A DNA stretch of 64,000 nt from Spirosoma sp. 48-14 (GTDB taxonomy: Bacteria > Bacteroidota > Bacteroidia > Cytophagales > Spirosomataceae), in assembly GCF_001898575.1 (NCBI RefSeq), contig NZ_MKUD01000022.1, forward strand, positions 115,041-179,040, read 5' to 3'. A program made the translations under genes and the position numbers. The notes under the pieces were generated by a model that did not search any database, had not been told where the DNA came from, and was given only the letters and a program-made list of their open reading frames with translations. Shown here piece after piece: positions 1-64,000 of the stretch; the stretch's first letter is position 1; each line of letters begins with the position of its first letter.

Positions 1-1198
1 CAATAAATTTCTCTTTGCCTTCGAGTTCGCGAATGACTTCAGCGATGTATTTAAAGCCAGTGAGGGTATTGTAACAGGTAACACCGTAGTTCTTACACAT
101 CTGATCGATCAGATCGGTGGTCACGATGGTTTTAGCGACAAACTCCTTCCCTGTCAGCTTCCCGGCATCTTTCCAGGCGTTGAGCAGGTAGTAAATGATC
201 AGACTGGCCATCTGGTTACCGTTGAGCAACTCAAATTCGCCATGATGATTACGGGCACCAGCGCCAACACGGTCGGCATCGGGGTCGGTTGCCATTACCA
301 GGTCTGCGTTGATCGATAAGGCCAGATCCAGCGCCAGTTGCATGGCAGCCCGTTCTTCGGGGTTGGGCGATTTTACGGTGGGGAAATTACCATCGGGAGT
401 CGCCTGCTGTTCGACAATATGGACGTTGTTGAAGCCCAGGGCATCAAGTACGCGTGGTACCAGCGTAATGCCTGTTCCGTGAATGGGTGTATAAACAATG
501 TTCAGGTTCGCCTGGCGCTTAATCACATCAGGGTTGACAGCGTTCGACTTTACGCGCTCCACATACGGAGCATCGATTATTTCGTCGATCATTGTGATGC
601 GTTCTGGAATACCCAGGAACTTAATGTCATCGACAGAAGTCACTTTATTGACCTCGGCAATAATACCCTTGTCGTGCGGAGACACAACCTGACCGCCATC
701 GTTCCAGTATACTTTATATCCATTATACTCAGGCGGATTGTGTGAGGCCGTGATAACCAGGCCGCTTTGGCAACCTAATTGCCGAATGGCGAACGACAGC
801 TCCGGTGTTGGGCGCAAACTGCTGAACAGGTATACTTTAATACCATTGGCCGAAAAAATATCGGCTGCTAACTGGGCAAATTCCGGACTCATCCGGCGGC
901 TGTCGTGCGCGATAGCCACGCTTACATCTTCACCGGGAAATGCCGCATTGATGTAGTTGGAAAGCCCCTGTGTAGCTGCCCCGACGGTGTAACGATTCAT
1001 TCGGTTAGAGCCAACGCCTAAAACCCCACGAAGTCCCCCGGTTCCGAATTCCAGATCGCGATAAAATGAGTCGGTAAGTTCCGTGGTATTTCCTGAGTCG
1101 ATCAAATGCTGAATCGATTCTTTCGTGGCGGCATCGTAATTGCCACTGAGCCATTTATCAACACGCTGCTGGGTAGAAGGGTCGAGGGTTAATTCCAT
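1..1198 (-). CDS. Phosphoglucomutase/phosphomannomutase (3' end outside the window)
   Basis: Cytoplasmic alpha-D-phosphohexomutase that interconverts hexose 1- and 6-phosphates. Translating the minus strand from the ATG at 1198 gives MELTLDPSTQQRVDKWLSG, then FGTGGLRGV near residue 51. The active-site phosphoserine loop TASHNPPEYNGYKVYW lies near residue 150 (Ser about 152), and the metal-binding loop DPDADRVG comes further on. These are diagnostic of the family. About 399 codons are visible; PGM2-like members are usually near 570-590 residues, so the C-terminal substrate and phosphate-binding domain lies before position 1. The start overlaps by 10 bp the end of the upstream PIN gene on the same strand, so the three genes may be co-transcribed. 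Preference for glucose or mannose cannot be decided from what is visible. Confidence 0.93.
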   Translation of the reverse strand, partial: MELTLDPSTQQRVDKWLSGNYDAATKESIQHLIDSGNTTELTDSFYRDLEFGTGGLRGVLGVGSNRMNRYTVGAATQGLSNYINAAFPGEDVSVAIAHDSRRMSPEFAQLAADIFSANGIKVYLFSSLRPTPELSFAIRQLGCQSGLVITASHNPPEYNGYKVYWNDGGQVVSPHDKGIIAEVNKVTSVDDIKFLGIPERITMIDEIIDAPYVERVKSNAVNPDVIKRQANLNIVYTPIHGTGITLVPRVLDALGFNNVHIVEQQATPDGNFPTVKSPNPEERAAMQLALDLALSINADLVMATDPDADRVGAGARNHHGEFELLNGNQMASLIIYYLLNAWKDAGKLTGKEFVAKTIVTTDLIDQMCKNYGVTCYNTLTGFKYIAEVIRELEGKEKFI

Positions 1199-1620
1199 TG
1201 GTCTAAAGTAATAATTTGAGGTTGATTTAATTGGATCAGACGTTTGTCGTTTGTTATAAATACGTCGCAGTTGTGAACTAAAGTAGCACCAAGCTGAAGC
1301 GAGTCAAAAGCTTTCAGGCTAAATAATTTCTGTTGTAAATTAAGTGCTTTCGATACGATCTCTGTTGTAATAGAAACCTTTTGCATGCGAGAATCTACCA
1401 GCAGTTGATCAAAAGCTTGTATAATATCGATACGATTTTCTCATACAGGTTTTGTTTTAAATTCTAACTCCGTTAAGACACTGGTTGTTAAACTGACAGA
1501 CCGCTGTTGGCAATAAATCAGAATATCGTTAACCACTGATGCGAACTGAGGATGCCCTTCGATCAGGTATATTAATGGAGCCGTATCGAGAAAGGCAGAT
1601 TTAAAGTCAATCTTCTTCAC
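1189..1620 (-). pseudogene. PIN-domain (VapC-type) RNase toxin with an in-frame stop
   Basis: Reading from the GTG at 1620, which is the only start codon between an upstream in-frame TAA and the toxin, gives a 143-codon PIN domain. All four acidic positions expected for a VapC-like nuclease are present: Asp in FLDTAPLIYLIEG (about residue 12), Glu in SVLTELEF (about 53), Asp in AFDSLQLGA and Asp in TNDKRL near the C-terminus. Codon 60 is TGA (1441-1443), which cuts the protein at 59 residues. The frame continues cleanly to a natural stop at 1189. Restart at the internal ATG (1386) would give a 65-residue C-terminal fragment lacking two catalytic residues. The gene overlaps the antitoxin by 14 bp, typical of toxin-antitoxin operons. 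A sequencing error is the main alternative to true inactivation. Confidence 0.82.
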
Positions 1621-1819
1621 GACTCTTGTTTATATACGTTTGAGCATCTGTTTCCCAAACTCCCTTGCCAATACCTATATACTTATCAAAATCAGCAATA
1701 GTAGGCAATTCGGTGGGGCGAGCTGCCAGCATTCGATCGACTAATTGATGTAAGAGTTGAAGCTTTTCATTGGGCTTTAACTTATCTACTTCCTGCAAAA
1801 TAGCTTCTACGGCTTCCAT
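1607..1819 (-). CDS. Antitoxin-like partner of the PIN toxin
   Basis: A 70-residue protein directly upstream of, and overlapping, the PIN gene. It has a helical N-terminal half (MEAVEAILQEVDKLKPNEK) and a C-terminal segment, GKGVWETDAQTYINKSREED, of the kind that binds the active-site groove of cognate PIN toxins. No classical AbrB or ribbon-helix-helix domain is obvious, so family assignment rests on size, order and overlap. With the toxin frame broken, this is probably an orphan antitoxin, still intact. It may also neutralise related toxins encoded elsewhere, which is inference. Confidence 0.7.
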   Translation of the reverse strand: MEAVEAILQEVDKLKPNEKLQLLHQLVDRMLAARPTELPTIADFDKYIGIGKGVWETDAQTYINKSREED

Positions 1820-1929
1820 ACTAAGTTGACTCCTTTAGTTCGCCAAAATTACAATTACCTTATAGACCACCAAATCTGCACGATAGATTCATGCCGTTTT
1901 TTCCTGAATGGAAAGAGAGGTCTTCTGAA

Positions 1930-3228
1930 TCAATCCTGCCAACCATCTGGCTTGTAGGGCGTTCGGCTGTCGCTGGGAACACAGATAGCGGTCGCGGGTC
2001 GGGGAGGGCCACCCCATATTCGGATACTGGGGTATGGATAAATGGGTTCTGGTATCGGTTGCCTCCGATTTAAGGAATAGAAAAAGGCTGCTCCCGGTTG
2101 CCAGGCTACTTTTTCAGGAACAATATTGCCAAAGGGAAGCCCAGTCACATCGTTTCGGTCGATCCAGTATCGTTTCGGCGAAACGGCCGATGCTGTAAAA
2201 TATCCTACTACTTTCTCCCGATTATCAGCCACATTGCGGATGTTACCAACAGGTGCAGAAGGGGCCGTATCGGTCAGTCCATTGGTCATCTGGGTGCGTT
2301 GAAATTGATTGAAGTAGGCATGAGCGGATTGGGTTAGCGACGACTGACGAATTTCGACCAGGCAGGCGGTACTATCATAATAAGGAATCTGAGCCACGGA
2401 CCGATGCTGAATCAGGTTGCCATTCGTGTATTGATCATCGAAGACATTTAGTGCATAACTATAGAGGATTTCCCAGCAATCGGTACGGCAGGGATAGTCA
2501 TAGACATATAACCCTGCCTGAAAGGGCGGCTGACCAGCTTCCATATAATTTACAGGAACGAAACAGTCTTCATAGAGGTCATTGCCCGCTACGTAAAATG
2601 TTTTGTCTTTATAAGTATGAAGCAGGATGTTATTCACGGAATAAACACCTTCCTGACAACTTCGGCACCAGCTTTGCTTTTCCCAGAGTTTCCAGTCCCA
2701 ACGGTAATAATTTGCCTGATCGGCGGGGTCCTGCGTATCGATAAAGACATCATGACCCGCCCGATAGCCTCCATCCAACTGCTGTTCAGCAGGCAATGCC
2801 ACTGGATTGAAGCGGGCTGATACACTACGAATTGGCGCTACGGCTGGCATGACCTGCCGGGTCGATAGATAGCGAGTACCATCGGAAAGGGTAAACCGCA
2901 GTTGGTAAGCGTGTCCGACCTGCCCTTTAAAATCCGAAGGAAGTTGGTAGCTACCATCAACGGTTTCATGACAGGGAATAACCTGTGTGGAGTCAACGAT
3001 TACCTCTACGGTTGCTTTGGTGATGGGAACAGCACCAAACCGCCCGGTCAATCGGTCGGCTTTGGAGCGGTTTAGCCGGATCACCTGCGGCTCTGGAAGA
3101 TTCGTGATCGTACCATCCACGACCAGCACATCGATCGTACTGTTGAGGGTAAGATCAAGTGAATCGACACAGGCGGTGAGCCAGTAGGTGATTGATAGAC
3201 AGATCGCAAGCAAAAGAAATGAACGCAT
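1930..3228 (-). CDS. DUF4249 family lipoprotein (copy A, divergent)
   Basis: About 432 residues from the ATG at 3228. An upstream in-frame ATG at 3255 would add nine residues before the signal peptide and is less likely. The N-terminus is a lipoprotein signal ending at Cys in WLTACVD, so the mature protein should be lipid-anchored, probably at the outer membrane. The family core reads VDGTITNLPEPQVIRLNRSK, then a GHAYQLRFTLSDGTRY strand, then cysteine motifs WCRSC, EDCF and CRTDCWEI, and the conserved end YKPDGWQD. It faces away from the TonB-dependent receptor at 3460, with a 231-bp shared upstream region. DUF4249 proteins are commonly encoded beside TonB receptors in Bacteroidota. A partner or substrate-capture role is inferred; no substrate is known. 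Confidence 0.9.
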   Translation of the reverse strand: MRSFLLLAICLSITYWLTACVDSLDLTLNSTIDVLVVDGTITNLPEPQVIRLNRSKADRLTGRFGAVPITKATVEVIVDSTQVIPCHETVDGSYQLPSDFKGQVGHAYQLRFTLSDGTRYLSTRQVMPAVAPIRSVSARFNPVALPAEQQLDGGYRAGHDVFIDTQDPADQANYYRWDWKLWEKQSWCRSCQEGVYSVNNILLHTYKDKTFYVAGNDLYEDCFVPVNYMEAGQPPFQAGLYVYDYPCRTDCWEILYSYALNVFDDQYTNGNLIQHRSVAQIPYYDSTACLVEIRQSSLTQSAHAYFNQFQRTQMTNGLTDTAPSAPVGNIRNVADNREKVVGYFTASAVSPKRYWIDRNDVTGLPFGNIVPEKVAWQPGAAFFYSLNRRQPIPEPIYPYPSIRIWGGPPRPATAICVPSDSRTPYKPDGWQD

Positions 3229-3459
3229 ACTTCTGATAAATAAGCTGGCCAGCACGGCTGGATCGCTATTTGGTTAACGAATTAAGTGGCTATTTTGGCA
3301 AATGGACTATGTTTATAGGTAGATTTTATAGAAAAGATGGTTTGACTAATATAGTATCATATACTGTTGAACACTAGCCTGTTGTTCCCTGCTCACGAAT
3401 AAAACAAAGCTACTGTGTGCAATAAAGTATAACCGCACCTTTGTTTACCTTTTCTTTTC

Positions 3460-5865
3460 ATGCTTCGATTTCTATTTATCCTTCTTTTCGGGCTGAACAG
3501 TTTATCGGCTTCTGCTCAGATTCTCTATACCCTATCCGGTACGATTCGGGACTCGACCTCCAATCAACCCGTTGTTCGGGCCGCTGTTGTGCTGGACTAT
3601 GACAAGTCGGCTACGGGTACGTACACCGACGAGCAGGGGCGCTATTCGATCAAGACCCGGATGGGCCAGCACATTGTGGTGGTGCGTAGTATTGGCTTTG
3701 TCCCCTTCCGAACAACGATTTCCATTCGGGGCAACACTACCCTGGATGTACGCTTGCCCTCCGTAGCCAGCCAGCTCGAAGAGGTAGTCGTTACCAGTAA
3801 AGGCTACGATCGGAATGTTCGTCAGCCGTTGCTGGGTGTCAGTCAGATCAATATTGCTACGCTCAAGAAGATGCCGGCTGCTTTAGGGGAGGTCGATATT
3901 ATGCGTAGCCTGCAAATGTTGCCGGGCGTTACGAGTGTGGGCGAAGCGGCCAACGGAGTCAATATTCGGGGTGGAACAACCGATCAGAACCTGATTCTGA
4001 TGGACGATACGCCCATCTTTAATCCTACCCACATGTTTGGGCTTTTTTCGGTATTCCCGCCCGATGCCGTAGGGGGCCTTGATTTATACAAAGGTAATGT
4101 GCCCGCTCGGTACGGTGGGCGAGCGGCTTCGGTGCTGGACATTAGCTTGCGCAATCCTGATCTGAACGAGTTTAAGCTGAGCGGAGGAGCCAGTCTGGTG
4201 GCCAATCGGTTAACGGTCGAAACCCCAATCATAAAAGGAAAGCTGGGCTTGCTGGTTTCGGGCCGAGGAGCGTTTAATGATTTTCTGCTTCGGCTGGCCT
4301 CCAAACGACTGGATGATATTCGGGCTAAGTTTGGCGATGGGGCTGCTAAGCTTTTCTGGCGCATCGACGACCGCAATACAGTTACGGCAATGGGGTATTT
4401 CAGTCAGGATTTATTCCAGACTAATCTGCTGGGTAGTCTGGCGAATGTGAATGCAATTAATACGCAGTATGCCCAGCAAACCGCCAATGGGATGGTACGC
4501 TGGTTCCATGCCTTCAACCCCCGACTGAATCTGCAAACAACGGCATTGGTCGCTCAGTATATTCCCCGCATCCTGTCGACTGAGGATAGTACGTTCAATA
4601 AAGTGGTGTTGAAACAGTCGCTGTTACAGCGGCAGGTCAAGTCGAACCTGAACTATCAGTTAGACAATCAGAAAATCGAAATCGGGATTAGCGGAACACA
4701 CTACCGACTGAATCCCGGCGAGTTGATACCGAATAACAGCCTGGCGGTAAATTATCAGCGGACACCCATCGAAAATGCTATGGAACTGGGCATCTATGCC
4801 GAAGACGAGATGAGTGTGTCGGAAAAGCTGGCGGTATCGGTCGGGCTTCGGTATTCGCATTTTCTTAGCCTGGGACCATCGGTAGTTCGTCGTTACGGTA
4901 GTGAAGGAACGGGCGGTGCTGTTTACGATATTACCAATGTTGTCGATTCTGTCCGATACGGGGCTGGTCAGGTGGCGAGTCAATACGGTGGATTCGAACC
5001 TCGGCTGGGTTTACGCTATGCATTGGGTGATAACTCATCCATCAAACTGGGTTATAACCTGATGCGGCAGTATTTGCAGGTGATCACCAATACCACAACG
5101 CCATTGCCTACGTCGCGCTGGAAGACCTCGGATGCGCACATCCAGCCGCAAGTGAGTCAACTATGGTCGGCGGGGTACTTTCATAATTCGAAGAATAACA
5201 TTTTTGAGTTGTCAGCCGAGGTGTACTGGCGTAGTACCCAGCATATTCTGGATTACAAACCGGGAGCTGATTTCCTCTTGCAGCCTTATCCCGAAACGCA
5301 ATTGCTACCCGGTCGAAGCAAGGCCTATGGACTGGAAATCATGATGGCCAAAAAGAAGGGCGAGCTTACGGGTTGGGTCAACTACACCTATGCCCGAACG
5401 CTGAATCAGGTAGCCGCAGGGGTCGATTTTCAGCAGCAGATCAATGGTGGCGATTGGTACAAAGCTAATTACGACCGACCGCATAGCCTGAATATCAGCC
5501 TGAATATCAACCAGGGCCGACATCACAGCTTTTCGTTCAACTTTTCCTACAGCACGGGCCGACCCTATACGGCCCCAGAAGGGTTCATCCGATATCAGGG
5601 GCGAACTTATCCGTATTACGACGAACGGAATCAGTACCGACTGCCCGACTACCATCGGCTGGATTTCGCCTGGAACATTTACAACCCCAGCATGAAAAAC
5701 CGTCGATGGCAGGGTCACTGGACGTTCACCGTGTATAATCTATATGGTCGCCGGAATGTGTATTCGATCTTTTACCGGACTGAAGGACAGGCGACTAATC
5801 CGTATCGGCTGAGCATTTTTGCTGCCCCGATTCCCAGCCTGACCTACAATTTCGAGTTTAAGTAA
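3460..5865 (+). CDS. TonB-dependent outer-membrane receptor with carboxypeptidase-like regulatory domain
   Basis: 801 residues: a signal peptide ending near SASAQ (about residue 20), a beta-sandwich CarboxypepD_reg-like domain (about 22-110, YTLSGTIRDSTSNQPV), a plug domain (about 115-230, with NIRGGTTDQNLILMDDTPIF and the RYGGRAASVLDI segment) and a 22-strand barrel ending in the aromatic-rich LTYNFEFK. It imports a substrate across the outer membrane using TonB/ExbBD energy. It is shorter than SusC-type receptors (about 1000 residues) and no SusD partner is present. Instead, three DUF4249 lipoproteins follow on the same strand, the first 13 bp downstream, so an operon is likely. The substrate cannot be told from sequence. 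Confidence 0.94.
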   Translation: MLRFLFILLFGLNSLSASAQILYTLSGTIRDSTSNQPVVRAAVVLDYDKSATGTYTDEQGRYSIKTRMGQHIVVVRSIGFVPFRTTISIRGNTTLDVRLPSVASQLEEVVVTSKGYDRNVRQPLLGVSQINIATLKKMPAALGEVDIMRSLQMLPGVTSVGEAANGVNIRGGTTDQNLILMDDTPIFNPTHMFGLFSVFPPDAVGGLDLYKGNVPARYGGRAASVLDISLRNPDLNEFKLSGGASLVANRLTVETPIIKGKLGLLVSGRGAFNDFLLRLASKRLDDIRAKFGDGAAKLFWRIDDRNTVTAMGYFSQDLFQTNLLGSLANVNAINTQYAQQTANGMVRWFHAFNPRLNLQTTALVAQYIPRILSTEDSTFNKVVLKQSLLQRQVKSNLNYQLDNQKIEIGISGTHYRLNPGELIPNNSLAVNYQRTPIENAMELGIYAEDEMSVSEKLAVSVGLRYSHFLSLGPSVVRRYGSEGTGGAVYDITNVVDSVRYGAGQVASQYGGFEPRLGLRYALGDNSSIKLGYNLMRQYLQVITNTTTPLPTSRWKTSDAHIQPQVSQLWSAGYFHNSKNNIFELSAEVYWRSTQHILDYKPGADFLLQPYPETQLLPGRSKAYGLEIMMAKKKGELTGWVNYTYARTLNQVAAGVDFQQQINGGDWYKANYDRPHSLNISLNINQGRHHSFSFNFSYSTGRPYTAPEGFIRYQGRTYPYYDERNQYRLPDYHRLDFAWNIYNPSMKNRRWQGHWTFTVYNLYGRRNVYSIFYRTEGQATNPYRLSIFAAPIPSLTYNFEFK

Positions 5866-5878
5866 ACGGCTCTACGGA

Positions 5879-7189
5879 ATGCGTTTGTTTCTCACATTAT
5901 TGCTGGCTGTTGGTTTAGTATCCTGCGTCGATCCTGTGGACGGAATACTGCTTGGAACGGTGGACGTGCTGGTGGTGGATGGGATCATTAATAACCTGCC
6001 AGAACCACAGGTAATCCGACTTAATCGATCAAAATCCGATCCATTTACGGGCCAGACCGGCTTTACGCCAATCACCGGGGCAACCATAGAGGTCGTAGTT
6101 GATTCGGCCGAAGCGATACCTTGCCATGAAACCACCGAGGGCAATTACCAACTCCCCAGCGATTTTAAGGGGAAAATTGGCCATGCTTATCAACTCCGTT
6201 TTTCACTGGCAGATGGAACCCGGTATGCGTCGACTCAACAGATTATGCCAGCTTATCCAGTTCCAGCGATCAATAAACTAACAGCCCGGTTCAATCCGAA
6301 AAGTTTACGAACGCCACTGGATGGTTTTTACACGGCTGGGCATGACCTGTTTGTTGAGTTTAAAGACCCCGTCGAGGCTCATAATTATTACCGATGGGAC
6401 TGGAAGATTTGGGAAAAGCAACAATGGTGTCGGACTTGTCAGCAGGGCGTTTATGCGGTTTACGGCATTCGAGACAGCTTGGTATTGTCGAATGCATCGC
6501 GGGGGAACTACTATATCTACACAGAAGATCGGTCAACCCGGTTGGAAGATTGTTATCGGGAATTAACGCCCCCCGCTTTCTCCTATCGTACGCCTTTGCC
6601 CAATTACGCCTACGATTACATGTGCCGAACCAATTGCTGGGAAATCTTTTACAGTCACGACATTACCGTGTTCGATGATGTGTATACCAACGGCGGGTTA
6701 ATTACAGGACTTAAGGCTGCGCAAATTCCGTTTTATACCTATAATCCATGTCTGGTCGAGGTTCGACAAAGCTCGCTCACGGTCGATGCTTATGGCTATT
6801 TTAAAGCGATTCAGGATCAGACCGAACGCACTGGCGGCCTGGCCGATACACCGCCATCGGTTTTGGCGGGCAATGTGCATAATGTAGCGAATCGTAAAGA
6901 GGTTGTTGTTGGCTTTTTTTCTGCATCTGTCCTAACCTCGCTGCGGTATTGGCTCGACCGGAAAGATGCCTCTGGTGTGTCGTTTGGAGGCTCTGGGCCA
7001 GCGGGTTATGGAGGGGATGTAGGGTCAGAGCTATTTTATGTGTTGAACAGGCGTCAGCCTGCCATGGAGCCTACTCCGCCAGCCATTCCACAAATGGTGA
7101 TACAGAATAGCCTGAACCGGCCCCCAACAGCCTTTTGTTTGCCGAGTGATACACGAACACCCAATAAACCCGAAGGCTGGCGGGATTAA
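5879..7189 (+). CDS. DUF4249 family lipoprotein (copy B)
   Basis: 436 residues. The lipoprotein signal MRLFLTLLLAVGLVSC has its lipobox Cys at about residue 16. It carries the family core (VDGIINNLPEPQVIRLNRSK), a Cys in IPCHET, the motifs WCRTC, EDCY and CRTNCWEI, and a Cys in PCLVEVRQ, with the end NKPEGWRD. It starts 13 bp after the TonB receptor stop and is probably translated from the same mRNA. Relative to copy A it shares long stretches such as YQLPSDFKG and GHAYQLRF, consistent with local duplication. Function is unknown beyond a likely cell-surface role next to the receptor. Confidence 0.92.
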   Translation: MRLFLTLLLAVGLVSCVDPVDGILLGTVDVLVVDGIINNLPEPQVIRLNRSKSDPFTGQTGFTPITGATIEVVVDSAEAIPCHETTEGNYQLPSDFKGKIGHAYQLRFSLADGTRYASTQQIMPAYPVPAINKLTARFNPKSLRTPLDGFYTAGHDLFVEFKDPVEAHNYYRWDWKIWEKQQWCRTCQQGVYAVYGIRDSLVLSNASRGNYYIYTEDRSTRLEDCYRELTPPAFSYRTPLPNYAYDYMCRTNCWEIFYSHDITVFDDVYTNGGLITGLKAAQIPFYTYNPCLVEVRQSSLTVDAYGYFKAIQDQTERTGGLADTPPSVLAGNVHNVANRKEVVVGFFSASVLTSLRYWLDRKDASGVSFGGSGPAGYGGDVGSELFYVLNRRQPAMEPTPPAIPQMVIQNSLNRPPTAFCLPSDTRTPNKPEGWRD

Positions 7190-7208
7190 AGCCGTCTGCA
7201 CGCAACCT

Positions 7209-8507
7209 ATGAAAGTCTTAGGTGATAATAAGTGGCTATGTGTTCGGGTGGTGGGCTGGCTGGTACTTGGCTGGCTACCAATGGCCTGTGTTGATCCAGA
7301 CGATGTACTATTGCGCGGTACGTTGGATCTTATAGTCGTAGATGGCACGCTGACAAACCTGATTGAGGAGCAACTTATTACGCTCAATCGCTCCCGCGCT
7401 GACCCACTTACAGGCCGATTTGGGGTATTGCCGATTACCAAAGCGCAGGTTGAGGTGGTAGTAGATTCGGCCCAAGTCGTAAAAGCCGAAGAAACGGAAG
7501 ACGGTACTTACCGATTGCCCAGTGATTTTCGCGGGCAAGTGGGCCATGCCTATCAACTGAGGTTTACACTCAATGAAGGTACCCGTTATGTGTCCAGTCA
7601 GCAGGTGATGCTACCAGTTTCGCCAATCGATAAAGCACGCGTACAGTTCAATCCGGTCAGTTTGCCGCCGGGCCTGTACCCGACAAATTTCCGGGCAGGG
7701 TATGATGCGTTTGTTGACACCAACGACCCGCCCGGTCAGCGTAATTATTATCGTTGGGACTGGATTTTGTACGAAAAGCAGAAATGGTGCAAAAGCTGCT
7801 ACCAAAGTATTTACATCGACACCATGCAGACCCGCTACATCCAGAATGGTGTGGTAGCTACCATGAAACAAGCCATTGAAAACTGCGTAAATCCATTAAC
7901 GGTGTTCACAGCTTTTGGCTTTCCCAATGGCGACTGGTATTCCGACTACCTGTGCCGGACACCCTGCTGGGCACGGATTCGTAATTATAACCTGAATGTA
8001 TTCGACGACCAGCTCAGTAACGGTGGTTTGTTGGTGGGCCGCAAAGTAGCCCAGGTTCCTCTATTGACCCGCCAGCCTGCGTTAATGCAACTGCGGCAGT
8101 CGTCGCTAACGGCAGAAGCCTACCGGTATTTTTATCTGTTTCAGCAGCAAACCCAGAATACGGGCGGTCTGGCCGACACGCCCCCGACGGCTTTGGTGGG
8201 GAATGTCAGAAATGTTGCGAATGCTAGGGAAGCGGTAGTCGGATTCTTTACGGCAAGCACGGTAGCTGTGAAAGAAATCTGGCTCGATAAAAAAGACGCT
8301 ACCAAACTACCACTAGGTGCCTATGACGATGCCGGAAATATTGTACAGGACGATGATGAACTATTCTACGCGCTGAAGGTTCGTTTGCCAACGCAAGGTC
8401 CCGAAGGACCACCGTTTACGCCGGGTAGTCACGGCCGTTTTATCACCGCTCCCTGTACACCCGGCCCTAACCAAACCCCGCTAAAGCCAGAAGGCTGGCG
8501 GGATTAA
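7209..8507 (+). CDS. DUF4249 family lipoprotein (copy C, two conserved cysteines missing)
   Basis: About 432 residues from the ATG at 7209, which places the lipoprotein signal (VVGWLVLGWLPMAC) correctly. The longer frame from 7146 would overlap copy B and put 21 polar residues ahead of the signal. The core and the WCKSC, ENCV and CRTPCW motifs are kept. The cysteine found in the CHET motif of copies A, B and D is Ala here (KAEETEDG), and the one in PCLVE is also Ala (PALMQLRQ). Both are lost together, which suggests they form one disulfide in the other copies. The gene sits 19 bp after copy B and 17 bp before copy D. Confidence 0.91.
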   Translation: MKVLGDNKWLCVRVVGWLVLGWLPMACVDPDDVLLRGTLDLIVVDGTLTNLIEEQLITLNRSRADPLTGRFGVLPITKAQVEVVVDSAQVVKAEETEDGTYRLPSDFRGQVGHAYQLRFTLNEGTRYVSSQQVMLPVSPIDKARVQFNPVSLPPGLYPTNFRAGYDAFVDTNDPPGQRNYYRWDWILYEKQKWCKSCYQSIYIDTMQTRYIQNGVVATMKQAIENCVNPLTVFTAFGFPNGDWYSDYLCRTPCWARIRNYNLNVFDDQLSNGGLLVGRKVAQVPLLTRQPALMQLRQSSLTAEAYRYFYLFQQQTQNTGGLADTPPTALVGNVRNVANAREAVVGFFTASTVAVKEIWLDKKDATKLPLGAYDDAGNIVQDDDELFYALKVRLPTQGPEGPPFTPGSHGRFITAPCTPGPNQTPLKPEGWRD

Positions 8508-8524
8508 TTCTCAACGTTTCGACT

Positions 8525-9832
8525 ATGTACCTACGACTTTTTTTGATCGGACTTACATTCCTGGTAGTGGCCTGCGTTGACCCTGAAGATTTGTTATTGC
8601 ATGGTACCAACGATATCATCGTGGTAGATGGTACGATTACAGATCGGGCAGAAGCACAGATTATCAAACTGAATCGCTCCCAGGCCGACCCGCTCACGGG
8701 GCGATTTGGAACCCTACCCATTACCAGGGCCACCGTACAGATAATGGTCGATTCTTCCGTTCTGATTACCTGCCATGAAACGATTGATGGCAGCTATCAA
8801 CTGCCCAGCGATTTCAAAGGGCAAACTGGGCATGCCTATCAACTACGGTTTACGCTAACCGATGGAACCAGCTATCAATCGAGCCAGCAGGTTATGCCGG
8901 CTGTAGTACCTATTCAAAAGGCGTATGCTGAGTTTAATCCGAAAAGTCTGCCCGCTAATCAGTTCGACGGTTTTACCGCTGGTCACGATCTTTCTATCGA
9001 TGTGCAGGACCCGGTTGATCAGCATAATTATTACCGCTGGGACTGGATACTCTATGAACGGCAGTACTGGTGTAAAACCTGCCAGCAGGGCGTTTATGCC
9101 GTTTATAAAGTGCTGCCCCACACCTATTTATACGAATACTATTTTGTGGCTGGAAATGAATTGTTCGAAGATTGCTTTAGTCCACCTACCTATACGACTG
9201 ACTTTGGGGCTCCGTATGTACCCAAAGGCTATTGGTATTACGATTACAATTGCCGAACAGCCTGCTGGGAGATTTTGCGCAACGTAGCGATCAATGTGTT
9301 CGATGATCAATACAGCAATGGAGGACTACTGGTGAAACGAAAAGTAGCTAGTATCCCATTTTATCAGCACGCTCCCTGCCTGGTCGATGTTCGGCAGCTA
9401 TCGCTGACGAAGGATGCTTATCGCTATTTTCAACTGCTCCAGCAACAGACGCAAAATACGGGAGGACTGGCCGATTCGCCCCCAACGGCGTTGGCTGGGA
9501 ATGTGCGAAATACAGCAAATAGCCGGGAGTCGGTGGCGGGCTATTTCACCACTTCAGCGGTGTCTTTGTATCATCAGTGGCTTGACCGAAAAGATGCAGA
9601 AGGTATCCCATTAGGGGCTATGGACCCGGAAGGACCGCACGATAATATTGGGGAGGATTTGTTTTATGCCCTGAATAGCCGTCGGCCCAACCCCGAACCA
9701 TCGCCCCCGTATCAGGGCAATCGTTTCCCTCCAAATGTTAGAATCTGGCCCAATAATGATCGCCCACCTACCGCTCCCTGTACACCCAGCGAAACAAAAA
9801 CTCCTTACAAACCCGAAGGCTGGCGGGATTAA
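8525..9832 (+). CDS. DUF4249 family lipoprotein (copy D)
   Basis: 435 residues with lipoprotein signal MYLRLFLIGLTFLVVAC. It has the core VDGTITDRAEAQIIKLNRSQ, a Cys in ITCHET, the motifs WCKTC, EDCF and CRTACWEI, a Cys in PCLVDVRQ, and the end YKPEGWRD. This is the last gene of the apparent receptor-DUF4249 operon, followed after 3 bp by a strong hairpin. It retains all cysteines seen in copies A and B. Its role is presumed to be the same as its paralogues: a surface lipoprotein working with the upstream TonB receptor. Confidence 0.92.
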   Translation: MYLRLFLIGLTFLVVACVDPEDLLLHGTNDIIVVDGTITDRAEAQIIKLNRSQADPLTGRFGTLPITRATVQIMVDSSVLITCHETIDGSYQLPSDFKGQTGHAYQLRFTLTDGTSYQSSQQVMPAVVPIQKAYAEFNPKSLPANQFDGFTAGHDLSIDVQDPVDQHNYYRWDWILYERQYWCKTCQQGVYAVYKVLPHTYLYEYYFVAGNELFEDCFSPPTYTTDFGAPYVPKGYWYYDYNCRTACWEILRNVAINVFDDQYSNGGLLVKRKVASIPFYQHAPCLVDVRQLSLTKDAYRYFQLLQQQTQNTGGLADSPPTALAGNVRNTANSRESVAGYFTTSAVSLYHQWLDRKDAEGIPLGAMDPEGPHDNIGEDLFYALNSRRPNPEPSPPYQGNRFPPNVRIWPNNDRPPTAPCTPSETKTPYKPEGWRD

Positions 9833-9835
9833 AAC

Positions 9836-9884
9836 CGACACTCCTTCCCCCTGTCCAATTGTTGATGAGGGGGAAGGAGTGTCG
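9836..9884 (+). terminator. Strong hairpin ending the DUF4249 operon
   Basis: A perfect 16-bp inverted repeat (CGACACTCCTTCCCCC at 9836-9851 and its complement at 9869-9884) with a 17-nt loop. It begins 3 bp after the stop of copy D. No T run follows on the plus strand (ATTGAAAATAAG), so it may act as an mRNA 3'-end stabiliser as much as an intrinsic terminator. Confidence 0.7.
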
Positions 9885-9902
9885 ATTGAAAATAAGTTAA
9901 GC

Positions 9903-9945
9903 TTATTTCAAAATTGGCTCCAGTGCGGCCCGGTTAGCATCGAGC
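9903..9945 (+). repeat. Left direct repeat: imperfect copy of the epimerase 3' end
   Basis: These 43 bp match 10757-10799 at 39 of 43 positions in the same orientation. On the minus strand the copy encodes LDANRAALEPILK followed by a stop, against LDANRAVLEPILK in the real epimerase. It is therefore a detached copy of the 3' end of a coding sequence, sitting on the far side of the xisH-xisI pair. A shared TAAGTTAAG lies just before both copies, although at the right copy that is the end of xisI. Confidence 0.88.
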
Positions 9946-10006
9946 TTATAGGTTAACCTAACTTTGAATGCTTAAATTGCAAAACACTAAGTTTGCAGAA
10001 TGATTT

Positions 10007-10423
10007 ATGCCCGCCAAAGATGCATATCATACAATTGTCCGCACTGCACTTGAAAAAGACCAATGGCAGATTACGCATGATCCTTTACGAGTTGTTCTGG
10101 GGCGGAAAAAAGGGTATGTGGACTTAGCTGCTGAAAAATTACTGGCCGCTCAACGTGGGACAAAAAAAATTGCAGTTGAAATTAAGAGCTTTTTAGGGGC
10201 ATCAACGCTAGACGAATTTGAGGATGCTCTCGGCCAGTTTTTGATTTATAAGGTTGCCCTGGAAGTAGATGATCCCACTCGCCAACTCTATCTTGCAGTG
10301 CCTTTCAGTGTTTATACTGATTTTTTCGACGATTCTTTCTTCTCGGGTATTCTTAAGCGGTTTATGGTGCAATTGCTTATTTTTGATGAGGAACAGCAAA
10401 CAATAGTGCAATGGATAGACTGA
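10007..10423 (+). CDS. xisH: XisH family protein (fdxN-element excision controlling factor)
   Basis: 138 residues, beginning MPAKDAYHTIVRTALEKDQW, which is characteristic of XisH. The GYVDLAAEKLL segment followed by KKIAVEIKSF shows a D...ExK arrangement of a PD-(D/E)XK-nuclease-like fold, so a nuclease-related ancestry is plausible. In heterocystous cyanobacteria XisH acts with XisI and the recombinase XisF to excise the fdxN element. Homologues elsewhere, including those without any element, have no settled function. The gene overlaps xisI by 13 bp. No XisF-type recombinase is present in this window, so an excision role here is doubtful and the pair may act alone. Confidence 0.9.
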   Translation: MPAKDAYHTIVRTALEKDQWQITHDPLRVVLGRKKGYVDLAAEKLLAAQRGTKKIAVEIKSFLGASTLDEFEDALGQFLIYKVALEVDDPTRQLYLAVPFSVYTDFFDDSFFSGILKRFMVQLLIFDEEQQTIVQWID

Positions 10424-10752
10424 GCAAACATAAAACTATTGTCAGACGTATTCTGGAAGAAATCGCATCAATAAGCCCATCGGATGATCACTCGGAAACA
10501 CAAGTGATCATCGATGAGGAGCGCGGTCATTATCTTCTGTTTTCTGTGGGATGGGGGCGTAATCGCCGGGAGTATGTCCCATTTGTCCATCTTGATGTAC
10601 AGCCTAATGCAAAAGTATACATCCAGCACGATGGTACTGATCTGAAAATAGCCGAACGTTTAGTGGAAGAGGGGATTGAAAAGAATCAAATTGTATTGGC
10701 TTTTCAATCCCCTAACCGCCGAAAACTTATTCCAGATTTTGCTGTAAGTTAA
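10411..10752 (+). CDS. xisI: XisI family protein
   Basis: 113 residues with typical XisI features: an N-terminal helix (MDRLSKHKTIVRRILEEIA), then VIIDEERGHYLLFSVGW and the VHLDVQPNAKVYIQHDGTD strand region, then EEGIEKNQIVLAF near the end. It starts inside the end of xisH, giving translational coupling and fixed partner ratios. It ends 4 bp before the convergent epimerase stop. XisI is known as the partner of XisH in cyanobacterial fdxN rearrangement. A regulatory or toxin-antitoxin-like pairing is only a suggestion. Confidence 0.9.
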   Translation: MDRLSKHKTIVRRILEEIASISPSDDHSETQVIIDEERGHYLLFSVGWGRNRREYVPFVHLDVQPNAKVYIQHDGTDLKIAERLVEEGIEKNQIVLAFQSPNRRKLIPDFAVS

Positions 10753-10756
10753 GAAT

Positions 10757-10799
10757 TTACTTCAAAATTGGCTCCAGCACGGCCCGGTTAGCGTCGAGC
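10757..10799 (+). repeat. Right direct repeat: genuine 3' end of the epimerase gene
   Basis: Matches 9903-9945 with four substitutions, all transitions. It holds the last 13 codons and stop of the epimerase on the minus strand. Together the two copies bracket xisH-xisI, as expected for a cassette that entered at, or duplicated, the 3' end of a gene. Confidence 0.88.
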
Positions 10800-11818
10800 C
10801 AGGCATGAATGTCGGTGACAATTTCGCGGATGCCGAGTTCAGGCTTCCAGCCCGTTAACTTCGTTACGTTGGTATTATCGGTAATATACAGGCGAATATC
10901 AGCGGCTCGGTTCTCTGTAACCTGCTTGATCGGGATGGTTTTGCCCGTAACTTCCTGGCAGATTTTAGTCAATTCCTGGAGTGATGCGCTGCTTTCTACA
11001 CCACCGCCCGCGTTCAGAATTTCGCCATTGACTTTGTCCAGATTGTGTAGCTCCCAATCGATCAACCGATAAAGATCGGCTATGTGGAGCATGTCGCGGG
11101 TTTGCTTACCCGTGCCACCGTACCCGATGTACGCGAGTTGCTGCTCAAAATAGTGTTTGGCGATCCAGAGCACCATGACTCCCTGATCGACTTTACCCAT
11201 CTGCCAGGGGCCAGTAATAACACCACAGCGATTAATAACCGTTTTCAGTCCGTAGAATTCATTATATTCCTGAATCAACAGTTCAGAGGCTAGTTTCGTA
11301 GTACCATACAGCGACCGGGCACCATCGAGTGGGAATATCTCGGCAATGCCTTTCGACGAAACACCGGGTACAGGTTGATCGTCCGTCAGGACAAATCGTG
11401 TTTCGGCTTCCTCGAAATTCAGGGTTTCAATCGTCTTGATTGGGTAAACACGACTGGTCGACAGGAAGATAAAGTTGGCCCGGTGCTTTAGCGCATAATT
11501 TAGGCAATTGACCGTACCGAATAAGTTGGTGTTGATCAGATAATCGGGCGTTCCATCCAGACCCGCTAGTACCGACGGCTCGGCCGACGCTTCGATAACG
11601 GTATCAACGGCAGGCAGCGCATCAAAATCTTCCTTATTCCGAATGTCGCCATGTAGAAACTCGATTCCAGCCGCTTTCAGCCGCGCCAGACTAAGTTCTG
11701 AACCCCGGCGTTTGAGGTTGTCGAGGGCAAAGATTTGATAATCGGGATAGTTTTGCTTGAGTGAAATGGCCAGCGATGAGCCAACAAATCCGGCCCCGCC
11801 GGTGATGAGAAGTTTCAT
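10757..11818 (-). CDS. NAD-dependent sugar-nucleotide epimerase/dehydratase (CDP-paratose 2-epimerase-like)
   Basis: 353 residues from the ATG at 11818, where MKLLITGGAGFVGSSLA starts the Rossmann fold. The longer frame to 11878 reads through repeat DNA and is not credible. It is a short-chain dehydrogenase of the extended type: the GGAGFVG nucleotide motif, the catalytic Tyr-Lys pair in YGTTKLASE, and STSRVYP before it. The ALDNLKRRGSELSLARL and GVITGPWQMGKVDQGVM segments resemble CDP-paratose/CDP-tyvelose 2-epimerases. It would act in cytosolic nucleotide-sugar synthesis for surface polysaccharide. The exact substrate is uncertain. Its 3' end is duplicated beyond the xisHI pair. Confidence 0.88.
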   Translation of the reverse strand: MKLLITGGAGFVGSSLAISLKQNYPDYQIFALDNLKRRGSELSLARLKAAGIEFLHGDIRNKEDFDALPAVDTVIEASAEPSVLAGLDGTPDYLINTNLFGTVNCLNYALKHRANFIFLSTSRVYPIKTIETLNFEEAETRFVLTDDQPVPGVSSKGIAEIFPLDGARSLYGTTKLASELLIQEYNEFYGLKTVINRCGVITGPWQMGKVDQGVMVLWIAKHYFEQQLAYIGYGGTGKQTRDMLHIADLYRLIDWELHNLDKVNGEILNAGGGVESSASLQELTKICQEVTGKTIPIKQVTENRAADIRLYITDNTNVTKLTGWKPELGIREIVTDIHAWLDANRAVLEPILK

Positions 11819-11824
11819 AAAATC

Positions 11825-11903
11825 AATGATTGAATGATTGAATTGTTGAATGATTGAATAAAGCGGGCATAAGGCCATTCGTCAATTCAATCATTCAATC
11901 ATT
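11825..11903. repeat. Inverted repeat made of TTGAATGA units
   Basis: A perfect 21-bp inverted repeat (11825-11845 and 11883-11903), each arm built of tandem ATTGAATG-like units, separated by 37 bp. It fills the whole gap between kup and the epimerase gene, both on the minus strand. It could fold as a long hairpin acting as a terminator or mRNA stabiliser for kup. The low-complexity heptamer structure suggests slippage. Confidence 0.8.
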
Positions 11904-11909
11904 CAATCA

Positions 11910-13862
11910 TTACGATGTGATGCGTTTGAGTTGGACGTTTTCGACTGGACGAATAACCAGGGGGACTTTTTCGACTTTAACTGAACTGCTATCCAGCCCG
12001 AACCAGCGATCTTCGGGCGTTGTGAAATTCTTGATGGTAAAGTAGATGTTCATGATGAGCCGTTCGCGGGGAGGTAGTTCGTTCTCAAATGATAAGAATT
12101 TCTCCAATACTACGAACCGGAAATCACCAATGACATTCTGGCGGCTCAGCGATTCGTAACGGCTGGTAATATCCACCTCTTTATTTTTTACCATGTCTTC
12201 GATCACCTTGCGGAAGAAGAGGTTAATGCGCTGCTCGACCCGGAAACCTAATTTAAACGTCACTTTATAGGCATCGTCGGGCGCAATGGTGTTCACTTTA
12301 TACTCCATTGTATACGGGTCATCAGTCGTATCAACGTGTACAAACCAGTAAATATCAGCGCGTTTGGGGCGTTTCTGGAAAATGGAGTAGATAATTTTAG
12401 ATTCAATTTCCGACTGGCGGGCCGCGTTGCTCATGAATACCAGGTGCGTCGCATACTTGGGAATACTGATGTCGCGGCTAAGTTCTTTGATGGCCTGAAT
12501 GTATTGGTCGATGCGGACGTACTCGGTCAGGCGAAGTTTGATCTGGAACGCCTGTAGCCAGATATACATGACACCGGCAATGGTAGAACCAATCAAAACG
12601 GATACCCAGCCACCATGCGGGAATTTGATCAGGTTAGCGACCAGGAATGAGCCTTCGATACCCAGATAAACCGTCAAAAACAAAACCACCCACCAGGCCT
12701 GATACTTGTGGGTGTAGAGGTAATACGACATAAGCAGCGTGGTCATCAGCATCGTCAGGGTGATCGCCAGACCGTAAGCGGCTTCCATGTTCGATGATTC
12801 ACGGAAATACAGCACCACACCAACGCAGCCTGCCCACAGCAGCATATTCACACTGGGTACATAAAGCTGCCCCTTCTGAACACTCGGATAACGCAATCGA
12901 ACTTTAGGCCAGAAATTTAATCGGATGGCTTCACTGATCAGGGTGAACGATCCGCTGATCAGGGCCTGACTGGCAATGACCGTAGCGGCTGTAGCAATAC
13001 TGATACCGATGGTCAGGAACCAGGGAGGCATTACTTCATAAAACGGAATCCGCTCTTTCAGAACCTGTCCTTCCTGTCCAATTAACCAGGCTCCTTGTCC
13101 AAAATAGTTGAGAATCAGGCAGGTTTTGACAAATACCCAGCTAACCCGAATATTGGCCCGGCCGCAGTGCCCCATGTCGGAGTAGAGGGCTTCGGCACCC
13201 GTTGTGCAAAGGAAGACAGAACCCAGAAGCCAGAAACCGCCGGGGTATTCGGTCAGTAGCCAATACGCGTAATAGGGATTTATAGCCGACAAAATCCCCG
13301 GTGCCTGAGCGATTTGAATAATACCGAGTGTTCCCAGCATCACAAACCAAACAAACATGATGGGGCCAAAGGCAGTCCCTACAACGCTGGTACCAAATGC
13401 CTGAATCAGAAACAGTATCGTGAGAATAGCGATTACAATTTCGATGATCTGGACATGTGTAATGGCCGGATACAATAAACGTAACCCTTCAACGGCTGAC
13501 GATACTGAAATAGGGGGCGTAATGATCCCGTCGGCTAGTAGAGCCGCTCCACCTATGATTGCCGGTAATGTTAGCCAGCGAGCGTGCCGACGTACCAGTG
13601 CATAAAGGGCAAAAATGCCACCCTCACCCCGGTTGTCGGCCCGAAGGATCAGGATCACATACTTAACCGTTGTTTGCAGAGTGAGCGTCCAGAGTACACA
13701 GGAAAGCGCTCCACGAACCACATCGGCTCGAATTGCATTATTGGGTCCAACGATCGCCCGGAGAGTGTACAGAGGGGATGTACCAATATCACCGTAGATA
13801 ATTCCCATGGCTACCAGCAGTCCGGCAGCGGTAACGGTGTCTAAATGTTTTTTGTCTTCCAT
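11910..13862 (-). CDS. kup: KUP-family potassium uptake transporter
   Basis: 650 residues. The N-terminal GIIYGDIGTSPLYTLRAI signature is diagnostic of Kup/HAK/KT transporters. About twelve membrane helices follow to residue 450 (for example ADGIITPPISVSSAVEGL and LYSDMGHCGRANIRVSW), then a soluble C-terminal domain (about 450-650). It is a proton-coupled K+ importer in the inner membrane. The start at 13862 fits the family N-terminus and no upstream alternative is needed. It stands alone, with a repeat-filled gap of about 90 bp to the next gene downstream. Confidence 0.96.
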   Translation of the reverse strand: MEDKKHLDTVTAAGLLVAMGIIYGDIGTSPLYTLRAIVGPNNAIRADVVRGALSCVLWTLTLQTTVKYVILILRADNRGEGGIFALYALVRRHARWLTLPAIIGGAALLADGIITPPISVSSAVEGLRLLYPAITHVQIIEIVIAILTILFLIQAFGTSVVGTAFGPIMFVWFVMLGTLGIIQIAQAPGILSAINPYYAYWLLTEYPGGFWLLGSVFLCTTGAEALYSDMGHCGRANIRVSWVFVKTCLILNYFGQGAWLIGQEGQVLKERIPFYEVMPPWFLTIGISIATAATVIASQALISGSFTLISEAIRLNFWPKVRLRYPSVQKGQLYVPSVNMLLWAGCVGVVLYFRESSNMEAAYGLAITLTMLMTTLLMSYYLYTHKYQAWWVVLFLTVYLGIEGSFLVANLIKFPHGGWVSVLIGSTIAGVMYIWLQAFQIKLRLTEYVRIDQYIQAIKELSRDISIPKYATHLVFMSNAARQSEIESKIIYSIFQKRPKRADIYWFVHVDTTDDPYTMEYKVNTIAPDDAYKVTFKLGFRVEQRINLFFRKVIEDMVKNKEVDITSRYESLSRQNVIGDFRFVVLEKFLSFENELPPRERLIMNIYFTIKNFTTPEDRWFGLDSSSVKVEKVPLVIRPVENVQLKRITS

Positions 13863-14097
13863 AAAATAGGCTTACGCCTTTTTGCCTTACGGGCGGGTCA
13901 AAACGGCGCAAAGATAACCGATGTTTAGATTCATTAATCGCACTTTAATCGAAAGTTGCCTTCCCTGTCAAAATGCAATAATCCAGCCGTATGCCGAATA
14001 GACGTTGAGTGTGGCCAGAAAACTGTCGGTCGAGAAAATACGTACATACATGTGCCCATATTCTAGTCAGTTTGGGTTTTAATTAGGTGTAGTTGGT

Positions 14098-14130
14098 AGA
14101 TGGTCTGTTTACTCAACAGGCCATCTCTTT
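14098..14130 (+). terminator. Weak hairpin between the M20 peptidase and kup genes
   Basis: A 10-bp stem (AGATGGTCTG / CAGGCCATCT, one G-T pair) with a 9-nt loop, followed by CTTTTG on the plus strand. The only gene ending nearby is the M20 peptidase on the minus strand, for which no T run follows. It may simply protect that mRNA. The rest of 13863-14155 holds nothing recognisable. Confidence 0.4.
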
Positions 14131-14155
14131 TGATAGCCCTCCTACAATGAATTGT

Positions 14156-15616
14156 TTAGTTAGACTGACTATTTCGGATTAAAGCCACATAAAATCGGAT
14201 CATAGTCTGATAATCAATTAGGCGGATACGTTCATTCGTGCCGTGAATACTCTGGGTTTCCGCTTCATTGAGTGGAATGGGTGAAAATCGATAGATGGCT
14301 GGCGAAACGGCTGCATAGAACTTGGCGTCTGTGGCTCCCAGCATCACATAAGGCGCTACAACTACATCAGGGAAAATGCTTCGAATGGTTCGATGGATGG
14401 TTAAGAATGAAGGCGAATCCGGATCCGATACGGCGGCTGGATTGTTACCTTTTCCTAGTATCGTTACCGAAAGGCTATCGTTATCAATAACTTGCTTTAC
14501 ACGCTCGATCACACCCTCTACTGTGTCGCCGGGGAGCAGGCGGAAATTTATGGTAGCGGTTGCGTCGATGGGAAGGACATTGTCTTTGGCTCCTGCCCGA
14601 AATATGGTTGGGGCTGTGGTGGTGCGGATGGAAGCATTGCCTGATTTGGTTTGGGCAATCGTTTGTTTGATCAATGGGCCAAAAAGCCAGCGATTAGTCA
14701 GAACCATCCGTTGACCAAACGGAACCTCAGAGGCCAGGTAGTCCAATAAGCGATCCACCCCACCATCCAGCCGAGATGGGAAAGGGTTATGTTCTAGACG
14801 ACTAACGGCTTCGGCCACCATACCGATGCTGGTTTGTGCTGGAGGCATAGACGAATGGCCCCCTTTACCAATGGCGCTGATTTCCAGACTTAAATAGCCT
14901 TTCTCACTAATGCCGATCAGGGCAACAGGTTTATTGAGACCGGCTACGCCTTCGGTTTTAATGACTCCACCTTCGTCCAGAATATAGTCCAGTGAAATGT
15001 TTCGTTTTTTCAGGGCAGCCGCAATGGTTTGCGCTCCTCGCCCCGATGTTTCTTCATCGGGACCAAAGGCTAGAAATAAGGTTCGCTCGGGTTGGAAATT
15101 GGTTCGCAGTAGGTATTCAGTCGATTCCAGTAAAGCAATAACACTCATTTTGTCGTCGAGCGTACCGCGTCCATAGAGGTAGTCACCCTCAATAATACCG
15201 CCGAAGGGAGGACGCTTCCACATCGTCTGAGTACCCTGAATGACAGGTACTACATCGTAGTGACCCATTAGCAATATAGGTTTCAGATTGGTATTACGCC
15301 CTTTCCATTCGAAGAGTAAGCCATACTGGTTAAATGTTTCATGTTTCAGTCGCTGATGGACAAGTGGAAACGCTGTTTGAATGTAAGCCAGGAACTTATC
15401 GAATTGAGTCGTATCGGTCAGCGTATAGTCAGTATAGGATACCGTAGGGATTCGAATAGCTCCGGCCAGTCGCTGAGTGGCAGAATCGGGGATGGAAATC
15501 GGAGCAGCAGGCGGTACGTTGATCAGTTGGTGCGGTGTCAGGCGAAAGGTATTGACAACCAGCACAATGAGCAGCAACGCAAGCAAGAGCGCTAAAATTC
15601 GTAAAAATAATCGCAT
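14156..15616 (-). CDS. M20 family metallopeptidase, PM20D1/carboxypeptidase S-like
   Basis: 486 residues. An N-terminal hydrophobic helix (about residues 3-23) acts as signal or membrane anchor. The M20 di-zinc site is intact: LLMGHYDVVPV (His and Asp), GRGTLDDK (bridging Asp), GPDEETSGRGA (catalytic Glu pair) and a distal His in SIHGTNERI near the C-terminus. The dimerisation/lid domain starts around GGHSSMPPAQTS. Length and N-terminus match the carboxypeptidase S/PM20D1 branch rather than cytosolic ArgE or DapE. It probably acts on peptides or N-acyl amino acids outside the cytoplasm. It is monocistronic; its upstream region abuts the Y RNA cluster. Confidence 0.92.
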   Translation of the reverse strand: MRLFLRILALLLALLLIVLVVNTFRLTPHQLINVPPAAPISIPDSATQRLAGAIRIPTVSYTDYTLTDTTQFDKFLAYIQTAFPLVHQRLKHETFNQYGLLFEWKGRNTNLKPILLMGHYDVVPVIQGTQTMWKRPPFGGIIEGDYLYGRGTLDDKMSVIALLESTEYLLRTNFQPERTLFLAFGPDEETSGRGAQTIAAALKKRNISLDYILDEGGVIKTEGVAGLNKPVALIGISEKGYLSLEISAIGKGGHSSMPPAQTSIGMVAEAVSRLEHNPFPSRLDGGVDRLLDYLASEVPFGQRMVLTNRWLFGPLIKQTIAQTKSGNASIRTTTAPTIFRAGAKDNVLPIDATATINFRLLPGDTVEGVIERVKQVIDNDSLSVTILGKGNNPAAVSDPDSPSFLTIHRTIRSIFPDVVVAPYVMLGATDAKFYAAVSPAIYRFSPIPLNEAETQSIHGTNERIRLIDYQTMIRFYVALIRNSQSN

Positions 15617-15854
15617 AGTTTAGGTCAGTATAGCTGATGAAGCCAATAAAACGTGCAGAAAACAATGAAGCCCGTTCATTTCGCTGGCCCAAAAATGAAA
15701 TTATTTATCAGAATGCAAATGCAGGTGAATTAAAAACAACCTGACGGCTAAAATAAACTCAGTATCGTCCTGATAAACCTATAAAAAACACCAAAGCTGA
15801 GCAGCCTGGCAGAGTTTTTAGGCTTCCACATACTACTCAGTTTTGGTAAAATTG

Positions 15855-15986
15855 AAAAGCAAGGCAACAGGCGAAACGAGAACGTTTGGTGCTCTACCGC
15901 TGAGCTACAGATAATCCTATCTGGCCGGATTCGAACCGGCGACCGCCCGGTTATCAGTCGATGGAACTCGTTTCTACGGCACTTGC
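15855..15986 (-). ncRNA. Candidate Y RNA 3 (YrlA-like, permuted tRNA mimic)
   Basis: Minus-strand RNA with 5' end near 15986 and 3' end near 15859, followed by UUUU (15855-15858). Terminal helix GCAAG/CUUGC (15982-15986 with 15859-15863), then an internal loop with 5' motif GUGCCGUAGA (15973-15982) facing 3' motif UUCGCCUGUUGC (15864-15875), then AACGAG/CUCGUU. Inside lies a tRNA-like module in permuted order: T-arm GCCGG-UUCGAAU-CCGGC (15924-15940), then the acceptor-like stem CAGAUA-GGAU-UAUCUG (15908-15923) capped by a tetraloop, then D-arm GCUC-AGCGGUA-GAGC (15891-15905). There is no anticodon loop. This matches bacterial YrlA RNAs, which mimic tRNA and bind the Ro60 protein encoded upstream. 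Confidence 0.85.
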
Positions 15987-15993
15987 TAAAGTC

Positions 15994-16139
15994 ATGCAGG
16001 GCAACAGGCGAATACGGTGTTTAGATGCTCTAACCAACTGAGCTACACCGGGAAGTTAGGTACAATGTCCCGGAGGCCAGACTCGAACTGGCGACCCTCT
16101 CGATCGAAGCGAAGTAACCCTACTCTACGGCACCTGCAT
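15994..16139 (-). ncRNA. Candidate Y RNA 2 (YrlA-like, permuted tRNA mimic)
   Basis: Minus-strand RNA of about 146 nt, closed by a perfect 7-bp helix AUGCAGG/CCUGCAU (16133-16139 with 15994-16000). The same motifs as Y RNA 3 occupy the adjoining internal loop: GUGCCGUAGA (16124-16133) and UUCGCCUGUUGC (16001-16012). The tRNA-like module runs T-arm GCCAG-UUCGAGU-CUGGC (16076-16092), acceptor-like stem CUCCGGGA/UCCCGGUG (16068-16075 with 16046-16053) closed by a 14-nt loop, then D-arm GCUC-AGUUGGUUA-GAGC (16027-16043) with the invariant GG. Acceptor and T-stem sequences differ from Y RNA 3 but keep pairing, which supports a conserved structure. It lies 7 nt upstream of Y RNA 3, so the two may be processed from one transcript. 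Confidence 0.86.
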
Positions 16140-16146
16140 CAATGAT

Positions 16147-16297
16147 AAAAACAGGAGTATCAAGCGTAGCGAGAACGGGGCATTGTGAAGCCAGAGTCGA
16201 ACGGCAGTGGCCGACCGTTGGACCATCTCGTTTCACCGTGGGAACCGCATGGTTCTTCCCCTTATGGTGCGAAGGAGCTCACTTCTACGACATCCTG
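16147..16297 (-). ncRNA. Candidate Y RNA 1 (Ro60-proximal, divergent type)
   Basis: Minus-strand RNA starting about 36 nt after the Ro60 stop. Terminal helix CAGGA/UCCUG (16293-16297 with 16152-16156) is followed by a U5 run (16147-16151), as at an intrinsic terminator. Inward, CGUA pairs with UACG and GUGAG with CUCGC. A GAA bulge sits on the 5' strand between them, recalling the bulged helix that Ro proteins recognise in Y RNAs. Further in, GGGG/CCCC encloses a hairpin GAACC-AUGC-GGUUC and a GUGAA/UUCAC helix. That helix holds a D-arm-like GGUC-CAACGGUC-GGCC and a short T-arm-like GCCG-UUCGACUC-UGGC, in ordinary rather than permuted order. It lacks the GUGCCGUAGA/UUCGCCUGUUGC pair of the other two. 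The fold was drawn by hand. Confidence 0.65.
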
Positions 16298-16303
16298 TTT
16301 AGA

Positions 16304-16325
16304 GCCACGAGCCCAAACTCGTGGC
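16304..16325 (-). terminator. Hairpin directly after the Ro60 stop codon
   Basis: GCCACGAG-UUUGGG-CUCGUGGC, an 8-bp perfect stem beginning 7 nt after the Ro60 gene's stop on the minus strand. It is followed by UCUAAACAGG, not a U run. It could mark the 3' end of the rsr mRNA or a processing boundary before Y RNA 1. Confidence 0.5.
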
Positions 16326-16332
16326 ACATTCG

Positions 16333-17862
16333 TTACAGTGCAATCTGTTCGATGGCACTTAACGTCGTTTGCCCTTCCTCAAGAGCTTGCAATACATCGA
16401 ACACCTTGTCGGACCAACCTGCTATCAGGTAAACATCGTTTTGTTCGACCCGTAAAGGAGCGTTTCCGTAACCAGCCAGATCGAACACATAAAGTCGCGC
16501 ATTGGGGAACAAGTGCTTGTACTGTATCCATTTAGCCGATAAACTGTTTGCCTTGTTCTGTTTTGCCGTGCGGTTATCCCACAACTGGGTGTCCGTAAAC
16601 AGCATGACTTTATCGGCTTTGTACCGTTGCCGGATCAAATCGTCGATGACCAGATATCCATTGGTCGCATAACCGACTTCTCCTTCGCGACCGTAAAATT
16701 CATCGACATTCGCTAGTACCTGACCAGGGGGTAGGGCAATGGTTTTCCAGGTATCGCCAAACATTCCGCTCAGCACATTACGGCATTTCGTGTGCAGTAG
16801 CATTCCTAACAGTAGGCCGATGTCATACAACAGCACTTTACTTTTTGGCGAAACTGGTTTCTGCATTGATCCCGATACGTCGCAGGCAACCACCACACGG
16901 GTATTTGCTGCGAACCCCCGTAGGTTGGCGGTGCTGGCATAAATAGCATCTTCCAGGGCTTCGAGCAGGATGGGTACGTGCCCAAACGGTAACACTTTCA
17001 ACTCCCGATACGCAGCCAGAAAACGGAACGGTAACTGTTTCGCCTTCTGAACCGCTTTCGCGTCGGCCAGTAAGGCACAGACTTTTTCAACATGGTCTCC
17101 GCTGACATCTGCTTCGAGCATATTACGAAGGTTCCGAAGTGTGGCCATGTAACCCAACCGGCCACTATCGATTAGCTCTTCCCATTTTGCCCGTACGGCC
17201 AACTGTTTATCGGATGGACCATCGAACGATTGCTGACCTAATGCGCTCAACTCGGTTTCCCAGGTGTAGGGCGTGTTGAGTGTACCAGTCACTAACTTAT
17301 CGAAAACGGCTTGCTGGGTTTCGCCTTTTGCTTTTGGATGGACCAGAAACAGGGCATCCCGTAGCTTAACGGCCGTATCCCGGTTGTATTTGGCAAATTG
17401 GTATTCGTCAAATTTATTGAAGGCCGTCGACAACCCTTTCTGCATCTGCTTCGACAGGCGGTTGAGTTTTTTAGCTCCCGTTCGCCCGTTTGCTAACTGG
17501 TAATATGACAACAGTTCGGTAATCTCATCCGGTCGTTGCACAGTCCGCGCTACAGCTTTTCCAACCAAACCATCGCCGTGGTGTACCTTGGCTAATTCTC
17601 CCAGCAACACAACCGGAGCCGAACGGAGGTACATCTGCTCCCGAACATAGACCGCCAGCTTTGCAACAAACACTGGATCGACCTGCGCAACTAATTCCTG
17701 AATGCGTACCAATCGCTGGTCTTCACTTTCATAATGTGAGTCGTTGAGCATAGTGGTGACCACCGCCGAATACAGGCTTAGTTGTGGCGTCAACGCATAG
17801 GCCTGCCCCCCTTCATAGTTGACGGTTTTCGTTACATCGCGGTTGTGGCTGTTGAATTTCAT
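16333..17862 (-). CDS. rsr: TROVE-domain protein, bacterial Ro60 orthologue
   Basis: 509 residues. The TROVE (HEAT-like ring) domain covers roughly 15-330, from NYEGGQAYALTPQLSLYSAV through FVAKLAVYVREQMYLRSAPVVLLGELAKVH. A von Willebrand A-like domain follows with the MIDAS motif VACDVSGSMQKPVSPKS (DxSxS) and MLFTDTQLWDN. In Deinococcus and Salmonella such proteins form a ring that holds misfolded or structured RNA, bind Y RNA on the outside, and tether RNases such as PNPase. The three tRNA-mimicking RNAs directly downstream on the same strand strengthen the assignment. No rtcB/rtcA genes lie nearby, unlike in many proteobacterial rsr loci. Three GCGCAG elements lie upstream of the start. 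Confidence 0.95.
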   Translation of the reverse strand: MKFNSHNRDVTKTVNYEGGQAYALTPQLSLYSAVVTTMLNDSHYESEDQRLVRIQELVAQVDPVFVAKLAVYVREQMYLRSAPVVLLGELAKVHHGDGLVGKAVARTVQRPDEITELLSYYQLANGRTGAKKLNRLSKQMQKGLSTAFNKFDEYQFAKYNRDTAVKLRDALFLVHPKAKGETQQAVFDKLVTGTLNTPYTWETELSALGQQSFDGPSDKQLAVRAKWEELIDSGRLGYMATLRNLRNMLEADVSGDHVEKVCALLADAKAVQKAKQLPFRFLAAYRELKVLPFGHVPILLEALEDAIYASTANLRGFAANTRVVVACDVSGSMQKPVSPKSKVLLYDIGLLLGMLLHTKCRNVLSGMFGDTWKTIALPPGQVLANVDEFYGREGEVGYATNGYLVIDDLIRQRYKADKVMLFTDTQLWDNRTAKQNKANSLSAKWIQYKHLFPNARLYVFDLAGYGNAPLRVEQNDVYLIAGWSDKVFDVLQALEEGQTTLSAIEQIAL

Positions 17863-17909
17863 GATCGTCGTTGTTTTGTTAAACTTGACGATACAAAGGT
17901 TTTAAGCAC

Positions 17910-17968
17910 CTGCGCAGTCTTTTTGCGCAGTTCAGAAATTTTTTGAGAAAAATGAAAATTTTGCGCAG
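17910..17968 (-). promoter_or_regulatory. Three repeated (C/T)TGCGCAG sites upstream of rsr
   Basis: CTGCGCAG (17910-17917, a perfect palindrome), TTGCGCAG (17923-17930) and TTGCGCAG (17961-17968) lie 48-106 bp upstream of the rsr ATG. The first two are 13 bp apart and the third is 38 bp further. The spacing suggests a repeated protein-binding site controlling rsr and possibly its Y RNAs. No regulator is identified. Confidence 0.45.
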
Positions 17969-17991
17969 ATTAGAAAAATCACTCTAATGAA

Positions 17992-18036
17992 AAGCCTCCG
18001 CTCGTTCGCAATACAATTAGGGACGAGCGGAGGCTT
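17992..18036 (-). terminator. Terminator hairpin of mntH
   Basis: A perfect 14-bp inverted repeat AAGCCTCCGCTCGT / ACGAGCGGAGGCTT with a 17-nt loop, 24 bp past the mntH stop on the minus strand and followed there by TTTCATTAG. It separates mntH from the rsr promoter. Confidence 0.8.
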
Positions 18037-18059
18037 GGTGGGGGACGAAATTAATACGG

Positions 18060-19394
18060 TTACGTTAACGTATCCCAAAGCAAATACCCGTTTAGCCCCA
18101 TGATGATCAGCGCAACGGCCCAGGAGAGTATTTTTAACCAGCTCGGATTGACAAAGCGACCCATTTTGGTTTTATCACTGGTGAACTGTACCAAAGGGAT
18201 AACCGCGAAGCTGAGTTGTAAAGATAGAATGACCTGGCTAAGGACCAGTAATTCGGCAGTTCCACGTTCGCCATACAAGATAGCTACGATTAAAGCAGGA
18301 ATAATGGCCACCAAACGAGTAACCAGCCGGCGAACCCAGGGCTTTAGCCGTAGATTCAGAAATCCTTCCATCACAATCTGACCGGCTAGTGTACCCGTCA
18401 GTGTAGAGTTCTGGCCGGAAGCAAGCAGCGCTACGGCAAACAGAATACCTGCTAATTTAACACCAAGGATCGGATCGAGCAGACGGTGGGCATCGGCTAT
18501 ATCGGCCACCTGCTGATTGCCTGAAAAGTGGAAGGCCGCTGCCGACAGCACAAGAATGGCGGCATTGATAAAAAAGGCCAGGAAGAGCGAGACCGTTGAA
18601 TCGATTGTTGCGAACGTAATAGCGACTTTACGACCAGCATCATTGCGTCCATAATTGCGGGTTTGCACAATACTGGAATGTAAATAGAGATTGTGCGGCA
18701 TAACGGTGGCTCCTAATATACCGATGGCTATGTAAAGCATCCCCGGATTCGTGACGACGGCTGAACGAGGAATCAATCCCGCAGCAACGTCGGCCATGAC
18801 GGGCTGAGAAACGATCAGTTCATAACCAAAGCAGCCTACGATCAGAAAGATTAAACCCGCTACGATCCGCTCCAGAATCTGGAAACCTTTGTTTTGCAGG
18901 TACAGCAGGAGTAATGCGTCGAGCGCTGTAATGAGTACGCCAATCGTAATTGGAAGGCCAAAGAGTAAATTCAGGGCTATAGCTGACCCGATTACTTCGG
19001 CCAGATCGCAGGCGGCAATAGCTATTTCGGCCAGTAGCCACAGCCCTATACCTACCGGGCGACTAAAATGATCGCGACAGGCCTGTGCCAGATCACGGCC
19101 GGTGGCAATCCCCAGTTTCAGCGCCAAATGTTGCAACAGAATGGCAAACAGGTTGGAAATCAGAACAACAGATAGGAGTTGGTAGCCGAACTGGGCTCCC
19201 CCGGCAATATCGGTCGCCCAGTTGCCGGGGTCCATATAGCCAACAGCTACCATCAGACCTGGCCCTGCATAGGCCCGCAATGTTCGGAAGAAACCACGTC
19301 CGACCGGAACATGTACTGACCCATGAACATCGGTCAAGGGCGAGGCTGTATCTTCAGTGTACCAGTGTTTCGTTGATGTATTCGTTACTTCCAT
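18060..19394 (-). CDS. mntH: Nramp-family divalent metal (Mn2+/Fe2+) transporter
   Basis: 444 residues with about eleven membrane helices. The metal-binding DPGN motif is in [15 protein letters not shown] (helix 1, about residues 54-68), and the helix 6 signature reads [14 protein letters not shown]. It is an inner-membrane proton-coupled importer of Mn2+ or Fe2+. It is transcribed divergently from a DtxR/MntR-type regulator, with a strong operator in the shared 186-bp region. A -7 element TATATTTG (19452-19459 on the minus strand) lies next to that operator, so repression by metal-loaded regulator is likely. Mn2+ as the main substrate is inferred from the regulator and family. Confidence 0.95.
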
Positions 19395-19473
19395 TGAGCT
19401 TAGTCAAGCTGCTTTAGTTGAGTCGATTGATTGTTACCATCTATAACGTAACAAATATAAGTAATGTTGAAAT

Positions 19474-19499
19474 AAAAATTTAGGCTAGTCTAAATTTTT
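19474..19499. promoter_or_regulatory. DtxR/MntR-type operator between mntH and mntR
   Basis: A perfect 10-bp inverted repeat AAAAATTTAG-GCTAGT-CTAAATTTTT. The core TTTAGGCTAGTCTAAA closely matches the known DtxR-family operator pattern TTAGG-n-TAGCCTAA. It lies 14 bp from the mntH -7 element (19452-19459, TATATTTG on the minus strand) and 20 bp upstream of the mntR -7 element TACCTTTG (19520-19527). It thus covers the -33 region of both promoters, an arrangement suited to repressing mntH and mntR together. Confidence 0.9.
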
Positions 19500-19580
19500 A
19501 GAAAGTTTAACATAAAAACTACCTTTGCCCGTAAACTGTTTTGATTTTGTTCGTCGTTCTGAACAAGAGCGCGGTACTGT

Positions 19581-20234
19581 ATGCAATCGTTCACGGAAGA
19601 AAACTATCTGAAGACCATCTATAACCTGGCTAATCGGCAGCAGGGCGAAGTCAGTACGAATGCCCTGGCAGAAGTAACCGCTACCAAAGCCGCTTCAGTA
19701 ACGGATATGCTGCGAAAACTGTCAGAAAAACAGCTTATTCATTACAAAAAATATCAGGGTGTTCGGTTGACGGAAGAAGGGGAGCGGTTGGCGTTGCAGA
19801 TTATCCGGCGGCATCGGCTCTGGGAGGTTTTTCTGGTTGAAAAACTGGGATTTAGCTGGGACCAGGTTCACGACATTGCCGAAGAACTTGAACATATTCG
19901 ATCGGAAGAGTTAGTAACGCGGTTAGATACGTATTTAGGCAATCCTCAGTTTGATCCACATGGTGATCCGATTCCAACATCGGCCGGACAAATGCCCGAA
20001 ACGGGGTATCGGAAGCTGTCAGAAGCAGAGGTTGGAGAAGGCGTATGCCTGATGGCTGTGCTGGAGCATTCGGCAGGGTTTTTACAACACCTTGACTATT
20101 CTGATTTGTCGCTTGGGAGCACGGTTATTGTTCAGGAAATCAGCGCGTTCGATAAGTCATTTCGGGTTCAGACCGAAACCGGAAGGACGGTGTTTGTAAG
20201 CCACGAAGTGGCTAAAAATTTATTAGTGAATTAG
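19581..20234 (+). CDS. mntR: DtxR/MntR-family metal-dependent transcriptional regulator
   Basis: 217 residues. An N-terminal winged helix (about 1-65: FTEENYLKTIYNLANRQQGEVSTNALAE with TKAASVTDMLRKLSEKQLI) is followed by a metal-binding dimerisation domain (about 66-140, RRHRLWEVFLVEKLGFSWDQVHDIAEELEH) and a C-terminal SH3-like FeoA domain (about 150-217). The HRLWE and H..AEELEH motifs contain the expected metal ligands. It probably represses mntH and itself in the presence of Mn2+ or Fe2+ through the 19474-19499 operator. The FeoA-like tail makes it closer to IdeR/DtxR than to the short Bacillus MntR. Confidence 0.92.
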   Translation: MQSFTEENYLKTIYNLANRQQGEVSTNALAEVTATKAASVTDMLRKLSEKQLIHYKKYQGVRLTEEGERLALQIIRRHRLWEVFLVEKLGFSWDQVHDIAEELEHIRSEELVTRLDTYLGNPQFDPHGDPIPTSAGQMPETGYRKLSEAEVGEGVCLMAVLEHSAGFLQHLDYSDLSLGSTVIVQEISAFDKSFRVQTETGRTVFVSHEVAKNLLVN

Positions 20235-20278
20235 TGCGTGTTTGCGGTTTTGGGAAATCGTAAACGATCAATCGGAAT

Positions 20279-21355
20279 ATGAAACTTTTAGACTGGTATA
20301 TTCTTAAGCGCTTTTTACAGACCTACATTTTTGTGGTAATGGTGATTGTGCTGGTGGTTGTAATGATCGATTACACCGAAAAGGTGGATAACTTTCATAA
20401 GACCAACGCACCTGGCAACGAAATTCTGTGGGACTATTATCTCAATTTTATTCCGTATTGGGCCAATTACATCAGCCCGCTGATGGTCTTTATCGCCACC
20501 GTATTCCTGACCTCGCGATTGGCTGCCCGGACCGAGATTATAGCTATTCTGAGCAGTGGGGTTAGTTTTGTCCGGCTATTATTTCCCTATACACTAGGAG
20601 CAACCGTGCTGGCGGTGCTGACGTATTTTATGGTTAATTACGTGATTCCGAAAGCCAATAAAACCCGGATTGCGTTTGAAATCAAATACATCAACGATGC
20701 CTTTACGTACTCGAACCGAAACGTACACCTCAAAATAGCTCCCAATACCTACGCCTATCTGGAAAGCTATAACAACATGAGCAACACCGGGTATAAATTC
20801 ACCCTGGAACGTGTAGAAGGCAATCAGTTGAAACAAAAACTTTCGGCCGACCATATCGAATGGGATGCCAAGAAGAAGAAATGGTCAATTGTCGATTATC
20901 GGATTCGGGATATTAATGGAATGCGTGAAACCCTCACGCCCGGTTCCCGTATCGATACGACACTGAATCTGAAACCAGACGATTTTAGCTCTAATTTCAA
21001 CCTTTTCGAAACCCTTACCCGACCGGAACTCAACAAATACATCGACTTACTGAAAAGCCGTGGTTCTGATGGGGTTGAGACGTACCTGCTTGAAAAATAC
21101 AGCCGGGATACCCGCCCGTTTGCGATTATTATCCTGACGATAATTGGAGTTATTATGTCGGCCCGTAAAAGCCGTCGGGGGGTTGGCTGGCAAGTGGCGC
21201 TCGGTTTCATACTGGCCTTTACCTACCTGCTGTTTTTCATGCTGGCAAAGGGCATTGCCGAGTCTGGGAATCTGAATCCTATTATCGCCGTATGGCTTCC
21301 CAATGCTATTTTTACCGCCATTGGCGTGCTGTTGTACAATACAATTCCCCGGTAA
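20279..21355 (+). CDS. LptF/LptG-family permease (lipopolysaccharide export)
   Basis: 358 residues: MKLLDWYILKRFLQTYIFVVMVIVLVVVMIDYTEK is typical of the YjgP/YjgQ family. Three N-terminal membrane helices (to about residue 125) are followed by a periplasmic jellyroll-like domain (about 130-270) and three C-terminal helices (about 275-358, including RKSRRGVGWQVALGF). Such proteins pair in the inner membrane with LptB to extract LPS. Only one family member is in this window; the partner is expected elsewhere. It starts 44 bp after mntR but its function is unrelated. Confidence 0.9.
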   Translation: MKLLDWYILKRFLQTYIFVVMVIVLVVVMIDYTEKVDNFHKTNAPGNEILWDYYLNFIPYWANYISPLMVFIATVFLTSRLAARTEIIAILSSGVSFVRLLFPYTLGATVLAVLTYFMVNYVIPKANKTRIAFEIKYINDAFTYSNRNVHLKIAPNTYAYLESYNNMSNTGYKFTLERVEGNQLKQKLSADHIEWDAKKKKWSIVDYRIRDINGMRETLTPGSRIDTTLNLKPDDFSSNFNLFETLTRPELNKYIDLLKSRGSDGVETYLLEKYSRDTRPFAIIILTIIGVIMSARKSRRGVGWQVALGFILAFTYLLFFMLAKGIAESGNLNPIIAVWLPNAIFTAIGVLLYNTIPR

Positions 21356-21436
21356 TTCTGAATGAGTGAATGATAAAATGCGTGAATGGTTAGCTGTTCC
21401 AATTCTATTATTCACTTATTCTATCCGTCAAAGTTG

Positions 21437-22369
21437 ATGACTTATAAACCCACGTTCACCGACTACCTACAGCTCCATTTCATCGTTCTGATCTGGGGGT
21501 TTACCGCTATTTTAGGGAAACTACTGGCTCCGCTCGATGCGTCGGGAGTCGTATTGTTTCGTACGGTGCTGGCGGTAGTGGGAATGGGACTCGTTCTACT
21601 GGGCCGAAAGCAGAATCTGAACGTAGCTTCTACCGATTATTGGCGATTACTGGCTACGGGTGGATTGATTGGCCTGCATTGGGTATTATTTTTTCTGGCT
21701 GCCCGACTGGCCAATGTATCGGTGTGTCTGGCCGGTATGGCGACGAGTTCACTTTGGGCGAGTGTGTTGGAGCCATTGGTGTTGCGTCGGCGGGTAAGGC
21801 CGATTGAAGTCGTGCTGGGAGCCGTTGTGATGCTGGGGCTTTACCTGATTTTTCGGTTTGAGTTCGACAAGGTGGTTGGGTTGACAGTAGCTGTGCTATC
21901 GGCCATGCTGTCGTCGTTGTTCACCATAATTAATAGTCGGTTTACTCAGCGTTATAATGCCTTGGTTATTTCGTTTTATGAAATGATTGGCGCATCGGTG
22001 GCGGCTCTGTGCTTGTGGCTGCTGGTTCAATGGACGGCTTCGGCCGATGCAGCGGTCAGTGCTCAATATGTGCCTGAATCTCCCTGGCAATGGCTTTGGT
22101 TATTAGTACTTTCACTGGTTTGTACGGTCTATGCCTATTCAATAGGGGTGAGCCTATTACGAAAGTTCTCGCCCTATATGGCAGTGTTGACCGTAAATTT
22201 GGAGCCAGTTTATGGTATCTTGCTGGCCGTTTTGATTTTTGGCGATACCGAACGGATGACATTGGGCTTTTACGGTGGAACGCTGGTGATTCTGGCGGCT
22301 GTACTGGCTTATCCGTTTCTTAATAGCCGATTTACAAAAACTCAAGCTCAGTTGCCCACCTCAACCTAA
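21437..22369 (+). CDS. EamA/DMT-family transporter
   Basis: 310 residues from the ATG at 21437 (MTYKPTFTDYLQLHFIVLIWGFTAILGKLL). The frame opens at 21386, but the extra 17 residues come from low-complexity intergenic DNA. Ten predicted membrane helices form two EamA repeats (about 10-140 and 150-300). Members export metabolites or amino acids, or act as nucleotide-sugar carriers. The substrate here is unknown. The 80-bp gap before it carries GAATGA-like words also found in other gaps of this window. Confidence 0.88.
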   Translation: MTYKPTFTDYLQLHFIVLIWGFTAILGKLLAPLDASGVVLFRTVLAVVGMGLVLLGRKQNLNVASTDYWRLLATGGLIGLHWVLFFLAARLANVSVCLAGMATSSLWASVLEPLVLRRRVRPIEVVLGAVVMLGLYLIFRFEFDKVVGLTVAVLSAMLSSLFTIINSRFTQRYNALVISFYEMIGASVAALCLWLLVQWTASADAAVSAQYVPESPWQWLWLLVLSLVCTVYAYSIGVSLLRKFSPYMAVLTVNLEPVYGILLAVLIFGDTERMTLGFYGGTLVILAAVLAYPFLNSRFTKTQAQLPTST

Positions 22370-22434
22370 TAAGGTGACTGAAGAAGCGATGTATGGTTCA
22401 CCATTTACCATGATCGTAAACCATAAAGCATTTT

Positions 22435-23865
22435 ATGTCTGGATCTTTATTACGTATTATTACTATTCTGCTGGGTCTGTTTACCATTGTTGTCCTTACG
22501 CCTTTAATTGCGCTGGCCACTTATAACCACCCATCACCCACCGACGATTATTGTTTTGCGAATACTGTGATCCACTATGGATTCTGGCAGGCTCAACAGT
22601 ATTATTATGATGGATGGACTGGGCGTTTCTTTCATAATTTCATTGTTCATACTAACCCAATCATACTGGGCTGGTACGGTGCCTATAAAATTTATCCAAT
22701 GATTTTGCTGGCGCTGGTAATAGCGGGTTGCTTTGCTGTTGCTAACCAGTTACTAGCCAGTTTTTTGGATCTGAATGCCAAAATCGCCCTGGCCTTTGGG
22801 ATGTTTATCGGCTTTATTACGACGCTCGCAGGGATTCCTGAATATTTATATTGGTATACAGGGCTGGCTAGTTATGGTCTGTCCAGCGCCCTGTTTTTGT
22901 TCTTGCTGGCTGTATTAATGGCGCATCAGCAACGTGGATTCAACTGGAAGTCGGGTTATGTGATTACGGAAAGTTTGCTGGTTACGGCGATTATCGGGTC
23001 AAGTGAGATGACGATGGTGCTGGTACTATCTGTGCTGGTGCTGATTGTCTTTGGCGACTTAATCGAACGTCGACGGGTTTCGGCGACGATGGTTATTTTG
23101 CTGGGGGTAGCAGCCGTAGCTTGTTATTATTTATTCAAAGCACCGGGCAATGCCATTCGCCTGGGCGGTAATCCGCATGGAAGCGATATTCCGTTTACCC
23201 TGATATCGTCGCTTAAATTTGCGATTACATACATTCCTAAACAACTATTTACAACGCCCTGGCTACCGCTGTCGATTTTATACCTGCCTCTGGCCTGGAA
23301 ACTGGCGGGCACGCGTCGACGTCGATCCGATTTTCCACCCTACCTGCGCTTGCATCCATTTTGGGGGCTGTTGTATATGGTGGCAACGCTTCTGGCTCTT
23401 ATATCATTACACTTTTACGGTGTGGGTATCGCCCCCATTCCCCGGCTGATCAATTTGATTAACCTGGCTTTCTGGCTATGCTTGTTGTATAACCTGACCT
23501 TACTGGTTATTCGGATTCGATACCGCTTCGATCCTGATGCGTTGGTGCCGTATCTGCGCCCGATTATGCTGTTGGCTGTAATCTGGGCGGTAGTGGCTGC
23601 GTCGATGGGAACGTTGCTGCCGGTAGTATATGGCGACTGGCTTAGTGGTCGAGCGGCTCAATATGATCGGGAGATGCTCGAACGATATGCTCAGTTGTCA
23701 AAACAGGGTGACGCCAACAGCGTTATAACGCCACTGAGCCAATACCCGGTTTCCTTATTTCTGGAAGATATTCATGATAACCCGCAACACCTCTGGAATC
23801 GCTGCTGGGCCGATTATTTTCATAAAAAAACGATTATACTGAAAGGCCATCAGCCAACCCCATAA
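22435..23865 (+). CDS. Multi-pass membrane protein, DUF6056-like
   Basis: 476 residues with about eleven membrane helices. After helix 1 comes a periplasmic loop with PSPTDDYCFANTVIHYGFW and DGWTGRFFHNF, a pattern seen in DUF6056-type proteins and reminiscent of the acidic loop of GT-C glycosyltransferases (DD pair after the first helix). A glycolipid- or polymer-modifying membrane transferase is therefore plausible, but the family function is not established. It is the first of four consecutive same-strand envelope genes (to 28395), which suggests a shared role in surface glycan or teichuronic-like decoration. Confidence 0.6.
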   Translation: MSGSLLRIITILLGLFTIVVLTPLIALATYNHPSPTDDYCFANTVIHYGFWQAQQYYYDGWTGRFFHNFIVHTNPIILGWYGAYKIYPMILLALVIAGCFAVANQLLASFLDLNAKIALAFGMFIGFITTLAGIPEYLYWYTGLASYGLSSALFLFLLAVLMAHQQRGFNWKSGYVITESLLVTAIIGSSEMTMVLVLSVLVLIVFGDLIERRRVSATMVILLGVAAVACYYLFKAPGNAIRLGGNPHGSDIPFTLISSLKFAITYIPKQLFTTPWLPLSILYLPLAWKLAGTRRRRSDFPPYLRLHPFWGLLYMVATLLALISLHFYGVGIAPIPRLINLINLAFWLCLLYNLTLLVIRIRYRFDPDALVPYLRPIMLLAVIWAVVAASMGTLLPVVYGDWLSGRAAQYDREMLERYAQLSKQGDANSVITPLSQYPVSLFLEDIHDNPQHLWNRCWADYFHKKTIILKGHQPTP

Positions 23866-23956
23866 TCGGTACACGTACTAACTGGCATATTGCCCTGAAA
23901 ATTAAATAACGAGTTTCGCCAATTCGGCTTGAGTTGGATGGAATTGGTCAAATCGA

Positions 23957-25711
23957 ATGAATGTAGCGTACCTATCTCGTAATCGGTCGTTGGTTGTTGG
24001 TCGGTTCGACAGACTCGCCTGGGTGCTGATCGGTATTCCGATTGTGTGCTTCAGCCTGTTGCTGTTTGCCTATATTGTCGATGTACCCTGGATGGACGAC
24101 ATCGATGCTTTTCTGAGTTTTATCGTTGGGTACATTGATGCGCCTACCGTTGAGCGAAAAATCTACTGGCTGCTAAGCCCTAACAATGAGCATCGTATCC
24201 TGACAGGTAAGCTCCTTACCCTGCTCTGTTACAACCTGACAGGAGCCGTTAATTTTCGTTGGTTGATCTTCGCAGCTTTTGCGTTTCTATTAGTACTACT
24301 GGCGATTTTTTATCGGGTTTTTCGATTAACGGGACTACCGATTCTGGCGTTTGTACCTATTCCATTTTTATTGCTCCAGCCACAATACTATCTGACAACG
24401 ACCTGGGCTATCACCAGTCTACAGCATCAGGTCGTGGTTGCGATGGTGATAGCCGTCATATACCTACTGGCCGATGGAAGCCGCAGCCGGTTTGGGATCG
24501 GGCTTATCCTACAGGTACTCACATCTTTTTCGATGAGTAACGGCTTGTTTGGCTGGGTGGCCGGGGCTGTGGTACTGGTTATGCAGCGGCAATGGGTTCG
24601 ACTGGGTATATGGCTGGCCGTTGGGGGAGGGGCTATCGTCTACTATTTTCATGATTTCCCGAATACGCAGGGCAATGACAGTAGTGTCTCATTCTTTCTG
24701 GAACACCCGCATCTGATCTTTCTGGGCTTTTTTACTTTCAATGGCGGCCTTTTCGATTTTTTGCCTGAGACATCTATTCTGGTGCGGAGTATACTGCCTA
24801 CCCTGGCCGGACTGATCCTGATTCCGGCGATGCTATGGCTACTCTGGCAAATGGCGGAACCGATTTTGCGTAGGCCAGTCAGGGCATCTGCCAATTTAGA
24901 TCGGGCGACGGCGGCACTCTGGAAGCGTCGCTATTTCCTGACGGGCTGTTACGCTTTTCTGATGGTCAATGCGGTGGTAGTTGCTTTTCTGCGGCCCCGG
25001 TTTGGTTATGCGGTTATGCTCATCAGCAACTACATGATTTACCCAGCGCTTCTGGTTGTACTGCTGTACCTGAATGTGTTGAGTGAACAGTATAAAAATT
25101 CGCGTGTTCTGGAAACCTGGGTACGAGCTGGATTGGTTGTCGGTTTCGTTGTTTGGGGAGCCTGGTATGTCTTTCGGCTGCCCAAAATTGCGTTCCGAAA
25201 AGAGCAACTCCTCACCAGCGCATTTAATCAGAAATACAACGAAACGGGTTTAGGGCCAAGCTGGGGACATCCATTTGTGAGTCTGGCTCGTCGGAGCCTC
25301 GATCAGGCCGTTCAACGGGGCCTTTATCAGTACCCTACAGATGCCTATTACTCCGCCTATGAACAAATCCTGCTAACCAAAGGGCGGTCCATGAAACCCG
25401 ATACAAGCCTTACCCTGCATCGTTCGGGTGGAGGGTACAGCTATCTGGTCGAAACGGATTATGGGGTGCTGCCCAAACCGGTTGGTCAGTCAGCCGTAGT
25501 GGTTCAATCCGATCAGCGGACGTATTTATTCGCTTCGTCGGTTCATTTTTCGCCAGCAAATTTCTACCTGAATCGACCCATTCAGACGGTTTTTGCGGAG
25601 GTAATTATTCCTATGTTACCGCCCGGAACATATCGTTTAGGCATTCTGACAACGTCAGACGAGGCTACTACTCCTATTCGATTTAGTCCGCAAACCATTA
25701 CCATTCCTTAA
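23957..25711 (+). CDS. Large multi-pass membrane protein, GT-C-like
   Basis: 584 residues, about ten to eleven hydrophobic helices in the first 410, then a soluble C-terminal domain (about 415-584). The first extracytoplasmic loop has VPWMDDIDAFLSF followed by NNEHRILTGK, again resembling the acidic-loop layout of GT-C glycosyltransferases. No named family is recognised. It ends 10 bp before the GT2 gene, so the two are probably translated from one mRNA and may cooperate, with the GT2 enzyme making a polyprenyl-phosphate sugar that this protein uses. That link is inference. Confidence 0.6.
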   Translation: MNVAYLSRNRSLVVGRFDRLAWVLIGIPIVCFSLLLFAYIVDVPWMDDIDAFLSFIVGYIDAPTVERKIYWLLSPNNEHRILTGKLLTLLCYNLTGAVNFRWLIFAAFAFLLVLLAIFYRVFRLTGLPILAFVPIPFLLLQPQYYLTTTWAITSLQHQVVVAMVIAVIYLLADGSRSRFGIGLILQVLTSFSMSNGLFGWVAGAVVLVMQRQWVRLGIWLAVGGGAIVYYFHDFPNTQGNDSSVSFFLEHPHLIFLGFFTFNGGLFDFLPETSILVRSILPTLAGLILIPAMLWLLWQMAEPILRRPVRASANLDRATAALWKRRYFLTGCYAFLMVNAVVVAFLRPRFGYAVMLISNYMIYPALLVVLLYLNVLSEQYKNSRVLETWVRAGLVVGFVVWGAWYVFRLPKIAFRKEQLLTSAFNQKYNETGLGPSWGHPFVSLARRSLDQAVQRGLYQYPTDAYYSAYEQILLTKGRSMKPDTSLTLHRSGGGYSYLVETDYGVLPKPVGQSAVVVQSDQRTYLFASSVHFSPANFYLNRPIQTVFAEVIIPMLPPGTYRLGILTTSDEATTPIRFSPQTITIP

Positions 25712-25721
25712 CAAATGCGCT

Positions 25722-26768
25722 GTGGGAGTGGCCCAAACGCCAAAAAAACGTACTTTTGCCAACGCTGATACCGTCTCAAGCTATACTACCTTGTTAGAAC
25801 CTCAGATTTCGATCATTGCTCCACTTTATAACGAAACCGAGTCGTTTCCCTATCTGATTTCCCGGCTGAATGCCGTTATGGAGAAATCTCCCTTACGTAT
25901 TGAAGTTGTGCTGATTGACGATGGAAGCCGCGACAATACGGCGCTGTTGATGCAGCAGGTAGCCTTGACTGACTCTCGTTATCACTGTGTCTTTCTATCC
26001 CGAAATTATGGACACCAGATCGCGCTGACGGCTGGCATTGCGGCTGCTCGTGGCTCCGAAGCCCTGTTTATAATCGATGGCGATTTACAGGACCCGCCTG
26101 AGTTACTGACCGAATTTTATGCAAAGTACCAGGAAGGTTACGACGTAGTGTATGCCATTCGGAAGAAGCGAAAAGAGAATTTCTTTAAACGAACGGCGTA
26201 TGCTGCATTCTATCGGTTTATGAAGGCTATTTCATACGTGGACCTGCCGCTCGATAGTGGTGATTTTTCGCTAATCAGTCGCCGGGTGGCCGATGTGCTG
26301 AATCAAATGCCGGAAGAAAGTCGCTTCATCCGGGGTATGCGTAGCTGGATTGGCTTTAAACAAATAGGCGTGGAGTATGAGCGCGATGCCCGGCAGGCGG
26401 GTGAGCCGAAGTACTCGTTCAAGATGCTACAGCGGCTGGCCTACAATGGTATCTTCAACTTCAGCGAATACCCGGTCAAGATTATTACCCGGCTAGGGAT
26501 GCTTACTATTGGGGTCGCGATGATTTACCTGATTCAAACGTTAATCAAGCGCTTTATTTACCACGATGTACCTCAGGGGTTTACGGCTCTCCTGTTTGTT
26601 ATGGTTTTGTTCAGTGGCGTTCAGCTTATTGCGCTCGGCTTGATTGGTGAATACGTACTCCGCATCTTTTTTCAGGCGAAAGGGCGCCCATTGTACGTCT
26701 TACGGGATGTCATTAAGGATCAGCAACGGCAACCCTTAATACCACTGAGGCCGACTAGTGTGTCCTGA
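25722..26768 (+). CDS. GT2 glycosyltransferase, GtrB/DPM1-like, membrane-anchored
   Basis: 348 residues. The catalytic GT-A domain (about 28-240) shows SIIAPLYNETESF, VVLIDDGSRDNT, the DGDLQDPPEL metal motif and the SGDFSLISRR acceptor-site segment. Two C-terminal membrane helices (about 250-320) match GtrB/ArnC/DPM-type enzymes that transfer a sugar from UDP/GDP to polyprenyl phosphate. The start is GTG at 25722 or the in-frame GTG six bases later; no ATG fits before the GT domain. It lies 10 bp after the GT-C-like gene. Confidence 0.92.
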   Translation: MGVAQTPKKRTFANADTVSSYTTLLEPQISIIAPLYNETESFPYLISRLNAVMEKSPLRIEVVLIDDGSRDNTALLMQQVALTDSRYHCVFLSRNYGHQIALTAGIAAARGSEALFIIDGDLQDPPELLTEFYAKYQEGYDVVYAIRKKRKENFFKRTAYAAFYRFMKAISYVDLPLDSGDFSLISRRVADVLNQMPEESRFIRGMRSWIGFKQIGVEYERDARQAGEPKYSFKMLQRLAYNGIFNFSEYPVKIITRLGMLTIGVAMIYLIQTLIKRFIYHDVPQGFTALLFVMVLFSGVQLIALGLIGEYVLRIFFQAKGRPLYVLRDVIKDQQRQPLIPLRPTSVS

Positions 26769-26862
26769 TCATTGTGTCAGTCAATTTTAGTAATACAGGT
26801 TTACTGGTTCTGATGCCCGGCACTACTGAGGCCGAATGCCCTAAACCGTAACGGTAGAACGG

Positions 26863-28395
26863 ATGCTATTTAATTCACTACAGTTTTTACTGTTTTTTAT
26901 AGTCGTTACCCTGAGCTATTTCAGTCTGAAGTGGCAGGGGCGATGGATATTGTTGCTGGTAGCCAGTTGTTATTTCTACATGGTTTTCCAGCCGTCGTAT
27001 ATCCTGATTCTGTTTCTGACCATTGTCATTGACTACATCGCCGGTATCTGGATTGAACGGTCGAGTGGGCGTTCCCGGCGCTGGCTGCTTATTCTGTCGC
27101 TGATTTCGAACCTTGGGATTCTGGCCTTTTTTAAATACCTCGGTTTTTTTACCGAAAACATTGCCGGTTTATTCGACTTTCTGGATATGCCACATATTGC
27201 CGAAACCGTGACGGCAGGAGCCAATCGGGTGTTTGTAAAAGTGTTACATATATTCGGTAAAAGCGGTATTTCGTCCTACAAAGACAACATGAGTATTCTG
27301 CCCATCGGTTTGTCGTTTCATACGTTTCAGGCCATGAGCTATACGATTGAAGTGTATCGGGGGAACCAGAAAGCCGAGCGACATTTTGGCATTTACGCGC
27401 TCTACGTTATGTTCTACCCCCAGTTGGTGGCTGGGCCCATCGAGCGCCCACAGAACGTCCTGTGGCAATTCCATAAAACCTTTGCCTACGATGCTGAAAA
27501 TGTAAAGGCCGGACTCATGCAAATGGCCTTTGGGTTATTCAAAAAGCTGGTCATTGCCGATCGGTTGGCCATGCTGGTCGATTATGCGTACGGTAACCCG
27601 TCGGAACAAAATGGGCTGACACTGCTGGCGGCCACATTTTTTTATACCTTCCAGATCTATTGTGACTTTTCGGGCTATTCAGATGTAGCGATTGGAGCGG
27701 CCCGCGTTATGGGTTTCACACTTATGGAAAACTTCCGAACGCCTTACATTGCCCAGTCGATTTCGGAGTTCTGGCGACGCTGGCATATTTCGCTGTCGAC
27801 CTGGTTTCGGGACTACCTCTATATTCCGCTGGGGGGCAACCGGAAAGGTGAGTTTCGGCAATACCTGAACATGCTGATTGTGTTCCTGGCTAGTGGTCTC
27901 TGGCACGGCCCCAACTGGACGTATGTTATTTGGGGTGGATTAAATGGCGTGTATCAAATTCTGGCGGTGCTGCGGGATAAACTTCTGTCGAAGCTGGGCT
28001 TCTCGCGTACACAACCCAGTTTGGTTACCTCGCCCGTTAATGATCGGGAAAGTCGGAAGTCGCCCGTGCGGGTGGTTATCAATACGCTTATTACGTTCGT
28101 ACTGATTATGCTGACGTGGGTGTTTTTCCGAGCGCGGAGCGTGGGTGATGCGTTTATGATTCTGGGGCGAATTGGTACACTGTCTTTCAGTGATGTCATT
28201 CATAGCCCTATGAATGCTGTCGAAATGTGGTTCAGTCTCTTTCTGATCGTTTTTCTGCTCATTAAAGAGGCCTTTGTATTTTCCATTCCAACGCGGAATA
28301 CGGTTCAGTTTGTCCTGCTGTTTACGGTTATTACGTTCGTTACCTATCTGTTCGGCGTCTTCTCATCCAACCAGTTTATCTATTTCCAGTTCTGA
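26863..28395 (+). CDS. MBOAT-family O-acyltransferase (AlgI-like)
   Basis: 510 residues. The family signatures FKYLGFF, GLSFHTFQAMSY, YPQLVAGPIERP, FCDFSGYSDVAIGAARVMG and SEFWRRWHISLSTWFRDYLYIPLGGN are present, with the catalytic His in ASGLWHGPNWTYVIWG (about residue 345). It is an inner-membrane enzyme that moves acyl groups across for O-acetylation of exopolysaccharide or cell-wall polymers. The usual AlgJ/AlgX or DltD-type partner is not next to it; a convergent unrelated gene follows 15 bp later. It is last in the envelope cluster 22435-28395. Confidence 0.93.
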   Translation: MLFNSLQFLLFFIVVTLSYFSLKWQGRWILLLVASCYFYMVFQPSYILILFLTIVIDYIAGIWIERSSGRSRRWLLILSLISNLGILAFFKYLGFFTENIAGLFDFLDMPHIAETVTAGANRVFVKVLHIFGKSGISSYKDNMSILPIGLSFHTFQAMSYTIEVYRGNQKAERHFGIYALYVMFYPQLVAGPIERPQNVLWQFHKTFAYDAENVKAGLMQMAFGLFKKLVIADRLAMLVDYAYGNPSEQNGLTLLAATFFYTFQIYCDFSGYSDVAIGAARVMGFTLMENFRTPYIAQSISEFWRRWHISLSTWFRDYLYIPLGGNRKGEFRQYLNMLIVFLASGLWHGPNWTYVIWGGLNGVYQILAVLRDKLLSKLGFSRTQPSLVTSPVNDRESRKSPVRVVINTLITFVLIMLTWVFFRARSVGDAFMILGRIGTLSFSDVIHSPMNAVEMWFSLFLIVFLLIKEAFVFSIPTRNTVQFVLLFTVITFVTYLFGVFSSNQFIYFQF

Positions 28396-28410
28396 TATTG
28401 TTCAGTGTAT

Positions 28411-29106
28411 CTACAATGCCACGATCTCATTCCAGATTGTAAGCATACGCTTGGTTCGTTGACTGGCCGTCGTGCGTTCCAGATGACTATTAATATTTTC
28501 GTAGACACTGGGGTCTTTTAATAATCTCTTTAATTCCGTTTGTAGATATGAGCGGACAGATTCTGGGCATGTATAAATCTCACCCAAAAGGCTTTCCCGA
28601 TTATCGAACACATAGATAAGATCTTCAAAATCAGAGTTCTTTCTTGGGTCTTGCCCATGCCTAAATGAGTTAAACGCTTCAAGTTTGGTTGCAATAAAGT
28701 AAGGGGCGGAGAGAATTCGTATAGACTGTTGTTCACTGATTGGATAATTAATTGCCGTTAGAAGGCCTTCGCCATACCATCGGTTGCTGAATCCTAACAC
28801 GTTTTCGTCGGTAGGCATAATATCTACAATTATCCCCTGGATTCGATAACGGCAGATTATTCCTGATTCTATATCATTAACAAAACCTAACTGACGTAGC
28901 CTTTCTTCAATTTGGCCACTAAATTCAGTATAGGTAGTCACTTCTATGATAAGGTCTATATCGTTGGTTGGTCGGGGTTCTTCTGATGCTGCGTTAGGAG
29001 AGTAAAGACTTACGACGGCTCCACCAACAAAAACGACCTTTTCATTTAGTTCTGATAAGGCTGATGCAACAGTGCGTAGACGGGTCAGGTTGATAAGATG
29101 GCTCAT
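28411..29106 (-). CDS. Nucleotidyltransferase (AbiEii-like), putative toxin
   Basis: 231 residues with a DNA polymerase beta-type nucleotidyltransferase fold: VVFVGGAVVSLY, then the acidic pair in PTNDIDLIIEV, a third Asp in GIIVDIMPTD, and FIATKLEAFNSFRHG with the Lys of AbiEii/DUF6036-like enzymes. Related toxins transfer nucleotides to tRNA or other targets and are held in check by a partner. It overlaps its upstream partner by four bases (ATGA), a tight coupling typical of toxin-antitoxin pairs. It differs from standard AbiEi/AbiEii because the partner is not a clear AbiEi. Confidence 0.8.
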   Translation of the reverse strand: MSHLINLTRLRTVASALSELNEKVVFVGGAVVSLYSPNAASEEPRPTNDIDLIIEVTTYTEFSGQIEERLRQLGFVNDIESGIICRYRIQGIIVDIMPTDENVLGFSNRWYGEGLLTAINYPISEQQSIRILSAPYFIATKLEAFNSFRHGQDPRKNSDFEDLIYVFDNRESLLGEIYTCPESVRSYLQTELKRLLKDPSVYENINSHLERTTASQRTKRMLTIWNEIVAL

Positions 29107-29654
29107 TCGTTTGTCAGTAATCGTTTTTGGAGTTCGTTTACTGCCAGGTTTACCTCTCTCGCTTTACCTACCCTGATCGAGTCAACCAGCGCCAAGAGTT
29201 CATACAAGGTTGGGTCTATGCTAATAGCCTGAACAACAGTAGGGTAAAGAGGTTCAATAGCCTGCCCTCGAACGGGGCCATCGGCACTTGGCCATACATA
29301 CGGTTCACTTGATTGGATTATATCAGCTAAGGGTTTAGCCGAATGGGCAGTTGGTACACCCCTCACCAACGCGCCCGGTTGCTGTGGAAAAACATATTTT
29401 AACCCATGTTGTAAAAACTCGAAAAAAGCTTGTTTCAACACGGCTTTTTGATCTAAATCATACAAACCTGCAAAGGCAGACCTAGCTAGAGACTCGGTTA
29501 TTTCCGAGGAGCTAATGCCTAGTTCTGTAGCTAAGTTTTTTTGTAAGAGTGGACGTCTTACGTCCCACTGCCCAGCCGTATTTTTCTGTCGGTGGGCGTC
29601 AATCTTCAACAGGACTACTATATCCTGTGGCCGCATTCCATTGTGCTTTTTCAT
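29103..29654 (-). CDS. Winged-helix DNA-binding partner of the nucleotidyltransferase (putative antitoxin)
   Basis: 183 residues from the ATG at 29654 (MKKHNGMRPQDIVVLLKIDA). The frame extends to 29687, but those extra 11 codons are made of the tandem repeat at 29655-29679, which looks like an operator, so the inner start is preferred. Residues about 8-65 fit a winged helix (RPQDIVVLLKI ... LATELGISSSEITESLARSAFAGLYD). The rest is mostly helical with no known domain. It is probably an autoregulatory antitoxin; this is inferred from the overlap with the nucleotidyltransferase and from the operator. Confidence 0.75.
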   Translation of the reverse strand: MKKHNGMRPQDIVVLLKIDAHRQKNTAGQWDVRRPLLQKNLATELGISSSEITESLARSAFAGLYDLDQKAVLKQAFFEFLQHGLKYVFPQQPGALVRGVPTAHSAKPLADIIQSSEPYVWPSADGPVRGQAIEPLYPTVVQAISIDPTLYELLALVDSIRVGKAREVNLAVNELQKRLLTNE

Positions 29655-29679
29655 GATTCGCGATTCGCGAATTGCGAAT
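29655..29679 (-). promoter_or_regulatory. Tandem 7-bp repeat, likely operator of the toxin-antitoxin-like pair
   Basis: GATTCGC-GATTCGC-GAATTGC-GAAT on the plus strand, containing the perfect palindrome ATTCGCGAAT and the inverted TTCGC-GAATT-GCGAA. It lies directly upstream of the chosen ATG at 29654. This is a suitable place for autorepression by the winged-helix protein. Confidence 0.6.
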
Positions 29680-29729
29680 TTTCTCAAATCTAGTACTCTA
29701 AATAATATGAATATCCTATAGTGCTCAAA

Positions 29730-30239
29730 TTATTTAGTTGGTATAAACGTCAGCGCTACGCCGTTCATGCAATACCGAAGCCCGGTTGGATCGGGGCCGT
29801 CGTTGAATACGTGACCCAAGTGGGCATCACAGACCGAACAGCGCACTTCCGTTCGGTTGCCATCGGGTTCGGTGTAAATGGCGTTTGGGACAATGGGTTC
29901 GTAAAAACTTGGCCAGCCCGTATGCGAATCGAATTTGGTGGCTGATGAGAATAGGGGATTACGACAACAGACACAGGCATACGTTCCGGTTCGATGTTCA
30001 TGGTTTAGTTCGCTGCTATTAGGCCATTCGGTCCCTCGTTCGCGTGTGATGTGGTATTGTGCTCTTGTTAATAGCGACTTCCATTCTTCATCGGTTTTCT
30101 CGACCCTGCGACTGCCCGGTGAGGTTGTACCTGCCGGAGGATGATGCAGAGGTCGGGGTGTTTTTATAAACGTACCATAAAGCCATAACCCTCCAATGAA
30201 TATCAGGGCGACAAATAAAAAAAGGTACGTTGGCTTCAT
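29730..30239 (-). CDS. msrB: Peptide-methionine (R)-S-oxide reductase, membrane-anchored
   Basis: 169 residues. An N-terminal hydrophobic helix (about 4-24) serves as anchor or signal. The SelR domain (about 48-169) has both zinc CxxC pairs (CVCC and CSVC), HTGWPSFYEPI, and the catalytic Cys in LRYCMNGVALTF, where most homologues read RYCINS. It reduces R-methionine sulfoxide in proteins, here probably on the periplasmic side given the N-terminus. The gene stands alone between the toxin-like pair and moxR. Confidence 0.95.
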   Translation of the reverse strand: MKPTYLFLFVALIFIGGLWLYGTFIKTPRPLHHPPAGTTSPGSRRVEKTDEEWKSLLTRAQYHITRERGTEWPNSSELNHEHRTGTYACVCCRNPLFSSATKFDSHTGWPSFYEPIVPNAIYTEPDGNRTEVRCSVCDAHLGHVFNDGPDPTGLRYCMNGVALTFIPTK

Positions 30240-30315
30240 TGATTAAAGGGTGAACGAGTAAAAAGAGCGAACAGAGCTAAAATTGATTACTGAAATCTCA
30301 CTCTTTCGCTCTTGA

Positions 30316-31293
30316 TTACCGTCCAATGGCTACTTTTCGGAGTATGGAATCAATGACCTGTAAGGTGGTAACACCATCCGCTTCGGCTTCGTAATTGAGC
30401 ATGATGCGGTGATTGAACACATCGGGGGCCACTTCTTTAATGTCCTCAGGAAGGACATAATCGCGCCGGTCGAAATACGCGAGGGCTTTGGCAGCCAGGT
30501 TCAGATAAATAGTAGCCCGTGGCGACACGCCGAACTGAATGTAGCGGGCTTCGTCACGTAGATTATACTCCAGGGGGCGTCGTGTTGCAAAAACCAGTTC
30601 GATGATGTACCGCTCCAGGGTTTCCGAAATCGTGATGCTATTGATTTCATTTCGAATGGCACTCAACTCTTCTTTTCCCAGTACTGGCTGTACTTCATAA
30701 TCGAAATTGAGGTTCGACATTCGGCGCATCACCTCCAGCTCGTCGTCTTTGTTGAGATAATCGACAAAGACTTTCATCATGAAGCGGTCTACCTGTGCTT
30801 CGGGCAGTGGATAAGTCCCTTCCTGTTCGACCGGGTTTTGGGTAGCCAGTACCAGAAAGGGTCGGTCGAGTACAAATGTTTCTTCGCCAATGGTTACCTG
30901 TTTTTCCTGCATGGCCTCGAGCAGAGCCGATTGCACTTTGGCGGGAGATCGGTTGACCTCGTCGGCCAGAATCAGATTGGCAAAAATAGGCCCTTGCTTT
31001 ACTTCGAATTCAGCCGTTTTCTGATTAAAAATCATCGTGCCGATCAGATCGGCAGGGAGTAGGTCAGGCGTAAACTGTATACGCTGGAAGTCGAGTTCAA
31101 GAACTTTGGCGAGTGTATTGATCGTGAGTGTTTTTGCCAGACCGGGAACACCTTCCAATAAAATATGACCACCTGTAAACAGGCCGATCAGCAGGCGGTT
31201 GAGCAGGCGTTCCTGCCCAACTACGACCTTGCTCATCTCGCCGAATACCTCGCGGATTTTTGTATGGTAACTAAATGAAGTGGTCGATTGCAT
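30316..31293 (-). CDS. MoxR-family AAA+ ATPase
   Basis: 325 residues: Walker A GVPGLAKT (about 43-50), Walker B and following segment LADEVNRSPAKVQSALLEAMQE (about 105-125), sensor 1 in LATQNPVEQEGTYPLPEAQVDRF and a C-terminal lid domain. MoxR proteins are ATP-dependent chaperones for vWA-domain partners. Usually a DUF58 gene and vWA membrane genes follow; here msrB follows instead, so the partner genes are not linked at the 3' side. Upstream, prmC is on the same strand behind a repeat-containing gap. Confidence 0.94.
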   Translation of the reverse strand: MQSTTSFSYHTKIREVFGEMSKVVVGQERLLNRLLIGLFTGGHILLEGVPGLAKTLTINTLAKVLELDFQRIQFTPDLLPADLIGTMIFNQKTAEFEVKQGPIFANLILADEVNRSPAKVQSALLEAMQEKQVTIGEETFVLDRPFLVLATQNPVEQEGTYPLPEAQVDRFMMKVFVDYLNKDDELEVMRRMSNLNFDYEVQPVLGKEELSAIRNEINSITISETLERYIIELVFATRRPLEYNLRDEARYIQFGVSPRATIYLNLAAKALAYFDRRDYVLPEDIKEVAPDVFNHRIMLNYEAEADGVTTLQVIDSILRKVAIGR

Positions 31294-31301
31294 CTTTTAT
31301 T

Positions 31302-31389
31302 GTTTTCAGTTTACGGTTTTACGGTGGGCTGACGCATTAACGGTTTCACACCTGCTCACCGTAAACCGTGGGCTGTAAACATATAAACT
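31302..31389. repeat. Intergenic hairpin repeat with TTTTCAGTTTAYGGT motif
   Basis: Between prmC and moxR. TTTTCAGTTTACGGT followed by GTGGGCTGAC, then an inverted second half (CACCGTAAACCG and GTAAAC). The same words in the same order appear at 39128-39187 upstream of aroA (TTTTCAGTTTATGGTGGGCTAAC ... CATAAACTGAAAA), so this is a small dispersed palindromic repeat. It overlaps the last bases of prmC. Confidence 0.6.
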
Positions 31390-32236
31390 AAAACGTAGCC
31401 CGGATACTGCGATCCTTGCCGTGAATATCTTTGTACACCTGTATGTTGGAGAATCCCCGATCGGCAAATACCTGCCGGGTAGCTTCGCCGAAACGCTCAT
31501 TAATTTCAACGTAACAAGCCCCATCTTTAGTGAGATGGCGTGTGCAGAAATCCGCTACAGCTTTATAGAAAACCAGCGGATCATTGTCATCGACGAATAA
31601 GGCCAGATCGGGTTCGTAATTGAGTACGTTCCGGTCCATGACAGCGGCTTCGGAGCGTGTCACATAAGGCGGATTACTGACAACGCAATCAAACCGTCGG
31701 CTAAAGTCGGAAGAAACGGCCAGAATGTCCTGAATCTCGAACTGTACATCCGCTTTCAGGTTTTGTGCATTACGGTGGGCGAGTGTTAACGCTTCGGCCG
31801 AAACATCCCAACCCGTTACAACAGATTGGGGGAGAAACCGGGCCAGGGTGATGGCAATACACCCACTACCAGTACCAATGTCCACGATCGGCACATCGTC
31901 GGTCCGGTCGGCAAAATCGTGCATGATAAGCCGAACCAGGTCTTCGGTTTCAGGTCTTGGAATGAGTACATCAGGCGATACTTCGAACTCTAATCCACAA
32001 AAGATCGTCGTACCAATAACATGCTGAATGGGTTCCTGGCGATTAAGGCGTTCCAGAATTTTAAACCAGTCGGGTTCCGTGCGGTTTGGCGGGAGTGGTT
32101 TATCGGTCAGGACATCCGTTTTGCGTAGTCCGAAATAATGGTCGAGTAACATGAACGCCATTTCCCGCGCTTCTTCGGGCGGGTAAGCCGTAATGTTCTT
32201 GCTGAGTCGGTCGTATAGAGGTTTGGCGGTGGCCAT
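31388..32236 (-). CDS. prmC: Peptide chain release factor N5-glutamine methyltransferase
   Basis: 282 residues. The N-terminal helical domain (about 1-85) is followed by a Rossmann methyltransferase: SAM-binding VDIGTGSGCIAITLARFLP and the catalytic SNPPYV (NPPY). It methylates the GGQ glutamine of release factors RF1/RF2. The start ATG at 32236 faces ribD, whose ATG lies 62 bp away on the other strand, so the two share a compact divergent promoter region. Confidence 0.95.
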   Translation of the reverse strand: MATAKPLYDRLSKNITAYPPEEAREMAFMLLDHYFGLRKTDVLTDKPLPPNRTEPDWFKILERLNRQEPIQHVIGTTIFCGLEFEVSPDVLIPRPETEDLVRLIMHDFADRTDDVPIVDIGTGSGCIAITLARFLPQSVVTGWDVSAEALTLAHRNAQNLKADVQFEIQDILAVSSDFSRRFDCVVSNPPYVTRSEAAVMDRNVLNYEPDLALFVDDNDPLVFYKAVADFCTRHLTKDGACYVEINERFGEATRQVFADRGFSNIQVYKDIHGKDRSIRATF

Positions 32237-32297
32237 TGGGTTCTATCAGGTAATTTTGCCAAAAATAGGGAAGTTTATGATATTCGGTTTACAGTTT

Positions 32298-33380
32298 ATG
32301 GAAAACCCATTTATGCGCCGTGCGCTCGAACTGGCTACACTGGGTCGTGGTTGGGTGAGCCCTAACCCAATGGTTGGCTGTGTAATCGTACATGATCGAA
32401 AAGGAGAAGTTGACATTCCCTTCGCCCGAATCATAGGAGAGGGGTGGCACCAACGATACGGCGAAGCGCATGCCGAGCGCAACGCCATCCTGTCGGTTCG
32501 GCCAGAGGATACCCATCTGTTGCCCGAAAGTACTGCCTATGTAACGCTGGAGCCCTGCTCGCATTACGGTAAACAGCCCCCCTGTGCCGATTTGTTGATC
32601 GAACGAGCGGTTGGTCGGGTCGTTTGCTGTAATGATGATCCTAATCCGCTCGTGGCTGGTCAGGGTTTTGCTCGGCTTCGTGCTGCGGGTATTCAGGTCG
32701 AAACAGGGGTTATGAACGAACTGGGCCGTCAGTTGAACGCCCGCTTTTTTACTTTTTTTGAAAAGAAACGTCCCTATATCATCCTGAAATGGGCCGAAAC
32801 AACCGACGGGTTCCTTGGGGGGGAAGGTAGTAAGCCTGTCAAGGTCAGTGGGAATCTGGCCCATCGGCTGGTGCATCGGTGGCGGAGTGAAGAAGATGGC
32901 ATTATGGTGGGTACCAATACCGCCTGCAACGACAATCCTCAGCTCAATACCCGCCTTTGGCCCGGTAAAAATCCTGTTCGCATTGTATTGGACCGCAACC
33001 TGATCTTACCTGCTGATCTTCATCTATTCGACGGTTCTCAGCCGACGATCGTGTATCATCAAAGCGTAAACAGGAGTCTCGAATCGGAACCAGAAGAACA
33101 CAACGCAGATACAGCCCTTTTTCCGCTCGACTACGCCATCACTCCATCACTCAACCACACCTTGCAGGACCTTCGCCAACGAGGTATTCAATCGGTTCTT
33201 GTCGAGGGCGGAGCGGCACTGTTGCAATCGTTTATGGACGAGGGTGTTTGGGATGAGATGCGCGTATTTCGCAGTCCTGGCTTGATGGGGAAAGGTATAA
33301 AAGCGCCTGTTGTACAAGGGAAATTAGTGAGTCGCGAGCAGGTAGGAAAGGATGAATTAAGCATTTACCAACCCAACTAG
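32298..33380 (+). CDS. ribD: Bifunctional diaminohydroxyphosphoribosylaminopyrimidine deaminase / 5-amino-6-(5-phosphoribosylamino)uracil reductase
   Basis: About 360 residues from the ATG at 32298 (MENPFMRRALELATLGRGWVSPNPMVG); an in-frame ATG at 32277 adds seven residues. The deaminase domain has the zinc motifs HAERNAI and PCSHYGKQPPCADLL. The reductase domain begins near YIILKWAETTDGFLGGEG and ends with SVLVEGGAALLQSF. It catalyses the second and third steps of riboflavin synthesis. Other rib genes are not nearby. The frame upstream of the chosen start overlaps prmC on the opposite strand and is not coding. Confidence 0.96.
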   Translation: MENPFMRRALELATLGRGWVSPNPMVGCVIVHDRKGEVDIPFARIIGEGWHQRYGEAHAERNAILSVRPEDTHLLPESTAYVTLEPCSHYGKQPPCADLLIERAVGRVVCCNDDPNPLVAGQGFARLRAAGIQVETGVMNELGRQLNARFFTFFEKKRPYIILKWAETTDGFLGGEGSKPVKVSGNLAHRLVHRWRSEEDGIMVGTNTACNDNPQLNTRLWPGKNPVRIVLDRNLILPADLHLFDGSQPTIVYHQSVNRSLESEPEEHNADTALFPLDYAITPSLNHTLQDLRQRGIQSVLVEGGAALLQSFMDEGVWDEMRVFRSPGLMGKGIKAPVVQGKLVSREQVGKDELSIYQPN

Positions 33381-33469
33381 ACTATGGATTGAGATGATTC
33401 GTATAACCAGTATCGGCCGTAGTAACGCCAGTAGATTGACAGTTTTTTGTCGGTAGGGCTGTATACGAA

Positions 33470-33499
33470 AATAGCTCTGGAAAAGAATCCAGAGCTATT
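33470..33499 (-). terminator. Hairpin terminator of the 33576 lipoprotein gene
   Basis: AATAGCTCTGGA / TCCAGAGCTATT, a perfect 12-bp stem with a 6-nt loop. On the minus strand it is followed by TTCG after the terminal TT pairs, and on the plus strand by a run of A. It can serve the minus-strand gene and, less well, ribD. The rest of 33381-33575 shows nothing recognisable. Confidence 0.75.
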
Positions 33500-33575
33500 A
33501 AAAAACACATTTTGCGGAAAAATTCTTAACCTACACGTTATCGATGTGGTGCTTTGAGCGTATTGAAAACGAACC

Positions 33576-34082
33576 TTACGATTGTGCAACTGGCATTGCA
33601 TTAACGCCGATATTGCCACTGGCTACCAGTGTTGTGCCCTGCATTATCTTCACATTGGCATCGTATGTACTCAGCTTATCATAGAAGCCCGCTTCATTGA
33701 TTGTGAAGTACTTGTTGCTGGAGAATATGCCAGTGGCTCCGTTGATGGTGTCCAGCGTTTTCAGCGATGTAGTCGATGCGGTTGATAGTTTGCCCTGGAA
33801 GATCGAGGATGAATACGATGTGCCGGTTGCGGTGTTGTACAGACCAACTTCTACCAGCGTAACCGATGTATTGTATTTATAAAAGACAACACGCCCATAA
33901 ATATTTTTCCCATCCGTCGAAGCCAGGGTATACGCCTTATATGTAGTCAGTGTGCCACCACCCGAAGCCGTATTATAGATGGGCTCATAGTTTTCCTGTT
34001 CGCAGGAGGTTGATAGTACAAGCAGTGCAAACAAAAGACCTACAGCAGGCATTGAGCGAAAGAAATAAACAAGGTGTTTCAT
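33576..34082 (-). CDS. Small lipoprotein encoded with a TonB receptor, unknown family
   Basis: 168 residues. The signal peptide ends in a lipobox-like VLSTSCEQ, so a lipid-anchored protein is expected. The rest is Ser/Thr/Tyr-rich beta-type sequence (YTLASTDGKNIYGRVVFYKY ... VEVGLYNTATG). It starts 12 bp after the stop of the 984-residue TonB receptor and is surely in its operon. It is much too small to be a SusD. It may bind ligand or sit beside the receptor; no family was recognised. Confidence 0.8.
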   Translation of the reverse strand: MKHLVYFFRSMPAVGLLFALLVLSTSCEQENYEPIYNTASGGGTLTTYKAYTLASTDGKNIYGRVVFYKYNTSVTLVEVGLYNTATGTSYSSSIFQGKLSTASTTSLKTLDTINGATGIFSSNKYFTINEAGFYDKLSTYDANVKIMQGTTLVASGNIGVNAMPVAQS

Positions 34083-34094
34083 AGTCGGGATACA

Positions 34095-37049
34095 TTAAAG
34101 GTTGAATGACACACGGCCATAGTAATAGGCACCATTTGACCCTTGCTGGTAGTTGGAGTACAGATAAAAACCACGGTTTTCAGGACGAAGGATCTCTGGA
34201 TACTGGTCCAGAATGTTGCTGCCACCAATAGAGAATTTCAGATTTTTATTTACAGCGTAGCCAATGCTTAGGTCGAAGATCGTCTGGGGTTTAAAGGTCT
34301 GATCGTAGTAATTCCCCTTATCGTCGGCCGATACAGAAAGGGCTGTAATTTTCCCATAATAAGTGCCGCGTAACATGACATCCCATTTGTTTTGCCGAAA
34401 CATCACTGAGCCAATAAGTTTGGTGCGGGGTGTTCCGGTTTCGAACTGACCAATCACATCCCGGCTAAGGTATTTTTCGACTACCTGATCGGGGGTAAGA
34501 TTCTCTACTTTCAGGCTGGGTGGATTCCGGCTTAGTATGCTGTTCTTGCTGAAAATGGCTGCCAGGCTGTAGGTGAGGCTTTTGTTGCGGGACAGATTCT
34601 GGGTGTAATTGCCAACCAGTTCAAGACCTTTGGAACGCACATTGGCCCCATTGACGAAGAACTGAGCCTGACCAGCACCGATTACCTCATCGTAGTGATT
34701 GCCTACTTCCTCGGCACTAAAGAAGCTGGTTTGGAAAATGCGGTTATCAACATCAATCTGATAGGCATCTACAGTGACCTCAAAACCCCGTGTAGGCTGG
34801 TAGGTTAGCCCTAACCCATACGTCCGGGAGTTTTCCTGGCTTAGCCCTTTGATGCCCAGCACGCGTGCGGCTGTACTATTGGTTGCATAAGTGGTAACGT
34901 CGAGGGGTTGAGGAACTCCGTTAGCATCGGGAATGAAAGCTGTAGTTGTGTGCGTGAAGTTCAACTCCTGCAACGAAGGAGCCCGGAAGCCTGAGGCAAT
35001 AGAGCCCCGGACAGTGAGATTCTTGGCGATGTTGTACCGGGCGGCTAATTTACCGATCGCTACTCCGCCGAAGTCAGAATAGTTTTCAATCCGTACGGCA
35101 GCCGCCAGCAAGAGTTTCTGAGTTAGCTCAAGCTCCGTATCCAGGTAAGCCGCCATCGTTGTTCGGAATGCGTTACGTTCATCTTTAGGCCCGAATCCAG
35201 AAAAACACTGGCAGTTGGCTGCAAAGTTTTTGACCGTAATTTGTTGACCGGCAAAGACTGACAACGGTTTCCCATCGGCCCCAACAATCGGCTGAGCGGC
35301 TTCATTCTGCAACGGTAACCCATTTGGGCCAACCAGCAACCCTGCCTGCGTAGCGGTTAGAATGCCCGCGTCGCCGTAGGTGTAGCTCTCTTCCTGACCT
35401 TTGATGATTTTGTAGTTTTCAACCCGCATCTCCGCACCAAACGCGACGTTCAGGCCGTTCATAACTCCCTTGAAATACCGGGAGAAGTCAAGGTTGGTAG
35501 AGTTCTGGGTGAACTGGTTCGTGCCAATGTTCATATCGACCGGCGAGTTGGCACCAATCGACGCATTGAAGGTATTGGTCATGCTAATCAGCGAGGTATT
35601 CCGACCGAATGTGTTGCTGAAATCGACGCTGAACTCGCCCAGTTTGCTGCGGATACCGACTGTGTTGGATATATCGGCTGTATTGGTGATCAATTGCGGC
35701 CGGAAGCCGTTGGGATAGAGCAGGTAGTTGAATCGATCCGTTTGAGCCGGGCGACGGTAGTAGCAGGAGAACCCCTTCAGGTATTTGTACGACATGCCTC
35801 CGAAGCTGTAGAGTGTCGTATTGGCGTTGATTTCATAGCCTGCGTTGTAGAACATCGAGCCCATCGTGATACCGGGCATACCCGCATATACCGAAAAATC
35901 AGAGGGAGTAAGCCCACGGGCGCTCAGTAAACCCGATTCTGTTTTCAGGCTAGTGGCTAAGGTTGTATTGCCAGTTGCCTGTGCATTAACCAGTTCGGGA
36001 TTGGTAATAATGGGACGGCCATATTTGTCCGTACGCAGGTTATTTAGGTACGTATTGTCATAGATTTGCCAGTCGTTTACAAATTGACGAATGGTTGGCC
36101 GACGCTGGGTGATCTGGCCTGTCAGGTTCAGAAAGCCTTTGTCGCCAATCTTGAAGCCATAGTTTGCATCGAACTGGTAGTTGAAGCCATCGGGTTTGCC
36201 CGCCTTCGTCAGATCGCCAGCCTGCCCGCCTGAGTTGAGATAGCCACCACCCGTCAGGCTACTTGTTAATTTATTCGTCCCTTTTTTAAGAATAATGTTA
36301 ACCACCCCGGCAACGGCATCCGAACCGTACTGAGCGGCTGCGCCATCGCGCAGAATTTCGACCCGATCAATTGAAGCGGCTGGTATGGTCATCATATCGA
36401 CCGATGTGGAAGGACTACCGACGGCTGTTGTTCCGATCAGGAGCGACGATGTGTGCCGCCGTTTGCCATTGACGAGTACCAGAATCTGGTTGGGGGCCAT
36501 ATTTCGTAGCTGTACCGGATCGACGTGGGAGTCGAGGTCGCCCCCCTGATTTCGGACCGCGTTGAAGCTAGGAGCAACGAAGGCAAGCATCTGGGCCAGG
36601 TCAATTTGGGGAAGATCGCCCATAATGTCTTTAATCGAGATGACATCCACGGGAACAGGTGTTTCCAGAATGGTTCGTCCTGTATTGCGTGTACCCGTTA
36701 CGACTAGCTCGGTCAGTTGGGTGGCATCCTCGTCGAGCGATACGTTAATATTGGTTTGATCGCCTACTTTTATCTCTTTGGATTTGAAGCCGATAAAGCT
36801 AACAACCAATACATCACTCGGCGAAGCGTCTACCGAAAACATACCCTGAGCATCTGTAATAGCGCCTTTGCGACTATTGCCTTTCACCAGGACATTGACG
36901 CCCTGTAAAATTTCGGTATTGCCGCTGGAGGTGACTTTTCCGGTTATCTTTCGGGTCTGAGCCAATGTTGTTATTGGCACTAGAGTTACCAGTGCCAACA
37001 TGGTAACTAGCACTGGTAGTACATGAAGTAGAAGTCTCTTTTGTTTCAT
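34095..37049 (-). CDS. TonB-dependent outer-membrane receptor
   Basis: 984 residues: signal peptide to about residue 30 (TTLAQ), CarboxypepD_reg-like domain (about 33-115, RKITGKVTSSGNTEILQG ... VVSFIGFKSKEI), plug (about 120-260, ELVVTGTRNTGRTILETPVPVDV ... IDRVEILRDGAAAQYGSDAVAGVVNI) and a barrel ending in YYYGRVSFNL. The plug resembles iron/cobalamin-type receptors more than SusC. The partner is a small lipoprotein rather than SusD. nagA lies upstream on the same strand, but 826 bp away, so a link to amino-sugar use is only suggestive. Confidence 0.95.
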   Translation of the reverse strand: MKQKRLLLHVLPVLVTMLALVTLVPITTLAQTRKITGKVTSSGNTEILQGVNVLVKGNSRKGAITDAQGMFSVDASPSDVLVVSFIGFKSKEIKVGDQTNINVSLDEDATQLTELVVTGTRNTGRTILETPVPVDVISIKDIMGDLPQIDLAQMLAFVAPSFNAVRNQGGDLDSHVDPVQLRNMAPNQILVLVNGKRRHTSSLLIGTTAVGSPSTSVDMMTIPAASIDRVEILRDGAAAQYGSDAVAGVVNIILKKGTNKLTSSLTGGGYLNSGGQAGDLTKAGKPDGFNYQFDANYGFKIGDKGFLNLTGQITQRRPTIRQFVNDWQIYDNTYLNNLRTDKYGRPIITNPELVNAQATGNTTLATSLKTESGLLSARGLTPSDFSVYAGMPGITMGSMFYNAGYEINANTTLYSFGGMSYKYLKGFSCYYRRPAQTDRFNYLLYPNGFRPQLITNTADISNTVGIRSKLGEFSVDFSNTFGRNTSLISMTNTFNASIGANSPVDMNIGTNQFTQNSTNLDFSRYFKGVMNGLNVAFGAEMRVENYKIIKGQEESYTYGDAGILTATQAGLLVGPNGLPLQNEAAQPIVGADGKPLSVFAGQQITVKNFAANCQCFSGFGPKDERNAFRTTMAAYLDTELELTQKLLLAAAVRIENYSDFGGVAIGKLAARYNIAKNLTVRGSIASGFRAPSLQELNFTHTTTAFIPDANGVPQPLDVTTYATNSTAARVLGIKGLSQENSRTYGLGLTYQPTRGFEVTVDAYQIDVDNRIFQTSFFSAEEVGNHYDEVIGAGQAQFFVNGANVRSKGLELVGNYTQNLSRNKSLTYSLAAIFSKNSILSRNPPSLKVENLTPDQVVEKYLSRDVIGQFETGTPRTKLIGSVMFRQNKWDVMLRGTYYGKITALSVSADDKGNYYDQTFKPQTIFDLSIGYAVNKNLKFSIGGSNILDQYPEILRPENRGFYLYSNYQQGSNGAYYYGRVSFNL

Positions 37050-37875
37050 AATTATTGATGAAAAGTTAGATTGGATAATCCACGGATAAGGAGTAGAAAA
37101 GCGCAGAAGTAAGGCAGTCAGTGTGGAAGTACACCCTGTAACTGTCTGGCTTTAAAAAGAATATAGCTGTAGTGGTGAACGAGAAGGAGAAATCAGCTTC
37201 GTTGTCGATGAGATTCGGAGGGGTGTTGTTGGCTTAAATTGGCCATGTGCTGCTTAGTGGAGTGTCGCACCTCAGATCGCCCCATTGTCAGGCCGGTTGG
37301 CGACCGATAAAGTAGAATTCCAGGAGAATATCTTCGGCCTGTTGTGTATCCGCTGATTGATTCGTACGGTTTCATCATATTGATAAGTTGAACGGTAAGT
37401 AATACTTAGTTTTAACGACAAGACAATACACAACCTGACAGGGCTTTTACGACCCATACAGAAGGCGAAAAATTACTATTGAAATCAGGCTATAGCGTAT
37501 CGACTACGAGTTAGTTTCTGGCTAATAGCTTCTTTGATAGAGTGCCTCTCAATTAGAATTCTATTGCGCGATTTGAGAGTATATTTTGTTGTACTTAGTC
37601 GAAATTACAAACTATAATAACGTTGTCAAGTGTAAATATAGAATATAATACTGAATTATATAAATAGTACAACAGAAAATTATATAGCTTCTATTTTTCC
37701 TTTGTCTGTTTTATATATATCCGTATTTATACTTACTTGATAAACCGTAAGCGCAGTGGTTCAACTAAAACAAATTACCCCCGAAAAATAGCTGTGCAAG
37801 ATGGGGTTTATCTGAGCCAGCTACCGTTCGAGAGTAACGTTAGATTATTAGAGAGGAAAGGGTAGGGTACAGCCC
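37050..37875. other. 826-bp gap upstream of the TonB receptor
   Basis: No convincing gene. The left half is of ordinary composition; the part at about 37560-37760 is AT-rich (for example ATATAATACTGAATTATATAAATAG) and may hold the receptor promoter and its control sites. A 61-codon minus-strand frame at 37193-37378 has no recognisable domain or start context. No riboswitch was recognised. Confidence 0.5.
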
Positions 37876-39036
37876 TCAACGGATAGCTACACCCTGGGTC
37901 CAGACCCCTTTTGTGTGGAGTGATTGATCTGTCCGTACCAGGTTAGCGACGTACCCTGGCTGAATCTTTCCCAGTTGATGACCCATGCCGATAATGTCGG
38001 CTGGAACCGTTGAAGCCATGCGAAGCGCATTGGTCAATGGAATCTCCGCTTGCTCAACCGCTATCCGAACGCAGTCGATCAGCGTTATAGCGGAACCTGC
38101 CAGATTACCTTCATCGTTGACATAACGCCCTGGGCCGTTGCTATCTGGTTCATAATGAACGACAAACTGGCCTAAGGTGAACGAAGGGCGGGGGGGATTG
38201 GCGAATAGAGCATCCGAAATAAGAAATAATCGTTCGCCAAGCAATCGGTAGGCAATGCGGATGGTGGTGGGATTGCAATGGTAGCTGTCTGCAATGATGC
38301 TGGCCCGAACAGTAGGATGGTCGAATACGGCCCCGACAACACCCGGCTCTCGACTTTCGAAACCTCGCATGGCATTATACAGGTGCGTAGAAAGCGGCAC
38401 ACCATTGTCGAAGGCGGCTGTAGCCTGCTCATATGTGGCATTACTATGGCCCAGCGAAAGTAGCGTGTTAGGATGCTTCAGCTGCTTGATGGTCTCAAAC
38501 TGCTCAGGCGAAAAAATTTCAGGAGCCAGTGTTAGTATACGGATGATATCGGCATTTGTACTGAACAGAGCTTCCAGTTCACCTTCGGCGGGCGTTCGTA
38601 CATACGCCATGCTATGGGCTCCCCGCTTGACAGGGTTGAAATAAGGCCCTTCAATGTGCAGCCCCGGTACCCCAAATGGGTCTTCGTCTCGGGCAACCGC
38701 TACGGCTGCCATCGCCTGTTGCATAACAGCCAGCGAGGTTGAGTGAATGGTTGGCAGGAGTGTGGTCGTGCCATTTTGGGCATGCGAATTATAAATATGC
38801 CGAACCGTATCCGGGGTCGGCACTTCGTTTAAGAACAGATTCGAACCGCCATATAATTGAAGATCGATGAGGCCAGGAATAAGATAATCGCCAGCCAGAT
38901 CGATGCTGGACGTTATATCGGTAGAAATATTGTCGGCTGTTGTAATTTCCTGAATCCGGCCGTTTTCTACGCGGACGGTTGCATTGGTAAGCCATTCATC
39001 GCCAGTAAAGACGGTCGCATTAACAAACTGATTCAT
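37876..39036 (-). CDS. nagA: N-acetylglucosamine-6-phosphate deacetylase
   Basis: 386 residues of the amidohydrolase fold: PGLIDLQLYGGSNLFLNE, the metal-site HIEGPYFNPVKRGAH, LSLGHSNATYEQATAAFDNG, STHLYNAMRGFESREPG and SDALFANPPRPSF. It removes acetate from GlcNAc-6-P in the cytosol, feeding amino sugars to glycolysis or wall recycling. The first metal site reads DLQLYGG rather than DxHxHG, normal for NagA. No nagB is adjacent. The ATG at 39036 is preceded by a short gap that holds a dispersed hairpin repeat. Confidence 0.95.
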   Translation of the reverse strand: MNQFVNATVFTGDEWLTNATVRVENGRIQEITTADNISTDITSSIDLAGDYLIPGLIDLQLYGGSNLFLNEVPTPDTVRHIYNSHAQNGTTTLLPTIHSTSLAVMQQAMAAVAVARDEDPFGVPGLHIEGPYFNPVKRGAHSMAYVRTPAEGELEALFSTNADIIRILTLAPEIFSPEQFETIKQLKHPNTLLSLGHSNATYEQATAAFDNGVPLSTHLYNAMRGFESREPGVVGAVFDHPTVRASIIADSYHCNPTTIRIAYRLLGERLFLISDALFANPPRPSFTLGQFVVHYEPDSNGPGRYVNDEGNLAGSAITLIDCVRIAVEQAEIPLTNALRMASTVPADIIGMGHQLGKIQPGYVANLVRTDQSLHTKGVWTQGVAIR

Positions 39037-39127
39037 GTAAGGATGGAGCTTTTACTTCGTATTACAGACAAATGATGGCCGGAATCTACCCGATTTTTCG
39101 TTTTTTTGTGAATAAATTCTTTTACGG

Positions 39128-39187
39128 TTTTCAGTTTATGGTGGGCTAACACACGAAGTTTTGTATTCGCCTAGCATAAACTGAAAA
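39128..39187. repeat. Second copy of the TTTTCAGTTTAYGGT intergenic hairpin
   Basis: TTTTCAGTTTATG (39128-39140) and its exact complement CATAAACTGAAAA (39175-39187) form a 13-bp stem. The inner GTGGGCTAAC matches GTGGGCTGAC in the repeat at 31302-31389. It lies between the divergent nagA and aroA genes. Confidence 0.65.
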
Positions 39188-39205
39188 TTCTAAACAATAA
39201 ACTGC

Positions 39206-40480
39206 TTGAACGCTGCTCGTTTAACTCCTCCTGCCAGCCTAACCAGCCCTGGTCTTGTCCAGGCTACAATTCCATTGGCTTCGTCGAAAAGTGAAAGTAA
39301 TCGTGCACTGATCATTGATGCCCTGACCGGCTTTCAATCGGATCTGCATAACCTGTCGACCGCCCGCGATACACAAACGATGATTCGGTTGCTGAAATCG
39401 GATGACAATACCGCCGATGTACTGGATGCAGGTACGACAATGCGTTTTCTGACGGCGTATTTTGCAGCAACTGGACAGAGTAAAACGATGACGGGTACCC
39501 CGCGCATGTGTGAACGGCCCATTGGTATTCTGGTCGATGCGTTGCGAACCCTGGGTGCCGATATTACCTATTTGAACAAAGATGGCTATCCTCCGCTGCA
39601 ATTGAATGGGTTTAAGCCTTCGGATACCAACCGAGTGCAAATTCGGGGTGATGTAAGTAGCCAGTATATTTCGGCCTTGCTGATGATTGCTCCTACCTTG
39701 CCCAATGGGCTGACCCTGGAATTGACCGGGGCTATCGGGTCGCGTCCGTACATTGAAATGACACTGGAGCAAATGATCTGCTTCGGGGCCGATGTGCAGG
39801 CTGACTGGGATTCGAAAACGATTACTGTAGCTCCCAGGCCGTATACCCCTACAAACTATACTATCGAGTCGGATTGGTCGGGAGCCAGTTACTGGTATAG
39901 CGTAGCAGCTTTAGCGCTTGACGAAACGGCTGAGATCTTCCTGTTGGGGTTAAAACCAAAATCGTTGCAGGGCGACAGTGCTATTGTGTCGATTATGCGA
40001 TTGTTAGGTGTCGAAAGCACGTTTACAGAACAGGGCGTTCGGCTCACCAAACGCCCGGCTGCTGAGTCGCTGGCCTGGGATTTTACCGATTGCCCTGACC
40101 TGGCGCAGACGGTGGCGGTTTGTGCAGCTGTAAAAGGAATTACGCTACGACTAACGGGTATCGAAAGTCTGAAAATCAAAGAGACCGACCGGGTAGCCGC
40201 TCTACAGGCTGAATTACAAAAAATTGGCGCCGAGTTAGTTGAAATAGAGACTAACCATCGGTATGAAGTTCGACGAATGGACCAGACACACACGGTTCCA
40301 GCCATCATCAAGACCTACGACGATCACCGGATGGCTATGGCGTTTGCACCTGTAGCCATGCGGGAAGAAATTATCATTGAAGAACCGGGCGTAGTTGCTA
40401 AATCGTATCCTAGTTTCTGGGATGATATGGCCCGAGTGGCTACCGTTGAGTTTGTCTCAGCAGGCCAGATAGCCAACTGA
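39206..40480 (+). CDS. aroA: 3-phosphoshikimate 1-carboxyvinyltransferase (EPSP synthase)
   Basis: 424 residues, shikimate pathway step 6. Motifs seen: ASSKSESNRALIIDALTG (phosphate/PEP site, SKSESNR), DAGTTMRFLTAYFA, GTPRMCERPIG, RGDVSSQYISALLM, KIKETDRVAALQAEL and KTYDDHRMAMAFAP. The start must be TTG at 39206: an in-frame TAA lies 15 bp upstream and no ATG or GTG occurs before the conserved SKSESNR motif. TTG initiation may lower translation. The gene is monocistronic, with nagA divergent upstream. Confidence 0.95.
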   Translation: MNAARLTPPASLTSPGLVQATIPLASSKSESNRALIIDALTGFQSDLHNLSTARDTQTMIRLLKSDDNTADVLDAGTTMRFLTAYFAATGQSKTMTGTPRMCERPIGILVDALRTLGADITYLNKDGYPPLQLNGFKPSDTNRVQIRGDVSSQYISALLMIAPTLPNGLTLELTGAIGSRPYIEMTLEQMICFGADVQADWDSKTITVAPRPYTPTNYTIESDWSGASYWYSVAALALDETAEIFLLGLKPKSLQGDSAIVSIMRLLGVESTFTEQGVRLTKRPAAESLAWDFTDCPDLAQTVAVCAAVKGITLRLTGIESLKIKETDRVAALQAELQKIGAELVEIETNHRYEVRRMDQTHTVPAIIKTYDDHRMAMAFAPVAMREEIIIEEPGVVAKSYPSFWDDMARVATVEFVSAGQIAN

Positions 40481-40650
40481 CGGATACACGATAGGCGCAA
40501 AAGTTTTGGGATGCAGACTGCTTCCAGACTTATTATAGACGGGTAGCGTGTTTTTAAGTATGCATTTAGGTTTGTATTGGTTGCTAAATTCTTGTTGTGT
40601 ATATTGCGAATAGGTATATTGCCCGACGCTTTACTAATTATATTCGCTAA

Positions 40651-41268
40651 ATGACCCCTAATCGTAGACTTGATCAGTTGGAGCCACTAATGGCTGATTC
40701 ACTTCAGAAGATTGATCGCTTGATCGAAGGACAAGGCCAGCTTGTTGAATTGGCTACCAATACAAAAAGTGAACTCGACCAGGTAAAAAAAACAGGAGAG
40801 CTTACAGCCAGTGGGTTAGCAAATCTAACCGTTACCACGCAAAAACAATTGGAGATATTGCAAGCTGGTCAGGATGAGCTTCGACTTGAACAGAAGAGCT
40901 TAAACGAAAACTTCGATGAACTTCGACTTGGTCAGCAACGGTTGGAGGTAAACTATGATGAACTTCGACTTGGACAGGAACGATTAGAGGCCAACTATGA
41001 TGGATTGCGTCTAAGTCAGGAACGATTAGAGACAAACTATGATGGATTACGCCTAGGTCAGGAACGGATAGAAGCAAATTATGATGGATTACGAATTGGT
41101 CAAGAACGGATAGAGGCAAATTATGATGAATTGCGAATTGGCCAGGAAATCTTAAAAATAGGACAAGGTCAGTTAACAAAAGCTTACGAAGAACTTAAAG
41201 TGAATCAGGAAAAATTGGTAGCTGGTCAGGAATTGATTTTACAGATTCTACGAGAAAAACTCTCATAA
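40651..41268 (+). CDS. Coiled-coil protein with 14-residue repeats
   Basis: 205 residues, almost wholly helical and charged. Residues about 84-167 are six tandem 14-residue repeats of the form LExNYDxLRLGQER, flanked by degenerate copies (LQAGQDELRLEQKS before; ILKIGQGQLTKAYEELKVNQEKL after). Two heptads per repeat predict a long parallel coiled coil. No signal peptide or membrane helix is seen. Function is unknown; such proteins often act as spacers or scaffolds. The gene is monocistronic. Confidence 0.8.
   Translation: MTPNRRLDQLEPLMADSLQKIDRLIEGQGQLVELATNTKSELDQVKKTGELTASGLANLTVTTQKQLEILQAGQDELRLEQKSLNENFDELRLGQQRLEVNYDELRLGQERLEANYDGLRLSQERLETNYDGLRLGQERIEANYDGLRIGQERIEANYDELRIGQEILKIGQGQLTKAYEELKVNQEKLVAGQELILQILREKLS
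40900..41151 (+). repeat. Six tandem 42-bp repeats within the coiled-coil gene
   Basis: Each unit is 42 bp (14 codons), beginning TTAAACGAAAACTTCGATGA in the first and drifting to ATAGAGGCAAATTATGATGA in the last. Neighbouring units are most alike, as expected for expansion by slippage or unequal exchange. Copy number may vary between strains. Confidence 0.85.
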
Positions 41269-41312
41269 ATAACGTTAGGTAAAAAAGTGAATGCCGTTTT
41301 GGGCTAAATAAT

Positions 41313-42122
41313 ATGATGACACGCCGGGAGCAATTTGATGAACAGGGGTATCTTATCGTTCGGAACATTTTTACACCCGATGAAGTAACCCAATTGCGGC
41401 AGGCAGCCTATACCTATCGAGACCAACAGCAGAAACTAGGCCTCGTTAAACAGGTAAAGCAGGCTGCTTCCGTAAAAGGTGATTTGTTGAGTAAGGAGAA
41501 GCTGGGCTGGGTAATTTATGATCCACGAATTGTAGCCATTGCTACCGAACTTCTGGGCGATACGCCCGTTTACTTCTCCGACAGTACCTATCAGATTGGC
41601 ACCGGAACCCGTGGTTTTCACCGTGATAATATTGATCGGTATCAGTTTGGACAGGGAACTGATTGGGATGGCCCGTATCCGCTCATCCGGTTTGGTATTT
41701 ATTTGCAGAATCACGATACCTACAGTGGCGGCATTCGCTTTAAGGCTGGTAGCCATAACGCAGCCGATGGGGCCGATGTATTTGCCGACACCCGCGCGGG
41801 GGATATTGTCGTCTGGAACATGCGGACTCTACATAGCGGAAATGCCCGGCGGATGAAAGTGCTTACTAATCTACCGCTGCACGTTGGGCTTGAAAATCGC
41901 CTGCCCGACTTTCTGTTTCGCGAGCAGCAAGGCGAACGGGTTTCTCTCTTCTTTAGCTATGGACTGGAAGGTAAACACCTCGACCGATATCTTGAACAAC
42001 ATATCCAAAAGCGGGCGGATATGCAGGAAAACGTCCGGCTGTCGACCTATTCGACAGACACTCTTCAAAAAGCCAGTGCGAATAACATTCGGGTACTTGA
42101 CGTAAAAAAACTGGTTGAGTAG
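41313..42122 (+). CDS. Phytanoyl-CoA dioxygenase (PhyH) family protein
   Basis: 269 residues of the Fe(II)/2-oxoglutarate-dependent PhyH family. MMTRREQFDEQGYLIVRNIFTPDEV is the typical N-terminus. The iron-binding HxD is in GTRGFHRDNIDRY (about residues 105-115), the distal His in NMRTLHSGNARRM (about 175), with an Arg nearby for 2-oxoglutarate. It probably hydroxylates a small molecule or lipid in the cytosol; the substrate is unknown. It is convergent with, and 10 bp from, the next gene. Confidence 0.9.
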   Translation: MMTRREQFDEQGYLIVRNIFTPDEVTQLRQAAYTYRDQQQKLGLVKQVKQAASVKGDLLSKEKLGWVIYDPRIVAIATELLGDTPVYFSDSTYQIGTGTRGFHRDNIDRYQFGQGTDWDGPYPLIRFGIYLQNHDTYSGGIRFKAGSHNAADGADVFADTRAGDIVVWNMRTLHSGNARRMKVLTNLPLHVGLENRLPDFLFREQQGERVSLFFSYGLEGKHLDRYLEQHIQKRADMQENVRLSTYSTDTLQKASANNIRVLDVKKLVE

Positions 42123-42132
42123 GCTTACGGTG

Positions 42133-43050
42133 CTATCGATCTCGTTCCTGCTTTAGTTCGTGCTGCTTGCCATATATGTACCGAAGTGACATACCAAATC
42201 CCCAGCCAGTGCCATTGGCCGTAGCAGATGCGTATTGAATAGAGGATTTGTTGACCGAATAAATCATATCGGATCGAAGGGCATCACCAAGCCCCCAAAA
42301 TTTTCGTAAATAACCCCCTAGTTCTAGCGAAGAGGATAAGCGCACGTTGTACTCGAAACCTGCCTCTGCAAGCCCGGTAATCTGGTTTGTACTGGTTATG
42401 TTGTCGAGCCGGAGGGTATCGATACGGTTGTTACGACCCCCATAAATATACCCGATTAGTTTGAAGTCGTCCAGTTGTTTCGTGCCATTAGGAATAAGCC
42501 AGGCGCCACCTGTAACCCAGAAACCTGTACCATTTTCGGCTTTTTTACCAGAGCCAATCCGGCGTTTTAGCCGCACCGGAATACCACTTCCACTATTCTG
42601 ATACGTAAACACCAGGGGCTGGCTTCCATTTGCAATGGTGATGTTCAGATGAATGGGAGCCCGCGCATAGCCTGTTTCGACTGCCCAGGCATTCCGATAT
42701 GTGTATCCTGCCAGTACGCTCCAGACACCTTTAAACTGAGTAGCACTGCTAACCAGTCGATTGAACGTGTTTGTTAGATTACTGGCATCGCTCCGAAAGC
42801 CACCTTCTATAGCCACAGACCAGGTTTGAATTTCACGAAGCTGATGAAGTAGTAAATAATCGGACTGTCGGCCACTTGCGGTTCGGCTGGTACTTGATCG
42901 GGGCAAAGTGGAACGTTGTTCCGGGTCGTCAGTGAGTACGTTCCGGCGGATAGGCGGTGGGGCCGTTTCACTGGTGTCAATCTCAATAATCTGAGCAAGT
43001 GCCCAGATGGGTTGACAAAACAGAAACAAGAAGAGTAAACAGTGTTTCAC
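42133..43050 (-). CDS. Predicted outer-membrane beta-barrel protein, unknown family
   Basis: 305 residues. A signal peptide (MKHCLLFLFLFCQPIWALAQ) is followed by a low-complexity linker rich in Pro, Arg and Ser (about 25-65). Then come alternating hydrophobic strands with Gly/aromatic content (AIEGGFRSDASN, WSVLAGYTYRNAWAVETGYARAPIHL, AEAGFEYNVRLSSSLELGGYLRKFWGLGD), ending GWGFGMSLRYIYGK before a short charged tail. This fits a small eight- to ten-strand outer-membrane barrel. No enzyme motif is seen. Confidence 0.7.
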   Translation of the reverse strand: MKHCLLFLFLFCQPIWALAQIIEIDTSETAPPPIRRNVLTDDPEQRSTLPRSSTSRTASGRQSDYLLLHQLREIQTWSVAIEGGFRSDASNLTNTFNRLVSSATQFKGVWSVLAGYTYRNAWAVETGYARAPIHLNITIANGSQPLVFTYQNSGSGIPVRLKRRIGSGKKAENGTGFWVTGGAWLIPNGTKQLDDFKLIGYIYGGRNNRIDTLRLDNITSTNQITGLAEAGFEYNVRLSSSLELGGYLRKFWGLGDALRSDMIYSVNKSSIQYASATANGTGWGFGMSLRYIYGKQHELKQERDR

Positions 43051-43281
43051 AATATAGGCTTGTTCTGGTAAGTAATGCTACTCACGGTTACGCAACTTTT
43101 CTGATAAGTGTTGCCAAATTTAATAAGTTATCGTATTCTGCTAACTCAGAACTTATTTGTTAGTCTACTAGGGCTGCCAGCCTTCATTTTTTCGTGAAAG
43201 GTCAGTGGAATTGCGTGCTTTGTCAGCGACCGATTTTGGTGTTCGTCGGACCTTTGTCATGTACTAAAGAGACACAAACCA

Positions 43282-43626
43282 ATGAAGACCTTACTGAAAT
43301 CAGAAGAGTTGATTCAATTCCTGGCCGCTATTTATTTATTTTCTCGACTAAATTTTGCCTGGTGGTGGTTTCCTGCCCTGATTTTGGTGCCAGACATCAG
43401 CATGATTGGTTATCTGGTTAATCCGGCTATTGGAGCTGTTCTATACAATATCGTGCACCACAAAGGTTTGGGGATTGCGATTGGGCTGGTAGGGCTGATG
43501 TTGGGTAATCAGCAGTTGATGCTGGCCGGGGTTATTTTGTTTGCCCATTCAAGCATGGACCGAACGATGGGTTACGGCCTGAAATACTTCGATAGTTTCA
43601 AACATACCAGTCTGGGAGATCTGTAA
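43282..43626 (+). CDS. DUF4260 family small membrane protein
   Basis: 114 residues with about four hydrophobic helices. FPALILVPDISMIGYLVNPAIGAVLYNIVHH and HSSMDRTMGYGLKYFDSFKHTSLG are characteristic of DUF4260. It is located in the inner membrane and of unknown function. It is convergent with the AraC regulator gene, with stops only 4 bp apart. The 231 bp upstream (43051-43281) hold no other gene. Confidence 0.88.
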   Translation: MKTLLKSEELIQFLAAIYLFSRLNFAWWWFPALILVPDISMIGYLVNPAIGAVLYNIVHHKGLGIAIGLVGLMLGNQQLMLAGVILFAHSSMDRTMGYGLKYFDSFKHTSLGDL

Positions 43627-43630
43627 CACG

Positions 43631-44641
43631 TTACGAGGCCATTCGGAAAGCTCCCGGCGTTTGGCCTGTCCATTTTTTGAACGACCGGAAAAAGACGCTG
43701 GGTTCAGCAAAACCGAGCAGGTAAGCAATATCGGTAGTACTGAGATTGGGTTCACGCAAGTGCCGAACCGCCAGTTCCTTCCGAGTTTCATCGAGTAATT
43801 GCTGGTAAGAGGTACCTGCCTCTTTCAGCCGTAGCTGCAAAGTCCGAATGCCCATGGCCAATCGGTCGGCTACGGTAGCCAGGGTAGGTTCTTCGCCTTT
43901 CATGATCGTGACAATTTCTGTTTTGACCCGGCTGCTGATGGTTGGTGTTTTTAGTTTGTCGAGTAAATCTTTGGCATGCTTCTCAAATAGCGCCGACAGA
44001 GTTGGGCTGGCATTTAAGATAGGAAGGTCGAGCAGAGAGGCATCGAGAATCATGACTGTTTCAGGGGCATCGAAGGAGAGTTTCGCGGGGGCAAATACCC
44101 GCTCATGCTCCCGAATATCGATGGGACGCGGATAGGCAAATTGAATTTCCTTTGCCGTTATAGTGATCCCTGTCAACGCCCGCATGGCCGCCAGATAGAC
44201 CGACAGTTCGGAATTGTAGGTATAATCCGGGTATCGAATATCGGTACTGGTGATTCGTAACGATAGAATATATTGATTGCCAGTTAGTTGCCCGGTGGTG
44301 GCAACTCCTTCGCAGGCAATATCCTGATAATGACAAAGTTTTTCCAGCGCCCGGCCTAATGTAGGGCTGTGCATCATCACATAGGCCAGTACACCAACGG
44401 CCACGGGATTAACTAGTTCGCCCAGTTTCAGCGGAATGGAGGGATCGCCTGTAACACGAACAATCTCCTGCCATAGGGTCTGTATCTGCCAGATAAATAC
44501 GCGTCCGTCGGGGTCACGGAGTTGCTCAGGTGTGATTCCAATCGTTTGAATGAGTGGCTCCGTATCAACCCCCTGTTGTCGAACAGCAAACAAAATCAGA
44601 TTGATGGATGCAACAGAAAGCGTGTCGTTAGTAGTGGTCAT
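43631..44641 (-). CDS. AraC-family transcriptional regulator with arabinose-binding-like N-terminus
   Basis: About 336 residues from the ATG at 44641 (MTTTNDTLSVASINLILFAVRQQG); the frame opens at 44713. The N-terminal domain (about 15-200) resembles the Arabinose_bd domain of OruR/ArgR-type AraC proteins. The C-terminal pair of helix-turn-helices (about 235-330) reads ATVADRLAMGIRTLQLRLKEAG then LSTTDIAYLLGFAEPSVFFRSFKKWTGQTPGAFR. The ligand is unknown. The convergent DUF4260 gene could be a target but this is not shown by the sequence. Confidence 0.92.
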   Translation of the reverse strand: MTTTNDTLSVASINLILFAVRQQGVDTEPLIQTIGITPEQLRDPDGRVFIWQIQTLWQEIVRVTGDPSIPLKLGELVNPVAVGVLAYVMMHSPTLGRALEKLCHYQDIACEGVATTGQLTGNQYILSLRITSTDIRYPDYTYNSELSVYLAAMRALTGITITAKEIQFAYPRPIDIREHERVFAPAKLSFDAPETVMILDASLLDLPILNASPTLSALFEKHAKDLLDKLKTPTISSRVKTEIVTIMKGEEPTLATVADRLAMGIRTLQLRLKEAGTSYQQLLDETRKELAVRHLREPNLSTTDIAYLLGFAEPSVFFRSFKKWTGQTPGAFRMAS

Positions 44642-44735
44642 GTAGCAGGAAATACGTTCGTCAGCAATAATCAATGATTGGCGATGCCGGGTCTCGTTGC
44701 GAATAAAAGCCATTTCCTTTGTAGGCTAGTAGGTA

Positions 44736-45497
44736 CTATGGTTTAGACGCAGCCAGTTCGGTACGCAAGTTCCTAAAATAGTCGGACGACCGTAACAGTC
44801 GGCTACCGTACCAGGAAAACAGTTCGCCATCAACCAGCACCACTCGAGCATTTGGACAGATGGCCTGTAGTTCAGCAATATGCTTTTCTGCAAATGGGTA
44901 CGGCTCAGAGGATAAGAAGATCAGGTCGGGTCTGGCTGTCTGAATATCATAGGCCGCTATTTCGGGGTAGCGTAGGCGATCCGAAAATGCATTGGAAAAA
45001 CCGGCTACTGCCAGCATGGAATGAATGAACGTCTGCTCGGCTGCCACCATATATGGATTTCGCCAGATCAGATAAGCAACCCGCTTGACCGACGGATCAG
45101 GAACTGGGCAAAGCCTATCAGCAATCTGTTGGGCTAGGTCGGTTGCTTCCTGCGTTTTACCAACCAAAGTACCTACCTCACGTATCATCGCCAGCGCATC
45201 CGATACCGTAACCACATCCGTTACATGAACCTGGTAGTGCTGTTGTAATTCTTCAATCTGCTCTCGGCTGTTTTCCTCTTTATTGGCAAGGATGAGGTCT
45301 GGATATAAGTCTCGAATTTTGTTGTTATTCAGGGTTTTAGTGCCACCGACAATCGTCTTGCTCGTAACTTTATTAGCTGGATGAATACAAAATTTAGTAA
45401 TGCCCACTATCGCGCTGTCCAGCCCAAGATCAAATAGTAGTTCGGTTTGCGAAGGTACCAGTGAGACAATTCGTTGCGGACTCATAACATATGACAT
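44736..45497 (-). CDS. BtuF/FhuD-like metal-chelate-binding protein without a signal peptide
   Basis: 253 residues with the helical-backbone periplasmic-binding fold: RIVSLVPSQTELLFDLGLDSAIVGITKFC, YPDLILANKEENSREQIEEL, then after the long linker helix RVAYLIWRNPYMVAAEQTFIHSML and RPDLIFLSSEPYPFAEKHIAEL. This is the cobalamin/siderophore-binding family. No signal peptide or lipobox is present, and no ABC permease or ATPase lies nearby. It may be a cytosolic, repurposed member. An ATG at 45485 is an alternative start. Confidence 0.85.
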   Translation of the reverse strand: MSYVMSPQRIVSLVPSQTELLFDLGLDSAIVGITKFCIHPANKVTSKTIVGGTKTLNNNKIRDLYPDLILANKEENSREQIEELQQHYQVHVTDVVTVSDALAMIREVGTLVGKTQEATDLAQQIADRLCPVPDPSVKRVAYLIWRNPYMVAAEQTFIHSMLAVAGFSNAFSDRLRYPEIAAYDIQTARPDLIFLSSEPYPFAEKHIAELQAICPNARVVLVDGELFSWYGSRLLRSSDYFRNLRTELAASKP

Positions 45498-45607
45498 TCG
45501 ACGGGTAAAATTACCGACTCAGCACTTAATAAACCCCTTTTAACGAGATTTGGACTGCTAGTTGAAAAAATTATGCAACGTTTACAATCAGAAACCCTCA
45601 TTGCACT

Positions 45608-46468
45608 ATGAAATCAGGTATTTTCACCCTATTACTTACCGGGCTGACCACGACCGCAGTGTTGGCACAGACCACTGCCCCTACATCGGGCAAGATTACA
45701 TACGAAGGAATGCGTCAGATCGATCGTTCGCAAATGCGGATGGTCATCAACGGCCAGGAGGTTCGTCCGGGAAGCCCTTCCGGGGCTCCTGATGCCCCGG
45801 AAGGGCTTCCCGAAACCATATCGTTTACGCAGAAACTGGTGTTTTCCGGTTCAATGGCTAAAGAGGAACGGGATCGACAGCAGGGACCAATGATGTTTCG
45901 TCGGCAAATGGGCGATGGCGCTCCCGATGGAAACGGTACTCCCGGTGGTGAACGGCCTAATCGTCCGCGTGGTGATATGCGAATGAACTTCCCATTTGAG
46001 CAACAGACATACCTGGACCTGACGAATAAACAGCGGATCGATGTGCTGACTGTAAAAAAAGATTCGGTCACGACCACCTACCGAACTGACCGCCCTATGC
46101 CAGCTGCAACTGATTGGCAAACCAGTGAAAAAACGAAGAAAATTGCGGGGTATGTCTGCCATAAAGCCACGGCTACGCATCGAAAAATGCCGTATACAAT
46201 CTGGTATACAACGGATTTACCATTTACGTATTCGCCCGTATCCGACCTTACACCTCCTCAGGGCGTGGTATTATTGATCGAGTCCGATACGGAATCGTAT
46301 AAGGCAACTGGCGTATCGACGGAAAGCGTTGCCGAAGCATCTGTTCAGCCGCCTAAAGAGGCAAAAGTGGTTTCTGCCGAAGAAATGGAACAGATTCGCC
46401 GGAAAGGCATGGCCGATTTCCGCCAACGAATGATGCAGAACATGCCGTTTCAGCGGAGTAACAACTAG
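45608..46468 (+). CDS. GLPGLI family protein
   Basis: 286 residues with signal peptide MKSGIFTLLLTGLTTTAVLAQ. The family core is visible: GKITYEGMRQID, YLDLTNKQRIDVL, KKIAGYVCHKATATHRKMPYTIWYTTDLPFTYSP and a PPQGVVLLIES segment at the position that gives GLPGLI proteins their name. It is secreted or periplasmic, function unknown; family members are regularly encoded before outer-membrane barrels of the type that follows at 46534. A perfect 19-bp palindrome is embedded near codons 54-68, adding a Pro/Gly-rich insert. Confidence 0.88.
   Translation: MKSGIFTLLLTGLTTTAVLAQTTAPTSGKITYEGMRQIDRSQMRMVINGQEVRPGSPSGAPDAPEGLPETISFTQKLVFSGSMAKEERDRQQGPMMFRRQMGDGAPDGNGTPGGERPNRPRGDMRMNFPFEQQTYLDLTNKQRIDVLTVKKDSVTTTYRTDRPMPAATDWQTSEKTKKIAGYVCHKATATHRKMPYTIWYTTDLPFTYSPVSDLTPPQGVVLLIESDTESYKATGVSTESVAEASVQPPKEAKVVSAEEMEQIRRKGMADFRQRMMQNMPFQRSNN
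45768..45812. repeat. Perfect 19-bp palindrome inside the GLPGLI gene
   Basis: CGGGAAGCCCTTCCGGGGC (45768-45786), a 7-nt loop, then its exact complement (45794-45812). It is in frame and encodes PGSPSGAPDAPEGLPE. A stem this long and GC-rich in a coding region could slow RNA polymerase or ribosomes. It resembles protein-coding palindromic elements known from Rickettsia in behaviour, not in sequence. Confidence 0.85.
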
Positions 46469-46533
46469 TTATAGAATGAATAATGGACAATGAACAATGT
46501 ATAATGGACTGTATTTGTGGTCTCAACTGTAAA

Positions 46534-49500
46534 ATGAACACTTCTCAAGTACCTCTGAAGCGATTTCTATTTGCTACCGTATTCATTTTTCTTTGTACAT
46601 TATTCATTACCTCGGCCTTTGCCCAGTCGACGGGGACCATCAGCGGGGTTGTTGTCGATTCTGTCACTCGCAAGCCGTTAATGGAAGCCTCCATATCGCT
46701 GATGCAGGCCAAAGATTCGTCGCTGGTATCGTTTGGGATTACCGATGGCGATGGCAAGTTTGTGTTTTCGAAAATAGCCGAAGGCCAATATCGTGTGCTG
46801 GTCACGTACGTAGGCTATCGGAGTCGCGTCAAACGGGTGGCCATCACGCCCAATGACCATACCGTTGATGCAGGAACGATTGACATTGTCGCGCAGTCGC
46901 AAACCCTGATGGAAGTATCCGTACAGGGTGAGAAAGCGCCCATTGCAGTGAAGGGCGATACCCTGGAATTCAATGCCGGTTCGTTTAAAACCCGCCCCAA
47001 TGCGCAAGTGGAAGAATTGCTCAAGAAACTTCCTGGCGTTGAAGTCGACCGCGATGGAGCCATCAAGGCACAGGGGCAAACAGTAACCAAAGTGTTGGTC
47101 GACGGAAAGCCTTTTTTCGGAAATGATCCCAAAATGGCTACCCGGAACTTGCCTGCCGATATTATCGATAAAGTACAATTGTTTGACCAGTCATCCGAGC
47201 AATCGGCATTTTCGGGTGTGGACGATGGCGACCGCGAAAAAACCATCAACATCACAACCAAACGTGATAAACGCAAGGGCACTTTTGGTCAACAGTCGCT
47301 TGCGGCTGGGCCCAAACCCGGCGATGATGCCCGTTATTCCGCTCGTCTGAGCCTGAACCAGTTTAATAATGGCCGACAGATTTCGATGCTGGGGATGGCC
47401 AACAACATTAACCAGCAGGGCTTTACCGCACAGGATTTAGGGTTGGGCAATAGCTTCGGTGGCGCTGGGCAGGGCCAGGGCGGTGGCGGAGGTAGCAACG
47501 TGGTGCGGGGTGGAGCCGGGGGCGGCAGCTTTGGTGGTGGTGGTCAGGTTGGTAGCAGTGCCATTACGTCGTCGTGGGCGGGGGGAATCAACTACCGCGA
47601 TGGCTGGGGCAAGAAAATAGATGTTGTGAGCAGCTATAACATCAGCAATACCAACACTATTACCGATCAGAGTAGCCACCGGGTCAATGTAATTCCCAGT
47701 ACAGGCAGCACGACGCCCACGCGGTCGGATGCCGGGTTTATCCGCGATCAGACCAACGGTTCGGATAATACGAACACCAATAATCGATTCAATCTTCGGT
47801 TCGACTATCGGCTCGATACGCTGACGACGATCCGGGTGATTCCGAGTTTATCGTGGCTGAATTCGTCCTACAGCAACCATAGTGAAGCCAATACAAAGAC
47901 GAGTGAGGGCGTGATGGCCAATACTAGCCAAACGAATTACAACTCGACGGGGGATGGGTTTACGGGAAGCAATCAGTTATTGTTCATGCGGAAGTTCCGT
48001 AAAAAAGGACGGACATTTTCGGTGAACTGGACCATTTCGTCTAATAACCAGGATAACGAGGGATTCAACAAGTCGCTGAATCAGTACAATGGTGCGTTCA
48101 ACGGCGCTTCGACAAGTCTAACTACGGGCATTGTCACAAGAGATACAGTAACGGGTATTACAACCCAAAGGATTGATCAGCGGAACAACCAGCAGACTCG
48201 GTCTATGACCAATACGATCAATGTGAGCTATACCGAGCCGCTCTCACTTCGACAAACGCTGGAGTTTCACTACAACCTGTCCGACAACCACAACACCTCG
48301 AACCGGGCTGTTAACGATTTTAATGGAACCACAAACCAGTATGACCTGCCGAATACATTACTGAGTAATAATTTCATAAACGACTACGTAACCAACCGGG
48401 GCGGGTTGACCTGGCAAACTAAACGCCTGAAATATACCTATGCCCTTGGGGTCGATGCACAACAGGCAAGCCTGAATTCTGATAACCTCAGCAACCGGGA
48501 TCGAAGTGTAAATAAGTCGTTTTCGAATATTCTGCCCAATGCGTTGTTTACCTACAACTTCGGGAAACAGCGCACGTTACGGTTCAACTACCGTACCCGT
48601 ATGAATGCCCCTTCGGTAAGCCAGTTACAGGAGGTACCCATCAACACAAATCCATTGAATATTCAACTGGGTAATTCAGGCCTTCAACCCGAATACAGCC
48701 ATAACCTTACGCTGAATTTCAATCGTTTCGACGCGGCAACGTTCCGGAATCTATTTGTATTCATCAGTGGGAGCCGAACGGATAACAAGATTGTTAATTC
48801 AACGACGTTCGCGCCAAATGGAGCTCAGACAACCCGGCCGGTCAATACCAATGGGTACTACACGGTCAATGGCTCATTGGTGTGGGGACAGCCGGTTAAA
48901 TTTGGTACGCAGAAAACAAACCTGAACCTTAATACTAACCTGACCTACAACAAGGGGCTAAGTTTTGTGAACAACCAGCCCAACGAGGCTAAAAATTTCC
49001 TGATTGGACAGGGTGTACGGCTGAGTTCAAACTTCTCGGAAAAACTGGATTTGAATATTGCGGGCAACGTCAACCTGCAATCGGCCAAGTATTCGTTACA
49101 GCCCCAGCAGAATACAACCTTCCTGAACCAGACGGCCACGCTGGATATTTTCTATCAACTGCCACTTCGGTTCACTTTTTCTACAGATGTGTATTACAAC
49201 CATTACGGAGGAAGTTCGGCCAGCTACAACCAGTCGTATACGCTCTGGAACGCTACACTATCGCGGCAGTTGTTCAAGCAGAATCAGGGCGAAATACGGT
49301 TTCAGGCATTCGACCTGCTAAATCAGAATCAGAGCATCGTTCGAAACGTAACCGATACCTATACCGAAGAAGTGCGGAGCCGTGTCCTGAATCGCTATTT
49401 CATGATCAGCTTCGTCTACAACATACGCCGATTCAATTCAGGGACAACGCCCCCCAATGACCCCTTCCAGCAACGCACCCGTGGGCAGGGCAATTTCCAG

Positions 49501-49545
49501 CGCGGCCAGGGGAATGGTGGCGGTGGTTTCCGACGTAATGAGTAA
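46534..49545 (+). CDS. TonB-receptor-like outer-membrane beta-barrel protein
   Basis: 1003 residues from the ATG at 46534 (MNTSQVPLKRFLFATVFIFLCTLFITSAFAQ is a good signal peptide); the frame opens at 46483 in AATGGACAATG-type filler. A CarboxypepD_reg-like domain (about 33-115, TISGVVVDSVTRKPLMEA) leads to a plug-like region (GDTLEFNAGSFKTRPNAQVEELLKKLPGVEVDRDG) and a barrel of the OMP_b-brl_3 type. A Gly-rich stretch (about 315-345) and a Gly/Arg/Gln-rich C-terminus are unusual. It pairs with the GLPGLI gene 65 bp upstream, a recurring arrangement whose role is unknown. Confidence 0.92.
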   Translation: MNTSQVPLKRFLFATVFIFLCTLFITSAFAQSTGTISGVVVDSVTRKPLMEASISLMQAKDSSLVSFGITDGDGKFVFSKIAEGQYRVLVTYVGYRSRVKRVAITPNDHTVDAGTIDIVAQSQTLMEVSVQGEKAPIAVKGDTLEFNAGSFKTRPNAQVEELLKKLPGVEVDRDGAIKAQGQTVTKVLVDGKPFFGNDPKMATRNLPADIIDKVQLFDQSSEQSAFSGVDDGDREKTINITTKRDKRKGTFGQQSLAAGPKPGDDARYSARLSLNQFNNGRQISMLGMANNINQQGFTAQDLGLGNSFGGAGQGQGGGGGSNVVRGGAGGGSFGGGGQVGSSAITSSWAGGINYRDGWGKKIDVVSSYNISNTNTITDQSSHRVNVIPSTGSTTPTRSDAGFIRDQTNGSDNTNTNNRFNLRFDYRLDTLTTIRVIPSLSWLNSSYSNHSEANTKTSEGVMANTSQTNYNSTGDGFTGSNQLLFMRKFRKKGRTFSVNWTISSNNQDNEGFNKSLNQYNGAFNGASTSLTTGIVTRDTVTGITTQRIDQRNNQQTRSMTNTINVSYTEPLSLRQTLEFHYNLSDNHNTSNRAVNDFNGTTNQYDLPNTLLSNNFINDYVTNRGGLTWQTKRLKYTYALGVDAQQASLNSDNLSNRDRSVNKSFSNILPNALFTYNFGKQRTLRFNYRTRMNAPSVSQLQEVPINTNPLNIQLGNSGLQPEYSHNLTLNFNRFDAATFRNLFVFISGSRTDNKIVNSTTFAPNGAQTTRPVNTNGYYTVNGSLVWGQPVKFGTQKTNLNLNTNLTYNKGLSFVNNQPNEAKNFLIGQGVRLSSNFSEKLDLNIAGNVNLQSAKYSLQPQQNTTFLNQTATLDIFYQLPLRFTFSTDVYYNHYGGSSASYNQSYTLWNATLSRQLFKQNQGEIRFQAFDLLNQNQSIVRNVTDTYTEEVRSRVLNRYFMISFVYNIRRFNSGTTPPNDPFQQRTRGQGNFQRGQGNGGGGFRRNE

Positions 49546-49565
49546 GAGAGTAAGTTTTGTTAAAA

Positions 49566-49608
49566 CCCGATGAGTAACATAGACTTATGTTGCTCATCGG
49601 GTTTTTTT
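49566..49608 (+). terminator. Intrinsic terminator of the GLPGLI/barrel operon
   Basis: CCCGATGAG-TAACATA ... TATGTTG-CTCATCGGG followed by seven T. A stem of about 16 bp with a T run on the plus strand, 20 bp after the stop of the barrel gene. Confidence 0.92.
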
Positions 49609-49618
49609 ATGTGGCTAT

Positions 49619-50689
49619 CTATTTGATATACCGAAAATCCTCGTCGCCTTTCAGGGCCAGTAAGGTCTCGTACATCAGTTTGATCACGTTCTGCACATCA
49701 TCCATATGCACGGTTTCGACGGTAGTATGCATGTATTTGAGAGGCAGTGAAATCAGCGCCGATGCGATCCCTTCAGTTGCGTAGGCAAAGGCATCGGTAT
49801 CGGTTCCGGTAGAACGACTAACGGCCTGACGCTGGAAAGCGATCTCACTCCGTTCAGCCACGTCGATCATAAAATCGAGGACGTTATTCTGAACCGCTGG
49901 ACCGTAGCATAGTACTGGACCGGCTCCACATTTGAGGTCGCCCTGTTCTTTTTTGTCATATTTAGGCGATTGCGTGTCGTGCGTAACGTCGGTACAAATG
50001 GCGAGGTCGGGTCGTAGTCGACGGGCAATCATTTCGGCACCGCGCAAACCAATTTCTTCCTGCACAGCATTGACCACATACAGTGTGAACGGCAGGGTAA
50101 CATTATTTTCTTTCAGCAAGCGGGCCACTTCAGCAATCATGAAACCGCCCATTCGGTTGTCGAGCGCCCGGCCCACATAATACCGATTGTTCATCTCCGT
50201 CAGTCCATCGACAAACGTGCAGACCGTACCCACATGAATACCCATGTCGAGTACTTCCTGTTTGGAATTTGCCCCCACATCAATAAACAGGTCGGTTACT
50301 TTGGGAGCGGTATCTTTAGCCAGATCGCGAACGTGGATAGCAGGCCAGCCAAATACACCCTCAACGACCCCCTTTTTTGTATGCAGATTGACCCGCATCG
50401 AAGGGGCGATCAGGGCATCGGAACCACCATTCCGACGGACGAAAATGTAGCCGTCATCGGAAATGTAATTGACGAACCACGAAATTTCATCCGAGTGGGC
50501 TTCAATCACCACTTTATACTCTTTGCCGGGTCCGATTACCCCAACGGCCGTACCGTATGTATCAACGATATACTCGTCGGTATAGGGTTTGATGTAATCC
50601 AGCCAAATCTGCTGCCCCGACGATTCGAAGCCGGTGGGCGAGGCATTGTTGAGATACTTGTACAGGAATTCTTTACTGTGTTCGTTCAT
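49619..50689 (-). CDS. M42 family metallopeptidase (deblocking/glutamyl aminopeptidase type)
   Basis: 356 residues. The di-metal site of the M42 tetrahedral aminopeptidases is complete: VIEAHSDEISWFV (His/Asp), RALDNRMGG (bridging Asp), VQEEIGLRGAEM (catalytic Glu pair), CTDVTHDT (Asp) and MHTTVETVHMDDV (His). It is a cytosolic enzyme trimming N-terminal residues from peptides. It lies downstream of the XRE regulator on the same strand, with a 93-bp gap, possibly co-transcribed. Confidence 0.94.
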   Translation of the reverse strand: MNEHSKEFLYKYLNNASPTGFESSGQQIWLDYIKPYTDEYIVDTYGTAVGVIGPGKEYKVVIEAHSDEISWFVNYISDDGYIFVRRNGGSDALIAPSMRVNLHTKKGVVEGVFGWPAIHVRDLAKDTAPKVTDLFIDVGANSKQEVLDMGIHVGTVCTFVDGLTEMNNRYYVGRALDNRMGGFMIAEVARLLKENNVTLPFTLYVVNAVQEEIGLRGAEMIARRLRPDLAICTDVTHDTQSPKYDKKEQGDLKCGAGPVLCYGPAVQNNVLDFMIDVAERSEIAFQRQAVSRSTGTDTDAFAYATEGIASALISLPLKYMHTTVETVHMDDVQNVIKLMYETLLALKGDEDFRYIK

Positions 50690-50782
50690 GTAAGCAAACG
50701 TATAGGAGTACTTGTAATATGCGAATAACGCTGATTTTGTCGAGCTAAACAGCTTAAATTGCAGAAACTCGTTGATGAACGA

Positions 50783-51190
50783 TTAGAAGCCAATTCGTTC
50801 CCGTTCGGGAGAAACACCCATGGAGCGTAGGAGTTCAAAGGCGATGCGCTCGTCGTATTTGCGTTTCCAGTAGTCGGTTTCCAGGCGAAGTTTGTCCAGC
50901 TCAACCTGTTGCTTTTCGACCAGTAGCCGGAGCGTTTCAAGTTCGTGGTTGACTGCTGGTTTTTCGTCGACAACCTGGGCGGTAATGACCTCGTCGGAAA
51001 GCAGACTCAGGGGAGAAACGTCCAAAACCGTAGCAATCTGGGTCAGACGAGAGAGCGTCAGGTCGGTTTTACCGCGTTCGATATCGCCGTAAGCGGTGGT
51101 GGAAAGATTGAGCAGATCGGCCATATTTTCCTGCGATAAACCGCGCTGGAGCCGCTGTAGACGTATTTTTTCGGCAATGGAGGCTTTCAT
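50783..51190 (-). CDS. XRE-family helix-turn-helix regulator with coiled-coil tail
   Basis: 135 residues. The Cro/CI-type HTH spans about 5-65 (IRLQRLQRGLSQENMADLLNLSTTAYGDIERGKTDLTLSRL). A charged helix (about 85-120, HELETLRLLVEKQQVELDKLRLETDYWKRKYDE) is probably a dimerisation coiled coil. It is divergent from clpP, with 135 bp between start codons, so it could control clpP or itself. Target and ligand are unknown. Confidence 0.9.
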   Translation of the reverse strand: MKASIAEKIRLQRLQRGLSQENMADLLNLSTTAYGDIERGKTDLTLSRLTQIATVLDVSPLSLLSDEVITAQVVDEKPAVNHELETLRLLVEKQQVELDKLRLETDYWKRKYDERIAFELLRSMGVSPERERIGF

Positions 51191-51325
51191 ATCAAGTAAC
51201 GACGATAAAATCTAAACCTAAACTGACAGGGTTTTTCGAGATGATAACGCAATTTTGTGACGAAACGATTCTCGAACTTACACCAAGTGTTCTTGGTTTT
51301 CAAATTAACGAATAGAAACCCTAGT

Positions 51326-52015
51326 ATGAATTACGAACAAGAGTTCCGCAAATTCGCCGTTCACCACATGGGCCTCAATGGCCTGACGGTTGATGGCTAC
51401 ATGAATCATACCGTTAATAATCTTACGGTTGAAAACATGACTCGCTCGGTCATTGAAGAACGGCCGATGAATTTCCGCGAAGTAGACGTGTTTTCGCGGT
51501 TGATGGCCGACCGGATTATTTTTATGGGCCTGCCTGTTGATGACAACATTGCCAATATTATCGTGGCTCAGTTGCTGTTCCTGGAATCGGCCGATCCGAA
51601 GAAAGATATCCTGATGTACCTGAATAGCCCTGGTGGGTCGGTATATGCTGGTCTGGGTATTTACGATACCATGCAGTATGTTCGTCCTGACGTGGCCACG
51701 GTTTGTACCAGTCTGGCCGCTTCGATGGGAGCTGTGTTACTAGCCGGTGGAGCGGCTGGCAAACGGTCGGCTCTTCCCCACGCTCGTATCATGATTCACC
51801 AACCATCGGGTGGTGCTCAGGGGCAATCGGTCGACATCGAGATTACAGCTCGCGAAATTGTTAAACTTCGCGAAGAACTGTATCAGATTCTGGCGAACCA
51901 CTCCGGTAAATCGGTTGAACAAATTGAGAAAGATTCGGATCGCGATAAGTGGATGCGTGCTGAAGAAGCTAAAGAATACGGCCTGATCGACGAAGTGTTG
52001 CGCCGGGAAAAATAA
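51326..52015 (+). CDS. clpP: ATP-dependent Clp protease proteolytic subunit
   Basis: 229 residues from the ATG at 51326 ([25 protein letters not shown]); the frame opens at 51257 but the extra 23 residues do not fit the family. The catalytic triad is visible: Ser in [15 protein letters not shown], His in [11 protein letters not shown] and Asp in [10 protein letters not shown]. It forms the tetradecameric protease chamber with ClpX, encoded 237 bp downstream on the same strand. A terminator-like hairpin between them suggests partly separate expression. Confidence 0.97.
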
Positions 52016-52026
52016 GAAGTCGCTCG

Positions 52027-52079
52027 AATAATGCGCTATGATTTCTTGGCTCTGACGGAGAAAATCATAGCGTATTATT
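52027..52079 (+). terminator. Long imperfect hairpin after clpP
   Basis: AATAATGCGCTATGATTT and AAATCATAGCGTATTATT pair (one G-T) around a 17-nt centre, starting 12 bp after the clpP stop. No T run follows directly (CGGTATTC). It may stabilise the clpP mRNA end ahead of the true terminator at 52121. Confidence 0.65.
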
Positions 52080-52120
52080 CGGTATTCGATGATCCTTTTA
52101 ATAATTTTGTTTATTACAAA

Positions 52121-52150
52121 AGACTCAGGTTCGGCCTGAGTCTTTTTTTT
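52121..52150 (+). terminator. Intrinsic terminator between clpP and clpX
   Basis: GACTCAGG-TTCGG-CCTGAGTC followed by eight T. This is a textbook Rho-independent terminator on the plus strand. clpX starts 103 bp later and so probably also has its own promoter. Confidence 0.93.
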
Positions 52151-52252
52151 AGCGAAATTTAGGTCAATAACGAGTCTGTTTATAGGCAATTGGACGAACG
52201 ATAAACCATCGGTAGTCTGCTAAACCCCAGCTCTTTTACCCTGCAAACATTC

Positions 52253-53485
52253 ATGCCACAAATTAGCTGCTCGTTCTGTGGACGGCGCAAAAATGAAGTA
52301 ATGGTGCTGCTGTCGGGCATCGACGCACACATCTGTAACTATTGCATCGAACAAGGCCATCAGGTGGTGCTGGAAGAAATGCGCCCTCGCCGAAGCGAAC
52401 CAACCGAAGTGAATATCAATCTCATCAAACCTGTTGAGATGAAAAAACACCTCGATCAGTACGTAATTGGTCAGGACGATGCTAAAAAAGCCATTACGGT
52501 AGCGGTTTACAATCACTATAAACGGTTGATGCAGCCCAAGACCGATGACGACGTAACGATTGAAAAGTCGAACATCATTATGGTAGGCGAAACGGGAACG
52601 GGCAAAACCTATCTGGCCCGCTCCATTGCCAAAATCCTGGAAGTGCCATTCTGCATTGCCGATGCCACCGTTATTACCGAAGCTGGGTATGTGGGTGAGG
52701 ATGTTGAAACGATTTTGACCCGGTTGTTGCAGGCAGCCGATTACAATGTAGAAGCGGCTGAGCGGGGAATCGTGTATATTGACGAAATCGATAAAATTGC
52801 CCGTAAATCAGATAATCCAAGTATTACGCGTGATGTCAGCGGAGAAGGTGTTCAGCAGGCTCTGTTGAAGTTGCTGGAAGGATCGATTGTGAATGTTCCT
52901 CCTCAGGGTGGACGCAAGCACCCCGATCAGCGACTTATCGCCCTCAACACCGAGAATATTCTGTTTATCTGTGGGGGAGCCTTTGATGGTATAGAACGCC
53001 ATATCATGAAGCGGATCAATACCCGCCCCATCGGTTTTTCGGGCGATCGCCGGTTGAACGAGACGCTGGAGCGGGGGCATTTGATGCGCTATATTTCGGC
53101 ATTGGATCTCAAATCGTTTGGCCTGATTCCCGAACTGATTGGTCGCCTGCCGGTACTAACGCACCTTGAACCACTCGACCGGAAGGCGCTTATGCAAATT
53201 CTGACTGAGCCCAAAAATGCCATTACAAAGCAGTATAATAAGCTTTTCACGATGGAAGGCATTACACTGCATTGGGACGATAGCGCCCTGAATTACATTG
53301 TTGATCAGGCGCTTCAATACAACCTGGGTGCGCGGGGATTACGGTCGATCTGTGAATCCATCATCATGGATGCCATGTTTGAGTTGCCCTCACAAACAGG
53401 CATTAACGAACTGACGGTTAGCCTGGAATATGCCCGTGAGAAATTCGGAAAATCGAGTACCTATCAGATGCGTTCGGTAGCTTAA
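52253..53485 (+). CDS. clpX: ATP-dependent Clp protease ATP-binding subunit
   Basis: 410 residues. The N-terminal zinc-binding domain has CSFCGRRK and CNYC. The AAA+ module has Walker A GETGTGKT (GPTGCGKT in most homologues), Walker [12 protein letters not shown], the pore-loop segment [25 protein letters not shown], and [16 protein letters not shown]. The IGF/VGF-type loop that docks ClpP reads RPIGFSGDR. It unfolds tagged proteins and feeds them to ClpP. The order clpP-clpX is conventional. Confidence 0.97.
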
Positions 53486-53552
53486 TGGTCTACTGGTAGA
53501 TTATCTACATGAAATAGCGTACTCTGCATCTATAAGCGGAGTGTGCCTGGCT

Positions 53553-53592
53553 AAATCCCCTGATTTTTTATGAAAAGTCGGGGGATTTTTTT
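53553..53592 (+). terminator. Intrinsic terminator of clpX
   Basis: AAATCCCCTGATTTT and AAAAGTCGGGGGATTT form a stem of about 16 bp with two G-T pairs and a 5-nt loop, followed by TTTTG on the plus strand. Confidence 0.88.
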
Positions 53593-53694
53593 GTCTGAAT
53601 CAAATTTGTATCGATGGTCAGTAACAAATGTGAATTTGTCTAGTTTATCGCTTTGATAATGTATTCGTTACACTAAACAATCTCTGGATTTGTT

Positions 53695-54297
53695 ATGAAA
53701 AACACATCTAATTCACTGCTGACTAGTTTATTGATGATTCTGGTAATTGCCGCTTGTAGCCGCCCGGTTGCCTATTTCCAACCCAGTCAACGGGAACACT
53801 TCTCGGCAAAGACAACCAGCGAAACAACGTCCCCCATCACAACGCCCGTCACTACAGAAGCCACTGATCAACAGGTTGTTGTCACTCCCGCTGAACAACT
53901 AGCTCAAACAAATTCGGCCCTTGATAAAGTAGACGCGCTCGTTCGTAACGATAGCAAACTGGCTGAAAATAAATCCGTTCAGAAACGGCTCAATCGAATT
54001 CGCACGATGTTGGCCGCCCAGCCAACCGATCGTCAGACCACTACCGCTGTCACAGCTCCCAAGAAAATGAATCTGGTGGAGCGGATGATGGTAAAGAAAA
54101 TGAATAAAAAAATCAGCCGGCAACTGGCTCCTGCCAACCCTGATAAAACAATGATGAATTCAGGTACATTGGCCACGGGAGCCGTTTTAGTACTCATCGG
54201 TCTCTTGTTATTATTACTGACAACGGGTACTGGGGCTACTATAGGGGTAATTGCCCTTATTGTTGGTGCGGTATTACTACTTGTTGGCTTATTATAA
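53695..54297 (+). CDS. Three-copy lipoprotein family of unknown function (copy 1)
   Basis: 200 residues. The lipoprotein signal ends in VIAACSRPVAYFQPSQREHF. The middle is a Thr/Pro/Gln-rich spacer (about 40-75), followed by a conserved helix AEQLAQTNSALDKVDALVRNDSKLAENKSVQKRL and a basic helix KKMNLVERMMVKKMNKKISRQL. The C-terminus holds two closely spaced hydrophobic helices rich in Gly (about 155-200). The shape, a lipid anchor at one end and a glycine-zipper membrane hairpin at the other with a basic linker, suggests an envelope protein able to bridge or insert in membranes. No named family was recognised. Confidence 0.8.
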   Translation: MKNTSNSLLTSLLMILVIAACSRPVAYFQPSQREHFSAKTTSETTSPITTPVTTEATDQQVVVTPAEQLAQTNSALDKVDALVRNDSKLAENKSVQKRLNRIRTMLAAQPTDRQTTTAVTAPKKMNLVERMMVKKMNKKISRQLAPANPDKTMMNSGTLATGAVLVLIGLLLLLLTTGTGATIGVIALIVGAVLLLVGLL

Positions 54298-54340
54298 ATA
54301 CCCTCTTCATTAGCGCTGTTTATCCCTGGTACCGATTAGC

Positions 54341-54390
54341 TAAATCGCCATTGGTCAGTCTACTGCTGGCTAATGGCGATTTACTTTTTA
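54341..54390 (+). terminator. Hairpin after lipoprotein copy 1
   Basis: TAAATCGCCATTGGTCAG and CTGGCTAATGGCGATTTA pair (one offset) over about 17 bp, followed by CTTTTTA on the plus strand. It separates copies 1 and 2, which therefore may have separate promoters. Confidence 0.8.
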
Positions 54391-54500
54391 TTCGGGTGGC
54401 AAATGGGTAGGATTTAATCAGGAATTTATCTGTGGTGAGCATAAATGAGTTAAGTTGCACACCACGATGAAATCTATACGGTGTAAAGCTGTTTTCTCCT

Positions 54501-55079
54501 ATGCAGGTAGTCTTTAAAAAATCATTTTTGTTGTTGGGGCTAATCAGTCTGATTTCCTGCCATCGTTCTGCCGTTTCTTTACTACCTGAGCAACGAGTCC
54601 GTTTTTCTGAAATACAACCGATTCGTAGGGTATCCGCAATTATGCCCGATGCACCAGATCATTCAGTAAAGCCAACATGTAGCGTATCAAGTAGTAAACA
54701 GGATACGGCTGAGGTTTTAGTGCGAAACGACAACAAAATAAACACGGACAATGCTGTTCGGCAGCGGTTTCGTCATACCAAAATCTGGCTGGATTCTCCA
54801 TCAGCCAGCATCGTAAAGGCGTCTTCTCAATCAAACGAATCCCGGAGGATGACAGGGTTGCAACGGCTCTTGTTGAAAAAAATAACAAAACGGTTGAGTC
54901 ATCAACGCTCCTCAGTAAATCCGGCAAAACCGGTTCTTGTCGAAGGGATTCTGGTTTTAGGCGCAGTGCTGTTGCTGGGTGGAATCTTATTGGTTTTGCT
55001 GGCGTCGGGAACGGGCTTTGCCGTTGGCGTTATCGCGCTGGCTGCTGGTTTAGTATGCTTATTAATCGGTTTGTTTTAA
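54501..55079 (+). CDS. Three-copy lipoprotein family of unknown function (copy 2, divergent)
   Basis: 192 residues. Same layout as copy 1: lipobox LISLISCHRSAVSLLPEQRVRFS, spacer, helix with VLVRNDNKINTDNAVRQRF, basic helix MTGLQRLLLKKITKRLSHQRSS and a C-terminal Gly-rich double hydrophobic helix (LGAVLLLGGILLVLLASGTGFAVGVIALAAGLVCLLIGLF). It has lost the SRPVAYFQPS signature and is clearly the most diverged copy. Retention of the NDxK motif and the basic and hydrophobic segments marks these as the functional core. Confidence 0.78.
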   Translation: MQVVFKKSFLLLGLISLISCHRSAVSLLPEQRVRFSEIQPIRRVSAIMPDAPDHSVKPTCSVSSSKQDTAEVLVRNDNKINTDNAVRQRFRHTKIWLDSPSASIVKASSQSNESRRMTGLQRLLLKKITKRLSHQRSSVNPAKPVLVEGILVLGAVLLLGGILLVLLASGTGFAVGVIALAAGLVCLLIGLF

Positions 55080-55277
55080 CTTTTGAGCTGTTAGAATCGT
55101 AGTCCCGTAAAATTGAATTTTAATTGTTACACTCAGCATTTTCTATTGTTTTTCAGGCTATTCCCCAACTTGTTTAAATTTTTTTTTTGCCCTAGCCCAA
55201 CAAACCAATGATGTTGTAGTTGTTGAGGATGATATTGCAATCGTTTATACTAAATCGTTCACTTTAATTCTTTACTT

Positions 55278-55907
55278 ATGAAAGCACTGTCTAAGTCGTT
55301 GTTTTTCCTGCTTTTTGGTCTTGTTGTTCTGGCTTCCTGTAGCCGTCCGGTTGCCTATTTTCAACCCAGCGCCCGTGAGCATTATGCGTCAACACAACCT
55401 AAATCAATTGCTCCCACTACTCCTGTCGAAACTACAGTTCCTACAGAAACAAATATCTCTACCCCCGAAGTGGCTCCGGCTGTAGCAGCTCCAGCGCCGG
55501 CTGAACAACTTGCTCAGGCAAAAGAAGCCGTTAGCCAGGTAGAAGCCTACGTTCGTAACGATAGCAAACTGGCGTCGAACAAGAAGCTGGCTAAACGGAT
55601 GGCCCGGCTGAATGAAATGATGACGACTGCTACTGAAAAGGCCGCCGTATCGACAACAACCGCTTCCACCAAAAAAATGACGTTCATGGAGCGGACCATG
55701 CTGAAAAAGCTTGATAAGAAAATTAAAAACCATGTAGCGCCCGAGAAAACGAACGTAATGGATCGCAACGTTCGTCTGGGGCTGATCATTGGTCTGATTG
55801 GTTTACTGCTATGGCTGCTGGGTGGTGCCAGTGTGCTGGCTGTGATTGGTCTGATCATGTTCGTTGTCGGCTTAGTACTGGTGCTGATCGGTGTTATTAA
55901 TGGCTAA
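55278..55907 (+). CDS. Three-copy lipoprotein family of unknown function (copy 3)
   Basis: 209 residues. Lipobox VLASCSRPVAYFQPSAREHY, a Pro/Thr/Val/Ala spacer (about 45-80), the helix AEQLAQAKEAVSQVEAYVRNDSKLASNKKLAKRM, a basic helix KKMTFMERTMLKKLDKKIKNHV, and a Gly-rich double hydrophobic C-terminus. It is closest to copy 1 and identical over SRPVAYFQPS and VRNDSKLA. It starts 198 bp after copy 2 and ends 19 bp before the hydrolase gene, with which it may be co-transcribed. Confidence 0.8.
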   Translation: MKALSKSLFFLLFGLVVLASCSRPVAYFQPSAREHYASTQPKSIAPTTPVETTVPTETNISTPEVAPAVAAPAPAEQLAQAKEAVSQVEAYVRNDSKLASNKKLAKRMARLNEMMTTATEKAAVSTTTASTKKMTFMERTMLKKLDKKIKNHVAPEKTNVMDRNVRLGLIIGLIGLLLWLLGGASVLAVIGLIMFVVGLVLVLIGVING

Positions 55908-55926
55908 CTGCTAACCTAACGTTGGC

Positions 55927-56646
55927 ATGAGCCAATCTCCTGTTATTTGCCTCATCCACGGTCACGGCGTAGATGCTTCCATCTGGGATAGCATCTACGC
56001 CGATTTGGCATTGGAGACCCGCGTGTTGAAACCTGACTTCGCCTATCTGACGAGCCATCATACCATTGAAGCCTATGCTGAGGACTTATACACCCAGTTA
56101 CAGACTGCACAGGTGGATCAGGTCGTTCTGGTTGGCCATTCGATGGGCGGGTATATTGCCCTTGCATTTGCCGAGCAACATCCCGCTATGATTCATGGCC
56201 TGGTTTTGTACCACTCAACGGCCCTTGCCGATGACGAAAATCGCAAGGAAGTACGCCGACATGCGATCGAGGACTTGAAAACGAACGGATCGGCTCCCTT
56301 TATTCAGAAACAGCTACCGAAAATGGTTGCTCCCGATTACCCCGTCGATAAGACGCAGCAGTTAATAGATCGGTTTATCAAGTTGCCTGCCGATGCACTC
56401 ATTGCAGGCATGTCAGCGATGGCCGGTCGCCCTGATCGGACGCATGTGTTGCGTGAAGCTACCTATCCGATTTTGCTGGTGCTGGGTCGGAACGATCAGA
56501 TTATTGCCCACGATAAAGCGGCTGATCTAGCCAATCTTTCGGATTACATTCGTATCGAAACGATTGAGGATGCAGGGCATTTAAGTATGGTTGAGCAACC
56601 CGGCGAATCGTTTCAGATACTCAAAGCATTCGGCACTTTGTGTTAG
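55927..56646 (+). CDS. Alpha/beta hydrolase
   Basis: 239 residues: oxyanion segment CLIHGHGVDASIWDSI, nucleophile elbow VLVGHSMGGYIALAF (Ser about residue 75), acid in VLGRNDQIIAHDKA, and the His in DAGHLSMVEQPGESF. This is a typical small-molecule esterase/lactonase-type hydrolase in the cytosol; the substrate is unknown. It starts 19 bp after lipoprotein copy 3. Confidence 0.93.
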   Translation: MSQSPVICLIHGHGVDASIWDSIYADLALETRVLKPDFAYLTSHHTIEAYAEDLYTQLQTAQVDQVVLVGHSMGGYIALAFAEQHPAMIHGLVLYHSTALADDENRKEVRRHAIEDLKTNGSAPFIQKQLPKMVAPDYPVDKTQQLIDRFIKLPADALIAGMSAMAGRPDRTHVLREATYPILLVLGRNDQIIAHDKAADLANLSDYIRIETIEDAGHLSMVEQPGESFQILKAFGTLC

Positions 56647-56801
56647 AATAGGCAAATTGGTAAATAAATTGGGAAGCTTAGCGGCTTCCTTTTTTGTTTT
56701 AAGCCCATTTTCAACGGATTATCCGTAAACTTGCACCTCATTTTTTTCAATAACCTGCTGACAAAACCCAGTTTGGGGGAGTCGGCTAATTGTTTACTAG
56801 A

Positions 56802-57938
56802 ATGGCTGAGCTTTTTAACGTGTACCCGTTGTACGACATTGAGCCTGTTCGCGCTCAGGGTAGCTATCTTTGGGATGTCAATGGCACCCAATATCTGGAC
56901 CTTTATGGTGGTCATGCCGTGATTTCGGTAGGGCATACTCACCCCCGGTACGTAAAAGCACTGACCGATCAGTTAAATAAGATTGCGTTTTACTCTAATT
57001 CGGTCAAAATTCCTCAGCAACAGGAACTTGCCGATAAGCTGGGAGCTATTTCAGGACATCCGGATTATGCGTTGTTTTTATGTAATTCTGGGGCGGAAGC
57101 CAACGAAAATGCCTTAAAACTAGCGTCATTCCACAATGGACGAACTAAGGCTGTTGCGTTTACGAAGTCGTTCCACGGCCGTACGGCTGGGGCTGTAGCC
57201 GTTACAGACAACCCATCAATAGTAGCTCCCATTAACTATAAAGAGCACGTTACGTTCTTGCCCTATAACGATGTAGAAGCCGTAAAAGCAGGTATTACCT
57301 CCGAAACATGCGCCGTTATTGTTGAAGGAATCCAGGGCGTTGGCGGTATTCAGGTGGCAACAGATGCGTTTTTGCAAACACTCCGCCAGCGTTGCGATGA
57401 AACAGGGGCTATCCTGATTCTGGATGGTGTTCAATGTGGCTATGGACGTTCTGGTAAATTTTTCTCGCACCAGTACAGCGGTATCGAAGCGGATATTATT
57501 TCAATGGCAAAGGGTATGGGGAACGGGTTTCCAATTGGTGGGATTCTGATTTCGCCCAAATTTAAAGCCACTCATGGTATGCTGGGAACTACCTTTGGGG
57601 GTAATCACCTGGCGTGTGCAGCCGCCATTGCCGTACTGGATATTATGAAGGACGAGGGTTTGATGGAAAATGCGCTTCGTGTGGGTAATTACCTCATGGA
57701 TGGTATCCGACAGGTTGGTGGCTACAAAGACTTGCGTGGTCGTGGCCTGATGATTGGGATCGAATACGATTTTCCTGTCGATTCGCTACGTAAAGCGCTG
57801 CTGTTCGATCATAAACAGTTTACCGGTGTAGCTGGGAAGAACACGATTCGTTTACTCCCCTCATTGGCTATCGGGGTAGATGAAGCCGATCAATTTCTGG
57901 AAGCGTTGCAATTGTGTTTGAAGGCGGAAGTTGCTTAG
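56802..57938 (+). CDS. argD: Acylornithine aminotransferase (class III PLP enzyme)
   Basis: 378 residues from the ATG at 56802 (MAELFNVYPLYDIEPVRAQG); a TTG at 56790 is a weaker alternative. Class III aminotransferase motifs: GSYLWDVNGTQYLDLYGGHAVISVGHTHP, FCNSGAEANENALKLA-type LCNSGAEANENAL, ILDGVQCGYGRSGKFF and the PLP lysine in SMAKGMGNGFPIGGI. It converts acylglutamate semialdehyde to acylornithine in arginine synthesis. argF' and argB follow on the same strand, which supports the assignment. In Bacteroidota the acyl group may be succinyl. Confidence 0.94.
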   Translation: MAELFNVYPLYDIEPVRAQGSYLWDVNGTQYLDLYGGHAVISVGHTHPRYVKALTDQLNKIAFYSNSVKIPQQQELADKLGAISGHPDYALFLCNSGAEANENALKLASFHNGRTKAVAFTKSFHGRTAGAVAVTDNPSIVAPINYKEHVTFLPYNDVEAVKAGITSETCAVIVEGIQGVGGIQVATDAFLQTLRQRCDETGAILILDGVQCGYGRSGKFFSHQYSGIEADIISMAKGMGNGFPIGGILISPKFKATHGMLGTTFGGNHLACAAAIAVLDIMKDEGLMENALRVGNYLMDGIRQVGGYKDLRGRGLMIGIEYDFPVDSLRKALLFDHKQFTGVAGKNTIRLLPSLAIGVDEADQFLEALQLCLKAEVA

Positions 57939-58100
57939 AGGCCAAGCTAAAAAGTTATAGTTGAATTGAAAGCAGTTGAGTCATTGATCGATGCTCATCT
58001 TGCGCAGATGATGACCAACTTACGCTTATCCGGATGTCGGTTAGGGCTATTGATTAACGTTAATGTGACACTCCTGAAAAACGGTGTGTAGGGTGGTAAC

Positions 58101-58155
58101 TAATCTATAAACACTTTGTGATCTTTGCGAAATACTTAGCGCCTTTGCGTTTTAT
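58101..58155 (+). repeat. CTTTGCG-type intergenic repeat upstream of argF'
   Basis: CACTTTGTGATCTTTGCGAAATACTTAGCGCCTTTGCGTTTTATTAC contains the words CTTTGTG, CTTTGCG and GCGCCTTTGCGTT. A related word (GTGCCTTTGTGTT) sits before argB at 59200-59212. The words end in TTTG, as in the Bacteroidota -7 element, and may include promoter sites. The rest of the 57939-58160 gap shows nothing else. Confidence 0.5.
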
Positions 58156-58160
58156 TACAA

Positions 58161-59135
58161 ATGACTAATTTTCTTTCCCTTTCCGACGTCGTAAATCTGG
58201 ATGCCCTTATCCAATCGGGCATTGATGCCAAAGCCAACCCGTTTGCTGACCAACACCTTGGTAAGAATAAAACCATCGGTCTGATTTTCTTCAATTCCAG
58301 CCTGCGTACGCGGATAAGCACGCAGAAAGCGGCTCAAAACCTGGGATTGAATGTCATAACGATGAACGTTGGACAGGATAGCTGGGGACTCGAAATGGAG
58401 GACGGTGTGATCATGAATAGCGACAAGGCCGAACACGTTCGGGAAGCTGCCGCTGTAATTGGTCGCTACTGCAACATCATAGGTATTCGTGCATTTGCCG
58501 AACTCAAAGACCGCGCAAAAGACTATCAGGAGCAGGTAATGCACCAGTTTGCAAAGTATGCGGGTGTTCCTATTGTGAACCTTGAATCGGCTACCCGGCA
58601 TCCCTTACAGTCACTGGCCGACTGCATTACCATTGAAGAAGTTAAACGCCAAACGCCTACATTACCTGCTAAACCTAAAGTAGTGCTGACCTGGTTGCCC
58701 CATTTTAAGCCACTACCGCAGGCTGTTGCCAATTCGTTCTGCGAGTGGATGAACGCCCGCGCCAAATCGGGGGATATAGAATTTGTCGTAACTCACCCCG
58801 AAGGCTATGAGTTAGCCCCTGAGTTTGTAGGAAATGCGCGAGTCATTTACAATCAGGATGAAGCATTCGAAGGAGCTGACTTTATCTATGGTAAAAACTG
58901 GTCGTCGTATACGCATTATGGGCAGGTACTCACACAGGATCCATCCTGGGCAGTAACCATGAACGATATTCACCTGACCAACAATGGTAAGTTTATGCAC
59001 TGCCTACCCGTTCGTCGGAATCTGAAAGTGGCTGACGAGGTACTTGATAGTCCGCATTCGTTGGTGATTGAACAAGCTGCCAATCGGGAGTGGTCGGCAC
59101 AGGCGGTATTAAAGGAAATTTTAAAAAGTAATTGA
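58161..59135 (+). CDS. argF': N-acetylornithine/N-succinylornithine carbamoyltransferase
   Basis: 324 residues. Carbamoyl-phosphate site FFNSSLRTRISTQKAA (SxRT, about 46-60), GQDSWGLEMEDGVIMNSDKAEHV, ESATRHPLQSLADCITIEE and the C-terminal FMHCLPVRRN. These distinguish the acylornithine branch from ordinary ornithine carbamoyltransferase. It carbamoylates acylornithine in the arginine pathway. In the Bacteroides fragilis enzyme residue 90 is Pro and directs use of succinylornithine, while acetyl-specific enzymes have Glu there. Here residue 90 is Ala (DKAEH), so the preferred acyl group is uncertain. Confidence 0.94.
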   Translation: MTNFLSLSDVVNLDALIQSGIDAKANPFADQHLGKNKTIGLIFFNSSLRTRISTQKAAQNLGLNVITMNVGQDSWGLEMEDGVIMNSDKAEHVREAAAVIGRYCNIIGIRAFAELKDRAKDYQEQVMHQFAKYAGVPIVNLESATRHPLQSLADCITIEEVKRQTPTLPAKPKVVLTWLPHFKPLPQAVANSFCEWMNARAKSGDIEFVVTHPEGYELAPEFVGNARVIYNQDEAFEGADFIYGKNWSSYTHYGQVLTQDPSWAVTMNDIHLTNNGKFMHCLPVRRNLKVADEVLDSPHSLVIEQAANREWSAQAVLKEILKSN

Positions 59136-59136
59136 A

Positions 59137-59212
59137 ACGCAGCGGCATAGAGAGTACAGAGCAACTTAATTAAGTACGACTAGTTCTCTATACTCTACGT
59201 GCCTTTGTGTTG
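59137..59212. repeat. Imperfect inverted repeat between argF' and argB
   Basis: AACGCAGCGGCATAGAGAGTACAGAG (59137-59162) and the complement of CTCTATACTCTACGTGCCTTTGTGTT (59187-59212) agree at about 19 of 26 positions. It fills the whole 84-bp gap between the two genes. It may form an mRNA hairpin or hold a promoter through GTGCCTTTG. Confidence 0.6.
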
Positions 59213-59219
59213 ATAAAAC

Positions 59220-60002
59220 ATGAATACACTTACTGTTATTAAAATAGGGGGGAATGTCATCGACGACCCGGCTGCTTTACATCGTTTTCTAACGGCTTTT
59301 GCTGGTTTATCAGGCGCTAAAGTGCTTATTCATGGGGGCGGTAAGGTAGCTACTCAGGTTGCCGAAAAATTGGGTATCCAGACCACTATGGTCGAAGGTC
59401 GGCGCATTACCGATCAGCCAATGCTCGACGTCGTGACGATGGTTTATGGCGGTCTGGTCAACAAGCAGGTAGTAGCTAAGCTTCAGTCGCTAGAGGTGAA
59501 TGCTATTGGCCTGACAGGAGCGGATGGGGGCACTGTTCTGGCCCGGAAGCGACCCGTAAAAGATATTGATTACGGTATGGTTGGCGATATTGAAGAAGTT
59601 GATTCGGGGCAGATTCAGTTTTTTCTTCGCCAGGATTTAACACCGGTTTTCGCTCCTATTACATACAATACGGCTGGTAACTTGCTTAATACCAACGCCG
59701 ATACAATGGCTTCGGCTATTGCTGTTGATATGGTCAAGCACAATCAGGTGACGCTGATTTACTGCTTTGAGAAAAAAGGGGTGTTGAAAGATCCGAATGA
59801 CGATACCAGTGTCATTAACGAACTCAACCCCAGCGCATACGCTGACTATAAAGCGGCTGGAACAATCAACAAAGGCATGATTCCGAAACTGGACAATGCC
59901 TTTAAAGCATTAGAAAATGGAGTTTCGAAAGTGATTATCTGCCATGCCGATGAACTGGCTTCGGCGGTCAATCAGGGAGCAGGAACAACGCTACAACTAT
60001 AA
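59220..60002 (+). CDS. argB: Acetylglutamate kinase (acylglutamate kinase)
   Basis: 260 residues of the amino-acid kinase fold: VIKIGGNVIDDP (glycine-rich), VLIHGGGKVATQVAEKLG, MVEGRRITDQPMLDVVTMVYGGLVNKQ, NTNADTMASAIA and the C-terminal KGMIPKLDNAFKALENGVSKV. It phosphorylates N-acylglutamate in step 2 of arginine synthesis. It is the last gene of argD-argF'-argB, followed by a strong two-way terminator. argC and argA/J are not in the window. Confidence 0.95.
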   Translation: MNTLTVIKIGGNVIDDPAALHRFLTAFAGLSGAKVLIHGGGKVATQVAEKLGIQTTMVEGRRITDQPMLDVVTMVYGGLVNKQVVAKLQSLEVNAIGLTGADGGTVLARKRPVKDIDYGMVGDIEEVDSGQIQFFLRQDLTPVFAPITYNTAGNLLNTNADTMASAIAVDMVKHNQVTLIYCFEKKGVLKDPNDDTSVINELNPSAYADYKAAGTINKGMIPKLDNAFKALENGVSKVIICHADELASAVNQGAGTTLQL

Positions 60003-60010
60003 CGAGTAAA

Positions 60011-60071
60011 AATTGGTCAGGCCATAGCCGTTCGTCCGATATAGATACGAATGGCTATGGCCTGACCAATT
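60011..60071. terminator. Two-way terminator between argB and the NlpC/P60 gene
   Basis: AATTGGTCAGGCCATAGCC and GGCTATGGCCTGACCAATT are perfect 19-bp complements, extended inward by TTCGT/ACGAA after an offset base. The genes converge here. On the minus strand the stem is followed by TTTTTACTCG; on the plus strand by GTATTG. Confidence 0.88.
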
Positions 60072-60085
60072 GTATTGAAAAATGC

Positions 60086-60640
60086 TTATTTCTCGGCCAA
60101 TAAATGGGCAACACGTCGGACTCCCATAAACCGACGCTGATAATAGCTGGCGTTTAGGTAGTCGTAGCGAACACCTCCATTCCAGGCGGAGTGTATAAAT
60201 TTGATCTGATCGCCAATGACTTCGGTAATTAGGCCAACATGCCCGATCCGATTGCTGCCTGAACTGTGACCTTTAAACAGAATCAGATCGCCAGGTTGCG
60301 CAGCGTCTTTATCGACGGCCGTTCCTACTGAACCCTGAGCAGCACTAGAGTGGGGGAGGGAAATGCCAAATTTATTGAAACAAAACCGGGTGAAGCCTGA
60401 GCAATCGAACCCATGCGTACTTGAACCACCCGATCGGTATCGAATGGAAAGATGCCGTTTGGCAAAACTTAGTACCTCATTCACGAGCGGAATCTGCTCA
60501 TAAAAACTTGTTTTTTCAGAAGATACGGTGGGTACGTCAGTTACGGCGGGTACTTCGGACGTTACGGAGGATACGTTCTGTGCTTGAACGATGCTAAACG
60601 AGACAGTACAAAATACTGCCAGGAGCACTTTCTTCATCAT
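60086..60640 (-). CDS. NlpC/P60 (C40) family cell-wall hydrolase
   Basis: 184 residues. Signal peptide MMKKVLLAVFCTVSFSIVQA, a short Val/Ser/Thr linker, then the NlpC/P60 domain (about 55-180): RYRSGGSSTHGFDCSGFTRFCF with the catalytic Cys, and GHVGLITEV with the His. The third polar residue is probably in FIHSAWNGGV. It is an endopeptidase that cuts peptidoglycan stem peptides in the periplasm. The gene is single and convergent with argB. Confidence 0.94.
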   Translation of the reverse strand: MMKKVLLAVFCTVSFSIVQAQNVSSVTSEVPAVTDVPTVSSEKTSFYEQIPLVNEVLSFAKRHLSIRYRSGGSSTHGFDCSGFTRFCFNKFGISLPHSSAAQGSVGTAVDKDAAQPGDLILFKGHSSGSNRIGHVGLITEVIGDQIKFIHSAWNGGVRYDYLNASYYQRRFMGVRRVAHLLAEK

Positions 60641-60826
60641 AGAAATAGGTTAAAGCCAGGTTACATGTATAAAAGTATGGCATTGTGGTCAAACTACCTA
60701 TTTTATGAGGAGGAATTTCTACAAGTTTTTCGAAATTTTTTGTGCCAGATTTATTAAATCTCTGACCGTTAACTAATTGAGTGTTGCTATTTCGAGATTT
60801 TTATGAAAAGGATCTAGTTGAAACAA

Positions 60827-60859
60827 AACTTCCCGAAAGTTCAACGCTTTCGGGAAGTT
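60827..60859 (-). terminator. Terminator of the 60885 membrane-protein gene
   Basis: AACTTCCCGAAAG / CTTTCGGGAAGTT, a perfect 13-bp stem with a 7-nt loop, followed on the minus strand by TTGTTTC after a run of T. It begins 25 bp past the stop of the minus-strand gene. The rest of 60641-60826 shows nothing recognisable. Confidence 0.85.
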
Positions 60860-60884
60860 GATGAGCTTGCCTAGTTGAAGCTTG

Positions 60885-61319
60885 TTAGAACCAGCCTGCA
60901 CCGACGATGCGGAAAGGCCAGGGGATGGAGGCCAGAATCAGGAGAAGGCCGAGGCCATAGAAAATACCAACTAGTCGATGTTTGGTTGTAGCGTCAGCGG
61001 CTCGTTTAGAGCGAGAATAGCCAATGGTGATCAGGGCAATGGCTATGAGCATGCCTGTTGTATGTTCGACACTATAAAAGCGGTACATTTTCTCGCCTAA
61101 CATACTGAAATTGACCTTTGGGCTAATAAACAGCAGGATCAGGCCAAGAATGAATTGGGTATGTATGGAAATGAGCGTAAACAAATAAAGCTTCCGATTG
61201 CCATCGGTATAACTGCCTCGACCCTGCCATTTGCTAATGCCAGTGCCAACGGCAGCAACCAATAAAACAAGAGCTACCCAGCGAAGCCCTGAGTGTGCAT
61301 GAAGTAATCCAGAATACAT
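60885..61319 (-). CDS. Small four-helix membrane protein, cytochrome-b-like
   Basis: 144 residues with four predicted membrane helices. Histidines sit near helix ends: LLHAHSGLRWVAL (two His near the N-terminus), ISIHTQFILGLIL and SVEHTTGMLIAIALI. This layout is seen in small proteins often labelled cytochrome b-like in Bacteroidota, so haem binding is possible but unproven. It is an inner-membrane protein and its role is unknown. Confidence 0.7.
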   Translation of the reverse strand: MYSGLLHAHSGLRWVALVLLVAAVGTGISKWQGRGSYTDGNRKLYLFTLISIHTQFILGLILLFISPKVNFSMLGEKMYRFYSVEHTTGMLIAIALITIGYSRSKRAADATTKHRLVGIFYGLGLLLILASIPWPFRIVGAGWF

Positions 61320-61409
61320 AAAATGTCAGTTTAGCGTATAAATTGCTTTTGGGTAGCAAATAAACAACCAAAAGCTCAACTTACACTGACCATTTGGTGT
61401 TTCTGCGAT

Positions 61410-61712
61410 ATGATTCTATTTAATACTACCTATAGCGTTGCTACTGAAATAGCCGATGATTGGGTACGCTGGATGAAGCGGTTCTATTTACCTGCTGCCA
61501 TAGCCACCGAACTTCCTGTGAGCTATAAAATTCTTCGTCTGCTGACGGAACTGGATAACGGGGGGACCACATTTTCAGTGCAGCTCGATTTTACCTCAAG
61601 GGCAGACTACGAAACCTACCTGGAGCATCATGCAGATACCCTACGTCAGCGGATACAGCATCGGTTTGGCGGGCAGTTCGTTTCATTTGATACGCTTCTC
61701 CAGGAAGAGTGA
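61410..61712 (+). CDS. DUF4286 family protein
   Basis: 100 residues. MILFNTTYSVATEIADDWVRWMKRFYLP and the following beta-alpha-beta pattern (TTFSVQLDFTSRADYETYLEHHADTLRQRIQHRFGGQFVSFDTLL) match DUF4286, a small ferredoxin-like fold similar to ABM-type monooxygenases. It is cytosolic and of unknown function. It converges with the RND exporter gene, 24 bp away. Confidence 0.88.
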   Translation: MILFNTTYSVATEIADDWVRWMKRFYLPAAIATELPVSYKILRLLTELDNGGTTFSVQLDFTSRADYETYLEHHADTLRQRIQHRFGGQFVSFDTLLQEE

Positions 61713-61736
61713 TGAGTTGTCATGAAGGTGAAATGA

Positions 61737-64000
61737 CTATTCATTTTTAACGCTAACTTGCTTTCTGCGGGTATCGACAGTAAGCAGAAAAGCGGGTAGC
61801 AGAATCAGGTTGGAGGCCATACCCATCAGCAACGTAATGGAAACCAGAATGCCCAATGCGATAGTCCCCTGAAAAGTGGAAGCCGCAAAAATGGCGAAGC
61901 CCGCAAACAGGATCATGGCCGTGTAAAACATGCTGATGCCTGTATAGCGGATTGTTTCGGCAACAGCCTGGTTTAGCGTAAGCTTCTGATTTCGAAGCTC
62001 ATCCCGGTATTTAGTGATAAAATAAATGGTTCCGTCGGACGAGATACCGAAGGCAATACTAAAAATAAGAATTGTTGAGGGCTTCAAGTGAATGTCAAAG
62101 AAACCCATAATCCCCGCTGTAACGATCAGAGGCACCACACTTGGCAAAATGGCAATCAGACTTAGTCGTATATCGCGGAGTAGAATAATCAGAATTATTG
62201 AGACCAGTACCACCGCCAGTACAGTACTTTCAGCCAGATTTCTAAGCAAATAGTCATTACCACGGGTGAATACTACGCTGTTGCCCGTAATGTTCACCTC
62301 ATACTGTTCATCGGCGGCTACCCGTTTGCCAGTTGTTCGGTCGACGTTGAAAATGGAATCGGCTTTGGGTTGTAGTGTATTGAGCAATTGGGTCGTGCGA
62401 ACGGTGCCGACATCGGGCATCTGAAAACTGATGCGGGTATATCGGAACGTCGTATCCATATATGCTTTAAAGGCAGCACCACCGCCTGACCCTTTTGCAC
62501 CTTTTAACTGAGGAGCATAGCTGGCCAGCTTACTCAGTTCCAAAGCACCGGGCATCGCGAAGTATTTTGGATCGCCCCCACGATACGACTGGTAAAAGAA
62601 TTTGACGGCTTCGACCAGCGATAGAGGCCGTGTAAACTCGTTGTATTTACTGAATTCCCGCTCCAGAACCTTAATTTTTGTCAGCGTTTGCGGAGTCAAT
62701 ACTCGGCCCGGCCGTTTGGTATCGATACTAACCTCAAACGGCATCACTCCTTTAAACCGACTTTCAATAAACTTGAGATCTGTATAAATAGGGTCGTTTT
62801 TGGGTAAATCATCGACGACATAACCGATTGGGTTGATCTGCAAAGCGCCTATAGTGGCAACAGCCGTCACGATGCCAATAAATGTGTAGATGACGGCTCG
62901 TTTATGATGGACAATATGGTTGACCCAGGTCAGAAAACCGCTAACCTGACGGCGTTCCAGATGACCCCGCTGCTTGTTTGAGGGAACTGGTAAGTAGCTG
63001 AAAACAATCGGTATCAGAATGAGCGATACCGCATAGGTAGTCATAATGCCAAAAGCGGCCACCAGTCCAAATTGAAGCAGGAGGGGACTGCCTGTGAAAT
63101 AAAAGACAAAGAAGCCGATGCTGGTGGTGATGTTGGCGAAGAACGTTGTTTCCCCAACTTTCTCAGTGGCTATCTGTAGGGCTTCGTGCTTACTGCGGTG
63201 TCGATTAAGTTCTTCATGATAGCGATTAAGTAAGAAAATGGCGTTTGGTACACCGATTACAATAATGAGCGGGGGTAGTAAGCCGGTTAGCAATGTAATG
63301 TCGTAACCAAACACCACGATGTATCCCGTTACCCAAATCACCCCTATACCAACCACTAATAATGCGACCAGCGTAACAGTGATCGATCGGAAAAAGTAGA
63401 AGAGAATCAACCCCGTAACCAGAAAAGCCAGCCCCATGAACAGGGATAACTCATGACTGATCTTGGCCGAAAACTCTGTCCGAATGTACGGCATGCCTGA
63501 CATATGGACGGTGGCATCGGGGCCAAGCAGGGTATGGCGCCGTCCAAACGAATCGGCAATCGCTTCTACCTGTCGAACAAGGCCAATCCGATTCTTGGTA
63601 TTGACTACCTTCTGATCGAAAGTGATGGCCATTAAATGAGCACGTCCTGAACTGTCGCTGACCAGGTTTCGGTAAAAGGGTAAAGCGGCTATGCGCTCAC
63701 GCAGGCTGTCAACACTTGATTGGGTAACAAGTGGACTGGTAATTAATGGACGAATGCGAAAGGTATGGGCAGTGTCGTCACGAATGACTGTAAATAGATT
63801 GGCATTTGATACCACGTCTTTAATTCCCCCAATACGACGAATTTTCTGACTCAATGCATACCAGTCGTTGAAGAAGGGTAAGTAATACATGCTATCGGTT
63901 TCGACGCATAGTACCATTACGCTACCGTCCTGGCCAAAGCGTGATTTGAAGGCTTCGTACCGCTGATATTCTGGATCGCTAACGGGCAGGACTTTGGCAA
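61737..64000 (-). CDS. RND-superfamily (MMPL-type) exporter, 5' part outside the window
   Basis: The frame is open to position 64000: upstream of the ATG at 63917 it continues as AKVLPVSDPEYQRYEAFKSRFGQDGSV, so the N-terminus is missing. About 754 residues are visible. Two MMPL blocks of membrane helices are present: one at about 195-330 of the visible part (LFLVTGLILFYFFRSITVTLVALLVVG, VIGVPNAIFLLNRYHEEL) and one near the C-terminus (ILRDIRLSLIAILPSVVPLIVTAG, FSIAFGISSDGTIYFITKYRDEL). A large periplasmic domain lies between them. Single-polypeptide members of this kind move lipids or hydrophobic compounds; the substrate is unknown. Confidence 0.92.
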   Translation of the reverse strand, partial: AKVLPVSDPEYQRYEAFKSRFGQDGSVMVLCVETDSMYYLPFFNDWYALSQKIRRIGGIKDVVSNANLFTVIRDDTAHTFRIRPLITSPLVTQSSVDSLRERIAALPFYRNLVSDSSGRAHLMAITFDQKVVNTKNRIGLVRQVEAIADSFGRRHTLLGPDATVHMSGMPYIRTEFSAKISHELSLFMGLAFLVTGLILFYFFRSITVTLVALLVVGIGVIWVTGYIVVFGYDITLLTGLLPPLIIVIGVPNAIFLLNRYHEELNRHRSKHEALQIATEKVGETTFFANITTSIGFFVFYFTGSPLLLQFGLVAAFGIMTTYAVSLILIPIVFSYLPVPSNKQRGHLERRQVSGFLTWVNHIVHHKRAVIYTFIGIVTAVATIGALQINPIGYVVDDLPKNDPIYTDLKFIESRFKGVMPFEVSIDTKRPGRVLTPQTLTKIKVLEREFSKYNEFTRPLSLVEAVKFFYQSYRGGDPKYFAMPGALELSKLASYAPQLKGAKGSGGGAAFKAYMDTTFRYTRISFQMPDVGTVRTTQLLNTLQPKADSIFNVDRTTGKRVAADEQYEVNITGNSVVFTRGNDYLLRNLAESTVLAVVLVSIILIILLRDIRLSLIAILPSVVPLIVTAGIMGFFDIHLKPSTILIFSIAFGISSDGTIYFITKYRDELRNQKLTLNQAVAETIRYTGISMFYTAMILFAGFAIFAASTFQGTIALGILVSITLLMGMASNLILLPAFLLTVDTRRKQVSVKNE

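Follow-up and report, generated by a model that had tools for sequence, protein, structure and literature searches.

The window, i.e., the whole 64 kb stretch of DNA analyzed here (C22:115041-179040 of an 8.7 Mb genome), carries a gene for a Ro60/Rsr-like TROVE protein, an operator-like inverted repeat upstream of it, and three RNA units with two accessory stems downstream of it (Table 1). As the array lies on the minus strand, its order runs from 16300 to 15855.

Table 1. Features of the Ro60 locus in the window, in the order of reading on the minus strand.
Feature	Position	Strand	Characteristics
Operator-like TGCGCAAAAAGACTGCGCA, upstream of Ro60	17911..17929	-	19 bp; inverted repeat CTGCGCA-N7-TGCGCAG
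Ro60/Rsr-like TROVE protein	16333..17862	-	509 aa; Pfam TROVE PF05731
Hairpin GCCACGAG..CTCGTGGC, past the Ro60 stop codon and ahead of unit A	16304..16325	-	fold of 16296-16334: -16.3 kcal/mol, z -4.24
Y-RNA unit A: common base module and GGGG-class cargo (T-arm-like hairpin, non-YrlA order)	16148..16300	-	held-out model R2, 72.6 bits, E 1e-15
Y-RNA unit B: base module and T-arm, capped stem, D-arm	15992..16140	-	held-out model R1, 100.7 bits, E 1.1e-22
Y-RNA unit C: base module and T-arm, capped stem, D-arm	15855..15989	-	held-out model R1, 109.9 bits, E 6.4e-25
Terminator-like stem (CCAAA..TTTGG) and T-run	15783..15846	-	fold of 15792-15846: -17.6 kcal/mol, z -2.69

The Ro60 gene and the three adjoining RNA units

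The Ro60 ORF matches the Pfam TROVE domain with 4.1e-32 (112.4 bits, cut-off 23), whereas the NCBIfam Rsr equivalog model NF041674 yields 3.1e-10 and only 39.1 bits against a cut-off of 900. Residues D328, S330 and S332, invariant in 24 aligned proteins, constitute a DxSxS motif which we take to be the metal site of the vWA domain. The protein also matches the TROVE proteins 9l5y/9kop from PDB (1.9e-19), and its closest named relatives come from Spirosoma, with 79-80% identity.

The array is encoded beside Ro60, the distance between the stop codon and unit A being 32 nt. In units B and C the closing helix encloses the T-arm, the capped stem and the D-arm in the order characteristic of YrlA, and the anticodon arm is absent; ARAGORN finds no tRNA in the window. 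The T-arms (16076-16092 in unit B, 15924-15940 in unit C) are perfect, with GCCAG-TTCGAGT-CTGGC in the former and GCCGG-TTCGAAT-CCGGC in the latter; the D-arms (16027-16043 and 15891-15905, respectively) have the form GCTCAG..GAGC. At the base, these two units have in common TGCCGTAGA and CGCCTGTTGC. The motif at the base of unit A (TGTCGTAGA / CGCTTGATAC, positions 16284-16292 and 16157-16166) represents a variant of the module seen in B and C. The T-arm-like hairpin of this unit follows a separate helix and, by eye, a D-arm-like hairpin; the YrlA order is not kept.

The Rfam YrlA model RF02553 matches unit C with 43 bits (3.1e-7) and unit B with 36 bits (3.3e-5), both under the gathering cut-off of 69, and does not match unit A; in 13 of 14 control genomes it also has weak matches at E<=1. 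Folding of single sequences does not distinguish the three units from shuffles (z -0.72, -1.46, -0.35), hence chance is excluded by comparison only, and covariation across genera, described below, is strong. Otherwise, the original prediction had described a TROVE/vWA gene in a Bacteroidota Ro60 locus with three structured segments on the same strand, two of which were to contain perfect T- and D-arms, permuted and with no anticodon arm, inside terminal helices with common 5' and 3' strands. The ORF and all three units are indeed present, the arms and strands are read in units B and C, and the Spirosoma relatives, the YrlA topology of the RNAs and the cross-genus covariation agree with the proposed nature of the locus. 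The description of the cluster as tRNA-mimicking is supported for units B and C, while unit A belongs to another class.

The hairpin between Ro60 and unit A is a possible candidate for a processing site. The terminator-like stem at the other end of the array matches, in position and partly in sequence, the closing stem of an extra Y-RNA unit in two kin (loci L002 and L004, where the 5' side of the extra unit has CCAAAACCGG), and is therefore possibly a relic of a fourth unit.

Base module and covariation in related loci

Seven Ro60 proteins were aligned and the alignment was used to scan species genomes for relatives; of the 564 obtained, the best 80 were kept. According to their titles (taxonomy was not checked), these loci come from Bacteroidota genera or groups, the exception being L051, a MAG labelled Limnohabitans, with Ro60 identity of 61%. 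A finder relying on both base motifs and the outer helix identified 288 units downstream of Ro60 in 79 of the 80 loci, with median 3 and maximum 8 units per locus; for the remaining one (L094), a covariance model finds a unit directly after Ro60 (45.3 bits). As 75 of the 80 loci have at least two units, arrays are the normal state, contrary to the initial view of a multi-RNA array as unusual. Seven more kin loci enlarge the set to 313 units, distributed over 86 of the 87 loci.

In the 80 loci, 261 copies of the 5' motif TGYCGTA-N5-16-TNCTTCG lie on the Ro60 strand between 60 nt before and 4.5 kb past the Ro60 end; elsewhere there are just six on the Ro60 strand, and two on the opposite one. 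The base module consists of the outer helix, a bulged U, a G-Y/R-C pair step, the internal loop CGUA / YUGUU, the inner helix, and (U)UACUUCG or its variant, with the bulged U, UUACUUCG and YUGUU among its elements. A motif of the TNCTTCG type is present in 308 of 313 units, and in 307 of these its spacing from CGTA takes one of two adjacent values; the finder required this motif in most cases, though never its distance from CGTA, and conservation within the base motifs is partly due to the construction of the finder. A strict 3' motif accompanies 100 of the 261 5'-motif sites, which gives 100 units defined by sequence alone. In these, with one bulged T allowed, the outer helix averages 5.13 bp, compared to 2.08 for permuted partners (maximum 2.63 in 1000 permutations) and 0.08 bp when the bulge is omitted. 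The pair next to the outer helix is C-G in 52, T-A in 20, T-G in 15, and mismatched C-A in 13 of them.

When 40 T/D units of other genera are aligned, 27 out of the 32 pairs show changes on both sides and still pair. Overall, 94.9% of cells are paired, compared to 70.2% in shuffled and 40-48% in slid alignments. Selection of these units relied on the outer helix and on pairing in the T- and D-arms. The inner helix and the capped stem played no role in it, and hence provide the unbiased part of the evidence. Seven of eight pairs in the inner helix (90.9% paired) and all six in the capped stem (93.1% paired) have changes on both sides, that is 13 of 14 pairs together. A within-locus swap test was biased, as units had been chosen by helix length, and is excluded as evidence.

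The covariance model R1, built from the same 40 units, finds in the window only units C and B up to E 10. In the whole genome the next best match is an RNA on contig 6 (48.8 bits, 7.3e-8), after which the score falls to 28.9 bits (0.005). The model R2, built from 25 GGGG-class units of other genera, ranks unit A first (1e-15), with the other two units at 2e-7 and 8.7e-6. As a held-out model from other genera finds unit A at this level, the comparison indicates that unit A is a real unit of a class distinct from that of B and C. The base is conserved among units and aligns poorly to the YrlA model.

Cargo classes and the 23S-like head

By simple rules, the cargo of the 288 units was divided into T-then-D (110 units), T only (50), GGGG class (43), minimal units with at most 75 nt between the motifs (63), units with a 23S segment (5), and other (17). 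In the enlarged set the T-arm is present in 235 of 313 units and the D-arm in 125 of 313, compared to 0.9 and 0.7% of shuffled cargo, respectively; of the 124 units possessing both, 122 have T ahead of D. The idea that the GGGG-class head copies a cobalamin riboswitch was rejected, since the scan of one locus with this class listed no such riboswitch up to E 10. The T-arm imitates tRNA as it does in tmRNA and other tRNA mimics; Rfam tmRNA matches in the loci of two relatives are below the cut-off (12.1 and 26.4 bits, compared to 47). These data suggest a widespread modular Ro60 RNA system, in which many heads appear to imitate tRNA and few, ribosomal RNA.

The latter type is absent from the window. 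Called units of approximately 205 nt with ACGGTCCTAAGGTAGCG or its one-base variant are found in four Chryseobacterium loci and in the Limnohabitans-labelled locus L051. The 18-mer AACGGTCCTAAGGTAGCG (at most two mismatches) occurs downstream of Ro60 in 8 of 80 loci, compared to five with called units, and so three further loci carry it outside called units. As the own-genome search did not find the conserved 23S motif, 23S sequences of other genomes were used. In the unit of locus L072, 33 of 33 bases are identical to 23S rRNA of the Spirosoma group (blastn), and the alignment with 23S of its own genome opens with 31 identical bases; the unit of L141 likewise keeps the 33-nt segment exactly. 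In Escherichia coli records, the corresponding region is annotated as 23S rRNA, with a match of 90.9% along 33 nt (E 0.06). In the usual numbering, the copied segment presumably corresponds to helices 69-71.

A full 23S-like unit is present in at least 22 of 98 Chryseobacterium genomes with identity of at least 81%, at most eight candidates per genome being scored and the other listed matches spanning only 33 nt, like true 23S. The consensus fold of 18 units (16 distinct, with two identical pairs) retains a helix-69-like hairpin and a shortened helix-71-like hairpin, and several pairs in these hairpins have changes on both sides. The possibility of more 23S in the remainder of the L072 head was rejected, its score being 18.5, while shuffles average 17.6 and reach 25.5. 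When two loci with the 23S-like unit were scanned against Rfam, no LSU rRNA match appeared.

RNA which copies a part of rRNA is known from rRNA mimicry in regulation of gene expression; the Chryseobacterium unit copying a 23S segment is Ro60-linked and not an mRNA leader. We found no earlier description of the system for Bacteroidota in the openly licensed literature, a scope that does not include the main papers on bacterial Y RNAs, and tentatively regard the arrays and the 23S-like head in Bacteroidota as new.

Operator, candidate regulator and loss within the genus

The 8.7 Mb genome contains just two exact copies of the operator TGCGCAAAAAGACTGCGCA, and one more place with three mismatches; for comparison, the reversed control pattern has two places at up to three mismatches in the same genome. 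On one side of the second exact copy lies a WYL/WCX regulator, and on the other an RNA bearing both T- and D-arms, followed by a Band-7 slipin and RtcB; a unit related to the Y RNAs is located here in trans, upstream of slipin-RtcB. In 71 of the 80 loci, a looser operator form lies no more than 160 nt upstream of Ro60, and the same form has 78 other places in 1.02 Mb; in the remaining 9 loci it was not found. A WYL gene is located upstream of Ro60 and divergently in 40 of the 80 loci, the other 40 having none within the fetched stretch. Of the 80 loci, 31 also carry RtcB in the part that was fetched, invariably encoded on the same strand as Ro60, and in three congeners the operator (at most one mismatch) precedes a frame which by eye resembles RtcB. 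The original prediction of no rtcBA neighbours is thus correct locally, but not for these 31 loci, nor for the second locus with the same operator in this genome.

The operator together with gene position suggests that a WYL-domain regulator may control the Ro60 promoter, and the common operator suggests a candidate WYL-controlled RNA-repair regulon. In Salmonella, the rtcBA operon with Rsr and Y RNAs is described, in the passages considered, as controlled by RtcR (PMC7790460), so the wiring of the WYL regulator, Ro60, Y RNAs, RtcB and slipin suggested here would differ from the reported one.

Out of 25 genomes of the genus, six encode full Ro60, two have fragments, and 17 (three of which are only 80-84% complete) yield no match. 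The system is hence dispensable in the genus. One fragment (L010) is adjoined by two shortened units (R1, 50.4 and 29.5 bits), the other (L011) only by a terminator-like stem with a part of the motif, not matched by R1.

Possible functions of the array

The locus resembles the Rsr-Y RNA systems of Salmonella and Deinococcus, yet misses the Rfam YrlA and NCBIfam Rsr cut-offs. As YrlA in Salmonella rsr-yrlBA-rtcBA, the RNAs are adjacent to a Ro60 ortholog, have a long closing stem, and retain the order of the T-arm, capped stem and D-arm; the link to RtcB, as far as the Salmonella system is covered by the passages considered, is common as well. Unlike YrlA, units B and C score under the RF02553 cut-off with unit A unmatched, the base appears to have its own sequence TGYCGTAG / YTGTTRC with the bulged U, and up to eight RNAs with several head types are present per locus. 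For YrlA, review passages describe the stem as binding Rsr and the tRNA-like part as binding PNPase (PMC8394870). In the Deinococcus radiodurans Rsr-Y RNA-PNPase complex (RYPER) the base sits on the Ro60 ring and the head tethers or gates, and a similar arrangement, possibly with PNPase, would be expected here by analogy; the review passages on RYPER mention neither arrays nor rRNA-like heads.

For the observed conservation, covariation, cargo diversity and common operator sequence, we consider it likely that Ro60 is a ring protein served by a set of Y RNAs competing for it, each with a constant base and a variable head as its effector. The base module would dock on Ro60 as in the analogous Rsr-Y RNA case. 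In units B and C of the window the head is a tRNA elbow with no anticodon arm, which might tether PNPase or gate the ring as in other systems, and different heads would form alternative Ro60 particles competing for one ring. Ro60 and the array are probably co-transcribed from a promoter under the WYL-domain regulator, which may also drive the second operon with the tRNA-mimicking RNA, slipin and RtcB, so that damaged RNA would be met by both repair and Ro60-guided decay.

Alternatively, the RNAs could be decoys or substrates, with copies of tRNA (elsewhere, of 23S) titrating modification enzymes or anticodon nucleases in RNA damage and Ro60 being a mere carrier. The cargo does copy parts recognized by modifying enzymes, the 23S-like heads of L072 and L141 keep their 33-nt segment exactly, and for YrlA passages of the literature report modification by DusA and TruB (PMC8394870) and suggest a nuclease-inhibitor role (PMC7790460). 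This reading nevertheless seems less likely, given that the 63 minimal units are too short for a full T-stem-D head and a free decoy would not need the conserved base module.

Two further explanations concern the origin and the site of action of the array. Its immediate adjacency to the Ro60 stop codon, as well as a T-rich stretch just past the outer helix in 145 of 313 units, compared to 220 of 1565 background windows, would be compatible with structures acting only in cis, as 3' UTR elements stabilizing or terminating the Ro60 mRNA; this is quite improbable, as several units per locus with different heads fit a plain UTR role poorly, and the related unit upstream of slipin-RtcB lies in trans. 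It is hardly credible that the segments, in spite of their true T- and D-arms, are tRNA pseudogenes or tRNA-derived debris beside Ro60: the absent anticodon arm with the negative ARAGORN result, the almost constant precedence of T over D, and compensatory changes with covariation across genera all argue against it.

Returning to Ro60 particles with interchangeable RNAs, a bolder reading, possible though we advance it with some reserve, is that Ro60 of Bacteroidota serves as a socket for an exchangeable set of imitation RNAs, in which one conserved docking base bears a copy of a tRNA elbow or a 23S segment, another folded head, or almost nothing, and which the WYL regulator deploys together with RtcB and slipin upon RNA damage. 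The copies would then tell Ro60 and partner enzymes which class of damaged RNA to hold, repair or destroy. Arrays with a constant dock and a head ranging from almost nothing to tRNA to 23S rRNA constitute a natural experiment on the role of bacterial Y RNAs as a gate, a tether or a decoy.

Additional units and RNAs at Ro60 loci of relatives

Besides the features at the Ro60 gene itself, the locus from a MAG labelled Prevotella (L081) carries an extra array of five Y-RNA units upstream of it. Chryseobacterium has an additional conserved class of units, in which GTCTGTC precedes the 3' base motif and the interior contains CAGTAAGGA or a similar sequence; in one of these loci (L083), the Rfam RNA Flavo-1 is found directly past Ro60, on the opposite strand. 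On visual inspection, the Y-RNA array of another relative (L009) contains a short protein-coding frame.

The 5' base motif of the units (CGTAG..UUACUUCG) is resembled by CTCGTAACTTCGG, present in 23S rRNA itself (L101), and this likeness may be due either to chance or to a Ro60 contact on rRNA.

Features at the loci of the Ro60 relatives and of the operator
Feature	Locus	Position	Strand	Remark
Operator and tRNA-like array	L135 (G037:C12)	9750-10240	minus
Second operator locus, same genome as the window	L134 (G000:C6:258000-272000)	5945-10322
Flavo-1 RNA	L083	7598-7673	minus	57.4 bits, above the cut-off of 42
GTCTGTC units, Chryseobacterium	L086; L083; L092; L085; L088; L072	9533; 9011; 7962; 10316; 9217; 9201 (respectively)
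Second array, five units	L081	2498-3192		about 3 kb upstream of Ro60
Small protein frame	L009	3345-3755		by eye

Operator loci and the slipin-RtcB leader

With one mismatch, the operator is also present at L135, whose genome belongs to the same order but gives no Ro60 match; there it is followed by a tRNA-like array of a different kind (GGTCAAG..CTTACTTCT) and a gene for a 746-aa protein. The latter has no Pfam family and resembles the MXAN_6230/SCO0854 RING family, scoring below its cut-off (146 vs. 600 bits).

In Spirosoma sp. 48-14 itself, an operator identical to that of Ro60 is located between a WYL regulator and a leader region with T/D/T arms, less than 600 nt long, followed by slipin and RtcB. 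In the alignment of ten loci of this type, including this one, the T-stem-D module within the leader RNA is present in six and absent in four, the pattern that an exchangeable insert would give.
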